Shown here one piece after another: positions 1-46,832 of a stretch of DNA of 46,832 nucleotides. Both the position numbers and the translations under genes were made by a program. This stretch comes from Acidimicrobiia bacterium (GTDB taxonomy: Bacteria; Actinomycetota; Acidimicrobiia; Spongiisociales; JAENVV01): contig JAENVV010000033.1 of the NCBI GenBank assembly GCA_016650365.1, positions 1 to 46,832 of the forward strand, in the 5' to 3' direction. Under the pieces are notes generated by a model that was not told the origin of the DNA, searched no databases, and saw nothing but the letters and a program-made list of their open reading frames with translations. Numbering within the stretch: the first letter of the stretch is position 1; every line of letters begins with the position of its first letter.

Positions 1-80
1 ACACTTCGGGTCCGGCCATGAATATCGTTATCAAGGTTATGACAATTGTGAGCCTGATCTTCGCCTCGGCGTTCGTCTAA
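1..80 (+). CDS. hppA: C-terminus of membrane-bound H+-translocating pyrophosphatase (partial)
   Basis: Only the last 25 or so codons are inside the window; the gene starts upstream. The reading frame ends at TAA 78-80 and gives a hydrophobic tail containing SGPAMNIVIKVM followed by a transmembrane stretch. This matches the conserved last helix of V-type proton pyrophosphatases, where an SGPALNxLIKxM motif sits just before the C-terminus. These integral membrane enzymes hydrolyse pyrophosphate and pump protons. A strong hairpin terminator follows 24 bases after the stop, which supports this being the end of a transcription unit. The identification rests on this short tail alone. Confidence 0.72.
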   Translation, partial: TSGPAMNIVIKVMTIVSLIFASAFV

Positions 81-103
81 CCGTTTACCAACAAGTGCAT
101 TGA

Positions 104-132
104 GGGGTCGACCGGTTGGTCGGCCCCTTTTT
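104..132 (+). terminator. Rho-independent terminator after hppA
   Basis: A 10-bp stem (104-113 with 118-127, one G-T wobble), a 4-base loop GGTT and a run of five T at 128-132. It separates hppA from the phosphatase gene that begins at 164. Confidence 0.8.
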
Positions 133-163
133 GTTTGGTGAGGACGCGCGCTACTTTGGTCTG

Positions 164-1399
164 ATGCGAATCACGCTCATGCGCCACGGCGAAACCGATC
201 TGAACGCTTTGAACGTATGGCAGGGCCATTCCGTTGGTGAGCTATCGGATCTCGGGAAGGACCAGGTACGAAAGGCGGCGGATCGTATCGACCCGAGCGC
301 CTATGACGTGGTGGTCGCATCGGACCTCACGCGGACGGTCCAATCAGCTGAGTTGCTTGGACTGCCGTTTGAAGTCGATCGTGCGTGGCGGGAGATCGAC
401 GTCGGCGAGTGGAGTGGGCGTACGTACCGCGAGATTGCCGAGTCTGAGCCCGAGGTGATGGCCGCGGTCATGCGTGGCGACGACGTGGTGATTGGTGGTG
501 GGGAATCTTTTGGTCAACTGTCTGAGCGCGTCTTGGAAGCCTTTTCGAGTCTGGCGGCCCGGATCGGCGATGACGGTTCGGCCCTCGTGGTGACCCACGG
601 AGGATCGATTCTGAGCCTGGTTGCCGATCACTGGAACATCTCAAGAGGATTCGACGCTCCAGTGATCGCCCCGACCAATACGTCCTTCACCACATTTGAA
701 CATGACTTTGGGTCGTGGAAGCTCAACCGTTACAACGATGGCAGCCATCTTGGGCTTCTCCATGGCCAAGCTGCCGACTATGCCAGAGGCGGGAGTTCCA
801 TTCTCACGTTCGTTCGCCATGGCGAAACTGAGGCGAACGTCAGACAAGTGTGGCAAGGGCAAGGTGACTGGGGTTTGAATGACCATGGACGATTGCAGGC
901 GTCGGCTCTTGCGGTGCTCTTCTCGCCCACTGGCCCGATCTACGCCTCCCCTTCGGGTCGGGCTGCTCAAACGGCGGCGACGCTCGACGGCCACGGAGTT
1001 ACCCATGTCGATGGTCTCATGGAGATAGCAATGGGCCGATGGGAAGGACTTGAGGTCGAGGCCGTCAAGGCGGGGTGGGCAGACCATTTTGAGCGCACGT
1101 TCGCGGGTGGCGAAGACCTCAAACGAGGAGAGACCGGGGAGAACGTGGCGGAACTCATGGTCCGGCTTCGGAACACGGTCGATGAAATCATGGCCGGCCA
1201 TCCGTCCGAACACGTGACGTTTGTCTCACATGGCTCGGCGATTCGCTCGTTTGTCGTGTCGGTGTTGGGTGGAGCCAATCGCGAATTCCGTAACACGGGA
1301 ATTGTCCCAAACACTGGTTTGACGCACGTGGTGCTGACCGACGGTCGGTATCGACTGGCCGATTACGGGGTTGCCCCTCATCTTGAGGCCCTGCGCTAA
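164..1399 (+). CDS. Tandem histidine phosphatase (two phosphoglycerate mutase-like domains)
   Basis: A protein of 411 residues made of two consecutive histidine-phosphatase (phosphoglycerate mutase-like) domains. Domain 1 starts with LMRHGETD (nucleophile His8) and carries the distal VVTHGGS motif. Domain 2 starts with FVRHGETEAN (His219) and carries FVSHGSAIRS. Both domains keep the RHG motif, the second His and a WQG element after the first motif, so both look catalytically competent. The family removes phosphate from sugars, nucleotides, cofactors or proteins; the substrate cannot be told from sequence. A single domain is normally about 200 residues, so this is a duplication inside one chain. 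The ATG at 164 is chosen because an upstream in-frame TTG at 116 lies inside the hppA terminator. The 3' end overlaps a small convergent gene by 4 bases. Confidence 0.88.
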   Translation: MRITLMRHGETDLNALNVWQGHSVGELSDLGKDQVRKAADRIDPSAYDVVVASDLTRTVQSAELLGLPFEVDRAWREIDVGEWSGRTYREIAESEPEVMAAVMRGDDVVIGGGESFGQLSERVLEAFSSLAARIGDDGSALVVTHGGSILSLVADHWNISRGFDAPVIAPTNTSFTTFEHDFGSWKLNRYNDGSHLGLLHGQAADYARGGSSILTFVRHGETEANVRQVWQGQGDWGLNDHGRLQASALAVLFSPTGPIYASPSGRAAQTAATLDGHGVTHVDGLMEIAMGRWEGLEVEAVKAGWADHFERTFAGGEDLKRGETGENVAELMVRLRNTVDEIMAGHPSEHVTFVSHGSAIRSFVVSVLGGANREFRNTGIVPNTGLTHVVLTDGRYRLADYGVAPHLEALR

Positions 1400-1617
1400 C
1401 TGGTTCGTTTCTGGGCGTCTGTGGACGGGGCGCTGGTGGTGAGTGGTGAAGTCTCGTCAGCAATGGCATGGGCGACGGCATCGGCGGTCGCATTCACATT
1501 CTTGAGTGCCTTGCCGGCCCGGTGCGCCGTGATGTGGGTGATGGGCTTATGAAGCTTAAATGACTGCTCGTCGTAGATACGACTCTTGCGTAGCTTCCTA
1601 AGTGCTTCCCAGTCCAT
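1396..1617 (-). CDS. Small hypothetical protein (73 aa)
   Basis: A 73-residue reading frame, convergent with the phosphatase gene and overlapping its stop by 4 bases. The protein is basic in its first half (KLRKSRIYDEQSFKLHK) and Ala/Thr/Ser-rich at the end. There is no Cys, no membrane segment and no signal peptide. Third codon positions are mostly G or C, as in neighbouring genes, which favours real coding. A TAGGT-like element 13 bases before the ATG could serve as a weak ribosome-binding site. I do not recognise a family, and it could still be a chance frame. Confidence 0.45.
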   Translation of the reverse strand: MDWEALRKLRKSRIYDEQSFKLHKPITHITAHRAGKALKNVNATADAVAHAIADETSPLTTSAPSTDAQKRTS

Positions 1618-1703
1618 TGTTTTATTTACCTACTGTTGGCTGACGCCTCCGTCCAGATTCTCCAAGAGTCAATGGCCGGGAAACGCCTCGTTCGGTTCTG
1701 AAC

Positions 1704-1726
1704 GACTGTCCACCGACAGTCGGTGG
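1704..1726. repeat. Two mutually exclusive small hairpins upstream of phoH
   Basis: The gap from 1618 to 1936 (319 bases) holds no convincing gene. Inside it, GACTGT (1704-1709) can pair with ACAGTC (1716-1721), while CCACCGA (1710-1716) can pair with TCGGTGG (1720-1726). The two foldings share bases, so only one can form at a time. There is no T-run. The rest of the gap shows nothing I can name, apart from an AAAGAGGG ribosome-binding site just before phoH. Confidence 0.35.
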
Positions 1727-1936
1727 CACCAAGGAATATGTCGGCACTGAATGGCCGCTACTTGACGATTAGCTCGTGAGATGTGCCAAAAGTCCACGCT
1801 GCCCTTCCGGTATGCCCTGGCTCGATTTGGTCGCCGGAGCTCCCGTCTGACCACGCAGCCGAGCGAAATCCTTGGAGTTGCGCGCGCTGGGTCGTACTTT
1901 GGGGGAATACGTTGGCAATCAAAGAGGGTGAACGAG

Positions 1937-3247
1937 TTGACCCGCACCTATGTGCTTGACACCTGTGTCCTGTTAGCCGATGCTCATGCCTTGCTTCGAT
2001 TCGACGAGCACCACGTTGTGCTGCCGCTCGTCGTCGTCGAAGAGCTCGATCGAAAGAAGACTCGATTCGACGAGGTAGGTGCGAACGCTCGCAAGGTCCT
2101 TCGACTGCTCGAGGAACTCGGGGCGTCTCGCTCCGGAGGCCTCCGGGAACCGGTGAATCTCCCCGGCGGTGGGACGTTGCGGATTGAACTGAACCGGGTC
2201 CGCTCGCCGAGACTCCCTGACATTCTCGACCCATCAACACCGGATCATCGGATACTGGCGTGTTGCCTCAATCTCGCCGACGATGGACTGGAAGCCGTGC
2301 TGGTTACCAAGGACACGGCCCTGCGCATCAAAGGGGCTCAACTTGAACTTGAGGTTGAGGATTACCGCGCCGACACCGCCCAGGTTGAGGAGCTCTACTC
2401 GGGTGTCGCTGAGATCAACGTCGAGCCAGGCCTCATCGACCGTCTCTTTGAGAAGGGGAAACTGACGCTGCCCGGCGTGCACCTGATGGTCAATCAGTTT
2501 GTGGTCCTCAAGTCGGGTACGTCCCAGTCGGGGATGGCCCGAGTCGTCCAACACGAACCGGAGGTGGTGGTGACGAGGGTTCCCGGAGCCAAGCATGCAT
2601 TCGGCATCGAGTCGAAGAACGTGCGCCAGACGTTCGCGCTCGATCTCATGCTCGATCCGGACATTGCGTGTGTTTCCTTGATGGGGCTGGCGGGAGCCGG
2701 CAAAACGTTTCTTGCCCTGGCAGCCGCCTTGGAACAGGTAATCGAGCAAAACCGGTATCGGCGGGTGTCGGTGTATCGACCGATGATCGCGGTGGGGCGC
2801 CAGGAGATCGGCTATCTCCCCGGCGATCTCGACGAGAAACTATCGCCCTGGATGGCAGCTATCTATGACAACCTCTACGCGCTGTTCTCCGACTCGACTC
2901 CCGACGAAGCAAGGGCGGCGATCCAGGACCTCATCGATCACAACGAGATGGAGATGGCGGCCGTTACCTACCTGCGGGGCCGTTCGATCACCGGTGAAAT
3001 CGTCATCATTGACGAGGCCCAGAACCTGGAACTGTCGACTCTGAAAACCATTCTCACTCGAATGAGCTCTGACTCGAAGGTGATTCTCTGCGGCGATCTC
3101 TCACAGGTAGATAACCCGTACATTTCGCCGTACGGTGGCGTGGCGGCCATGATCGAAAAACTCAAGGGCCAGCCCATGTTCGGACATGTCACCCTTGAAC
3201 GGTCGCTCCGCAGCCCGCTCGCCGAGGTTGCCGCGACGATCTTGTAG
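1937..3247 (+). CDS. phoH: PhoH family ATPase with N-terminal PIN domain
   Basis: About 436 residues. The N-terminal part (roughly residues 2-140) is a PIN-type nuclease domain beginning TRTYVLDTCVLLAD, with acidic residues in the usual places (VVVEELD; the later ILAC and VTKDTALR strands). The C-terminal part is a PhoH P-loop ATPase with Walker A GLAGAGKT (Lys256) and Walker B VIIDEAQNLE. PIN-PhoH proteins (PhoH2, YlaK-like) are known as RNA helicase/RNase enzymes; the cellular target here is unknown. A TTG start at 1937 is preferred because AAAGAGGG at 1921-1928 is 8 bases upstream. A GTG at 1928 would overlap that site, and the longer upstream frame has no PIN homology. Confidence 0.88.
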   Translation: MTRTYVLDTCVLLADAHALLRFDEHHVVLPLVVVEELDRKKTRFDEVGANARKVLRLLEELGASRSGGLREPVNLPGGGTLRIELNRVRSPRLPDILDPSTPDHRILACCLNLADDGLEAVLVTKDTALRIKGAQLELEVEDYRADTAQVEELYSGVAEINVEPGLIDRLFEKGKLTLPGVHLMVNQFVVLKSGTSQSGMARVVQHEPEVVVTRVPGAKHAFGIESKNVRQTFALDLMLDPDIACVSLMGLAGAGKTFLALAAALEQVIEQNRYRRVSVYRPMIAVGRQEIGYLPGDLDEKLSPWMAAIYDNLYALFSDSTPDEARAAIQDLIDHNEMEMAAVTYLRGRSITGEIVIIDEAQNLELSTLKTILTRMSSDSKVILCGDLSQVDNPYISPYGGVAAMIEKLKGQPMFGHVTLERSLRSPLAEVAATIL

Positions 3248-3293
3248 ATGCGTGTTGTCGGCCCGGTAGTTGCTACGACAGTACAGTCTCGGG

Positions 3294-3646
3294 ATGCCCT
3301 GGATCGACCCGATCGAGCTCTACGCCAAACCTCCGCGCCATGAAGATCAACCTGCTCCGCTCGGAGACTGGTCACGTGAGATAGAGAGCGGACCCGATGG
3401 TGGCTTGATCGAGGGGTATTTCATTACCGGCGGCGTACTCGACGCGGTCGCCGCGGACGGGCTGCAAGCTTGAAGAGGCCGACTTCAATAGCGCAATACT
3501 GATCGATGTGACGTTTGAAGGTTCGGAGCTTCGTCTGGTCGACCTGGTCGGGGCCTCTTTCGAACGCGTCGATCTGCGACGCTCAGGTTCAGGAACTCGC
3601 TTACGGGTTGGCGCTGGGCGCCGGCGCTTCGATCGAACGGTCCTGA
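3294..3646 (+). pseudogene. Frameshifted pentapeptide-repeat protein
   Basis: A gene read in three successive frames. Frame 1 (ATG 3294, stop 3471-3473) gives MPWIDPIELYAKPP and the start of a repeat region. One base too many in the GGG run at 3459-3461 then moves the frame. The next frame reads seven or eight clean pentapeptides ending in F or L (EEADF, NSAIL, IDVTF, EGSEL, RLVDL, VGASF, ERVDL). A second extra base near 3577 moves into a third frame, giving DAQVQELAYGLALGAG and stop TGA 3644-3646. That last piece resembles the helical tail of actinobacterial pentapeptide-repeat proteins. Pentapeptide repeats form a right-handed beta helix; some members protect gyrase, but no function is claimed here. 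Two single-base changes mean either a true pseudogene or sequencing errors. Confidence 0.72.
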
Positions 3647-3661
3647 GCGGCGAAAAGTCTG

Positions 3662-3699
3662 AACGGCCGCGGCCCCGCTAGACGAGGGCCGCGACCGTT
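3662..3699. terminator. Inverted repeat between convergent units, possible two-way terminator
   Basis: AACGG (3662-3666) pairs with CCGTT (3695-3699), and CGCGGCCC (3668-3675) pairs with GGGCCGCG (3686-3693), with one C/A mismatch between the two arms. The element lies between the end of the pentapeptide-repeat remnant and the end of the minus-strand membrane protein gene. There is no T-run on either strand, so termination is inferred from position and stem strength. Confidence 0.45.
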
Positions 3700-3716
3700 G
3701 GGCGAGGCGGTGTCGT

Positions 3717-4409
3717 CTAGGAGGCCGGGCTGGCTGGCTCGAACTTCAGACTTTCGGAGGTTGGCCAGCGCCTGGCGACCCCGACCACGGCCGCGCTGGC
3801 GGCTATCGACAGGAGAGCCTCCCACCAGACCACCGTGTTCGAGTCACAGTTCTCCGATACCGAGCCAGTGCCGCCCGGCGAAGAAGCGCTGCCGCTGCTA
3901 GTCGAATACGACGACCCGAATTGCCATCCGCTGGCAAATCCACCGCTTGTTCCGATCACCGTCTCGGTGTGACCATCGGCATACGTCGTCGTACACACCG
4001 GGTCGAGATGCATGAACAGGATGAATACGGGTACCGCCACCATCAGTGCCAACAGCGGCCGGCCCCAGGTCATCCAGCGGGCCTCGACGGCCGGCCGTGG
4101 GCGGTTGCGGGAAGCGAACCCCCACGCGATGGCAACGACGATCCACACCGGACTCAGCTCGATGACGGCGAAGCCGGCTACCAGAGCGGCCATCCAGGCC
4201 ACGGTCAACAGCGACGGGCGCTGGTTCAGCGACAGTAGAGCCAACGTTGCCGGCAGGGTAAAGGCCACGGCCAGGGCGATGGCCTGGTAGACGCCGATGC
4301 CTCCCGAGCTGATACCGGCGACGAGGGCGAAGGCGGTGATGAGATAGACGGCTCCGGCGCCGATCATCACGATCCGACGGTTTCGTTTGATGGTTTCGAA
4401 AACGTTCAT
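3717..4409 (-). CDS. Membrane protein of unknown function, last gene of the ECF sigma operon
   Basis: A 230-residue integral membrane protein. Hydrophobic segments lie at about 14-34, 40-60, 67-100 (probably two) and 118-136. A Ser/Gly-rich loop with two Cys (DPVCTTTYADG and SENCDSN) follows, and then a final helix near 193-210. The two Cys fall in the segment expected outside the membrane and could form a disulfide. It starts 6 bases after the anti-sigma gene ends, so the three minus-strand genes sigma, anti-sigma and this one look co-transcribed. A role linked to the envelope signal sensed by the anti-sigma factor is inference only. I do not recognise a named family. Confidence 0.72.
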   Translation of the reverse strand: MNVFETIKRNRRIVMIGAGAVYLITAFALVAGISSGGIGVYQAIALAVAFTLPATLALLSLNQRPSLLTVAWMAALVAGFAVIELSPVWIVVAIAWGFASRNRPRPAVEARWMTWGRPLLALMVAVPVFILFMHLDPVCTTTYADGHTETVIGTSGGFASGWQFGSSYSTSSGSASSPGGTGSVSENCDSNTVVWWEALLSIAASAAVVGVARRWPTSESLKFEPASPAS

Positions 4410-4415
4410 GATGGA

Positions 4416-5546
4416 TTACCTCCCACAGATCGGAGTAGACCAGTTGTAGAAATCGACGCCGAGCAGTCCGGCTATGGGTACCCCGGCTTCTTTGAGAAAG
4501 CCGGCGAGTTCCACCGATGGTCCGGTGACGACCAGGCTGGTAACCCCCGGATCGTCGTCTGCCAGATAGTCCGCTGCGGCCCGGACTTGCTCCGATCCGT
4601 TCGGGCCGAACGTGGCGACATCGGAGACCGCCGGACTCGCCTCAAGATTGACCAAACTGCGTCGAACCTGATCAAGGGCACCCTGGATCGAAGCTGGTTC
4701 ATTCATACCATTGCCGGAGAAGCTTGCAGATGTTGCTCCGAAAAAGTCTTCCTCCGGGAAACTGGTTCCGCAGGTTGCATAGCCGAGGATTCCCATGCCC
4801 AGACCATCCGCCTTTCCAGGGTCCGACCATCCGTCCGAGGTTGGAAACCCTGCCCAGATAACCCGGACGTCACTGGCTGGCGAATCGGCGAACTGCTGAG
4901 CCCTGGCCAGTGAAATGGGTTCGTCGAACCAGACTTGGACGGTGGCGACGGTGGCGTCGCCCAGGCGTAACAGTCCGGGAGAGTCAATCGTGGTGGAGCT
5001 GTCGCTATTGACGTACGGGAAGAAGCTATTTCCTGCCTCACCACCGAACCTGAACGCACCGATCCTGCTCGTGATCGTGCCGGCCGGTTCGGTCGAGGCT
5101 CCCACCGACATGGCGACTTCGGCGGTGACGAGGCGAGAAAGCCAGTTGGAGTCGATCTGGACATCGGTGATCGTTATGCCCGGGTTGAGCATGATCGCCA
5201 TGTCGACCGTGGCACGGGCCGCGCTGGCGGCTCGCCCTGATCGGTTGACCACCAGCGGTTGAAGGAGGGCGGCACAGATGAACCAGACGACGATGAAGCC
5301 GGCGACCAGAACGAGGACGGCGTCGGCGATCGTGCGGCGCATTGCTTTGCGAACCGACCGTTTCAGTAGCTTCTCGTCGACGACGCCGCCAGACAATCCG
5401 CTGAGGTCGACTTCGGCGACGTCGTCGAGAATGGCCTGACATTCCGCACATCCGGCGATGTGCGATTCAACAAGCTTTCGAGTGGGACGATCGAGTGCGT
5501 CGTCCACATAGGCTTCGAGTAGATCCTGGATTTCTGAGTGCGTCAT
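4416..5546 (-). CDS. Membrane-anchored zinc-finger anti-sigma factor
   Basis: 376 residues. The cytoplasmic N-terminus has a ZAS-type zinc-finger motif HIAGCAEC (His29, Cys33, Cys36; HX3CX2C) typical of anti-sigma factors. A basic stretch and one transmembrane helix (about residues 74-96) follow, and then a large extracytoplasmic domain of about 275 residues with no family I recognise. The ATG overlaps the stop of the sigma gene (ATGA), indicating translational coupling and a fixed ratio of the pair. The usual mechanism is that the N-terminus holds the ECF sigma factor at the membrane until an outside signal causes release or proteolysis. A start further upstream would add over 40 residues overlapping the sigma gene and is less likely. 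Confidence 0.82.
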   Translation of the reverse strand: MTHSEIQDLLEAYVDDALDRPTRKLVESHIAGCAECQAILDDVAEVDLSGLSGGVVDEKLLKRSVRKAMRRTIADAVLVLVAGFIVVWFICAALLQPLVVNRSGRAASAARATVDMAIMLNPGITITDVQIDSNWLSRLVTAEVAMSVGASTEPAGTITSRIGAFRFGGEAGNSFFPYVNSDSSTTIDSPGLLRLGDATVATVQVWFDEPISLARAQQFADSPASDVRVIWAGFPTSDGWSDPGKADGLGMGILGYATCGTSFPEEDFFGATSASFSGNGMNEPASIQGALDQVRRSLVNLEASPAVSDVATFGPNGSEQVRAAADYLADDDPGVTSLVVTGPSVELAGFLKEAGVPIAGLLGVDFYNWSTPICGR

Positions 5547-6016
5547 GCGCTCGTCTCCGTGTAGTGGGAACGGAACGAGATCCGTGCCCGGTGAATGAGG
5601 ACTTTGGCGGCCGCCGGGGTGATGCTCATGGCATCGGCTACCTCGGCGTAACTGAGATCGGCCCGATCGCACAACAAGAGCGCGGTGCGCTGGCGTTCGG
5701 GGAGCTTGGCAAGGGCAGCTTCAATGGCGTCGACTTCGGCGACGTCGGGATCGGACACGCCCGCCTCGTCGATCGTATCGACCGGAGTGGGCCGCTTGCG
5801 GCGCACGTCGTCGATGAAAACTGATCGAGCGATGGTGAATAGCCAGGAGCGGGGGTTGCCGCCGTGATAGCCGATCATTGATCGGGTGGCTTTGACGAAG
5901 GTGTCCTGCATCAGATCCTCCGCCCAGACCCGATCACGGCACAACGAAACCAGGAAGGCGTAGACCGCCATCGAATGGTCCCGGTAAAACTCTTCAATCG
6001 TGGTTTGTGTAGCCAC
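5543..6016 (-). CDS. ECF-type RNA polymerase sigma factor
   Basis: 157 residues with region 2 (FYRDHSMAVYAFLVSL, then WAEDLMQDTFVKA and RSWLFTIARSVFIDDVRRKR) and region 4 (LPERQRTALLLCDRADLSYAEVADAM, read as two helix-turn-helix halves, then AAAKVLIHRAR). Regions 1 and 3 are absent, as expected for the extracytoplasmic-function group. A GTG start at 6016 is chosen because GAGGACGG ends 7 bases upstream; a GTG six codons earlier would lie inside that site. It is coupled to the membrane anti-sigma factor by a 4-base overlap. An ECF-style promoter lies just upstream, so it probably activates its own operon. Confidence 0.9.
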   Translation of the reverse strand: MATQTTIEEFYRDHSMAVYAFLVSLCRDRVWAEDLMQDTFVKATRSMIGYHGGNPRSWLFTIARSVFIDDVRRKRPTPVDTIDEAGVSDPDVAEVDAIEAALAKLPERQRTALLLCDRADLSYAEVADAMSITPAAAKVLIHRARISFRSHYTETSA

Positions 6017-6059
6017 ACGTGTCCCGTCCTCCACAGTAAAGGGAATGTTCTACCGGGGA

Positions 6060-6085
6060 GACGGATTTCGGAGTCGAAACGTTAC
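6060..6085 (-). promoter_or_regulatory. ECF-type promoter, likely autoregulatory
   Basis: Read on the minus strand, GTAACG (6085-6080) and CGTC (6063-6060) are separated by 16 bases. This matches the typical -35 (GTAAC) and -10 (CGTC) elements recognised by many ECF sigma factors. The sigma start codon at 6016 lies about 45 bases downstream. Self-activation by the encoded sigma factor is inferred from promoter type and position. Confidence 0.6.
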
Positions 6086-6104
6086 GGTCGGTTTAGGAAA
6101 CCTG

Positions 6105-6137
6105 ATCGACCGGTTGAGCTGGGCGCAGCCGGTCGAT
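6105..6137 (-). terminator. Hairpin downstream of topA
   Basis: ATCGACCGG (6105-6113) pairs perfectly with CCGGTCGAT (6129-6137), giving a 9-bp stem 12 bases after the topA stop. On the minus strand the tail is only CAGGTTTCC, so the T-run is poor. It separates topA from the ECF sigma operon. Confidence 0.5.
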
Positions 6138-6148
6138 TCGTATGCGGA

Positions 6149-8698
6149 CTAGTCGCGGTCGCGACGCATCTGGAGCAGCTCGAAGGCTCTTTCCTGGGTG
6201 ATGGTTTCGGGGTCGTCGTCCTTGCGGAGCGACCCATTCGTGATTCCATCGGTTACGTACGGACCGAACCGTCCATTCTTCAGCACGACAGGCTTGCCAG
6301 ACACCGGGTCATCGCCGAGTTCTTTCAGGGGAGGGGCAGCCTGCTGGCCTCGCCGGCGCTTCGGTTCTTTGAAGATCGCGACCGCCTCGTCAAGGGTGAT
6401 CGTCAAGAGCTGATCCTCGGACTCGATCGTCCGGCTATCGGAACCCTTCTTGATGTATGGGCCATACCGACCGTTGAGGGCCTGGATCTCCTGGTCATCC
6501 TCCGGATCGATGCCAACGACGCGGGGAATTTTGAGAAGCTCAATGGCCTGATCGAGCGTGACGTCATCCAGGCTCATGGTCTTGAACAATGAGGCGGTCT
6601 TGGGCTTCTTCTTGGAGCCTTCTTCGATCTCACCCAACTGGATGTATGGGCCATACCGACCGGCCCTGGCGAGGACGGTGAGTCCTGACTCGGGATCGGT
6701 TCCGAGGATCTTGTCTCCCGACGGAGCGTCAAGCAGTTCGGTGGCCCGTTCGACGGACAATTCGTCAGGTGGCAGTTCGTCTGGAAGCGACGCCCGGTCT
6801 TCGCCACGCTGGAGGTACGGGCCGTACTGTCCAACCCTGGCAACGATCTCCCGGCCAAGATCGTCCGTTCCGACGGTGAACGAATTAACAACGCGTGGGT
6901 CGATCTGTTCGAGTCGGTCCTCGGCAACGGAGGCTTTGAGCCCGTTGTCTCCAAAGTAGAAGTTGTGGAGCCACGGCTTGGGGTCCTCGGTACCGGTCGA
7001 GATTTCGTCAAGATCCGATTCCATCTTGGCGGTGAATTCGTAATCAACGAGGGTCGGAAAGTGATCCTCGAGCAGGCCGACGGTGGCAAAGGCAGTGAAC
7101 GACGGAACGAGTGCCGAACCCTTCTTCCATACGTATCCGCGGTTTTGGATCGTGGACATGATCGAGGCGTAGGTGGACGGTCGGCCGACGCCGAGTTCCT
7201 CAAGGCGCCGGACTAGCGAGGCTTCCGTATAACGAGCGGGAGGTTTCGTTTCATGGCCTTTGGCCTCAAGCGAGTTGACGTCCACATCGTCGCCTTCGAC
7301 GAGGTTTGGCAATGGCCGTTCCTGGTCATCAAGCTCGGCGTCTGGATCGTCCGATCCTTCGACGTAGGCGCGTAGGAATCCCGGGAAGTGGATAACTTTT
7401 CCGGAGGTCGCAAACTCGACATCGCGGCCATCGGTGGCGGTGGTTCCCAACCGGACTTGCACGCTCTCGCCGCGGGCATCTTTCATCTGCGAGGCGATCG
7501 TTCGCTTCCAGATGAGTTCGTAGAGCTTGGCTTCGTCGTCATTGACCTGGGCGGAAACGACGTCTGGAGTCTTGAAGGCGTCGCCGGCCGGGCGGATCGC
7601 TTCGTGGGCTTCCTGAGCTCCCTTGACCTTCTTTGAATATTCGCGGGGCTTGTCAGGCACGTTATCGGCTCCGTACATTTCCAGGATTTGAGCCCGGGCC
7701 GCGGCGACCGCTGTCTCGGACAGAGAGGTCGAGTCGGTTCGCATGTAGGTGATGAACCCGTTTTCGTAAAGCCTTTGAGCCGCGGACATGGTCCTGGCTG
7801 ACGAGAAGTGCAGTTTGTGGCCGGCTTCCTGTTGAAGCGTTGAGGTGCGGAACGGGGCGTATGGCTTGCGGGTATACGGCTTGGCCTCGACCGACCGAAC
7901 GGTCATCAAGGTTCCTGCCAACACGGCCACGAGCTCGTTGGCGTCGGACTCGGACAGTACGACTACGTCTTTCCGGGTGACTTCGCCAAGCGAAGAAAAA
8001 TCCTTCCCGGAGGCGACCCGCGTCTGGTCGATGGAGACAAGTTTGGTTCCGAAGCTTTCTTCTTTCGAAAACTCGCCTTCCACGTCCCAGTAGCCCGCGC
8101 CCCGGAATGCGATGCGCTCGCGCTCGCGCTCGACGACGATTCTTGTGGCAACCGACTGGACTCGACCTGCCGATAGTTTCGGTTTGACTTTGCGCCACAG
8201 GACCGGCGAAACCTCGTAGCCATAGAGGCGGTCGAGGACCCGACGAGCTTCCTGGGCGTCGACGAGTTTGTCGTCTATCTGGCGAGGGTTGTCGATCGCT
8301 GCCTGGATCGCAGCGGGAGTGATCTCATGGAAGACCATCCTCTGGATTGGCACGGTGGGCTTGAGGACTTCGGTCAGGTGCCAGGCGATGGCTTCCCCTT
8401 CACGATCCTCATCAGTCGCCAGGTAAAGGGCGGAAGCGTCGCTAAGGAGTCGCTTCAGTTCTTTGACCGTCTCCCGCTTTTCCTTTGAGACGATATACAG
8501 GGGTTCGAACCCGTGATCGACGTCCACCGCGAGACGTGCCCACGGCTCGCCCTTGTATTTGGCGGGGATATCTGCGGCCTTCGACGGTAGGTCGCGGATA
8601 TGACCGACGGACGAAGTGACGACATAGTCGGACCCGAGAAAACCGGCAATTGTTCGGGCTTTCGCGGGTGACTCAACGATGATGAGGGGTTTGGACAC
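6149..8698 (-). CDS. topA: DNA topoisomerase I
   Basis: 849 residues. The N-terminus is a Toprim domain (LIIVESPAKARTI; acidic LATDEDREGEAIAW). The topoisomerase IA core follows, with the active-site motif GFITYMRTDS (catalytic Tyr318) and the PSTYASI element. The C-terminal 250 residues hold four repeats, each with a G-[RQ]-[YF]-GPY core (GQYGPYLQ, GRYGPYIQ, GRYGPYIK, GRFGPYV). This is the actinobacterial type of tail, which replaces the zinc fingers of E. coli TopA. The enzyme relaxes negative supercoils behind polymerases. The GTG start has no ribosome-binding site, but it lies directly below a strong promoter, so the mRNA is probably leaderless. It is transcribed divergently from the MFS gene. 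Confidence 0.97.
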   Translation of the reverse strand: MSKPLIIVESPAKARTIAGFLGSDYVVTSSVGHIRDLPSKAADIPAKYKGEPWARLAVDVDHGFEPLYIVSKEKRETVKELKRLLSDASALYLATDEDREGEAIAWHLTEVLKPTVPIQRMVFHEITPAAIQAAIDNPRQIDDKLVDAQEARRVLDRLYGYEVSPVLWRKVKPKLSAGRVQSVATRIVVERERERIAFRGAGYWDVEGEFSKEESFGTKLVSIDQTRVASGKDFSSLGEVTRKDVVVLSESDANELVAVLAGTLMTVRSVEAKPYTRKPYAPFRTSTLQQEAGHKLHFSSARTMSAAQRLYENGFITYMRTDSTSLSETAVAAARAQILEMYGADNVPDKPREYSKKVKGAQEAHEAIRPAGDAFKTPDVVSAQVNDDEAKLYELIWKRTIASQMKDARGESVQVRLGTTATDGRDVEFATSGKVIHFPGFLRAYVEGSDDPDAELDDQERPLPNLVEGDDVDVNSLEAKGHETKPPARYTEASLVRRLEELGVGRPSTYASIMSTIQNRGYVWKKGSALVPSFTAFATVGLLEDHFPTLVDYEFTAKMESDLDEISTGTEDPKPWLHNFYFGDNGLKASVAEDRLEQIDPRVVNSFTVGTDDLGREIVARVGQYGPYLQRGEDRASLPDELPPDELSVERATELLDAPSGDKILGTDPESGLTVLARAGRYGPYIQLGEIEEGSKKKPKTASLFKTMSLDDVTLDQAIELLKIPRVVGIDPEDDQEIQALNGRYGPYIKKGSDSRTIESEDQLLTITLDEAVAIFKEPKRRRGQQAAPPLKELGDDPVSGKPVVLKNGRFGPYVTDGITNGSLRKDDDPETITQERAFELLQMRRDRD

Positions 8699-8706
8699 GA
8701 GACAAG

Positions 8707-8735
8707 TGATAACCGGGTTGGTAGCTCATTGTCAA
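8707..8735 (-). promoter_or_regulatory. Strong housekeeping promoter for topA, near-leaderless
   Basis: On the minus strand TTGACA (8735-8730) and TTATCA (8712-8707) are separated by exactly 17 bases. Only 8 bases lie between the -10 element and the topA GTG at 8698. Transcription would therefore begin at or within a base or two of the start codon, giving a leaderless mRNA. This fits the lack of a Shine-Dalgarno sequence. Confidence 0.7.
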
Positions 8736-8803
8736 GACGAGATCGTGGCATGGGTCGAAGCAATGGCTTCGCTGAACCTCCTGGCCACTAACGTTGGACG
8801 GGT

Positions 8804-10105
8804 ATGCAAGACAAACAACCTCCCCGGACGCGGTCTCAGCTTTTGCGTCGTGGCGAGTTCGCCAAATTGTGGTGGGCGGGGACGATCTCCAGCTTTGGTG
8901 ACTGGGTCTCCTTGTTCGCAACGCTCGCCCTCGGTGACCATATTGGCGGTGGGTTGGGTACCCTCGTTCCGCTGGTTGGCCGGTTTGTGCCTGCCATATT
9001 GTTCGGACCGATCGGTGGCGTCCTCGCTGACCGGGTGAACCGTAAGACGATCATGCTCGTAGCCGACATCGGCCGGGGGTTCCTGGTCCTCTCCTTGATC
9101 CTGGTCAAGACCCTTCCCCAGTTATTTGCGGTCTCATTCGTGATTGAGGTCCTGTCGTTGCTCCGGCAACCTGTTCGGGAGTCGGTGGTGCCAGAACTCG
9201 TGCGACAAGAGGAACTGATCACCGCCAACAGCCTGTCGGTGGTCGGGTCGTACGGCATCTTCCCGCTCGGGGCAATCGCCTGGTCGGCGATTTCCAAGTT
9301 TCCTCAGTGGGTTGGTTGGGACGTGGAGTCACCGTTCACGGCAGGCTTCACCCTCGACTTCTTAACCTTCATGATCTCGGCTGCCATTGTGGCGATTACC
9401 ACAATCCCGATCCGGCCGCCGGTGGCAGGACGCGAGCAGTGGAACTGGAGGGCCCCGTTCGCCGACCTTGCAGAAGGGGTCCGGTTCGTCGTTGGGCATC
9501 GAGGGGTCCGGGTCGTCATCATCGGTATGTCATTTGCACTGTTCGGGAGCGGGGCCATCATCACACTCGGCCAGACCTTCGCTCGTTCCTTTATCTTCGG
9601 TGATGACTCCGGGTTTGCGCTGCTCGCGACCGCCATGGGGGGAGGCGGGGCGATCGGGGTCATTCTCGTCAACCGTATCGACCGGGTAGCGGTGCACCGG
9701 ATGGTGGTGTTCTCTGCCGCGATCACGCTGACGGGGACCGCTCTGGCTGCCCTGGCTTTCTCGACCACTGTCATCATGGCAGCGACCTTTTCGTTCATGT
9801 TCGGGTTTTCCGCAGGGATCGGGTACGTAGTAGGAATCACCTATCTTCAGGTGGGTTCCACGGAGGAAGTTCGGGGGCGCACCTTTGCTGCCCTGTTCCT
9901 CGTCGGTCGATCGGCGCTGCTCGTGTCGATGACCGTGGCTGCCTTCGCAGCGACATTCCTGCATGGTCGTTTCCCTGATCCGCTCGACGACGGTGTGCGG
10001 CTGATTTTCGTTTTGGGCGGAGCGATCACGGTTCTTGCGGGGCTGGTCACGTTGTGGGTCGTGCGAGAAGTGTGGGTCCCCCGATTGGAACGAGACAGCG
10101 TTTGA
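8804..10105 (+). CDS. MFS transporter (EntS/MFS_3-like exporter)
   Basis: 433 residues with about 12 hydrophobic segments in two halves. The loop after helix 2 reads GGVLADRVNRKTIM, the classic major-facilitator G-x-L-x-D-R-x-x-R-K motif. The N-terminus (LLRRGEFAKLWWAGTISSFGDW) resembles exporters of the EntS/MFS_3 group, which move drugs or siderophores; the substrate cannot be named here. The stop overlaps the likely TTG start of tmk, so the two are probably translated together. It is divergent from topA and shares the 105-base gap with the topA promoter. Confidence 0.88.
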   Translation: MQDKQPPRTRSQLLRRGEFAKLWWAGTISSFGDWVSLFATLALGDHIGGGLGTLVPLVGRFVPAILFGPIGGVLADRVNRKTIMLVADIGRGFLVLSLILVKTLPQLFAVSFVIEVLSLLRQPVRESVVPELVRQEELITANSLSVVGSYGIFPLGAIAWSAISKFPQWVGWDVESPFTAGFTLDFLTFMISAAIVAITTIPIRPPVAGREQWNWRAPFADLAEGVRFVVGHRGVRVVIIGMSFALFGSGAIITLGQTFARSFIFGDDSGFALLATAMGGGGAIGVILVNRIDRVAVHRMVVFSAAITLTGTALAALAFSTTVIMAATFSFMFGFSAGIGYVVGITYLQVGSTEEVRGRTFAALFLVGRSALLVSMTVAAFAATFLHGRFPDPLDDGVRLIFVLGGAITVLAGLVTLWVVREVWVPRLERDSV

Positions 10106-10692
10106 GGTACATCGCTTTTGAAGGAGTTGAAGGGGCCGGGAAGAGCACCGTGGTGAGGGCACTGGCCGGGCGGCTGCGGGCGGCCGGGAACGAGGTGGTC
10201 GAGGTTCGCGAACCAGGCGGCACGGGGCTGGGCGACGCCATCCGGGGCTTGCTGCTCGACGGAGACAGTCCCATGGCTCCCTGGGCGGAGGCGGCTCTAT
10301 TTGCCGCGGCGCGAGCCCAGTTGGCTGTCGAGGTCGTTCGCCCCGCACTGGACCGGGGCGCCTGGGTGCTTTCGGACCGAACCGTGTATTCGTCACTCGC
10401 CTACCAGGGGGGAGCGAGGCGGCTTGGAGTCGAAGAAGTTCGGACCCTCAACAGCTTGGCCCTCGACGGGACGTGGCCAGACTTGGTTGTCTGGCTCGAT
10501 GTCGACGCCGAGGTTGGCCTGAAACGGCAGGAGAACGGGGACCGGATCGGCTCGGAAGACCTGTCGTTTCACCAGAGGGTTGCTGATACCTTCGCTGCAC
10601 TTGCCGAGGTCGAATTGGACAGACTCGTCCGCATCGATGCCTCCGCCGATATCGAGGCCGTTGTCGACCAGGTCTGGGATCTTGTGACATGA
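10102..10692 (+). CDS. tmk: Thymidylate kinase
   Basis: 196 residues. The P-loop FEGVEGAGKST (Lys14) starts six residues from the N-terminus, as in Tmk, followed by REPGGT (the dTMP-binding RxPG motif) and the DR(T) element LSDRTVYSSLAYQG. It phosphorylates dTMP to dTDP. A TTG at 10102 overlaps the upstream stop as TTGA, which gives the usual Tmk length. Upstream in-frame GTG codons from 10054 would add up to 16 residues inside the MFS gene and are less likely. Its stop overlaps the holB start by 4 bases; tmk next to holB is a widespread arrangement. Confidence 0.93.
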   Translation: MRYIAFEGVEGAGKSTVVRALAGRLRAAGNEVVEVREPGGTGLGDAIRGLLLDGDSPMAPWAEAALFAAARAQLAVEVVRPALDRGAWVLSDRTVYSSLAYQGGARRLGVEEVRTLNSLALDGTWPDLVVWLDVDAEVGLKRQENGDRIGSEDLSFHQRVADTFAALAEVELDRLVRIDASADIEAVVDQVWDLVT

Positions 10693-11732
10693 ACCGGGTT
10701 GGAGTCATCGGCCATCGGAGGGTGCTTGATCTTCTTGAACAAGAAGCGGGCTCGCCGGCCCATGCCTATTTGTTCGTCGGTCCTGAGGCCGTTGGCAAAG
10801 CGATGATCGCCTCGCGATTTGCCGCCGTCATTCTCTGTGATCGGTCAGGTAACCATGAAGGGCCGTGCTCGGTTTGTGACAGGGTTGCATCGGGGAACCA
10901 CCCTGATGTCACGGTGATTCTGCCAGACGGTCGAGCCTCGATCGGGGTTGAGCAAGCCAGGGCAGCGGTTCATGCGGCATCGATGACGCCAGTCGAGGGA
11001 GATCGCAAGGTCATTCTCTTTGACGAGGCGTCAACCTTGACCGAGTCGGCGGCCAACGCTCTGCTCAAGACGATCGAGGAGCCGAGTGCTTCAACCGTAT
11101 TCATCCTGGTGGCTGAGTCCGAAGATGATCTTCCACCGACCATCGGGTCCCGCTGTCGAACCGTGCACTTTGGTCGGGTCCGATCCGAAGATCTGGTGGC
11201 CGGTCTTGAAGCGCAGGGCGTCGATGGGGAACAAGCGCACCGGGTCGCCGTGATTGCCGGAGGCCGACCGGGTCTGGCCATACAACTTGCCACTGAAAAG
11301 GAAGTCGTCAAGTTTCGAGAATTCTGGCTTACCGTCCCCGAGCGGGTCACTCCCCATACCGGCAACTCGTTCCTGCTGGCCGATGCTGCGGAGCGAGCCG
11401 CTGCTCCGCTGATCAAGACACTGGGGGTGGCTCATCCCGACGAAACCGCTACCGAGCGGGACCGCCGGGAGCGGGCCACGAAACGGTCTGCCCAGGCACT
11501 GATGATCACCGGTCTTGAGATTCTGGCGTCCTGGTACACCGATGCAGCCGCCGCGCAGTTCGGGGTCGCGGTGAGAAATCCCGACGTCGATGTGACCCGA
11601 CTGGCCCTGGTGACGCCGACTCAAGCCGCCCGGAATGCCGAGCGCGCCCTTGATGCCGTGACGGCCATTCGTCAAAACCAACGTGTTCCACTTGTCCTGG
11701 CGAACCTGTTCAACGACCTTGCCCGTGAGTGA
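10689..11732 (+). CDS. holB: DNA polymerase III subunit delta'
   Basis: 347 residues with the AAA+ clamp-loader fold. The P-loop reads GPEAVGKA, with Ala where Thr or Ser binds Mg-ATP. That is in keeping with delta' subunits, which often do not hydrolyse ATP. The zinc-binding region has three visible Cys (LCDRSGNHEGPCSVC), but a Val where the fourth Cys is usual. The sensor motif TESAANALLKTIEEP is clear. In the clamp loader delta' acts as stator and helps place the beta clamp on DNA. It is coupled to tmk by ATGA and its 3' end overlaps plsC by 8 bases. Confidence 0.9.
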   Translation: MNRVGVIGHRRVLDLLEQEAGSPAHAYLFVGPEAVGKAMIASRFAAVILCDRSGNHEGPCSVCDRVASGNHPDVTVILPDGRASIGVEQARAAVHAASMTPVEGDRKVILFDEASTLTESAANALLKTIEEPSASTVFILVAESEDDLPPTIGSRCRTVHFGRVRSEDLVAGLEAQGVDGEQAHRVAVIAGGRPGLAIQLATEKEVVKFREFWLTVPERVTPHTGNSFLLADAAERAAAPLIKTLGVAHPDETATERDRRERATKRSAQALMITGLEILASWYTDAAAAQFGVAVRNPDVDVTRLALVTPTQAARNAERALDAVTAIRQNQRVPLVLANLFNDLARE

Positions 11733-12345
11733 GCCCTGGGAGCGAAGGTTCAAGGTTTCGGTCCCGGTGGGTCGGGTCCTGGCTGGACCACTGTTCAAGC
11801 TGAAAATAACCGGCAGTGAACATATTCCCGCCGGCCCGTATGTCGCTGGTATCAACCACGTCTCACACGTCGACGCGGCGTTTGCTGCGATGGCATTGGG
11901 CAAGCCGCTGCGCTTCATGGCGGCCGCCGACCTGATCGGGATCAATCGCGGGTTGGACTTCATCCTGCCGTTCTACGGGGCCATCTTGTTGCCACGGTCC
12001 TCGGTGCCGCTCGGGGCAATGCGCCAGGGTTTGGATCATCTGGCGGCCGGTGGCCGCGTGGCAGTTTTTCCCGAGGGGCGTCGAACCGAGCACTGGCGGG
12101 CTTCGGATTTCAAGCGGGGCGCGGCGTGGTTGGCCATCAGGGCGGGAGTTCCTCTCGTACCGGTGGCTCTCTCGGGTACCGAGGCCGTGATGGGTCTCGA
12201 GGAGCGCAAGGTGCGCAGGAGTCGGGTTGAGGTACACATCGGCAAACCGCTCGCTCCGAAAGGGGATCGGTTCTCGCTGACCGATGCTTGGGGCGAGGCC
12301 ATGGATGATCTGCTGGCCGGGAGTAATCCGGGTGAAAACGAATAA
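11725..12345 (+). CDS. plsC: 1-acyl-sn-glycerol-3-phosphate acyltransferase (PlsC family)
   Basis: 206 residues with the acyltransferase motifs NHVSHVD (HX4D catalytic motif) and FPEGRRTE (glycerol-phosphate binding), and the later VPVALSGTEAV block. Such enzymes transfer an acyl chain to lysophosphatidic acid at the membrane during phospholipid synthesis. The GTG start at 11725 lies inside the last codons of holB, giving an 8-base overlap. The gene ends about 30 bases before the convergent tRNA-Thr. Acyl acceptor and chain specificity cannot be judged from sequence. Confidence 0.88.
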   Translation: MSEPWERRFKVSVPVGRVLAGPLFKLKITGSEHIPAGPYVAGINHVSHVDAAFAAMALGKPLRFMAAADLIGINRGLDFILPFYGAILLPRSSVPLGAMRQGLDHLAAGGRVAVFPEGRRTEHWRASDFKRGAAWLAIRAGVPLVPVALSGTEAVMGLEERKVRRSRVEVHIGKPLAPKGDRFSLTDAWGEAMDDLLAGSNPGENE

Positions 12346-12377
12346 CCGGTCCGAACCGGGCTGATCGGGTGGGTTGA

Positions 12378-12452
12378 TGGAGCCGAAGAGGGGATTTGAA
12401 CCCCTGACCTGCTCATTACGAGTGAGCTGCTCTACCCCTGAGCTACTTCGGC
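12378..12452 (-). tRNA. tRNA-Thr (anticodon CGT), CCA encoded
   Basis: Full cloverleaf on the minus strand. The acceptor stem is GCCGAAG/CTTCGGC. The D arm is GCTC..GAGC. The anticodon stem GCTCA/TGAGC has loop CTCGTAA (anticodon CGT, reads ACG). The T arm is AGGGG TTCAAAT CCCCT. The discriminator base is T and the CCA end is encoded in the DNA (12380-12378). Confidence 0.95.
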
Positions 12453-12551
12453 TAGTTGGTCGACGACAGGATAGTCCATCGGTTTACCAGGACGGTCGGA
12501 CCTTTTTCTGGTGCTGGTAATGTCCTGCCTCGGACACACGGAAGCCAACCG

Positions 12552-13124
12552 ATGGCTGATCAGGCCACCTTTGAAGATGACGCCATGCAATTTGCGCCGC
12601 AGCTTTACTCTGCGGCGCTCCGTATGACTCGTAATCCTGCCGATGCCGAGGATGTCGTCCAGGAGACGTTCTTGAAGGCGTACCGGGCCTATTCCTCGTT
12701 TGAATCGGGTACCAACCTCAAGGCGTGGCTCTATCGAATTCTCACAAACACCTACATCAACCGGTATCGCAAGCAATCGAGGCGACCAGACGAAGTCGAC
12801 CTCGGAGAGGTCGAGGACCTGTACCTGTATCGCAAGATCAGTGCCGCCAATACGCCAGACTCGCTCAGGTCCGCTGAAGAGGCGGTGCTTGAGGGCCTGG
12901 TCGATGACGATGTGAAAGCGGCCGTCGAGGCTCTCCCGGAACGTTTCCGGATGCCCGTGTTGCTGGCCGATGTCGAGGGGTTCTCCTATAAGGAGATTGC
13001 CGAAATCATGGACGTCCCGATCGGAACCGTCATGTCACGGCTCCATCGGGGAAGAAAACAGCTACAAACGGCGTTGTGGAAGTTCGCAGAGGAACGTGGA
13101 TTGGCCGATCGGGAAGACGCATGA
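12552..13124 (+). CDS. sigR: RNA polymerase sigma factor, SigR/SigH type (redox stress)
   Basis: 190 residues of ECF sigma. Region 2 reads [20 protein letters not shown], then [20 protein letters not shown]. Region 4 reads [24 protein letters not shown] followed by [14 protein letters not shown]. The long linker and these signature strings resemble the actinobacterial SigR/SigH group that controls the thiol-oxidative-stress response. Its partner downstream is an RsrA-like anti-sigma factor, coupled by an ATGA overlap, which supports the subgroup. The ATG at 12552 is used because GGAAG lies about 8 bases upstream and because earlier starts precede the sigma domain. I could not find a clean SigR-type promoter (GGAAT-N18-GTT) upstream. 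Confidence 0.88.
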
Positions 13125-13360
13125 CCAAGAAATCTTGTGACGATGCCATCACCAAGATCTACGGATATCTCGATGGTGAGATTTCCACGATCAAGCGGAT
13201 GATGGTTCGGCTTCATTTGCGGCGATGTTCAGGATGTGAGGATGCCTTCATGTTCGAAAGTCGATTGAAGGTTGTCATCAGGGAGCGATGCCAGGAAGAG
13301 GTCCCGGCTGACGTACTGGCCAAGCTCCGATCGATCGTGGCCAACGAACAGAATCAATGA
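13121..13360 (+). CDS. rsrA: RsrA-like zinc-binding redox anti-sigma factor
   Basis: 79 residues. It has Cys6 near the N-terminus and the motif HLRRCSGC (His32, Cys36, Cys39; HX3CX2C), the zinc-site layout of RsrA. In that family zinc is lost and a disulfide forms under oxidation, which frees the SigR sigma factor. The protein is soluble, with no membrane segment. ATGA overlap with sigR upstream and with a small membrane protein gene downstream suggests one coupled operon. Mycothiol-linked regulation is known for the family and is inferred here. Confidence 0.85.
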
Positions 13361-13692
13361 AGTTTCTGCGCTCGGCGCGGAACCGGTATATTGGTGGAGA
13401 CATGATCAATACGATTCGCCGCTACCTCGCCCTTCTTGTTCTAGCCATCAGCTCCCTCACCATGGCAGCCCCGGCCGCCATGGCTGTAACGACGCCCCCG
13501 GTTGTCAATGAGGTCGCCGTGGCGCAACCCTATGTCGAGGTTCTGCCAGAAGAGGCTGCCCCCGATGAGCCGCAGTGGACCTACAAATATCTCATCCCGG
13601 CGGTCGTAGCCCTCACGGTTGTTCTCATTGGTGGGACCGTGGTCATGTATTTTGTGAAGGTCGTCCGCGGTCGCTACCGAGTCGTTGAATAA
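13357..13692 (+). CDS. Small secreted/membrane protein, one C-terminal helix
   Basis: 111 residues if started at the ATG overlapping rsrA (ATGA). A second ATG at 13402 (96 residues) is equally possible and gives a cleaner signal peptide: INTIRRYLALLVLAI, then SSLTMAAPAAMA. The middle (about 40 residues) is Pro/Glu/Val-rich. A hydrophobic helix near the C-terminus (IPAVVALTVVLIGGTVVMYF) is followed by a basic tail, so the short middle is probably outside the membrane. No family is recognised. Its coupling to rsrA upstream and to the metalloprotease downstream (8-base overlap) is the main hint of function. Confidence 0.68.
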   Translation: MKFLRSARNRYIGGDMINTIRRYLALLVLAISSLTMAAPAAMAVTTPPVVNEVAVAQPYVEVLPEEAAPDEPQWTYKYLIPAVVALTVVLIGGTVVMYFVKVVRGRYRVVE

Positions 13693-14707
13693 CGGCCCGG
13701 TCCCCTGGACAGCAGCCGTCAAGGTTGCTGAACGACTGGCGGGCTCCTACCCACTGTATGACTCGTACCATCGTGCCGCCCTCATCGCCGAGGCCGAACC
13801 GCTGGTCGCCAGAGCTCAGGAACTAGTCGAGGCAGAGACGGGTCTCGGATCGGTCGGCGTGCCTACCGTCGAAGTAGTCGACAGGGGCCGCTGGATTGAA
13901 CGGAACGTGGCGTTCTTTTCCAAGATCGTGGATGCAACACTGACCCAGCCACAGAGCCTGGTGAAGAGGATTGGCGGTCCGATCGTCGCGGCTGAGACAG
14001 GCGCCCTTCTCGGTGTGTTGGCGCGCCGGGTACTTGGTCAGTATGAACTTGTTTTGCCGTCCGAGGATGCCGGCGACACGATCTACCTGGTGGGTCCCAA
14101 TATCCTGGCAATGGAGCGATCAAACCAATTTCGCCCCTCGGAGTTTCGAATGTGGATCGCTTTGCATGAATGTACTCATCGGCTTCAGTTCACCGCGGTT
14201 CCATGGATGCGTGACTATTTCTTTGATCTGGTCACATCCCTGGCAGCAGCTTCGCAGACCGACGAGCACCGCCTGGCCTCGCTCGGGTCGGAGTTGCGTA
14301 AGGCGTCTGACGAGGGTCGTCCGCTTATCGATGAATCGGGGCTTTTCGGATTGTTTGCGAATGAAGACCAGCGCCAGCAATTGGACAAGATTCAGGCGCT
14401 GATGTCGCTGCTCGAAGGTCACGGACACGTCATTATGGATCGGGTCGGGATGCGCATTCTCCGCACGCAAGCCCGGATGTCGAGCTTGCTCAAGGCCCGC
14501 CGGGCCGATCCGCGCATGGCGGCATTCATGCGCTTCACCGGCCTTGAGATGAAAATGCGCCAGTACGAACTCGGAGAGCAGTTTGTTCTCGGGGTTGAGC
14601 GGCTGGCCAACTTTGGCGCGCTGGACTTGGCCTGGACCGGACCTGAGGCACTTCCCACTCTGACCGAAATCGAATCGCCGGAACTGTGGCTTCGTCGGGT
14701 CAGTTAG
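13685..14707 (+). CDS. Zinc-dependent metalloprotease-like protein (DUF2342, F420-associated family)
   Basis: 340 residues. The diagnostic motif is HECTH (His161, Glu162, His165) within MWIALHECTHRLQF, an HEXXH zinc site. The flanks (RSNQFRPSEFR, and later GHGHVIMDRVG) match the actinobacterial family usually annotated as zinc-dependent metalloprotease or coenzyme-F420 biosynthesis-associated protein. The true substrate is not established. The TTG start at 13685 overlaps the previous gene. The family commonly sits directly before tilS in actinobacteria, as it does here. Confidence 0.85.
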   Translation: MNNGPVPWTAAVKVAERLAGSYPLYDSYHRAALIAEAEPLVARAQELVEAETGLGSVGVPTVEVVDRGRWIERNVAFFSKIVDATLTQPQSLVKRIGGPIVAAETGALLGVLARRVLGQYELVLPSEDAGDTIYLVGPNILAMERSNQFRPSEFRMWIALHECTHRLQFTAVPWMRDYFFDLVTSLAAASQTDEHRLASLGSELRKASDEGRPLIDESGLFGLFANEDQRQQLDKIQALMSLLEGHGHVIMDRVGMRILRTQARMSSLLKARRADPRMAAFMRFTGLEMKMRQYELGEQFVLGVERLANFGALDLAWTGPEALPTLTEIESPELWLRRVS

Positions 14708-15972
14708 ATCCGTCACTGGAACGCGCCGGTTCAATGTTGGCAGGTCGATCCTGCGTCGTCGCGCTGTCAGGCGGCCCGGACTCGGCTGCCCTGGCCTGGC
14801 TCGCCGACCGCTTCTGCGACTCTGCACGCGCCGTGCACGTTAACCACGGGCAACCCGCCTCGGCTGCCCTGGCTGCGGCCGCCGGGCGAGTGGCGACCCA
14901 GATCGGGGTGGCCCTCCAGACGGTGAAAGTTGACGTACCGTCCGGGCCGTCTTTTGAGCAGCAGGCACGAACCGTCCGATATGAAGCGCTGGAGGCGGAG
15001 CTGCAAACGGGGGAGTTGCTCGTGACCGGGCACACGGCCGACGACAACGCAGAGACATTCCTCCTCAACGCGGCCAGGGGTGCTGGGATGACAGGGTTGG
15101 GCGGGATTCCGATCGAGCGCGGGCGGGTGTTGAGACCAATGCTCGATGTGTCACGAGAAGTCGTACGTGCCTTCGTCGCCGAAATAGGGCTCGACGCCAT
15201 CGACGATCCAACCAATCTCGACCTGACGTATGCCCGCAACCGAATTCGCCACGAGGTCATGCCGCGACTCGGGTCGCCGCTGACGATCGCCAGGGCCGCC
15301 CGACTTGCCTCGCTTGATGACGAGGTGCTCGATGCCCAGGCCGAATCCGTCCCGATTCGAGTCGGGACGGGCCGCGTCACCATCCCGACCGCCCCGTTGA
15401 GAACACTGCCGGGTCCGGTCGCCAATCGGGTCATTCGAAGGGGTCTGCGACTTGTGAACCCTCCTTACCCGGGTACTTCCCAGATGGTCGATGCCATCTG
15501 GTCGGTGGTGAGACGAGTCACCCCCAGGGTGGAGTTGGGGCAAGGAGTGGTCAGCTATCTGTCAGAGGGTGGTGTGGTTCTCGAAACGGGTGGCTTCGAC
15601 CCTCCATCCCCGGTGTCGTTGTCGACACCAGTTACGTCGTTCGGGGACTGGAGGCTGGCGGTAGCAGAGCAACCGGATCCGCTTCCGGCCTTTCCCCTGG
15701 GTCCCGGCTTTGCGGCCTTCGCCGATCCGCCAGAGTTGTTGGTTCGAGTCTCAGTACCCGGAGATCGGGTCCCCCTGAGAAATGGCGGGCACAAAGAAGT
15801 GGCGGACGTCTTCGCCGAGGCTCGCATCGCCCGGGAACGGCGCCGGACCTGGCCGGTCGTCGCCGCAGAGGATCTCGTATGGTGGGTACCGGGCGTCCGG
15901 CGAGGCTGGCTCGGTTGGGGACATCCCTCCTCAGGCCGCTACCTTGTTTCGAACATTCTCCAGGAGGGCTAG
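14686..15972 (+). CDS. tilS: tRNA(Ile)-lysidine synthase
   Basis: 428 residues. The PP-loop ATP pyrophosphatase motif VALSGGPDSAAL lies near residue 28. HVNHG and TGHTADDNAETFLLNAARGAG follow, both conserved in TilS, and then the RNRIRHEVMP element. The enzyme attaches lysine to C34 of the CAU-anticodon tRNA so that it reads AUA as Ile. The GTG start overlaps the metalloprotease gene by 22 bases; an ATG at 14734, 16 codons later, is an alternative that also keeps the catalytic loop. The 3' end carries AGGAGGG, which serves hpt. Confidence 0.92.
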   Translation: MASSGQLDPSLERAGSMLAGRSCVVALSGGPDSAALAWLADRFCDSARAVHVNHGQPASAALAAAAGRVATQIGVALQTVKVDVPSGPSFEQQARTVRYEALEAELQTGELLVTGHTADDNAETFLLNAARGAGMTGLGGIPIERGRVLRPMLDVSREVVRAFVAEIGLDAIDDPTNLDLTYARNRIRHEVMPRLGSPLTIARAARLASLDDEVLDAQAESVPIRVGTGRVTIPTAPLRTLPGPVANRVIRRGLRLVNPPYPGTSQMVDAIWSVVRRVTPRVELGQGVVSYLSEGGVVLETGGFDPPSPVSLSTPVTSFGDWRLAVAEQPDPLPAFPLGPGFAAFADPPELLVRVSVPGDRVPLRNGGHKEVADVFAEARIARERRRTWPVVAAEDLVWWVPGVRRGWLGWGHPSSGRYLVSNILQEG

Positions 15973-16496
15973 TGAACATCTCGAAAGTTTTGATCTCCGA
16001 AGAAGAGATCCGAACAAAATTGGCGGAGATGGGAAAGCAGATCACGGCCGACTATGCCGGCAAAGACCTGCTCATGGTCGGGGTCTTGAAAGGCGCGTTC
16101 ATCGTGATGGCAGATCTGGCCCGTCATATCGACGTGCCGGTCGAGTTCGACTTCATGGCGGTTTCCTCGTACGGAGCTGCCACGCAAACGTCAGGAGTCG
16201 TTCGTATCCTCAAGGATCTTGACCAGGAGATTGCCGGGCGTGATGTCCTGATTGTCGAAGACATCATCGATTCCGGTCTGACATTGAGTTATCTGCTCAA
16301 GTCGCTGCGGGTTCGTCGGCCGGCCTCTTTGGAGTTGGCCGCCCTCCTCGTAAAGAAGGGGATTCAGAGCGTTCCGGTTGATGTGAAGTACACCGGCTTC
16401 GAGATTGGACCCGAGTTTGTGGTGGGCTACGGCCTTGATTATGCGGGCAAGTTCCGCAATTTGCCATACGTCGGAGTCATGGAAGAACCCTCCTAG
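15972..16496 (+). CDS. hpt: Hypoxanthine phosphoribosyltransferase
   Basis: 174 residues. The PRPP-binding motif VLIVEDIIDSGLTLSYL is typical of purine phosphoribosyltransferases. VGVLKGAFIVMADLARHI and DFMAVSSYG match the Hpt family. It salvages hypoxanthine (and often guanine) to the nucleotide using PRPP. The GTG start shares one base with the tilS stop and has a near-perfect AGGAGG ribosome-binding site at 15962. tilS-hpt-ftsH is a very widely conserved order. Confidence 0.95.
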   Translation: MNISKVLISEEEIRTKLAEMGKQITADYAGKDLLMVGVLKGAFIVMADLARHIDVPVEFDFMAVSSYGAATQTSGVVRILKDLDQEIAGRDVLIVEDIIDSGLTLSYLLKSLRVRRPASLELAALLVKKGIQSVPVDVKYTGFEIGPEFVVGYGLDYAGKFRNLPYVGVMEEPS

Positions 16497-16581
16497 GTGG
16501 GCATATCTCGCGAATGGCAATAGCATGGCCCCACGAACCTGATGGTTTGATGAGCAACGACACACATTTCGGAGGACCTCG

Positions 16582-18492
16582 GTGAACCGCACCGTTCGTA
16601 CGATTCTTATCTATTTCGCCGTAGTTACGGTGTTGTGGCTGGCTTTTTCGGCCTGGTTCGATGCAGCCAACGCGCCAGAACAAATTGACTTCACCCGTTT
16701 GGATGAGCTCGTTGCTGATGGCGAGGTTGGAACCGTTCGCTTCTTCCCGGATGCCAACAAGGTTGAAGTCCGCAGCCCCGGCACCACACTCGAGGATCCA
16801 GCCGAGTATTCGATTTCCTACCCGGACCAGTTCGAAGACGAACTGCTGATTGAACTCCAGGCGAGTGGTGTCGAGGTTTCGGTCGATCCGGAACCGACGT
16901 CGATCACGACCGTGCTTCTCTCGTTGCTTCCCTGGCTATTCATCCTCGGATTCATGTTCATCATCTTCACGCAGATGCAGGGTGGCGGGAATCGGGTGAT
17001 GCAATTCGGCAAGTCCAAGGCCAAGCAGATGACCAAGGACCAGCCCAAGGTTACGTTCAATGATGTGGCCGGCCTCGAAGAGGCAATTGAGGAACTCGAA
17101 GAGATCAAAGACTTTCTGCAAAACCCGGCCAAGTTCCGCGCCATGGGGGCCAAGATTCCTCGTGGTGTTTTGTTGTTTGGCCCTCCCGGAACCGGTAAGA
17201 CCCTGCTGGCCAGGGCGGTCGCCGGTGAGGCGGGTGTGCCGTTCTTCTCGATCTCCGGTTCTGACTTCGTGGAAATGTTTGTTGGAGTCGGGGCGTCCCG
17301 GGTTCGTGACCTCTTCGAGCAGGCCAAGGCGCAAGGCCCGGCCATCGTTTTCATTGATGAAATCGACGCCGTTGGCCGCCATCGTGGCGCCGGCCTCGGA
17401 GGCGGACACGACGAACGTGAACAAACGCTGAACCAGTTGCTCGTTGAGCTTGACGGATTTGAGGCTCAGACCGGCGTCATTGTCATCGCCGCCACCAACC
17501 GACCCGACATTCTCGATCCGGCATTGCTACGTCCAGGTCGATTCGATCGTCAGATCACGGTTGGTCGGCCGGCTTTCAAAGGGCGCGCCGCCATCCTGGC
17601 AGTGCATGCCAAGGGCAAGCCGTTCGCTCCAGACGTCGATCTCAACGTCATTGCTCGCCAGACTCCCGGCTTCACCGGCGCCGACCTTGCCAACCTCATC
17701 AACGAAGCTGCGCTGTTGGCCGCCCGGCACGACAAGAAGCTCATCTCGACCGAAGAGATAGAAGAAGCAACCATTCGGGTCATTGCCGGTCCCGAGCGCA
17801 AGAGCCTCGTGATAACCGAGGACGAAAAGAAGATCACGGCCTACCACGAAGTCGGGCATGCTCTGGTCGGTTGGGTATTACCCAACGCTGATCCGGTCCA
17901 CAAGGTAACCATCATTCCCCGTGGCAGCGCCGCCGGTCACACTCAGTCAATGCCGTCGGAGGATCGCCTGTATCGGCGCCGCAGCGAGTTGATCGATCAA
18001 CTCGCCATGGCACTTGGCGGTCGCACTGCCGAGGAGATTATGTTCGGAGATCCAACTACCGGCGCCTCGAACGACATCGAGCAGGCGACCAAGATTGCTC
18101 GTCAGATGGTGATGGAATACGGGATGAGCGACAAGCTCGGGCCGATGAAGTACGGCCACGCCGATGGCGAGGTATTCCTCGGTCGTGACTACTCGCGCCA
18201 GGCCGACTACTCCGACGATATGGCGGCAACCATCGATAGCGAGGTGCGCAAGCTCATCGGCCAAGCGCACGATGAGGCCAGGGCGATCCTGACGACCCAC
18301 CGCAGCGACATGGATAGGATGGCAGCCGCTCTGCTCGACGAGGAGACACTCGACTCGAAGCGAATCGCCGAACTTCTGGCTGACGTACCCAAGTGGCAAC
18401 ACTCGCTGAATGGCTCCATGAGAATTGAGATTCCGAACGGCCTGCCGACTCCACCCAAAGATGGCGTTGCCGCTTCCCAGGCAGGCGCCTGA
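16582..18492 (+). CDS. ftsH: ATP-dependent zinc metalloprotease FtsH
   Basis: 636 residues. Two transmembrane helices (about 7-25 and 112-132) flank a small periplasmic-side domain. The AAA+ module has Walker A GPPGTGKT (Lys206), Walker [12 protein letters not shown] and the second region of homology [20 protein letters not shown]. The M41 protease domain has HEVGH (His422, Glu423, His426). FtsH degrades unfolded membrane proteins and some regulators. The GTG start has GGAGG about 7 bases upstream. FolE begins 18 bases after the stop, so ftsH may lead the folate cluster. Confidence 0.98.
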
Positions 18493-18509
18493 CCCCTACG
18501 CTGTTACGT

Positions 18510-19073
18510 ATGAATGTTGACGAGCCAGCGATCGCCGATGCGGTGCGCTCCATCCTGATCGCCATAGGCGAGGATCCGGATCGTGAGGGCCTTGCCGAAA
18601 CCCCGACCCGGGTTGCCCGCATGTACGCCGAACTCTTCGAAGGGATGCATCAGGATCCGTATGAGATCGTGAAATCGGTATTCACCGAAGATGCTCATCG
18701 GGAAATTGTCATGGTCCGAGACATTTCGTTCTACTCGATGTGTGAACATCATCTCGTTCCCTTTCACGGCAAAGCCCATGTGGCGTACTTGCCTGATGGG
18801 GTCCTGACCGGACTATCCAAGTTGGCTCGACTGGTGGAAGCGTATGCCAAGCGGCCCCAGATGCAGGAGCGACTGACGTCGCAGATAGCGGACACCCTGA
18901 TGGAGGCTGTCAAGCCGCTCGGGGTCCTCGTGGTCATCGAAGCCGAACACATGTGCATGAGTATGCGGGGGGTCCGTAAGCCGGGTGCCTCGACGACCAC
19001 TTCGGCGGTTCGCGGGATCTTCGCCAGTCGGGCGACGACCAGAGCCGAAGCCTTTGCTCTCCTGAATCGATGA
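18510..19073 (+). CDS. folE: GTP cyclohydrolase I
   Basis: 187 residues. The zinc site reads [18 protein letters not shown], with the second Cys in [17 protein letters not shown]. The substrate-side [17 protein letters not shown] segment is also clear. It converts GTP to dihydroneopterin triphosphate, the first step of folate synthesis. It ends with an ATGA overlap onto folP, the first of several overlaps that tie the folate genes together. Confidence 0.97.
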
Positions 19074-19900
19074 TCTGGCAGGTTCGAACCAAGGCGTTGT
19101 CGATCGAGCAGCCGCTCATCATGGGCATCGTCAATGTCACCCCGGACTCGTTCTCTGACGGTGGACAGTTCCAGGGTGTTGAGGAGGCGGTCGATCACGG
19201 GTTACGCCTTGTCGCAGACGGAGCCGACCTGGTCGACGTCGGTGGTGAATCAACCAGGCCGGGGGCGGTCGACGTGTCCATCGAGGAGGAACTCAAGCGG
19301 GTGGTCCCGGTCGTCGAGGCTCTGAGTGCTCGGGGGGTGATCGTTTCCGTAGACACATCCAAGCCCGCCGTGGCGGTCGCCGCCATGGAAGCCGGTGCAG
19401 AGATTGTCAACGACGTGACCGGATTTCGAAATCCGGAGATGCAGCGGGTCGTCGTCGAGCGAAAGCCAGGCGTGGTCGTCATGCACATGGCTGGTTCCCC
19501 ACGCACCATGCAAGACAATCCGCAATACCACGATGTGGTTGCTGAGATCGGGGAGTATCTCACCGGTCAAGCTGCCCTGTTGGAACATGCCGGCCTCGAT
19601 GCCAACCGGATCTGCATCGATCCAGGAATAGGATTCGGCAAGACGACCGAACACAACCTGGCAGTTCTCGCCAACACCAGGGTGCTGGCTGGACTCGGCT
19701 ATCCGTTGATGGTCGGGGCTTCCCGCAAGCGTTTCATAGGTGCAGTAGTGGACGTCGAATCAGTGGAGGATCGTGATAGGGCGACGGCTGTTTTGTCCGG
19801 TCTTGTTACATTCCTGGGAGCCAGCGTGGTCCGGGTCCATAATGTTGTCTACTCTCGGCAGGCCATGTTGCTCAGTGCGGCTATCGTTGCGCGCACATGA
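19070..19900 (+). CDS. folP: Dihydropteroate synthase
   Basis: 276 residues with all main DHPS motifs: [61 protein letters not shown] and [11 protein letters not shown]. It joins p-aminobenzoate to the pterin diphosphate to give dihydropteroate. The ATG overlaps the folE stop, and its own stop overlaps the next gene by 4 bases. Confidence 0.97.
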
Positions 19901-20379
19901 CAGGTCTTAAACCACGTGATTTCGTTTGGGTTATTGCCGGACGCCTGGCAGTCAGCCAGCGAATCGGCGGCTATGGGTTCCAGCATCGTCGGGTCAGGCG
20001 CGAGGAAGAAATCATCTGGCTACGCGATAACGCCAAGATCAACACTCTCGTTTCGCTTCTGACCGGTAACCAGAATATTTCCGCCTATGAAGAGGCCGGT
20101 TTCGCCGTTACCCACGAACCCCTCGCCACCGAACTCAAAGTCGCGTCTGACGTTCCGAGGGTTCTCAAGGCGATCAGCGCGGCCCTTGCCCCGAGTAACG
20201 CCGTGGTTCTTATTCACCGTGATCTGGTCGATGAGACCCTGGCCGGTCTATTGGCCGCCTACCTGATTTCAAGTGGCATGGTTGGGGATCCGATCAAGGC
20301 CGCCGCGGTCATCCAGGAGATTCTCGGCCGACCACTTGGCCCCGAGGCTCGGACGATGATGAGCGTCGCGGTCCGGTGA
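19897..20379 (+). CDS. Dual-specificity-phosphatase-like protein lacking catalytic residues
   Basis: 160 residues, sitting between folP and folB with 4-base overlaps on both sides. The layout resembles the tyrosine/dual-specificity phosphatase fold. It opens FVWVIAGRLAVSQRIGGYG, continues with EEIIWLRDNAKINTLVSL and YEEAGFAVTHEPL, and has a strand before the active-site loop, VVLIHRDLVDETLAG, followed by LLAAYLISSG. In active enzymes that loop is HCX5R. Here the Cys position is Arg108 and the Arg position is Thr114, while His107 is kept. Phosphatase chemistry by the usual route is therefore impossible. The fold assignment is by eye from pattern, not by search. A role tied to pterins is suggested only by operon position. 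Confidence 0.62.
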   Translation: MTGLKPRDFVWVIAGRLAVSQRIGGYGFQHRRVRREEEIIWLRDNAKINTLVSLLTGNQNISAYEEAGFAVTHEPLATELKVASDVPRVLKAISAALAPSNAVVLIHRDLVDETLAGLLAAYLISSGMVGDPIKAAAVIQEILGRPLGPEARTMMSVAVR

Positions 20380-20735
20380 CCGATCAGATTTCTCTGAGAG
20401 GGCTTGAGGTATTTGGCTATCACGGCGTTCAACCTCACGAGGCCATCACCGGTCAAATCTTCGGTATCGACATAGATCTGTTTCTAGATACCACCGCGGC
20501 TGCCGCAGCTGACGATCTGGCGCTCACGGTGGATTACGGTCGGCTGGCGGATCAGGTGGTCGAAGCCGTGACAGCTGAGCGACATGACCTCATCGAGACC
20601 CTGGCGCATCGCATCGCCGGTGTCTGTATGGAACTCGACCTGGTGACAGGCTGCGAGATCACCGTTCACAAACCGGCCGCCCCGATCCGGCATCCTTTTC
20701 AGGATGTTTCGGTGACGGTCCGGTATCCCCGATAG
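20376..20735 (+). CDS. folB: Dihydroneopterin aldolase
   Basis: 119 residues: LRGLEVFGYHGVQPHEAITGQIFGID at the start, then TVDYGRLADQVVEAV, LIETLAHRIAG and the end motif ITVHKPAAPIRHPFQDVSVTV. All are typical of FolB. It cleaves dihydroneopterin to hydroxymethyl-dihydropterin, the substrate of FolK. The GTG start overlaps the upstream stop (GTGA). Confidence 0.93.
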   Translation: MTDQISLRGLEVFGYHGVQPHEAITGQIFGIDIDLFLDTTAAAAADDLALTVDYGRLADQVVEAVTAERHDLIETLAHRIAGVCMELDLVTGCEITVHKPAAPIRHPFQDVSVTVRYPR

Positions 20736-20744
20736 GGCTGGATT

Positions 20745-21674
20745 ATGCAGGTGGCAATCGGACTCGGGTCCAACCTCGGTGATCGGCTGAACTTGCTTCG
20801 GCAGGCCATCGACCAGCTTGGACAGCATGGAGAGATCGTGGCCGTGTCGAGTCTGTATCGGTCCGATCCGGTCGGGGGTCCCGAACAGGCGGATTTTCTC
20901 AATGCAGTGATCGTGATCGAAACAAACCTGGACCTCCCAACTCTGCTGGCAACGTGTCGGCAGATCGAGGCGTCGGCCGACCGGGTGCGTGACCAACGAT
21001 GGGGGCCCCGGACGCTCGACCTCGACATCCTGACTGCTGCGACCCCACCATATGTGTCCGAGACGCTGACGGTCCCCCATGAGCGACTGGCTGAACGTCG
21101 GTTTGCCGTCGAGCCGTTGGCGGAGGTCTGGCCCGATGCGGCGACCGGTTCCGGGACAGCCCGTTCGAAGCTGGACGACGTTCGTGATCAGTCGGTTGAT
21201 CGTCTGGCGGGGTCGGGGTGGCAAGTGGCTCTGTCGAAGGGTGCCTGGTGGGTGACGGCTCAGGTTGTTTTGTTGATCCTGGTGGCGGGGGCGGCCTTTC
21301 GATACTCGGGTTCGTTCGACGCCCGGTGGATCGGTGTGCCACTCTTTCTGGGGGGTGTGACCCTGGCCGCTCGAGCCATGCAGGTCCTCGGTTCGAGCCT
21401 TACGCCGTTTCCGCAACCGTTGGAGGGGTCGGCCATGATCTCGTCTGGTCCGTACGGTCTCGTGAGACATCCGATTTATGGGGGCCTCATTCTCTCGCTG
21501 GCCGGATTGGCTCTGTTTATGGGCTCCTGGATCGCACTGGGAGGGTCGGTAGCAGTCGGTGGGTTCTTCTGGCTCAAGTCGTCCTTCGAGGAACGCCGAT
21601 TACTCGTTGCTCACAGTCGATACCGTCGGTATATGGACGAGGTGCCCAAGCGTCTCGTCCCGTTCATCGTCTAG
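20745..21674 (+). CDS. folK: FolK (HPPK) fused to an ICMT/PEMT-like membrane methyltransferase domain
   Basis: 309 residues in two parts. Residues 1 to about 155 are a complete pyrophosphokinase: GLGSNLGDRL at the start, SSLYRSDPVGG, FLNAV, then the signature RWGPRTLDLDIL (86-96) and VPHERLAERRF. It activates hydroxymethyl-dihydropterin for FolP. Residues 165-309 are a membrane domain with helices near 168-186, 196-214 and 246-278, the motif GPYGLVRHPIYGG (235-247) and a terminal EERRL..YRRYMDEVPKRLVP block. These are hallmarks of isoprenylcysteine carboxyl methyltransferase-like (ICMT/PEMT) proteins. There is no stop or frame change between the parts. Normal FolK is about 160-180 residues. 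The fusion probably tethers FolK to the membrane; the methyl acceptor is unknown. Confidence 0.85.
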   Translation: MQVAIGLGSNLGDRLNLLRQAIDQLGQHGEIVAVSSLYRSDPVGGPEQADFLNAVIVIETNLDLPTLLATCRQIEASADRVRDQRWGPRTLDLDILTAATPPYVSETLTVPHERLAERRFAVEPLAEVWPDAATGSGTARSKLDDVRDQSVDRLAGSGWQVALSKGAWWVTAQVVLLILVAGAAFRYSGSFDARWIGVPLFLGGVTLAARAMQVLGSSLTPFPQPLEGSAMISSGPYGLVRHPIYGGLILSLAGLALFMGSWIALGGSVAVGGFFWLKSSFEERRLLVAHSRYRRYMDEVPKRLVPFIV

Positions 21675-21746
21675 GCTCGATGCTGGTCTGGTACCGCATG
21701 CCCGTCTGGAACTGCATTGTGGATCGGAACCGAAAGGACTGACTTC

Positions 21747-22529
21747 ATGGCTCGAATTGTCATTGTTGGCCCGGGACGCGCCGGAATGTCCGTCGGGCTG
21801 GCGGCCAGGACCGCCGGGCACGAAGTTGTCGCTCTCGCTGCTCGCCGCCCCATCGAGACCGATCTGGCCAGGTCGATTCCCCTCACATCGTCGCTTCCCG
21901 ATGCCGAGTTCGTGATTGTGGCCGTTTCTGACGATTCCATCGCCGAAGTCGCCACACAACTGCACCCGCCAGGTGGTTCCGTAATCGCCCACCTGTCTGG
22001 CCGGACCTCGGTCGATGTTCTCTCTCCGCTTGGAAACAAGATTGGATCAATGCATCCGCTCATGACGCTGCCTTCTGGGGAGATCGGAGCGGCCGCATTG
22101 GTAGGGGCCAGTGCCGCGATTACCAGTCGATCCGAAGCGGTGGCCGGCGCGTTGTCAGTTTTTGCTACTTCGCTTGGAATGCGACCATTCCGACTCCCGG
22201 ATGCTGCCAAAGCCGCCTATCATGCCGGAGCGACCGCCGCTTCCAACTATGTCGTGGCCGCCCTGGCCGTCGCAGAACAACTCCTCGACGCCGCCGGGGT
22301 GCCCTTATCGGTCGCTGAGCCGCTTGTGGCGGCGTCGGTTTCCAACGCCGGCCGCCTCGGTAGCCTGGCGGCCCTGACCGGGCCCATCGTTCGTGGCGAC
22401 ATAGGCACTGTGCGTGCTCAGCGGGACGCGGCCAGGGAGGCGGGCGTCGAGGGCCCCTTCGTTGCGATGGGGACCGCTACGGCTCTCCTGGTGGGCAACT
22501 GGGAGGTCATGCGGGAGGTTCTGTCATGA
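21747..22529 (+). CDS. Rossmann-like and DUF2520 domain protein next to panC
   Basis: 260 residues. The N-terminal Rossmann domain begins ARIVIVGPGRAGMSVGLAAR (a GxGxxG-like NAD(P) loop). The C-terminal alpha-helical domain (from about residue 125) contains KAAYHAGATAASNYVVAAL, the DUF2520 core. Such proteins look like ketopantoate/pyrroline reductases and are often found beside panC, so a reductase step in pantothenate synthesis is a reasonable but unproven guess. The ATG at 21747 is preferred to one ten codons earlier because AAAGGACTGA lies at a proper distance. The gene overlaps panC by 4 bases. Confidence 0.82.
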   Translation: MARIVIVGPGRAGMSVGLAARTAGHEVVALAARRPIETDLARSIPLTSSLPDAEFVIVAVSDDSIAEVATQLHPPGGSVIAHLSGRTSVDVLSPLGNKIGSMHPLMTLPSGEIGAAALVGASAAITSRSEAVAGALSVFATSLGMRPFRLPDAAKAAYHAGATAASNYVVAALAVAEQLLDAAGVPLSVAEPLVAASVSNAGRLGSLAALTGPIVRGDIGTVRAQRDAAREAGVEGPFVAMGTATALLVGNWEVMREVLS

Positions 22530-23407
22530 AGGTGATCGAAACCTTCGCCGAGTGTCGTTCGCTGGCAAAAGGTTCGATAGGGCTCGTACCGACTCTTGGC
22601 TACCTCCACGAAGGTCATCTGGATCTCATGTCGCAAGCCCGGGTCGGGAATGATCAGGTGATGGCCAGCCTCTTCGTAAACCCGCTTCAGTTTGATGAGG
22701 TGGCTGACTTTGACGCCTACCCCCGTCAGTTCGACCGTGACGCCAGACTGATGGAGCAGGCGGAGGTCGACATTCTCTTTGCGCCCTCCGTCGAGGAGAT
22801 GTATCCGATCGAACCCGTCACGAGAGTCGTGGTTGGCGGCCTCACCGAATCGATGGAGGGTGCTCACCGACCAGGGCATTTTGCCGGGGTTGCGACGGTC
22901 GTGACCAAACTTCTGGCAGGGCTACAGCCGGATCGTGCCTACTTTGGCAAGAAGGATGCGCAGCAACTGGCGATGGTTATGCGGTTGACGGTCGACCTGT
23001 CGCTCCCCGTCGAAATCGTGCCATGTTCAACCGTTCGGGAGTCTGATGGTCTCGCGTTGTCGAGCCGAAATGTGCAGATTCCAGCCGGCGACCGGGACCA
23101 GGCGACCAGGGTGTCGGAAGGGCTATTCGCCGCCGCCGATCTCGCCGCTTCGGGTGAACGCGACGGACAGGTTTTGGAGCGGGCCGTGTCAGCGCATCTC
23201 ATCGGTATTTACGTCGAGTATGTGGCCCTGGCCGAGCGGGCGACCGCCCGTCCTCTCGCAACGCTTGACCGGCCGGCATTCTTGGCCACCGCGGTCCGGA
23301 TCGGTGGTATTCGACTGATCGACAACGTCTGGCTGGAACCGGATGGGACCTCCGACCGGGGGACCCTTCTGCGATCTACCAGCATTCTCTATGCGGGGGT
23401 GAACTGA
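22526..23407 (+). CDS. panC: Pantothenate synthetase (pantoate-beta-alanine ligase)
   Basis: 293 residues. VPTLGYLHEGHLDLM contains the HXGH nucleotide-binding motif. SLFVNPLQFDEVADFDAYPR, EGAHRPGHFAGVATVVTKL, AYFGKKDAQQLAMV and LALSSRNVQI complete the PanC pattern. It joins pantoate and beta-alanine using ATP. The usual MGALH string is TLGYLH here. The gene is coupled at both ends (4 bases with the DUF2520 gene, 1 base with coaX). No panD is present in the window. Confidence 0.96.
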   Translation: MKVIETFAECRSLAKGSIGLVPTLGYLHEGHLDLMSQARVGNDQVMASLFVNPLQFDEVADFDAYPRQFDRDARLMEQAEVDILFAPSVEEMYPIEPVTRVVVGGLTESMEGAHRPGHFAGVATVVTKLLAGLQPDRAYFGKKDAQQLAMVMRLTVDLSLPVEIVPCSTVRESDGLALSSRNVQIPAGDRDQATRVSEGLFAAADLAASGERDGQVLERAVSAHLIGIYVEYVALAERATARPLATLDRPAFLATAVRIGGIRLIDNVWLEPDGTSDRGTLLRSTSILYAGVN

Positions 23408-24159
23408 TGCTGCTGGCTCTCAATGTTGGCAACAGCCAAACCGACATCGGGGTTCTGAACGGGGACGTCCTTATTCATCACTGGCGGGTTTCGACGGCGG
23501 TCGATCGAACGCCGGACGAATACGCATTACTCCTGCGAGGACTGCTCAACCCGGTTGCTGCCCACGTTACGTCGGCCGCCCTCGCGTCGGTCGTGCCCGC
23601 GGTGGCCATGTCCCTTGGGATAGCCCTGGCGGACATGGTCGATACCCTGCTCACCGTCGGCCCCGGAGTAAAGACCGGGATGCCAATGTCGGTCGATAAT
23701 CCCCGCGAAGTCGGTGCCGATCGGGTGGCAAGCGCAGTGGCCGCCAAGGCGTTCTACGGGTATCCGGTCGTCGTCGTCGGGTTTGGCACCGCCATCACCG
23801 TCGATGTGGTCGGACCCGACGGTGCCTTTGTAGGCGGGGCCATCGCCAGTGGTCTGGATATCTCGCTCGATGCGTTGGTCGATTCGACGGCGGCCCTGCG
23901 TAGGGTTGCACTGACCCCTCCCGAACACGTAATCGGTCGCAATACGGTCGAAGCGATCCAGTCCGGAATGGTGTACGGCTATGCGGGATTGGTCGATGGC
24001 CTCGTTACTCGCGCCCTCACCGAGCTCGGTTCCGACGCGGTTTTGGTGGCAACCGGCGGCGGTGCTGGCACCCTTGTGCCGCTCCTCGGCAGGGAGTACG
24101 CGGTTGATGACGTCCTCGTTTTGCGTGGACTCGGGCTGCTGAGCGAGCGAAATCGATGA
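23407..24159 (+). CDS. coaX: CoaX-like type III pantothenate kinase with altered active site
   Basis: 250 residues aligned end to end with CoaX, including SVDNPREVGADRVASAVAAK, the GGAIASG loop, IGRNTVEAIQSGMVYGYAGLVDG and ATGGGAGTL. Two key acidic positions are changed. The phosphate-1 motif, normally DxGNT, reads NVGNS (Asn6). The second motif, normally V-D-F-G-T-A, reads VGFGTA (Gly125). In studied CoaX enzymes these aspartates are needed for catalysis and metal/ATP binding. The enzyme would normally phosphorylate pantothenate, the first step to CoA. The protein may be weakly active, inactive or repurposed. It starts on the last base of the panC stop. Confidence 0.88.
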   Translation: MLLALNVGNSQTDIGVLNGDVLIHHWRVSTAVDRTPDEYALLLRGLLNPVAAHVTSAALASVVPAVAMSLGIALADMVDTLLTVGPGVKTGMPMSVDNPREVGADRVASAVAAKAFYGYPVVVVGFGTAITVDVVGPDGAFVGGAIASGLDISLDALVDSTAALRRVALTPPEHVIGRNTVEAIQSGMVYGYAGLVDGLVTRALTELGSDAVLVATGGGAGTLVPLLGREYAVDDVLVLRGLGLLSERNR

Positions 24160-24195
24160 CCGATCGCCCCTCCCGGGCCGGTAAGGTGACGCCCT

Positions 24196-25713
24196 ATGTC
24201 AGATGAGACCACCCCCGAAGAACAACTCGATGATCGCGCCGGCTTGGCCGATCATCCACTCACGGCCGTTCGGTTGGCCAAGCTCGAGGAGCTCAGGTCG
24301 CGCGATATCAACCCCTATCCGCACACGTTCAAACCAGATGCGGTTGCCGCCGAGATTCATGCGCTTTATGTCGGCCTCGAACCGGGCGCGGAGACCGGGA
24401 CGTCGGTGACGGTGGCCGGGCGACTTCTGAATGTACGGTCCTTTGGCAAACTGCGGTTCGGGGTATTGCAGGACCGTTCGGGTCAGATTCAATTGTTTGT
24501 TTCCAAAGCGGTTCTCGGCGACGATGCGTTCGAGATATTCGACCTCATCGACAACGGCGACTGGGTTGGAGCACACGGCGAGGTCATCACGACGAAAAAG
24601 GGCGAGTTGAGCATCCGGGTCGATCGCTTCGAGATTCTCTCCAAGGCGTTGCGTCCGTTTCCTGACAAATGGCACGGCCTTCAGGACCAGGAGCGCCGCT
24701 ATCGACAGCGGTATCTCGATCTGACCGTCAACGAGGAAGCCCGGGCCACGGCCAGGGCCCGGATCGCCACGGTTCGGTCTCTTCGCCGGTCATTTGAGGA
24801 GCGGGGATTTCTCGAAGTCGAGACCCCGATGCTCCAGGCGAAGCCCGGCGGAGCCCTCGCCCGGCCGTTCATAACCCATCACACGGCGCTTGACATGGAC
24901 ATGTACCTGCGGATTGCTCCGGAGCTGTACTTGAAGCGTCTGATAGTCGGGGGGATGCACAAAGTCTTCGAGATAAACCGCAACTTCCGCAATGAAGGCA
25001 TGGATACCTCCCACAACCCCGAGTTCACGATGCTCGAATCGTATGAGGCGTTCGCCGACTACGAAGACGTTATGGAGTTGACCGAGGAAGTTGTAGCGGC
25101 TGCGGCCCTTGATGTGACGGGAGCGACGACTGTGATGTATCAGGATCGGGAACTCGATCTCGCCCCTCCGTTTCGTCGGTTGCCCATGCTTGAGGCCGTC
25201 AATGAGCAGCTCGACCTCAACATCAGTTACGACATGCCCGTCGACGAACTGCGCAAGCTGGCCGGAGATCTACAGATCAAGGTCGAGCCGTCCTGGGGTG
25301 TCGGGAAACTGGTTACTGCGTTGTTTGAAGCGACCATCGAAGATCGGTTGTGGGAGCCGACGTTCGTGATCGACTACCCGGTTGAGGTATCACCACTTTC
25401 CAAGCGCCATCGGTCGAATCCTCAGGTGACGGAGCGGTTCGAGTTGATAGTCGCCGGTCGCGAACTGGCCAATGCCTTTACCGAGTTGAACGACCCGGCC
25501 GAGCAAAGGCGCCGGTTTGAGGAGCAGGCGGCCGCCAGGGTGGCCGGCGATGATGAGGCGCACCCGATCGATGAGGATTATGTTCGAGCACTCGAATATG
25601 GTCTTCCCCCGACGGCTGGTCTCGGGCTGGGGGTCGACCGCCTGGTAATGATCCTCACCAACCATGCCAGCATCAGGGAAGTCGTGCTGTTCCCGCATCT
25701 CCGTCCCGAGTAG
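24196..25713 (+). CDS. lysS: Lysyl-tRNA synthetase (class II)
   Basis: 505 residues. An OB-fold anticodon-binding domain (about 65-160, VAGRLLNVRSFGKLRFGVLQD) is followed by a class II catalytic domain. Motif 1 is FLEVETPMLQ, motif 2 is FEINRNFRNEGMDTSHNPEFT and motif 3 is GLGLGVDRLVMIL. The N-terminal extension of about 30 residues is acidic and variable. It charges tRNA-Lys. The order panC-coaX-lysS-clpC is as in Mycobacterium, though panD and lsr2 are missing here. Confidence 0.97.
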   Translation: MSDETTPEEQLDDRAGLADHPLTAVRLAKLEELRSRDINPYPHTFKPDAVAAEIHALYVGLEPGAETGTSVTVAGRLLNVRSFGKLRFGVLQDRSGQIQLFVSKAVLGDDAFEIFDLIDNGDWVGAHGEVITTKKGELSIRVDRFEILSKALRPFPDKWHGLQDQERRYRQRYLDLTVNEEARATARARIATVRSLRRSFEERGFLEVETPMLQAKPGGALARPFITHHTALDMDMYLRIAPELYLKRLIVGGMHKVFEINRNFRNEGMDTSHNPEFTMLESYEAFADYEDVMELTEEVVAAAALDVTGATTVMYQDRELDLAPPFRRLPMLEAVNEQLDLNISYDMPVDELRKLAGDLQIKVEPSWGVGKLVTALFEATIEDRLWEPTFVIDYPVEVSPLSKRHRSNPQVTERFELIVAGRELANAFTELNDPAEQRRRFEEQAAARVAGDDEAHPIDEDYVRALEYGLPPTAGLGLGVDRLVMILTNHASIREVVLFPHLRPE

Positions 25714-25737
25714 ACGACTTCGAGCGTGCTCTGACCG

Positions 25738-26733
25738 TTAACCGGAGCGGGCGGCGGTCACCTGGTCCAGGAGGAATTGGGCAAGGCTTGAAAGCACGGC
25801 CCTGGTTGGAATGTCAGGAAGGGTGGCGACCGCCGCGTCTGCCGTTGCGATGCGTCGCTCCGCTTCCTGGAGAGACTGCTCGACGTATCCGCCGGCCCGG
25901 ACGATGGAGATCACCTCATTGACGCGGGCGTCGTCGTACGGCGGCTTCCCGAGCGCATCTCGAATTCTGCCGCCGTCGGACCCGGCGGCAGCCAGGAGCA
26001 CCGGCAGAGTCATCTTTCCCTCTCGAATATCTGATCCGGCCGGCTTGCCGAGAAACGACTCGGTTGCGACCAGGTCGAGGGCGTCGTCGGCGATCTGAAA
26101 CACGAGGCCAAGCTCCCATGCCCACGACGACAAGGCTTCGACGGTCGCGTCATCGGCGTCGGCGGCCATGGCTCCCAGACGGGCCGACGTGCGAATCAAC
26201 GCGGCGGTCTTGCCACCGATGACCTGGAAGTAGGCCTCCGGATCGTGGTCGAGATCGAAATCGAGTTGGAGTTCGCGGGTCTGACCCTCGACAAGTTCGG
26301 CGTAGGTGCTTGCCAGAAGGCGAACCGATTCCTGCCCGAGGTGGGTGGCAGCGACCTCCGAGGCGCGCGCCATCAGGAAGTCGCCAGCCAGTATCGCAAC
26401 CGTGTTGTCCCAGTTGGCGTTGGCCGAATCGGCCCCCCGTCGGATGGTGGCTTCGTCGATCACATCGTCGTGATAGAGGCTCCCGACGTGGATGAGTTCA
26501 ACCGCCACGCCGGCTTCGATGGGTCGGTCATCGTTGGCTGGCCCGAAGTCGGCAGCGATCAGAGCGAGCAACGGCCGGAACCGCTTGCCGCCGGCGGCCA
26601 GGAGGTGTTGGGCGACCTTCGTGAGGAAAGGGTCGCGCGATTCCGAGGCGTCCATGAGGCGCGTTTCGGTACGTTCGATCTGCTCCCAAACGTGGGGGAG
26701 CGGAACCATATCTTGAATACTCGGTACGTCCAT
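25738..26733 (-). CDS. Polyprenyl (prenyl) diphosphate synthase
   Basis: 331 residues of the trans-prenyltransferase fold. The first aspartate-rich motif is LYHDDVIDEA (DDxxD) and the second is FQIADDALD. GGKRFRP near the start (IPP binding) and GKPAGSDIREGKMTLPVL near the end are typical of long-chain synthases of the IspB/GrcC type. The product is probably a C35-C50 chain for quinones or lipid carriers; chain length is not certain from sequence. It lies alone on the minus strand between lysS and clpC, where Mycobacterium has lsr2. Confidence 0.93.
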   Translation of the reverse strand: MDVPSIQDMVPLPHVWEQIERTETRLMDASESRDPFLTKVAQHLLAAGGKRFRPLLALIAADFGPANDDRPIEAGVAVELIHVGSLYHDDVIDEATIRRGADSANANWDNTVAILAGDFLMARASEVAATHLGQESVRLLASTYAELVEGQTRELQLDFDLDHDPEAYFQVIGGKTAALIRTSARLGAMAADADDATVEALSSWAWELGLVFQIADDALDLVATESFLGKPAGSDIREGKMTLPVLLAAAGSDGGRIRDALGKPPYDDARVNEVISIVRAGGYVEQSLQEAERRIATADAAVATLPDIPTRAVLSSLAQFLLDQVTAARSG

Positions 26734-26848
26734 CGCTTCCCATGGTACCGGTCTCTGCGGGTGTCAGTAGTTCGTCTTTTGGTGGTGTCGTAAAAGGACG
26801 AAGAAGTTTTGCCAGGTCAAGACCGCAGGAGTATGTGGTCCTGGGGGC

Positions 26849-26854
26849 TATAAT
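26849..26854 (+). promoter_or_regulatory. Consensus -10 box upstream of clpC
   Basis: A perfect TATAAT about 50 bases before the clpC start codon. No good -35 element lies at 16-18 bases upstream (the sequence there is CAGGAG), so an activator or a weak promoter is possible. I see no HAIR or CIRCE repeat here. Confidence 0.4.
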
Positions 26855-26905
26855 CGCATCGCACGGTCTCTTATCCAGGGGTCCTAGTTCAGAGAGGCGG
26901 TAGCC

Positions 26906-29404
26906 GTGTTCGAACGATTTACAGACCGAGCCCGTCGGGTAGTGGTGCTTGCCCAAGAAGAAGCGCGCCTGTTGAACCACAACTACATCGGGACCGAGCA
27001 CATCTTGCTCGGATTGATCCATGAGGGCGAAGGTGTTGCTGCGAAAGCCCTTGAGTCACTTTCGATCAACCTCGAATCGGTTCGCCAGCAGGTCGTCGAG
27101 ATCATCGGTCAGGGCCAGCAAGCCCCGAGCGGTCACATCCCGTTTACGCCCCGCGCCAAGAAGGTGCTGGAGCTGTCGCTGCGCGAGGCTCTACAACTCG
27201 GCCACAACTACATCGGAACCGAACACATCTTGCTCGGACTGATTCGCGAAGGCGAAGGCGTTGCTGCCCAGGTCCTTCAGAAGCTGGGAGCCGACCTGCC
27301 GAAGGTTCGTCAGACGGTCATCCAGCTCGTCAACGGCCCGCAACGTGATGAGCCGTCTCCGTCTAGTGGGTCGAGCGGATCATCAGGTCGGGGTTCGTCG
27401 GAACCGGCTTCTTCGGGTTCAACGGTTCTCGATCAATTTGGCAGGAACCTGACCCAGGCGGCCCGTGATCACAAGCTCGATCCGGTCATCGGTCGACATC
27501 GTGAGATCGAGCGCGTGATGCAGGTTCTGTCACGACGCACCAAGAACAATCCGGTTCTGGTCGGTGAACCAGGCGTTGGCAAGACGGCCATCGTTGAAGG
27601 ACTTGCTCAGAACATCGTATCCGGTGATGTTCCCGAAACGCTGACCGGTAAGCAGTTGTACACGTTGGACCTCGGGTCTCTGGTGGCAGGCTCCCGGTAT
27701 CGCGGTGACTTCGAGGAGCGCCTGAAGAAGGTACTCAAGGAGATCCGCACCCGGGGAGACATCATTCTCTTCATCGATGAGATTCACACGCTTGTCGGTG
27801 CCGGTGCTGCCGAAGGTGCCATCGATGCGGCCTCGATCCTCAAGCCGATGCTGGCGAGGGGGGAGCTCCAGACTGTGGGAGCGACGACGCTCGAAGAGTA
27901 TCGGAAGTACCTTGAAAAGGATTCGGCGCTCGAGCGACGGTTCCAGCCGGTGCAGGTCGACGAACCGACCGTGGCAGACACGATTCTTATTCTCAACGGT
28001 TTGAAGGACAAGTACGAGGCTCATCATCAGGTTCGTTACACGGAACAGGCACTCGTCAACGCCGCCAACCTGGCCGACCGGTATCTGGCCGACCGATTCC
28101 TACCGGACAAGGCGATCGACCTGATCGACGAGGCCGGTTCCCGTATGCGGATTCGGCGCAAGGCTCCGGATCCGGGAATCGCCGAGGTCGATGGCCAGAT
28201 TCTCCAGGTTCGGTCTGACAAAGAGGACGCCGTACGAGCTCAGCAATTTGAGCGGGCCGCCCAACTGCGTGATCAAGAACGCGGTCTGGTGGCCGACCGG
28301 ACGGCCAAAGAAGCAGAGTTGCGAGAGGCCGGCGAATCGATCAGCTGGGTCATCGACGAGGAAGAGATTGCTGAGGTACTTGCTCAGTGGACCGGGATTC
28401 CCGTTCATCGTCTCACCGAAGAGGAGACCGCCCGTCTTGTCAACATGGAGGCTGAACTCCACAAGCGCATCATCGGTCAGAAAGATGCCATTTCGGCGGT
28501 CTCGCGGGCTATCCGCAGGACGAGGGCCGGGTTGAAAGACCCGAAGCGTCCAGCCGGATCGTTCATCTTCCTCGGCCCGTCAGGCGTTGGAAAAACCGAG
28601 ACGGCCAAGACGTTGGCGGAGTTCTTGTTCGGTGACGAAAACTCGCTCATCCAACTGGACATGTCGGAGTACATGGACAAACACACGGTCAGCCGACTGG
28701 TCGGCTCGCCTCCCGGGTATGTCGGCTATGACGAAGGTGGCCAGCTCACCGAGGCTGTGCGGCGCAAGCCGTTCTCCGTGGTCTTGTTCGACGAAGTCGA
28801 GAAGGCTCATCCAGACGTGTTCAATACCCTGCTCCAGATTCTGGAGGATGGCCGGTTGACCGACGCCCAGGGACGGACCGTCGACTTCAAGAACACCGTC
28901 ATCATCATGACGTCCAACCTTGGTACGCGTGATCTCCGCAAGCGTTCGATCGGCTTTAGCGCCGACTCGGATGAGGTGACATACGAAAAGATGAAGTCGA
29001 AGGTCACCGAGGATTTGAAGAAGCATTTCCGTCCGGAGTTCTTGAACCGTATCGACGAGGTCATCGTCTACCACGAATTGACCTTGGAAGAGGTCAAGGA
29101 AATCGTCGATCTCATGCTCGCCAGGGTGATCAATCAGCTCGGATCTCAGAGCCTGGATCTGGTCCTTTCCGACGCAGCCAAGAGTTTCCTGGCAACGACC
29201 GGTTATGACCCAGAGCTGGGTGCTCGACCGCTTCGGCGGGCGATTCAGCAGCGCCTCGAGGATCCGTTGTCCGAGAAGGTTCTGTTGGCCGAGTTTGTGG
29301 CGGGGTCGACGATCGTGGTCGATCTTGACGAAGAGAACCAGGAACTGACATTCGAGTCGTTCTCGTCGCCCGATGTTCCACCGGTGGAGATGGCCGACAG
29401 CTAG
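26906..29404 (+). CDS. clpC: ATP-dependent Clp protease ATP-binding subunit ClpC
   Basis: 832 residues. Two Clp N-terminal repeats (about 1-70 and 78-145) each carry [16 protein letters not shown] module 1 has Walker A GEPGVGKT (Lys226). A middle domain contains a UVR-like [23 protein letters not shown] module 2 has GPSGVGKTE (Lys563). ClpC unfolds proteins for ClpP and is essential in many actinobacteria. The GTG start has AGAGAGGCGG upstream. A strong terminator follows the stop. Confidence 0.97.
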
Positions 29405-29426
29405 TCCTGGTAGGAGTTGACGTTGA

Positions 29427-29465
29427 GAAGGGGGCAGGAGGACACTCCTGCCCCCTTCTTGTTGT
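29427..29465 (+). terminator. Strong rho-independent terminator of clpC
   Basis: A perfect 13-bp stem (29427-29439 with 29446-29458), a 6-base loop and a T-rich tail TTGTTGTCTT. It lies 22 bases after the clpC stop. Confidence 0.9.
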
Positions 29466-29549
29466 CTTGGCCGGCTGGCTGGATGGAACTGGTGCCAGCC
29501 TTCGGCTGGATAATTCTTCCATTCTCGATTTGTGTACGGTTTCCAGTTC

Positions 29550-29628
29550 GTTAGCCTTAGAGGGTTGCAGTCAGATGATGCTTAGGAGGCTTCGCTCCTG
29601 ACCCGCACAAAAACCCCCTAACAAGGAA
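29550..29628 (+). promoter_or_regulatory. Structured 5' leader of the lytic transglycosylase gene, possible riboswitch
   Basis: The 80 bases before the start codon hold several competing pairings. An inner hairpin AGGAG/CTCCT (29584-29588 with 29595-29599) has a GCTTCG loop. GTCA/TGAC (29570-29573 with 29599-29602) competes with it. GTTAG (29550-29554) or TTAG (29557-29560) can pair with CTAAC (29618-29622), and GGG with CCC. CCTT (29555-29558) is complementary to AAGG (29623-29626), the ribosome-binding site. The arrangement would allow the binding site to be hidden or exposed. It does not match the c-di-AMP (ydaO) or c-di-GMP riboswitch patterns I know. A weak -10 (GATAAT, 29509) lies upstream. 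Confidence 0.38.
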
Positions 29629-29637
29629 CAATTCAAC

Positions 29638-30270
29638 ATGCGTGTTCGCGCGTTATCCCTTCTTCTCATGGTCGGCATGCTGGTGCCGTCCGTGGGGTCG
29701 GCATCCGAAACCGGTACCGTCCCCATTGACACGACGTCGACTACCACAACAGACCAGGTCCGCCCGCCCGCAAGGGGTACCACAGCTGTATCAACCGATT
29801 CCGTCGGTCCTGCCCCCCTGGCCGTGGCATCCCAGACCGGGGCAACTCAGGAACCGGATCCGGTGGTGCCGATCGGCCGTTGGTTTGGTTGTCAGCCACC
29901 GTTTGGCGGTTTGTGTGTCCAAGACCGCGAGGCCGCCAAGACCGTGAACGAATTGATGCTCGAGTGGTCAGGTTCGATCGATGATTGGCGTCCCTTGGTC
30001 GAGGCGTTCTTCGCCCCCGGTGACGTATCTCGTGCCATGTCGGTCATCGGTTGTGAATCCGGCGGCGACCCCAATGCCAAGAATCGGTACTCAACGGCTT
30101 CGGGGCTCTTTCAGCATCTCGCGTCGTACTGGGGTGACCGAGCCGTGCTGGCTGGCTACTCCGGGTCCGATGTCTTCGACCCTCTCGCCAATGTGGCGGT
30201 GGCCGCCTGGTTGGTATACGACGGCGGCGGCTGGACGCATTGGGCTGCCAGCGGTCGCTGTTGGGGATAG
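29638..30270 (+). CDS. Secreted lytic transglycosylase-like protein (SLT/Rpf-type fold)
   Basis: 210 residues. A signal peptide (about 1-22: MRVRALSLLLMVGMLVPSVG) is followed by a Thr/Ser/Pro-rich linker of about 60 residues, as in wall-attached proteins. The catalytic-type domain contains VIGCESGGDPNAKN (probable catalytic Glu140) and SGLFQHLASYWGDRA, ending GWTHWAASGRCWG. The GCESGGDP and ASGLFQ motifs belong to the lysozyme-like transglycosylase superfamily. It probably cuts peptidoglycan outside the cell. Four Cys suggest disulfides. AAGGA lies 10 bases before the ATG. A structured leader upstream and a nearby c-di-AMP synthase (disA) suggest regulated expression, but no link is shown. 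Confidence 0.8.
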   Translation: MRVRALSLLLMVGMLVPSVGSASETGTVPIDTTSTTTTDQVRPPARGTTAVSTDSVGPAPLAVASQTGATQEPDPVVPIGRWFGCQPPFGGLCVQDREAAKTVNELMLEWSGSIDDWRPLVEAFFAPGDVSRAMSVIGCESGGDPNAKNRYSTASGLFQHLASYWGDRAVLAGYSGSDVFDPLANVAVAAWLVYDGGGWTHWAASGRCWG

Positions 30271-30293
30271 ATTGGCGCGGAACCCGCTGCTTT

Positions 30294-31178
30294 CTAGTTG
30301 CCTGTTCGCCTGCCGTAGAACTCGAGCTCGGCGATCACCAGCTCCGAGAAGCGAGCGAGTTCCTCACCGCTCACTTCATCGATGACAGCTTCGGCCTGAT
30401 GGGTCGTCTGTACCTCAATCGTGATCTCGGTCGTCCCGATCGTCGAGAACGTAATGGTGTGAGGTCCCGGGGTGTCAGGCAGAAGGCTTACGGTACCCCT
30501 CGGATTGTCGTCGGAGATGACCTTCACCGAAGCGACCCGGAAGTTTCTCGTGAACCGAACCGGGTCATCCTGGATGTTTGTTATCACGATCGACTGAACC
30601 TGGTAGGTGGCCGGGAAACGAACAGTGATCGAGGCGCCAACGCCAGAAAGCGATGCATCGTTCCACACGGTGGCGAGATCGGCGTCGAACATGTTCGTGC
30701 ACGGCCAGTTGGGAAGTTCAGACGAACACTCCGATGAGGCGATTGGAATGAGTTCTATTTCGGCCAACGGGACGGAGGTCGACGTCGAAGTCGGTATTGA
30801 GCTCGACGTGGTGGTCGTTCCACCGTCGCCCCGGATCCAGTTGAACAACAAGGCGGCCAGGACCACTGCCACGAGGAGTCCTCCGATGGCCAGAGCGGCG
30901 CGAACGCCGGGCGTAGTAGAAAGGATTGGCTGGGGGGCGACCGGGAGAGCCCCTTGCATCAGCCGTGCTCCACACTCTTCACAATGGCGATTGGTCGTTG
31001 GGTTTGCCGCTCCACACGACGGGCAGGCAACGGTGTTGTATGGCACCTGAGTCAGCGGGACTGAGCTGCCCAGCTCGAACTCTTCAAAACCTTCTGTTTG
31101 GAGCCATTCTCCACATACCGGGCAGAATTCTTCGCCCTCGGACTGAGCTCCGCAGTTTGTGCATTCAACGACGGACAA
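30294..31178 (-). CDS. Double zinc-ribbon membrane protein with discoidin-like outer domain
   Basis: 294 residues. Two zinc ribbons occupy the N-terminus: CTNCG..CPVCG (about 6-23) and CPSCG..CEECG (about 52-70). A single transmembrane helix (about 93-112) and a Thr/Ser-rich linker follow. The outer domain of about 150 residues includes SECSSELPNWPCTNMFDADLATVWN (in two parts), followed by beta strands such as VQSIVITNIQDD. The string ATVWND and the strand pattern resemble discoidin/F5-8C-like carbohydrate-binding domains. The function is unknown; inside zinc ribbons may contact protein or nucleic acid while the outer part binds glycan. It is divergent from radA. Confidence 0.75.
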   Translation of the reverse strand: MSVVECTNCGAQSEGEEFCPVCGEWLQTEGFEEFELGSSVPLTQVPYNTVACPSCGAANPTTNRHCEECGARLMQGALPVAPQPILSTTPGVRAALAIGGLLVAVVLAALLFNWIRGDGGTTTTSSSIPTSTSTSVPLAEIELIPIASSECSSELPNWPCTNMFDADLATVWNDASLSGVGASITVRFPATYQVQSIVITNIQDDPVRFTRNFRVASVKVISDDNPRGTVSLLPDTPGPHTITFSTIGTTEITIEVQTTHQAEAVIDEVSGEELARFSELVIAELEFYGRRTGN

Positions 31179-31304
31179 GCCGATTACCTTTCGTTAGCCG
31201 GCGACATTCTGCCACGTTGGTGCCGTGAGGCGCCATCCAGGTCACAGAAACCACCACACCGGCAGGCACAATTTTCTGTCTGCCCCCCACGATAGGATCT
31301 TTCC

Positions 31305-32600
31305 ATGACATATCGGTGTTCATCGTGTGGTTACCAGTCGAGCAAGTGGATGGGGTTCTGCCCTCAATGCAAGGTGTCGGACGCACTCGCCGAGGTCACA
31401 GGGTCATCCAAAAGGACGACGACGGCTGCCCTGGTGCCACTCTCGAAGGTGGGCGAGTCCCCACCGCCACGCCTTCAAATCGGTATTTCGGAGTTCGACC
31501 GTGTATTGGGAGGCGGTTTGGTCCCTGGTGGCGTCATTCTGGTCGGCGGTGAGCCCGGGGTTGGCAAGTCGACGTTGCTCTCTCAAGTGGCCGGCAGCCT
31601 GGCGGTTCACGGTGCGAAGGTTCTCATCGCCACAGCCGAGGAATCTGCCGATCAGGTCGGACTGCGGGCCGAGCGACTCGGCATCAAGTCCGACGACATC
31701 CTGCTGCTCGCCGATGGCGATGTCGACGTGATTATCGCCGCAGCCGAGCAAATCCGGCCCGACCTTCTCATTGTTGATTCGATCCAGGCATTGGCAGCAC
31801 AAGAGGTTGCGGCCGCCTCCGGTTCGGTCGGACAGGTGCGTGAGTGTTCGGCGCGGCTCATCCGATTTGCCAAGGAGACTGGAACTGCCACCGTCGTCGT
31901 TGGTCATATCACCAAGGACGGGGCAATCGCCGGCCCCAAGCTGCTTGAGCACATGGTCGACGTCGTGCTGTATCTCGAAGGCGAAACCGATCGCGGGTAT
32001 CGAACGCTCCACAGCCTGAAAAACCGGTTTGGAGCGACTCATCTTGTTGGGCTCTTCGAAATGGATGAGGAAGGGATGGTGGAGGTCGCCGATCCGTCGG
32101 CCGCGTTTGTGGCTGACTGGCAAGGAAGCGTGGCAGGGACGGTCGTATTCCCGGCCATCAGTGGAAAACGAGCCCTGCTCGTCGAGGTTCAAGCACTGGT
32201 CGGTAAACCGGTCGTGACTCCTCAACAGCTCCGTCGTTCCGTGCGAGGGGTCGAGGCAGCCCGGGTGCACCAGCTACTGGCCGTTCTAGAACGGCACGCC
32301 ATGCTCCGGTTTTCAGATCGAGAGGTATACGTGTCGGTGGTGGGCGGTATGCGACTGACGGAGCCGGCTGCCGACCTCGCTATTGCACTGGCGCTGGCTT
32401 CTTCCTTGACCAATCGCCCGCTCGGTCGAACCGCCGCTTGGGGTGAAGTCGGGTTGACCGGAGAGCTGCGCAGTGTGTCCCACGATGGGCGTCGGTCTGA
32501 AGAAGCCTCCCGTTTGGGGCTGACCAGGACCATTCATGCCGACCTTGTTTCACGGCGCATCGAGTCGGCCCTGGCCGCCGCTGGCGTCTTCGATGATTAG
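31305..32600 (+). CDS. radA: DNA repair protein RadA (Sms)
   Basis: 431 residues. An N-terminal zinc finger CSSCGYQSSKWMGFCPQC is followed by a RecA-like domain with Walker A GGEPGVGKSTLL. The RadA-specific KNRFG motif (SLKNRFGATHLVGLFEM) and a C-terminal Lon-like domain complete it. It helps process branched recombination intermediates. It starts directly in front of disA, the usual actinobacterial and Bacillus order. A possible -10 box TAGGAT lies 6 bases before the ATG, which might allow a short or leaderless mRNA. Confidence 0.96.
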   Translation: MTYRCSSCGYQSSKWMGFCPQCKVSDALAEVTGSSKRTTTAALVPLSKVGESPPPRLQIGISEFDRVLGGGLVPGGVILVGGEPGVGKSTLLSQVAGSLAVHGAKVLIATAEESADQVGLRAERLGIKSDDILLLADGDVDVIIAAAEQIRPDLLIVDSIQALAAQEVAAASGSVGQVRECSARLIRFAKETGTATVVVGHITKDGAIAGPKLLEHMVDVVLYLEGETDRGYRTLHSLKNRFGATHLVGLFEMDEEGMVEVADPSAAFVADWQGSVAGTVVFPAISGKRALLVEVQALVGKPVVTPQQLRRSVRGVEAARVHQLLAVLERHAMLRFSDREVYVSVVGGMRLTEPAADLAIALALASSLTNRPLGRTAAWGEVGLTGELRSVSHDGRRSEEASRLGLTRTIHADLVSRRIESALAAAGVFDD

Positions 32601-32648
32601 GAGCCCTGTGTTGGGCCTACCGCCAGAGCGTGTAGTAGCCTCGCCCGA

Positions 32649-33725
32649 GTGGTGAACAAAGCCGATACCCGCCTAGAAGTTCTCAAGAGAGTCGCCCCCG
32701 GGACCAGACTGCGGGACGCGTTTGAGCGCATCATGCAGCAGAAGATGGGAGCGCTGATCGTTCTCGGGGCCGGGCCGCGGGTCGATGCCGTGTGCTCTGG
32801 CGGCTTCGACCTCAGTGAAGCCCCGTTTACGGTCGCCAGGCTTGCCGAAGTTGCCAAGATGGACGGGGCCATCGTTCTTTCCGACAACAGCGATGCAATT
32901 CTTCGAGCGAACGTTCATCTCATTCCCGATCCAGCCATGCCCACCGACGAGACCGGTTCGCGGCATCGGACTGCCGAGCGTACCGCCAAACAGACGGGGA
33001 AGCCGGTCGTGTCCATATCGGAGGATCGCGCCGTGGCGACGTTGTTCTTTGGAGACACCAAGCAAGAACTGGAAAGCCCGGCAGTCATAACCGACAAGAT
33101 CAATCAGTCGCTGTCGTCGCTCGATCGATTCCGCACTCGCCTCGATCAGGCCGAGGAGCGGATGACCAGGCTTGAGGTGGCCGACTTCATGACCAACTAT
33201 TGGGCCGTGACCGTTCTCCAGCGAGCCGAACTGGTGCTTCGCCTTGGCGATTCGGTCGAGGTGTTAAGCCTGGCCCTGGGTGGGGAGCGTCAGTTGGTGC
33301 AGCTTCAATTGGCCGATCTCACCCACGGCATCAGAGAATTACGGCGCCTGGTGGTACGCGATTACATCGGTCGACTTTCGGCGCGTTCCACGCAGGCTGC
33401 TTTGAACGAGCTAGCCGACATTCCGACCGCCGAGTTATCGGATCGCCAGGCGATCGCCGGCGCCATGGGATTCGAGGCCGAAGACATCGAAGCGTCTCCG
33501 AGAGGCTTGCGGCTGCTCAGCCAGGTTCCCCATCTTCCGGAATCGGTGCAGGAGGCCGCTGCCAAACACTTCGGAGACTTCCGTAAACTCCTCCATGCTT
33601 CCGTCGAGGAACTTGACGATGTGCCAGGAGTTGGTCACACCAGGGCCGTGCAGATCCGCGCCTGGCTGGATCGGGCCATCGATAGCGCCGGTTTTTGGGG
33701 TCCAACCGGCGGGCATGTCGCCTGA
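32649..33725 (+). CDS. disA: DNA integrity scanning diadenylate cyclase DisA
   Basis: 358 residues. The N-terminal DAC domain has the DGA motif KMDGAIVLSDN (Asp72) and the RHR motif TGSRHRTAER (105-107), both needed for making c-di-AMP from two ATP. The C-terminus has a helix-hairpin-helix DNA-binding end (VEELDDVPGVGHTRAVQIRAWL). DisA scans DNA for branched structures and adjusts c-di-AMP output. Two adjacent GTG codons (32649 and 32652) can serve as start. The organism is therefore likely to use c-di-AMP signalling. Confidence 0.96.
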   Translation: MVNKADTRLEVLKRVAPGTRLRDAFERIMQQKMGALIVLGAGPRVDAVCSGGFDLSEAPFTVARLAEVAKMDGAIVLSDNSDAILRANVHLIPDPAMPTDETGSRHRTAERTAKQTGKPVVSISEDRAVATLFFGDTKQELESPAVITDKINQSLSSLDRFRTRLDQAEERMTRLEVADFMTNYWAVTVLQRAELVLRLGDSVEVLSLALGGERQLVQLQLADLTHGIRELRRLVVRDYIGRLSARSTQAALNELADIPTAELSDRQAIAGAMGFEAEDIEASPRGLRLLSQVPHLPESVQEAAAKHFGDFRKLLHASVEELDDVPGVGHTRAVQIRAWLDRAIDSAGFWGPTGGHVA

Positions 33726-33777
33726 GTGTCACCGGCAGCTACACTAGGCCGTCGCCGAACGATAGACACCACCCTTT

Positions 33778-34323
33778 ATGGCCAAAAAACCTGAAGTAGC
33801 AGAGGTTCCCAAACCGCGCCGAAAGTCATCTTTTGCAGTGGGTGACAAAGTTGTTCACCCCCACCATGGTGCCGCAATCATCATCAAAAAGGTGAAGCAG
33901 AAAATCGCTGGCGAAAATCGTGAGTACTTCCAGTTGGAAATCGCTACCGATCAGCTCACGGTCTATGTGCCGGTTGAGAACATCGAAGATACGATTCGCC
34001 CGGTCATCTCGAAGACGCAGGCTCGTAAGGTCTTTGCGACCCTGAAAGACGAACCGCAGGAAGCGGGATCCAACTGGAGTCGTTGGTACAAGATCCTCAA
34101 CGAGAAGATGACCTCAGGTGACATCTTCCAGGTGGCCGAAGTGGTGAGGGACCTCACGGTTGCCCAACAGTTGAAGGGCATCTCGCCTGCGTTGAAGCGC
34201 ATGCTTTCGAGAGCTCGAACGACCCTGGTGAGTGAGATGCAATTCGCCCTCGACGTCAACGAAGAGGAAGCGACCAAGAAGCTCGACCGGGCACTCCCGA
34301 AACCCGAGGATCTCGACGAATAG
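33778..34323 (+). CDS. carD: CarD-family RNA polymerase-binding regulator
   Basis: 181 residues. The N-terminal RNA-polymerase-interacting domain starts FAVGDKVVHPHHGAA. The C-terminal helical domain contains WSRWYKILNEKMTSGD and VAEVVRDL, matching CarD. It stabilises open promoter complexes at many promoters in actinobacteria. It is followed closely by the PIN/TRAM gene (12 bases), as in many relatives. Confidence 0.95.
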   Translation: MAKKPEVAEVPKPRRKSSFAVGDKVVHPHHGAAIIIKKVKQKIAGENREYFQLEIATDQLTVYVPVENIEDTIRPVISKTQARKVFATLKDEPQEAGSNWSRWYKILNEKMTSGDIFQVAEVVRDLTVAQQLKGISPALKRMLSRARTTLVSEMQFALDVNEEEATKKLDRALPKPEDLDE

Positions 34324-34335
34324 AACGGTTCGCTC

Positions 34336-35394
34336 ATGATGGTTGAGGCCCTTCGCCTGCTGGTCACCTTGTTGCTGACCGCACTTGGCTACACACTCGG
34401 TAGTCGGATCAACCCGGCCGTGGTGGACGCAGATCCCAGCACCATCCGATTGGTCGGCGCGCTGATCGGTGCCGGCGTTGGCTACGTGAGTGGCGGGCTG
34501 TTCGGGAGAGGGTTCCGTCAGCGCCTCGATGTGCTCCCCCAGCGGTTCTTGCCGCAGGCGGACGGTCAGGAATTATTTGCCGGTGCTTTCGGCCTCATCG
34601 TTGGTGTCGTGTTGGGCGGGGCCGTGAGCGCTCCCTTGATCGCGCTGCTACCGGGGGCAATCGCCTGGCCGCTTGCCGCACTCATTATTCTTTCCCTGGC
34701 GCTGATCGGTGCGAGGTTGTTTGCCATGCGGTCGCACGATCTGTTAACGGTGGCCGGTCTGCGACCCCGGGCTCCGCTCGTGGCCCGTCGCTTGAGCGAC
34801 CAAGAGCCGTCCTATCTCATCGACTCGTCGGCGGCCATCGACGGTCGTATTCTGGAGCTGGCCCGAATCGGTCTCATCGAGGGACGCCTCTGGTTGCCAG
34901 GGTTTGTGATCGACGAGTTGCAAGGGCTGGCCGACTCGGCAGAGAAGAGTCGACATCGGCGAGGCCGTCGCGGCTTGGAAATCCTCGACGCGCTGCGATC
35001 GACGGCCCATGTCGACGTCGTGGTACTCGATGATGAGATCCCTGAGGTCGAAGATGTCGACGCCAAGCTCATCGTTGTTGCCGAGCGAAGTGGCGCTCAG
35101 ATCGTGACCACCGACACCCATCTCGCCAAAGCAGCCGAGCTGCGGGGTGTCCGGGTCCTCAACCCTGCCGGGCTCGGCGAAAAACTGAAGACGTCCGTGG
35201 CCGTTGGCGAGATCGTGTCTGTGCCGGTTTCCAAGGTTGGAAGTGGTGAAGGACAGGGAGTTGGGTATCTCGACGACGGGACCATGGTGGTTATCGACGG
35301 AGCCTCGGAGCGAGTCGGCGAAGAGATTTCGGTTGAGGTCACCGCCACGACGCGTACGGCGATAGGCCGGATGTTGTTCGGTCGCCCGGCGTGA
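34336..35394 (+). CDS. PIN/TRAM domain membrane protein (YacL-like)
   Basis: 352 residues. Four hydrophobic segments at the N-terminus (about 5-20, 34-53, 78-100, 103-125) anchor it. A PIN domain (about 155-280: YLIDSSAAIDGRI, VIDELQGLADS, DVDAKLIVVAERSGAQIVTTD) and a TRAM domain (about 290-340) follow. The acidic residues of a PIN nuclease are present. TRAM usually binds RNA, so RNA cleavage or binding at the membrane is likely. The gene overlaps ispF by 4 bases. In Mycobacterium-type order an ispD would follow. Confidence 0.9.
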   Translation: MMVEALRLLVTLLLTALGYTLGSRINPAVVDADPSTIRLVGALIGAGVGYVSGGLFGRGFRQRLDVLPQRFLPQADGQELFAGAFGLIVGVVLGGAVSAPLIALLPGAIAWPLAALIILSLALIGARLFAMRSHDLLTVAGLRPRAPLVARRLSDQEPSYLIDSSAAIDGRILELARIGLIEGRLWLPGFVIDELQGLADSAEKSRHRRGRRGLEILDALRSTAHVDVVVLDDEIPEVEDVDAKLIVVAERSGAQIVTTDTHLAKAAELRGVRVLNPAGLGEKLKTSVAVGEIVSVPVSKVGSGEGQGVGYLDDGTMVVIDGASERVGEEISVEVTATTRTAIGRMLFGRPA

Positions 35395-35864
35395 GGGTTG
35401 GGTTCGGTTTTGATGCCCACCGTTTCGGGGGTACATGGCCGGTCCGGCTCGGTGGGGTGGTGGTTGATTCTGCGAGGTTGGTAGAGGCCACCTCCGATGG
35501 CGATGTTGCCTGCCATGCCGTGGTTGATGGCCTGTTTGGTGCTGCCGGATTGGGTGATCTCGGAACCCATTATCCGTCTACGGATGAGCGCTGGCAGGGC
35601 GTATCGAGTCTCGATCTGGTCCGGGACGCCATTACCAAACTCTCCGAAGCCGGTTGGAAGGTTTCGCAGGTAGACGTCACTGTTATCGCCCAATCCGTCA
35701 AGGTCGCCCCCCACCGTGAGGCCATCCGGGCGGGTTTGGCCGGGGCCCTCAACCTTGATCCCACCGATGTGTCCGTAAAGGCGACAACGACGGACTTCAT
35801 GGGTTCGATCGGCCGGGACGAAGGTTTGGCGGCGGCCGCGGTTGCCGTAATCGAACCGCGCTGA
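35391..35864 (+). CDS. ispF: 2-C-methyl-D-erythritol 2,4-cyclodiphosphate synthase
   Basis: 157 residues. GFDAHRF supplies zinc ligands (Asp8, His10). TSDGDVACHAVVDGLFGAAGLGDLG holds the next His and the substrate region, and KATTTDFMGSIGRDEGLAA ends the fold. It makes the cyclic diphosphate of the MEP isoprenoid pathway. The GTG start overlaps the PIN/TRAM stop. ispD, normally its upstream neighbour, is not in this window; the protein has no fused IspD part. Confidence 0.94.
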   Translation: MRVGFGFDAHRFGGTWPVRLGGVVVDSARLVEATSDGDVACHAVVDGLFGAAGLGDLGTHYPSTDERWQGVSSLDLVRDAITKLSEAGWKVSQVDVTVIAQSVKVAPHREAIRAGLAGALNLDPTDVSVKATTTDFMGSIGRDEGLAAAAVAVIEPR

Positions 35865-35912
35865 CGAAGCACAGGGTTCTTGGCTCTCCTACCCGGAGCT
35901 ACGATTACGGCC

Positions 35913-37328
35913 ATGGAAGTTCTCAACACGCTTGGCCGCGTCCGGATCCCGTTCGTGCCGGAGCACGATGGGTCGGTCGGCATCTATGTCTGCGGCCCGA
36001 CCGTGCAGGCCAACCCGCATGTGGGTCACGGTCGGTCGGCGGTCGCGTTCGACGTCATTCGCCGATACCTGATGTATCGCGGGTATGCCGTCACGTACGT
36101 GCGAAACATCACCGACATTGACGACAAGATCATCGCCGCAGCCAATGAGCAGGGCGTTTCGATAGAAGACGTTGCAGCTCGGGCTGCTGAGTGGTTCGAA
36201 GCGACGCAAGACGCGCTGGGAGTCCTCCGACCCGATATCGAACCGAGGGCAACCGATCATATCGCAGAGATCATCGACATGATCGGTGATCTGATCGTTA
36301 AGGATCATGCGTACGCGGCCGGCGGCGATGTCTACTTTGCGGTCCGCTCGTTCGCTCACTATGCCCGACTTTCCAACCGGAACCTCGATGAAATGCTCGC
36401 CGGAGCTCGTATCGCCACCGGTGACATCAAGCGCGATCCGCTGGACTTTGCTCTTTGGAAGGCAGCCAAGCCGGGGGAGCCGCAGTGGCCTTCGCCGTGG
36501 GGCCTCGGTCGGCCTGGATGGCACATCGAGTGCTCGGCGATGGCCCGCCGATACCTGGGCGACACGCTTGACATACATGGTGGCGGAACGGATCTCATCT
36601 TTCCCCATCATGAAAACGAAATCGCCCAGTCCGAGGCAGTCACCGGTCGGCCGTTCGTCAACGTTTGGTTACACAACGGCATGGTCACCCTCTCGGGTGA
36701 AAAGATGTCGAAGTCGACGGGGCATTTTGTCGATCTTGCGTCGTTGCTGGCCGACCATCCGCCGCTGGCCATCAGGCTGTTCTACCTGCGGGCGCACTAC
36801 CGATCCAATGTCGAGTTTTCGCCTGATCTGATCGCTGACGCGGACGCCTCCTTTGAACGTTTGCAGTCGTTTCGCCGTCGACATGCCGACCTGGAAGTGA
36901 CGGTGCCTGACGCTGGCATCGTCGCAGCGTTTGAAACGGCCATGGATGACGACTTCAACACCCCGGTAGCGCTTGGTGTGTTGTTCGACGCAGTGCGCGA
37001 AGGTAATCGGCTGTCGGACGAGGGAGGCGACGCCGCCGGAGTGGCCGCGGCGGTCGAACGGATACTTGAGGTGCTTGGCCTCATTCCGGAAGCGACCGGC
37101 TCGGATGGGCTGGACGGTTTGGCCCCCGATCTTGAGCGCCTGGCAGCCGAACTGGGACTGGAGCCCGGTCATGGGGCCGAGGAGACGCTCGAGAGGGTTA
37201 TCGACCACCGGACCGAAGCGAGGGCTGGTAAGGATTGGTCAACGTCGGACAAAATCCGTGATGGTCTGGCGTCGATCGGGATCGTCATCGAGGATGGGGC
37301 TGATGGCGTCGCCTGGCATCGGAAGTAA
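35913..37328 (+). CDS. cysS: Cysteinyl-tRNA synthetase
   Basis: 471 residues. The signature HVGHGRS replaces the usual HIGH with HVGH. The zinc-site region (YVCGPTV; later GWHIECSAM; HHENE) and the KMSKS loop (EKMSKSTGHF) are intact. It charges tRNA-Cys. The ATG at 35913 gives the expected N-terminus just before the catalytic fold; an ATG or TTG farther upstream adds residues without family support. The 3' end overlaps rlmB by 26 bases. Confidence 0.96.
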   Translation: MEVLNTLGRVRIPFVPEHDGSVGIYVCGPTVQANPHVGHGRSAVAFDVIRRYLMYRGYAVTYVRNITDIDDKIIAAANEQGVSIEDVAARAAEWFEATQDALGVLRPDIEPRATDHIAEIIDMIGDLIVKDHAYAAGGDVYFAVRSFAHYARLSNRNLDEMLAGARIATGDIKRDPLDFALWKAAKPGEPQWPSPWGLGRPGWHIECSAMARRYLGDTLDIHGGGTDLIFPHHENEIAQSEAVTGRPFVNVWLHNGMVTLSGEKMSKSTGHFVDLASLLADHPPLAIRLFYLRAHYRSNVEFSPDLIADADASFERLQSFRRRHADLEVTVPDAGIVAAFETAMDDDFNTPVALGVLFDAVREGNRLSDEGGDAAGVAAAVERILEVLGLIPEATGSDGLDGLAPDLERLAAELGLEPGHGAEETLERVIDHRTEARAGKDWSTSDKIRDGLASIGIVIEDGADGVAWHRK

Positions 37329-38025
37329 GGTCGAGGGAATCCATGCGGTCCGAGCGGCGCTTGACGCCGGGAGGGTCAAGAAACTGTTGATAGAGACCTC
37401 TCGTAAGAAACGACTCGGCGAGTTGCTAGAAGCAGCCGGCCCGACGGTTCAAGTCGAGTATGTCGCCGATGTTCGGTTACAGGCCGAGACGACCGCCCCG
37501 CAAGGCGTCGTTGCTCTCTGCCATCCGGTTCGAACTGTCTCGCTGGAATATCTGGCTGACGTCGACCGGCCCGCCATCCTGGTCCTCGATCATCTCGAAG
37601 ACCCTCACAATGTCGGCGCTATCGCGCGGTCCGCTCTGGCCGCCGGTATGTCAGGTTTGGTCGTTTCGTCGGTGCGATCTGCGCCGTTGGGATCTACGGC
37701 TTTCAAGGCTTCGGTCGGGGCACTTGAGAAGCTTCCAGTTGCCGTCGTGTCGTCGGTTGCCAGCGCTCTTTCCCGGCTTCGTCAGCTAGGTGTTTGGGTG
37801 GTGGGCCTCGATGCTCACGGCACTGAACCCCTGTTTGGCTTGGGGTTGGCATCAGAACCGATCGCGATCGTTATCGGGGGAGAGGGGGCCGGGCTCGCCC
37901 AACTCGTCACTGAAAGGTGTGATCTGGTCGTTTCGATTCCAATGAGCGACCAGTCGGAGAGTCTCAACGCCTCGGTGGCGGCTGCGCTGGCCGCTTTTGA
38001 GATCCGCCGGGCCCGCCAGGACTGA
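37303..38025 (+). CDS. rlmB: 23S rRNA 2'-O-ribose methyltransferase (TrmH/RlmB family)
   Basis: 240 residues of the SPOUT superfamily. A short N-terminal substrate-binding domain (KVEGIHAVRAALDAG) is followed by the methyltransferase core with LVLDHLEDPHNVGAIARSA, VIGGEGAGLAQLV and the C-terminal IPMSDQSESLNASVAAAL knot motif. It probably methylates G2251 or a related 23S position. The ATG at 37303 is chosen because GAGG lies 9 bases upstream and because the fold begins at once; an ATG three codons earlier is possible. It overlaps cysS. Confidence 0.9.
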   Translation: MASPGIGSKVEGIHAVRAALDAGRVKKLLIETSRKKRLGELLEAAGPTVQVEYVADVRLQAETTAPQGVVALCHPVRTVSLEYLADVDRPAILVLDHLEDPHNVGAIARSALAAGMSGLVVSSVRSAPLGSTAFKASVGALEKLPVAVVSSVASALSRLRQLGVWVVGLDAHGTEPLFGLGLASEPIAIVIGGEGAGLAQLVTERCDLVVSIPMSDQSESLNASVAAALAAFEIRRARQD

Positions 38026-38058
38026 GACTTAGTCTCGATCCGGTACACTGCCCACCTT

Positions 38059-38131
38059 GCTGGCGTAGCTCAGTTGGCAGAGCAGCCGCCTTGTAAGCGG
38101 CAGGTCGTGGGTTCGAATCCCGCCGCCAGCT
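38059..38131 (+). tRNA. tRNA-Thr (anticodon TGT), CCA not encoded
   Basis: Cloverleaf parts: acceptor GCTGGCG/CGCCAGC; D arm GCTC..GAGC; anticodon stem GCCGC/GCGGC with loop CTTGTAA (anticodon TGT, reads ACA); T arm GTGGG TTCGAAT CCCGC; discriminator T. The bases after it are CCC, so CCA must be added by enzyme. A 13-base palindrome GAGACTTAGTCTC (38024-38036) lies between rlmB and the tRNA. Confidence 0.96.
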
Positions 38132-38236
38132 CCCGTGATCACCACACCAGCGGTGTTTGTCTGGAGCGGTCATCAGATTGCGAGTCGTAATGAAATCCCC
38201 AGTGAGTGGTGGCAGCAGCGATAACCTTGCGGGATC

Positions 38237-38479
38237 ATGCTGTCCGAACAAGATAAGGCTGTGCTCGATTTCGAGCGGTCAGCTTGGCTCATCCCTGGTC
38301 CGAAGTCAGAGGCTATTCAGGAGCAGCTTGCCATGAGTCCAACCAAGTATTACCAGATGCTCCGTTCGCTGGCTGACGATCCGCACGCCTCCGAGTACGA
38401 CCCGATGACGGTACGGAGACTTCAGGCTACGTCTCGCAGAGAGAAACTCAGGCGTTCGCAGGCGTCCGGGGACGCGTAA
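38237..38479 (+). CDS. DUF3263 protein
   Basis: 80 residues: KAVLDFERSAWLIPGPKSEAIQEQL, then MSPTKYYQMLRSLADDP and DPMTVRRLQ. These fit the short actinobacterial DUF3263 family, which looks helix-turn-helix-like and probably binds DNA. It is directly followed by the LytR_C gene, with no gap between stop and start; this pair is common in actinobacteria. The function is not established. Confidence 0.86.
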   Translation: MLSEQDKAVLDFERSAWLIPGPKSEAIQEQLAMSPTKYYQMLRSLADDPHASEYDPMTVRRLQATSRREKLRRSQASGDA

Positions 38480-39109
38480 ATGTCCGGGAAACATGAAGCC
38501 CCGGGGACGGGCGAATTTTGGGCCGGGCTCGTCCGTCATGTCATCATGTGGGTTTTCGGCATCGCCATCGTTCTGGCGTTGGTATTTGCCGTTGTCAAGC
38601 TCTTGCCAGAATGGTTCCCGGGCGACGACGCCGGGTTATCCACGACGGCCGGGATTCCCATCGCGAACGACACGACCTCGACCATCACGGAGCCCGGCGT
38701 GCAACCGGTCCGAACTACCTCGACCCAGGCTGGTGCCCCGCCGGCGTCGACTACGACGGTGGCCACCACCACACCCACGACGGCTACCACGGTTGCCACG
38801 ACGACGACCACCACGGCGCCGGTTGAACGCAGCCCCAGTGAGGTAACGGTCAAAGTGCTGAATTCCACAACCATCAAGGGCCTGGCGGCGGGAATCACGG
38901 CTGATCTTGCTGCGCTCGGGTACCAGATGGAAGAACAAGACAATTACCGGCCGACGCTCCAGGAGAGTTTTGTTTACTACGCCCCCGGTTTTCAGGCCGA
39001 GGCGTTCACGCTCGCCAAACTGGTGCCCGGGGCCACAGTAGGGGCGAATCCGGCAGCTGCCGCGTCAGCTGATCTGCTTGTGATTCTCGGTACGAGTTAC
39101 TCGGGGTGA
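38480..39109 (+). CDS. LytR C-terminal domain membrane protein
   Basis: 209 residues. A cytoplasmic N-terminus and one transmembrane helix (about 19-43) precede a long Thr-rich linker of about 70 residues (ATTTPTTATTVATTTTTT in part). A C-terminal LytR_C domain starts SEVTVKVLNSTTIKGLAAG and ends LLVILGTSYSG. The linker is typical of actinobacterial envelope proteins. The domain is probably outside the membrane and may bind wall polymers. The start directly follows the DUF3263 stop, and the end overlaps the next gene by 4 bases. Confidence 0.84.
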   Translation: MSGKHEAPGTGEFWAGLVRHVIMWVFGIAIVLALVFAVVKLLPEWFPGDDAGLSTTAGIPIANDTTSTITEPGVQPVRTTSTQAGAPPASTTTVATTTPTTATTVATTTTTTAPVERSPSEVTVKVLNSTTIKGLAAGITADLAALGYQMEEQDNYRPTLQESFVYYAPGFQAEAFTLAKLVPGATVGANPAAAASADLLVILGTSYSG

Positions 39110-40218
39110 GCGATTCGCCCGATTCCGCCGATCCGGGAAGCGGGCAGGGTGGGGAACCAGAAGCCGACGATCTTCACGCCCAGCCGGAGCCGCTGGTTAT
39201 CGATGAGATCGTGGGCGATGGCACCGACCCGGAGGCCGGTGATGTGACTGAGGACGCCGGCCCCGCTGATGATGGTCAGCAGCCGTCTCCTGGTGATTCG
39301 AGCGAGGACGTTGCAGAGTCGTTCGCAGTCACCGATCCGGCGCCCGCAGCCGAAACCACACAAGTAAAGGTCATCTCCATCTGGCCGATCTGGGCGTGGA
39401 CCATGGTGGCGGTCGTAACGGTCGTCGTCGCACTGGGGATCGGTGCGGGCGTCCTTTCGAAGACGCTCCTACTTGACGTCGTCTCCTTTTGGCCGGCGTT
39501 CGTGGTCATCGCTCTGATCTTTGCTGCACTTATTCCCAGGCTCAGAAAAGGTGCCCCCCGCCTGTCTGCCGTGTTGCCTCTGCTGCTGTTGACCTACCTC
39601 GGAGTGACGGTGGCGCTGCATGTGGCCCGGTGGGACGAACTTCCCTCCACGTCTGCCGATGTTCCGGGTCCGGAGGTCGCCGGTGTCACGGACGGTCGAA
39701 TCGAGTTGGACCTCGTAGGCGAGTTGGTCGTCCGGCCGGCCGACCAGCCAGAGCTGTACCGAATCCTCATGCTTAACCGGGGTGGCAACACCGGAGTCCC
39801 GAGCGCGCTCGAAATCATCACAGAACCAGATGCCTCGATCAGCGTTGGACAGCGGGAAAACTCCGGCTGGTTCCAGAGCGCCGGGTGGGATGTCAAACTC
39901 TCATTGGCCGTCACTTGGGAAGTGGAAGCCCGGGCAGATCAGGTGGATATCAATCTCGCTGCGGTGAGCTCTGGCGGGTTAACAGTCAAGGGTGACGGCG
40001 AGGTGGTGGTCGGATTTGTGCGCCCTGGCTCGGTCATAGAATTAGATGGCACGATCGATCTCGTCGTGCGTGTTGGTGATCATATTGACCTGGTTGGGAA
40101 GGCTGAGGTTCCCGACGGCTGGTCGACGACCGGGCTCGGGCGGTCTACGCCAGGTCCCTCAGACCCGTTCACCGTCATCGTCATAGAAGGCGCGATAGTC
40201 ACGATCACAGAGCGCTAG
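39106..40218 (+). CDS. Membrane protein with acidic N-terminus and beta-rich outer domain
   Basis: 370 residues. An acidic, Pro/Ser-rich N-terminus of about 85 residues precedes three hydrophobic helices (about 96-116, 124-144, 151-169) and a C-terminal part of about 190 residues rich in Val, Asp and Gly. The strand-like pattern (VDINLAAVSSGGLTVKGDGE, then VIELDGTIDLVVRVG) suggests a beta-helix or toast-rack fold such as those of DUF4097/DUF2154 proteins, but that is a guess from pattern. GTG start overlapping the LytR_C stop. No named family is recognised; an envelope role is likely from its position. Confidence 0.68.
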   Translation: MSDSPDSADPGSGQGGEPEADDLHAQPEPLVIDEIVGDGTDPEAGDVTEDAGPADDGQQPSPGDSSEDVAESFAVTDPAPAAETTQVKVISIWPIWAWTMVAVVTVVVALGIGAGVLSKTLLLDVVSFWPAFVVIALIFAALIPRLRKGAPRLSAVLPLLLLTYLGVTVALHVARWDELPSTSADVPGPEVAGVTDGRIELDLVGELVVRPADQPELYRILMLNRGGNTGVPSALEIITEPDASISVGQRENSGWFQSAGWDVKLSLAVTWEVEARADQVDINLAAVSSGGLTVKGDGEVVVGFVRPGSVIELDGTIDLVVRVGDHIDLVGKAEVPDGWSTTGLGRSTPGPSDPFTVIVIEGAIVTITER

Positions 40219-40232
40219 ATAGACTTGCACCA

Positions 40233-41441
40233 ATGATCGATCCACATGAGCGGTTGCGGAGGTTTGGCATAAGTGCCTGGGCGCTTGTGGGCGGATTTCT
40301 CGTCATTGGGATTCTCGGTTGGCTTCTAGCCCAGGTTCGGATCCTGTGGGGACCGGTTCTGGCGGCAACCGCCATTATCTACATCTTGAACCCGTTGGTT
40401 ACCGGCCTCAGGAATCGCGGGGTCCATCGGGGCTTTGGAACGATCGTTGCGTATCTGCTCGGTGTAACGGTGATCATGATCGTCTTCGCGGTGGTCGTCC
40501 CGCTCGTCGCTGAACAGGCGAATGCTCTCGGTTCTGAACTTCCGATCATCTATGACGACTCGATATCGCGAATCGCCGACACCGCCGCCCGGATTGGGAT
40601 TCCTGATCTGTCCCTAATGAGTTACGACGAACTCGTCGCCCAGATGGCGACCCCCGACGCCGCATTCCAGGCGGGGTTACAGGTATTCCTCGGGCAGGCG
40701 TTCACCCTGGCGTTAAGTGTCGTGGAGTTGGTGGCGTTGCTATTCCTGACTCCGGTCATCGCCTTCTACATGCTGGTTGATCTTCCGAGAGTCCTGGAAC
40801 ACACCCGGGAGCTAATTCCCGAGGGCATGCGCGACGAGGCCGAAGCGCTCGGAACGAGTCTGGGCACGGCGTTGGGTGGGTTTGTACGGGGCCAGATGAT
40901 GGTGGCGCTCTTGGTCGCCACCATCAGTTCGTTCGGACTGTGGGCGCTTGGTATGAACCTCTGGTTGATTCTGGGCATTGTGGCCGGTCTCTTCAACCTC
41001 ATTCCGTTTATCGGGCCCTGGTTCTCGGGGACACTGGCCGTCGTTGTTGCCCTCGTCCTTGAGGACTTCCGTCTGGCGATCTTTGTTGCCCTGCTGTTCC
41101 TCGGCGTGCAACAACTCGACAATCATGTGATTTCTCCCCTGGTGCTGCGAGCCACCGTCAAGCTGCACCCATCCCTGATCATCCTGGCTCTGTTGCTTGG
41201 CAGTTCGTTGGCCGGAATCCTGGGATTGATTCTTGCGGTGCCGATTACTGCATTTCTCAGAGTCATCGTCTCGCACTATTGGCGGACGCGGATCCTGGGT
41301 GAATCTTGGGAACAGGCATCGGCAGCCTTCACCGTTGAATACGAGCCACCCAGCCCTGAGAGCCTGGCGGGCCGCCTACGGCGGATCGGTCGAATGGAGC
41401 TGACCCGCCCGGCAATGCATCACACCGACAGCGATGAGTAG
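40233..41441 (+). CDS. AI-2E family transporter (PerM-like)
   Basis: 402 residues with about seven or eight transmembrane segments. VQQLDNHVISPLVLRATVKLHP and IVAGLFNLIPFIGPWFSG are the conserved blocks of the AI-2E/PerM family. Family members export small molecules or act as Na+/H+ antiporters; the substrate is unknown. The C-terminal 60 residues are hydrophilic. The ATG is 15 bases after the previous stop. It meets AzlD head-on with no gap. Confidence 0.9.
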   Translation: MIDPHERLRRFGISAWALVGGFLVIGILGWLLAQVRILWGPVLAATAIIYILNPLVTGLRNRGVHRGFGTIVAYLLGVTVIMIVFAVVVPLVAEQANALGSELPIIYDDSISRIADTAARIGIPDLSLMSYDELVAQMATPDAAFQAGLQVFLGQAFTLALSVVELVALLFLTPVIAFYMLVDLPRVLEHTRELIPEGMRDEAEALGTSLGTALGGFVRGQMMVALLVATISSFGLWALGMNLWLILGIVAGLFNLIPFIGPWFSGTLAVVVALVLEDFRLAIFVALLFLGVQQLDNHVISPLVLRATVKLHPSLIILALLLGSSLAGILGLILAVPITAFLRVIVSHYWRTRILGESWEQASAAFTVEYEPPSPESLAGRLRRIGRMELTRPAMHHTDSDE

Positions 41442-41750
41442 CTAGCTCAGAGCCCTGATTGCTCCGGTCACAACCATGGCCGCCAGGACCACGATCAGGA
41501 AGGGCGCCTTGCGCCAGGCTGCGATTCCGGCGACGGTGACCCCGGCCAGGCGAGCATCGATCGTGATGTGCTGTCCGTCGGTGACGGTGGTGATGACCAC
41601 CAGTGCTGCAAACAGGGCGATTGGGAGCAACCGGGCCAGATCTGCCAAAGGCTCCGGTAGTCGTGCAAGGTCCAGGACGGTGAAACCGACGAGCTTGAGC
41701 AGGTAGGCGCCCACTGTCAGCACCCCGATACCGATCCAGACGGCGGTCAT
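41442..41750 (-). CDS. azlD: AzlD family branched-chain amino acid transport protein
   Basis: 102 residues, four hydrophobic segments, with LLKLVGFTVLDLARLPEPLADLARLLPIAL (seen in parts) and a C-terminal FLIVVLAAMVVTGAIRAL. This small protein pairs with AzlC to export branched-chain amino acids. The start overlaps the azlC stop by 4 bases (ATGA), giving coupled translation. It lies back to back with the AI-2E transporter end. Confidence 0.88.
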   Translation of the reverse strand: MTAVWIGIGVLTVGAYLLKLVGFTVLDLARLPEPLADLARLLPIALFAALVVITTVTDGQHITIDARLAGVTVAGIAAWRKAPFLIVVLAAMVVTGAIRALS

Positions 41751-42394
41751 CTGGATATTCCCCGGCCTGCCAAAATCCCCAGGGAGGCCAACAGAATCGG
41801 GATGCCCGCCGGAACGAAGGGTACGGCCGCAACGGCGACGACCACGGCGGTCACCGCCACCAGGATGATGCGTCGGCTACGCAGTAATGGGATGAGCATT
41901 GCCAGGAAGGCGGCCGGGAACGCCGCGTCGAGTCCGAGGGCAGCCGGATCACCGAGTTGTGACGCTCCGACGTGGCCCAACAGGGTGCCGATATTCCACA
42001 GGCTGTAAAGCCAGATGGCCGTCCACCAGAATGAGCGCCTCGGCTGTTGAGGATGAGCCAACGTCATGGCGGTCGTCTCATCGATGATGAACTGTGCCGT
42101 CACGAACCGCCGCCAACCGCGCACCGGTAAGTAGTCCGTGAGTGCCGGCCCGTACAGCGAGTTGCGCATGGCGAGAGTTAGGGCGCCGAGCGTGGCTGCG
42201 ATGGCCGTTCCGTGCGCCGCAATCACCGTGACGAACGCGAACTGCGATGCGCCCGTGAAGGTCAGGCCGGACAGCGCCATGGCTTGCAGCAGTGACAGGC
42301 CGCTCGTCGAGGCGAACACCCCGAAGGTCACGCCGACCACACCGACCGCGGCGGACAATGCGAAACCATCGCGACGGTAGGAGGTATCGGGCAT
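41747..42394 (-). CDS. azlC: AzlC family branched-chain amino acid exporter subunit
   Basis: 215 residues with six or so hydrophobic segments. The N-terminal GVVGVTFGVFASTSGLS, the FTGASQFAFVTVIAAHG block and the NSLYGPAL..FIIDETTAM region are typical of AzlC. It forms the larger part of the exporter with AzlD. The ATG at 42394 is chosen; an upstream in-frame start at 42433 adds 13 poorly conserved residues. No clear ribosome-binding site is visible. It is divergent from alaX. Confidence 0.88.
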   Translation of the reverse strand: MPDTSYRRDGFALSAAVGVVGVTFGVFASTSGLSLLQAMALSGLTFTGASQFAFVTVIAAHGTAIAATLGALTLAMRNSLYGPALTDYLPVRGWRRFVTAQFIIDETTAMTLAHPQQPRRSFWWTAIWLYSLWNIGTLLGHVGASQLGDPAALGLDAAFPAAFLAMLIPLLRSRRIILVAVTAVVVAVAAVPFVPAGIPILLASLGILAGRGISR

Positions 42395-42517
42395 GACGCT
42401 GGAGTGTACCGAACGTCCGCCAGGGGCTGTCAATACCGAGGCTATGGGCCTCGGCCGACAGTAGCTGTCGAGCCCGCATGAGCGGTTTGGCTCGGTTAGC
42501 CCACTACGCTGGCGCCC

Positions 42518-43228
42518 ATGGTTACCCAGGAAATTGCCGCAACCGACTCCTACGCTTCCTCGATCGACGCCACGGTTGTGGCAGTGCTCGATGAAGGCAT
42601 CGTGCTCGATTCGACCGTTTTCTACGCGAGAGGTGGCGGCCAGCCGGGTGATTCAGGGGTGTTGGCCGGCGACTTCGGTGAACTCGCCATCACTGACACG
42701 TTCCGGATGAAAGGCGACCCCGTCCATCAGTTCGAAGGAAAGCCGCCGAAGGTTGGTGAACGGGTTACCGCCTCGATCGATTGGGATCGCCGGTATCTCT
42801 TGATGCGCACCCATACGGCGCTTCACGCTCTCACGGCAGTGATCTACCGGGACTTTGGTGCCAAGGTCACCGGCGGTGACATGAAGCCGGGTATTGCCAG
42901 GATGGACTTCGAGTTGGCCTCGATGTCCCGCGAGTTCGCCGAAGACATCGCCCGCAAACTCAACGAAGAGTTGCACCGTGGTTATGACACGGAAATCCGG
43001 TTTCTTGAGCGAGATGTGGCCCTGGCCGATCCCGACCTGATTCGGACCAAAGTCAACCTGCTCCCCGACTCCCTCAAGACCATCCGGGTGGTCGACATCG
43101 TTGGTTTGGACAGGCAGGCCGACGGGGGGACGCATGTGCGGTCGACGTTGGAGGTTGGCTCGATCCAGGTGATCAAGACCGAGTCAAAAGGCAAGGCCAA
43201 CAAACGTATGCGGATCGAGATCATCTAG
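42518..43228 (+). CDS. alaX: Alanyl-tRNA editing protein (AlaX-type)
   Basis: 236 residues. It is a stand-alone relative of the AlaRS editing domain, with FYARGGGQPGD, the zinc motif RTHTALHAL (His99, His103) and QADGGTHVRST (His206). The usual Cys in CGGTH is Asp202 here, a variant I believe occurs in this group. It removes serine (or glycine) wrongly attached to tRNA-Ala. The ATG follows a short AT-poor gap, divergent from azlC. The next gene begins directly after the stop. Confidence 0.9.
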   Translation: MVTQEIAATDSYASSIDATVVAVLDEGIVLDSTVFYARGGGQPGDSGVLAGDFGELAITDTFRMKGDPVHQFEGKPPKVGERVTASIDWDRRYLLMRTHTALHALTAVIYRDFGAKVTGGDMKPGIARMDFELASMSREFAEDIARKLNEELHRGYDTEIRFLERDVALADPDLIRTKVNLLPDSLKTIRVVDIVGLDRQADGGTHVRSTLEVGSIQVIKTESKGKANKRMRIEII

Positions 43229-44197
43229 ATGGTCGACTTCGCCCTGGGCGTTTACTTCACGGGTCTGTTCGTGCGCGGCTGGCTGCGTGGGTTTGTCAAG
43301 GAAGCCATGGATCTCGTTGGCCTGCTGATCGGGGCTTTCGTAGCGTTTCGGTACAGCCGATCCCTCGGCGAGGTCCTCGAATCCATGTCCCAGACAGGGC
43401 CGACGGTCGCCCGCTATGTCGCCGGAATCATCTTGTTTCTTCTGGTGGGATCGTTGGCGGCCGTGGCTGCCCATTACCTCGGAAAGGTGGCCTATCGGCC
43501 AGGGTTCAAGACTTCAAACCGGGTGTTCGGTGCCTTGGCCGCTACATCATGGGGATGGCTGCTCGCCACCGTGATCATCATGTTGACCACGGTACTCCCG
43601 TTGCGGGGCACATTCGACGCGGCATTTCAGGACTCGGTGATTGTCGGTGCGATTACCAATCCCGAAGGGATGACTCAGAGGGTTGTTCGCACCGTGGCTG
43701 GGGATCGGCTCTTTTCGCAGGTCATCGCACTTGAAGACTTGTTTGGAGATCAACAGGTCATCCTCAAAGAAGGTGAATCGATACCGCTCGACCCGGTCCC
43801 CGCCGAAGACTTGTCGGTCGACGATGCGGCCGAGCAACGCATATTTGACCTACTGAACGGTGCGCGCATCGAGGCCGGTCTGGCCCCTCTGGTGTGGTCT
43901 GAAGCGCTTGCCTCGGTTGGTCGTGCCCACGGCGAGGACATGTATGTGACGGGTTACTTTTCACACGTATCGCCGATCACCGGGACCATCGGCGATCGCG
44001 TGTCTTCGGCAGGGATCTCCTATGTGATCGTTGGGGAGAACCTGGCACTGGCGGCCGATGCCGTGCAGGTCCATGAGGGTCTCATGGACAGTCCGTCGCA
44101 CCGTGAGAACATTCTCAGACCTCAATTCCGTCGGGTCGGGATCGGGGTCATTGACGGTCCAACCGGCCTGATGGTCGTGCAAGTGTTCAGCGGATGA
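43229..44197 (+). CDS. CvpA-like membrane domain fused to a CAP (SCP/PR1) domain
   Basis: 322 residues. The N-terminal part (about 1-165) has four hydrophobic helices with VRGWLRGFVKEAMDLVGLLIGA, the CvpA-family start. A linker of about 30 residues leads to a CAP domain (about 197-322). The CAP motifs are clear: LLNGARIEAGLAPLVWSEAL, HGEDMYVTGYFSH, VGENLA and DSPSHRENIL. CAP domains in bacteria are outside the membrane and often act in wall or lipid processes; their chemistry is usually unclear. There is no gap to alaX, and the end overlaps the next gene by 4 bases. Confidence 0.86.
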   Translation: MVDFALGVYFTGLFVRGWLRGFVKEAMDLVGLLIGAFVAFRYSRSLGEVLESMSQTGPTVARYVAGIILFLLVGSLAAVAAHYLGKVAYRPGFKTSNRVFGALAATSWGWLLATVIIMLTTVLPLRGTFDAAFQDSVIVGAITNPEGMTQRVVRTVAGDRLFSQVIALEDLFGDQQVILKEGESIPLDPVPAEDLSVDDAAEQRIFDLLNGARIEAGLAPLVWSEALASVGRAHGEDMYVTGYFSHVSPITGTIGDRVSSAGISYVIVGENLALAADAVQVHEGLMDSPSHRENILRPQFRRVGIGVIDGPTGLMVVQVFSG

Positions 44198-44610
44198 TCG
44201 ACGAGGCGTCTGCGACTCTCGCGGCCGCGTTGGTTGCCACTTACGGGGCGTTTGTTGCAGCTGGAACCGGGAAGTACGGGGTGGATCTCTCTCCGGCCAT
44301 ATCGGCTGGTGAGTCGTGGCTGCGGGCCGAGTTGGACGCCGAACTGTCAGCTCCGTACCACAAACAGCGGCGTGGACCGCTTGAGATCTTCCAGGCAGCC
44401 ATGACCTTTCCGACGGAGGCACTGGTCGATGCGGGCGCGCCAGAACCAGTCCGCGACCTCATGGCGGTCCGGGCGCTACCGGGGGATCGTTTTGATCTCG
44501 CTCCAGCGTCGTCGCGTGAAATAAGCGAGGACGTGTGGTCTGCCCACCTTGTGTGGGGTGTGACCAAAGCAAGAGCGCTGCGGGACCTAAGTGGAGCCGA
44601 GGGCGCTTAG
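44194..44610 (+). CDS. Hypothetical protein (138 aa) coupled to the CvpA-CAP gene
   Basis: 138 residues, mostly alpha-helical by pattern, with no signal or membrane segment. Conserved-looking strings are FVAAGTGKYGVDLSPAI and RRGPLEIFQAAMTFPTEALV. The ATG overlaps the CvpA-CAP stop (ATGA), so it is translated with it. Its 3' end runs 24 bases into the displaced tail of the WS/DGAT gene on the other strand. I recognise no family and assign no function. Confidence 0.66.
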   Translation: MIDEASATLAAALVATYGAFVAAGTGKYGVDLSPAISAGESWLRAELDAELSAPYHKQRRGPLEIFQAAMTFPTEALVDAGAPEPVRDLMAVRALPGDRFDLAPASSREISEDVWSAHLVWGVTKARALRDLSGAEGA

Positions 44611-44772
44611 TTCGTCGAAGGCGCTCTCGATGCAACCGACGAAGTCTTCGATGTCGGGAAGCAGATCCCACTCACCATTGACTCCCCAGGTGAGTTCCCC
44701 GTTGTAGGAGAAGAGCGCCAGCCCGTAGGCCTGGTTCTGCCACAGCGGGACGAGTGGATACTGGTGAACTAG
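44587..44772 (-). pseudogene. Displaced C-terminal tail of the WS/DGAT gene
   Basis: On the minus strand, reading from CTA 44772-44770 to TAG 44589-44587 gives a 61-residue piece. It contains VHQYPLVPLWQNQAYGLALF, SYNGELTWGVNGEWDLLPDI and SAFDELSALG. This is exactly the conserved end of wax-ester synthase/diacylglycerol acyltransferases and continues the main frame after FMLDN with a -1 shift. It has no start of its own. It is either the broken end of the gene or the correct end if one base is missing from the sequence. Confidence 0.8.
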
Positions 44773-45968
44773 TTGTCGAGCATGAACACGGGAAACTGCG
44801 GGCCCGGCACGTTCGTGACAGTGGCTGCGAATGGTCGCCGACCAGCGGCGAGACGAGCTCCGAGCGACAGGAGAGTACCTGGCGTGCCAGAAGACATCTG
44901 GACGATCGTCGATGCGCCAAGCGCCTGATCAGTTGATTTGAGTTTCTGGGTGGCGGCGGCCACTTTTTCGTACCGGCTTCGTGGGTCGGGGTCCGAAATG
45001 GGCAGGTCAACCAGCCACATGGCAACCTGGTTGCCGAGATTGCCGCGCTGATTGGTCGGCCGGACCGACACCGGCGCCATGATTCGGTACTCCATGTCGG
45101 CTACGTCGGTTTCACGATGGTCTTGGAGAAAGCTCCGTACTGCCCCGGCGACGGTGGTGAGGACCACGTCGTTGAGCGAACCGCCCAGGTGGTTCTTGAC
45201 GGCTTTGACGTCGCCGAGTGGCATGGTGGTCCAACTGAACCGGCGATTGGGTCCGATGGGCTGGTTGAGCGGGGTCGGGGCGCCTTTGCGCAACCAGCCT
45301 GAAGTGAGAGATGCCCCCACCGCCGACGCCTTGTGAACCAGGTCGGTAACCGTCTCTTCAGTGCGTTCCGGGCGGTTTCGGACCCGGTCCAATGTGGAGC
45401 GGAGCCGCCGGCCAAGGTCGCCTGCCGCCAATTCGGCTCCGGTCGGGGTTGGGGCAGGATGCCATGGCTGAGGCTGTCCGGGGTCTGATTCAGGCCCGAA
45501 TCCGTACATGACGGCCATTAGATCGACACTGGAGATGCCATCGATCATCGAATGGTGAATCTTCGAGATAAGCGCAAACCGATTCCCCGGGAGGCCATCG
45601 ACCAACCAGAACTCCCAGAGCGGTTTGGCCCTGTCGAGTGGTTGGGCCATGAGTCTCCCGGCCAGGTCCCTGAGCTGCTGTTCGGTTCCCGGAGGCGGGA
45701 GCGACGTGTGACGGATGTGGAAGTCGAGATTGAAGTCCTCATCGTCGATCCACACGGGATACTTTTCGAGGGGGATCCACGCAATTTTTTGACGATATCG
45801 GTTGACCAAATGAAGCCGCGAGGAGATGAACTGCCGAAATCGATCGATGCTCATCTCTTCGCCGGAATTCTCAAAGATGGCCACTGATCCGACGTGCATG
45901 TGGGTTACCGGCGATTCGAGCGCCAGAAAGGAAGCGTCAAGAAAAGAAAGTCGTTCGAGTTGTTTCAC
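44769..45968 (-). CDS. Wax-ester synthase/diacylglycerol acyltransferase, cut short by a frameshift
   Basis: 399 residues. LSFLDASFLALESPVTHMHVG is the family start. The catalytic motif HHSMIDG is intact (KIHHSMIDGISSVDL). NDVVLTTVAGAVRSFL and VTNVPGPQFPVFML follow. The frame then stops at TAG 44771-44769. About 60 residues of the usual C-terminus lie in the next frame (44587-44772). The enzyme makes wax esters or triacylglycerol from acyl-CoA and alcohol or diacylglycerol. The GTG at 45968 is used because CGGAGG lies 8 bases upstream, although a longer in-frame start exists. Activity without the tail is doubtful. Confidence 0.88.
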   Translation of the reverse strand: MKQLERLSFLDASFLALESPVTHMHVGSVAIFENSGEEMSIDRFRQFISSRLHLVNRYRQKIAWIPLEKYPVWIDDEDFNLDFHIRHTSLPPPGTEQQLRDLAGRLMAQPLDRAKPLWEFWLVDGLPGNRFALISKIHHSMIDGISSVDLMAVMYGFGPESDPGQPQPWHPAPTPTGAELAAGDLGRRLRSTLDRVRNRPERTEETVTDLVHKASAVGASLTSGWLRKGAPTPLNQPIGPNRRFSWTTMPLGDVKAVKNHLGGSLNDVVLTTVAGAVRSFLQDHRETDVADMEYRIMAPVSVRPTNQRGNLGNQVAMWLVDLPISDPDPRSRYEKVAAATQKLKSTDQALGASTIVQMSSGTPGTLLSLGARLAAGRRPFAATVTNVPGPQFPVFMLDN

Positions 45969-46086
45969 AAACCGTGCCTCCGTGATAACCACCTAGATCG
46001 TATCAACAAAACCATACGCTCGACCCCACGAGATTTCGTACGCCAACCAGGTCGTGAAGAATCGATCGCTGCTGGCTTTGGACGAG

Positions 46087-46145
46087 GCGAATGCACTTTG
46101 GGCTTGGCCAAAAGTGCATTCGCTTTTTTTGGCCAAGCAAAAAAG

Positions 46146-46147
<2 letters not shown>
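46087..46147. repeat. Three interleaved perfect hairpins next to tRNA-Arg
   Basis: Stem A: 46087-46099 with 46111-46123 (13 bp, 11-base loop), followed by seven T, so it is a good terminator on the plus strand. Stem B: 46102-46113 with 46127-46138 (12 bp, 13-base loop). Stem C: CGCTTTTTT 46121-46129 with AAAAAAGCG 46139-46147 (9 bp). A and B interleave, as do B and C, so they form a pseudoknot or exclude each other. On the minus strand this lies directly after the tRNA-Arg 3' end, so stem C could help end tRNA transcription. The 178-base gap 45969-46146 holds no other recognised feature. Confidence 0.8.
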
Positions 46148-46218
<71 letters not shown>

Positions 46219-46387
46219 GGGATCGGTTGGAAACGCGGTTGGAAACTCCGATTGGTGTTTCTTGATGCGTCGCCTGTGAGTGTAATGCGACCTGGTACGA
46301 GGACAATGTTGGGTTGAATGCCCCATGGCGCCCGTTTGGGCAGCGGCGGACCCGGTCTTTGGGTGTCGTGGCGTGTGGGGTGGCCGG

Positions 46388-46832
46388 TCAGGCGGTCTGT
46401 TGGAGTCGAATCAGGTCGACGGCTTGGGGCGTGGCGAAGACGTGTTCGGTTTGGGCGTTTCGGTAGGCCTGCCAGGCGAGCATGCTGAGATTGTTCTTTT
46501 CGAATCCGTAGTGGTGGAGTCGTTCTCTGGGGTGGTGGTCGTCGATGACCCGGTTGGCCGATTCTGCCGAGGCGCGCAGCTGATGCTGTACGTTTCCGAA
46601 GAGCTGGTCGGTTTCGGGGAACGCTCTGAGGTGTTCTGGCCGGTTGTAGCCGGTGAGTTTGTCTTCGGTGGTTTGGTCGAGGCGGATCCTCACGTACCCG
46701 TCGACCGTTCCGTCGTCGCCGGTGACGTCGTATTCGGCCGACAGGCGAACGGACCCGTCTTTCTTGTTGACCCGTTTGTTGATTTTGCGTCTTCGCAATG
46801 GTTGGAGGTGTTGGTTGCCGTCGACGTCGAAG
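46388..46832 (-). CDS. Hypothetical protein, possible transposase C-terminal part (partial)
   Basis: The frame runs off the right edge of the window and ends at TGA 46390-46388, giving about 147 residues. The visible end is basic and His/Asn-rich and contains ASAESANRVIDDHHPRERLH followed by NNLSMLAWQAYRNAQTEHVF. The string (A)ES-x-NR resembles the catalytic-Glu region of DDE transposases, where Glu is followed by Asn or Arg a few residues on, but this is a weak match. No terminal repeat can be seen because the element extends beyond the window. The 169-base gap to tRNA-Arg (46219-46387) holds nothing I recognise. Confidence 0.45.
   Translation of the reverse strand, partial: FDVDGNQHLQPLRRRKINKRVNKKDGSVRLSAEYDVTGDDGTVDGYVRIRLDQTTEDKLTGYNRPEHLRAFPETDQLFGNVQHQLRASAESANRVIDDHHPRERLHHYGFEKNNLSMLAWQAYRNAQTEHVFATPQAVDLIRLQQTA

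Follow-up and report, generated by a model that had tools for sequence, protein, structure and literature searches.

A gene in the window (the whole stretch of DNA analyzed here, 46,832 nucleotides from an Acidimicrobiia bacterium) joins FolK, the HPPK of folate synthesis, to a membrane domain of the ICMT/PEMT superfamily; the fusion is a true one, shared by many genera and subject to selection. Both domains belong to known families; what is new is their combination, its spread, and the hotspot for fusions at the C terminus of FolK, where membrane anchors or partner enzymes were acquired on several occasions in the order. A partial search of the literature found no description of a FolK-ICMT fusion or of a membrane-anchored HPPK. 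HPPK is a drug target that is treated as a soluble enzyme, and a lineage whose sole HPPK is a predicted membrane protein would make the spatial organization of folate synthesis testable. The fusion also provides a genetic handle on a broad bacterial subfamily of ICMT-like putative methyltransferases.

The fused gene, its cluster, and the HPPK half

The window has the gene order ftsH-folE-folP-X-folB-folK, with the fusion in the place of folK; ftsH-fol clusters are common in actinobacteria. The features of this region are as follows.

16582..18492, + strand: ftsH, upstream cluster gene, named from its translation
18510..19073, + strand: folE (GTP cyclohydrolase I), named from its translation
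19070..19900, + strand: folP (dihydropteroate synthase; PF00809, E 3.5e-82)
19897..20379, + strand: conserved 160-aa protein between folP and folB (cluster of 10 loci)
20376..20735, + strand: folB (dihydroneopterin aldolase; PF02152, E 2.8e-33)
20745..21674, + strand: folK-ICMT-like fusion gene, 309 aa plus stop (ORF, domain matches, conservation)
20757..21134, + strand: HPPK (FolK) domain, residues 5-130 (PF01288, TIGR01498, invariant columns, Foldseek)
21135..21239, + strand: linker, residues 131-165, of a length that varies between relatives (alignment, model)
21240..21671, + strand: predicted ICMT/PEMT-superfamily membrane methyltransferase domain, residues 166-309 (Pfam, model, fold match)
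21399..21419, + strand: subfamily motif LTPFPQP, residues 219-225, in which P223 and P225 never vary, whether the member is fused or standalone
21465..21485, + strand: RHPIYGG motif, residues 241-247, conserved in the alignments
21588..21602, + strand: EERRL motif, residues 282-286, with E282 and E283 near-invariant
21747..22529, + strand: DUF2520/Rossmann protein (Pfam), a gene type joined to folK in genome G006 and, by sequence, in G172

The 160-aa protein has no match in Pfam or NCBIfam. It is conserved in the order and, by eye, recalls a dual-specificity phosphatase without the catalytic cysteine (VLIHRDLVDET).

The preliminary description of this DNA had claimed that a full HPPK domain runs in frame into a polytopic one, and this is borne out by a single uninterrupted ORF (ATG start, zero internal stops in the ORF list) with both domains above the Pfam cut-offs; the blocks GPYGLVRHPIYGG and EERRL occupy residues 235-247 and 282-286 of its product. 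In an 18-row alignment of fusions, 52 columns distributed over both halves are invariant, including the HPPK catalytic residues, RHPIY, and EE. The dN/dS ratio between the window and genome G001 is ~0.10 for the membrane half and 0.30 for HPPK, and that between G003 and G004 is ~0.11 for both; both halves are under purifying selection.

The N-terminal half matches the HPPK family of Pfam (PF01288, residues 5-130; E 1.2e-37; 129 bits against a cut-off of 25.7) and the folK family of NCBIfam (TIGR01498; E 6e-38; 130 bits against a cut-off of 54). The HPPK residues R80, R82, W86, R89, D92, D94, and H112 are invariant or nearly so in the fusion alignments, and R80, R89, D92, D94, and H112, which are invariant in 18 fusions, correspond, as read from the sequences by eye, to R82, R92, D95, D97, and H115 of Escherichia coli HPPK. 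The AlphaFold model of the full fusion has a pLDDT of 86, and a Foldseek search with this predicted model aligned its HPPK half to E. coli HPPK with a TM-score of 0.90. As judged from its residues, HPPK activity of the fusion is close to certain. The window genome (G000) has a single PF01288 gene, as does each of nine relatives having any; with no other HPPK gene present, folate synthesis has to depend on the fusion, barring uptake of folate. A separate observation concerns genus g34, six near-complete genomes of which (G058, G182, G213, G250, G265, and G275) have no HPPK gene and, in place of folP, only distant Pterin_bind proteins; g34 apparently no longer makes folate.

The membrane half

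Four membrane helices are predicted in the C-terminal half (residues 166-186, 194-218, 243-259, and 262-289). The domain check that the preliminary description had proposed for this part returned two Pfam matches, PEMT (PF04191, residues 194-286; E 5.4e-10; 40 bits against a cut-off of 25) and ICMT (PF04140, residues 200-269; E 6e-6; 27 bits against a cut-off of 24). Because HPPK entries dominated the Foldseek results for the full model, we modeled the membrane half separately, which gave a confident four-helix fold (pLDDT 92) with Ma-ICMT (PDB code 4a2n), AtTam46 (8xku), and a eukaryotic ICMT (5v7p) as its best PDB fold matches, and profile searches agree. The label "ICMT-like" given earlier thus stands as a superfamily assignment, supported by Pfam and the fold match, and fails for isoprenylcysteine methyltransferase proper, the NCBIfam model of which (NF040696) scores 41-44 bits against a cut-off of 160, >100 bits short. 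We take RHPIYGG to mark the cofactor site in this superfamily; RHPIY and EE are conserved equally in fused and standalone members, and the motifs make methyltransferase activity of this half likely. The subfamily is recognizable by LTPxPxP ahead of RHPIYGG and by a glutamine of the first helix (Q173) that never varies.

Spread, unfused relatives, and other partners of FolK

Searches with the fusion protein, first in a set of 59 relatives, later in a sample of 296 genomes of the class, recovered the full-length uninterrupted fusion in 28 genomes of the latter sample, which together with G005 makes 29 (42-92% identity). All belong to four families (f1, f3, f4, and f5) of the window's own acidimicrobial order, in ~17 genera. 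A scan for the membrane domain in 84,980 species genomes yielded 80 loci, 16 of them fused, and rested on a single pattern, so that rare fusions elsewhere may be missed. Those of the fused loci that were placed in the tree group with the window's order, including one from a record labeled Acidobacteria; this record (L047) carries the fusion, nests in family f3, and is probably a mislabeled genome. The plasmid records searched contain no copy of the fusion.

Nearly all copies of the membrane domain from the order, whether fused or not, are grouped in its tree, successive forks having 93-98% support. In the best tree the fused copies are not monophyletic, but their monophyly is not rejected (AU p 0.26). 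Some lineages inside fused families, namely, G006 and genus g18, have lost the methyltransferase half, and g18 retains an intact FolK; in the LysS tree, losses are nested within these families (G006 in f1 and G028 in f3). One old fusion followed by separations and a few fusions are both possible histories. Several lineages are without any close copy of the membrane domain; this, with the losses inside fused families, indicates that the domain is dispensable.

Standalone members of the subfamily occur in Chloroflexota, Trueperaceae, other Actinomycetota, and a few other phyla. In the sister families f2 and f8, the closest unfused copies lie away from folK, often adjoining clpB, and in some genomes have as neighbors mscL, archease, dnaJ with a MerR (hspR-like) gene, a DUF427-like gene (assigned by eye), or an AAA ATPase gene. 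Copies of family f7 have different neighbors, as do those of Chloroflexota, and no neighbor of the f2, f8, or f7 copies points to folate. As these copies lie away from folK, the membrane half's own chemistry is probably not folate chemistry, and as their contexts differ between groups, no substrate follows from shared neighbors. As a side observation, at five loci of families f2 and f8 (L118, L119, L121, L122, and L111) the unfused ICMT-like gene is divergent beside clpB, which suggests a stress-related role; at L111 one other methyltransferase gene lies between the two. A search for the HspR operator near the unfused copies gave best sites agreeing at 11/14 positions, none higher; in f2, these few sites all fall outside the interval that separates clpB from the methyltransferase gene.

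FolK has acquired other C-terminal extensions in the same order. (i) In 10 genomes of f2 (L019, L132-L136, L138, L139, L141, and L151), it ends in a single transmembrane (TM) helix, with a mean hydropathy of ~1.9-2.6 over the best 19-residue stretch. (ii) In other f2 genomes, of several genera, it is fused to an acyl-CoA thioesterase (4HBT_3/4HBT_3C; L028:781-2130, L148:782-2119, L152:95-1435, L160:207-1520, and L157), a combination for which we found no description among anything recovered. (iii) Further partners are a uracil phosphoribosyltransferase (UPRTase) in one f2 genome (L149:775-1947), an APH-type phosphotransferase in one f8 genome (L027:505-1983), and a DUF2520/Rossmann protein in G006, which belongs to the same family as the window (L128:4205-5488), and also, in frame, in the distant G172 (L261) from another order of the class. 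Pfam confirmed the partner domains in the seven proteins scanned, that of L148 scoring slightly under the cut-off; L157 was included because its tail is similar, and the DUF2520-like partner of L261 was assigned by sequence. Among 40 control FolKs from other orders of the class, none has a TM tail and one is fused (L261), so that the hotspot is largely a feature of the window's order; these counts, resting on a simple hydropathy average and on gene starts set by rule, may shift slightly. The 10 sister FolKs with one TM helix, against 0/40 in other orders, lend support to the earlier proposal that the fusion places HPPK at the membrane. A WW pair is often found near the end of the f2 tails. As to whether these tails are remnants of the first helix of the methyltransferase, a comparison by eye showed no motif in common, and the invariant Q173 is missing in them.

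Function, alternatives, and comparison with known systems

We think it fairly probable that the protein is a bifunctional, membrane-held HPPK with two independently working sites, the methyltransferase half of which was unfused at origin. The N-terminal half, as the organism's only HPPK, would pyrophosphorylate 6-hydroxymethyl-dihydropterin in the cytosol for folate synthesis. The four-helix half would be a methyltransferase of the ICMT/PEMT superfamily, presumably SAM dependent, that methylates a lipid-like or membrane-bound substrate and tethers HPPK to the inner face of the cytoplasmic membrane, each site most likely working on its own. With HPPK ahead of four helices, both ends and the conserved loop would be in the cytosol, and this side would fit the need of HPPK for ATP. 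As to origin, a separate methyltransferase gene would have come to sit directly behind folK in the ftsH-fol cluster before the two joined. The fusion appears to have been kept over much of the order's history, and having FolK at the membrane may be part of the benefit.

A serious if unlikely alternative is neutral read-through, in which the FolK C terminus tolerates extensions, loss of a stop codon joins neighboring genes, and the outcome is only the cotranslation of unrelated enzymes. The unrelated partners within one order (thioesterase, APH, UPRTase, and DUF2520) speak for it, since a C terminus fused to them may simply tolerate such events with no gain from the membrane; so do the joining of folK to its usual downstream gene, DUF2520, in the distant G006 and G172 and the unfused methyltransferase copies elsewhere, often by clpB. 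Against this, the ICMT joint persists in ~17 genera of four families, fusions are nearly absent from other orders of the class (1/40), and read-through into a neighboring gene does not describe how f2 gained its single TM tail. The f2 tails favor a benefit from membrane placement; the fusions to soluble enzymes argue that part of the pattern may reflect nothing more than tolerance. We are doubtful of the stronger proposition that location of FolK at the membrane was itself selected by more than one route, namely, the methyltransferase in f1, f3, f4, and f5 and the TM anchor in f2. If it were true, folate synthesis would be organized at the membrane, possibly next to FtsH; we know of no folate pathway that requires membrane or FtsH organization.

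We give little credence to the idea that the membrane half is not an enzyme but a scaffold working with an AAA+ machine, FtsH for example, in the manner of AtTam46 in the Ycf2-FtsHi motor. AtTam46 is its closest solved relative by sequence and best PDB profile match (C-terminal 80 residues, E 2e-14) as well as a fold match, the fused gene shares a cluster with ftsH, and unfused copies in the sister families adjoin clpB or another AAA ATPase gene. However, the cofactor-site motifs are kept in all members, Chloroflexota copies have other neighbors, and the ftsH neighborhood is weak evidence because that cluster is so widespread in actinobacteria. Substrate coupling, whereby both sites would serve one pathway, the membrane half methylating a hydrophobic molecule linked to pterin or folate or adjusting folate synthesis by sensing SAM/SAH, strikes us as very improbable; the domain is joined to the only HPPK within the fol cluster and both active sites are intact, but several phyla have standalone members of the subfamily in surroundings unrelated to folate, and genus g18 lost the methyltransferase half with FolK intact. 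The preliminary description had offered, as one of two possibilities, a link of pterin activation to methylation, which is undercut by the unfused copies away from folK and by the joining of FolK to unrelated soluble enzymes. A frameshift or chimeric assembly has a negligible chance of being the explanation: the fusion of G037 is apparently split at what is an ambiguous base of its assembly, but its genus mate G048 has it in frame as far as the contig end, and the same in-frame joint is unbroken in 29 separate assemblies, so that the joined frame against which a check had been advised is excluded by comparison.

The bifunctional, membrane-held HPPK that we prefer can be set against several known systems. 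The preliminary description drew a parallel to the small membrane protein gene (DUF3180) that presumably lies beside folK in other actinobacteria; this is likewise a small membrane protein gene by folK but of another family, and homology is ruled out, as DUF3180 (PF11377) has no match in the fusion protein, and the 148 genomes scanned from this class gave none above the cut-off. The models of MddA (NF045656) and LmtA (TIGR04571), which are bacterial proteins of the same superfamily, give weak profile matches in 12 and 9 of 46 subfamily members, respectively, and no match to the window's own membrane domain. Ma-ICMT (4a2n), an archaeal homologue of isoprenylcysteine methyltransferase, shares the fold (TM-score of 0.78, normalized to the query), the RHPxY and EE motifs, and the four core helices; the two differ in that identity in the fold alignment is 17%, the profile match starts only at residue 65 of 4a2n, and the window's domain has its own LTPxPxP motif. 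AtTam46 is a 396-residue plant chloroplast protein of the Ycf2-FtsHi motor complex and is without a fused pterin enzyme. FolK fusions with solved structures join soluble folate enzymes, namely, FolP (4pzv, 2bmb, and 7mpy) and FolB (2cg8). The present fusion has in common with the HPPK/FolK family the whole domain, its catalytic residues, its predicted fold, and its place among the fol genes, and it differs from that family in the membrane enzyme attached, as predicted, to its C terminus.
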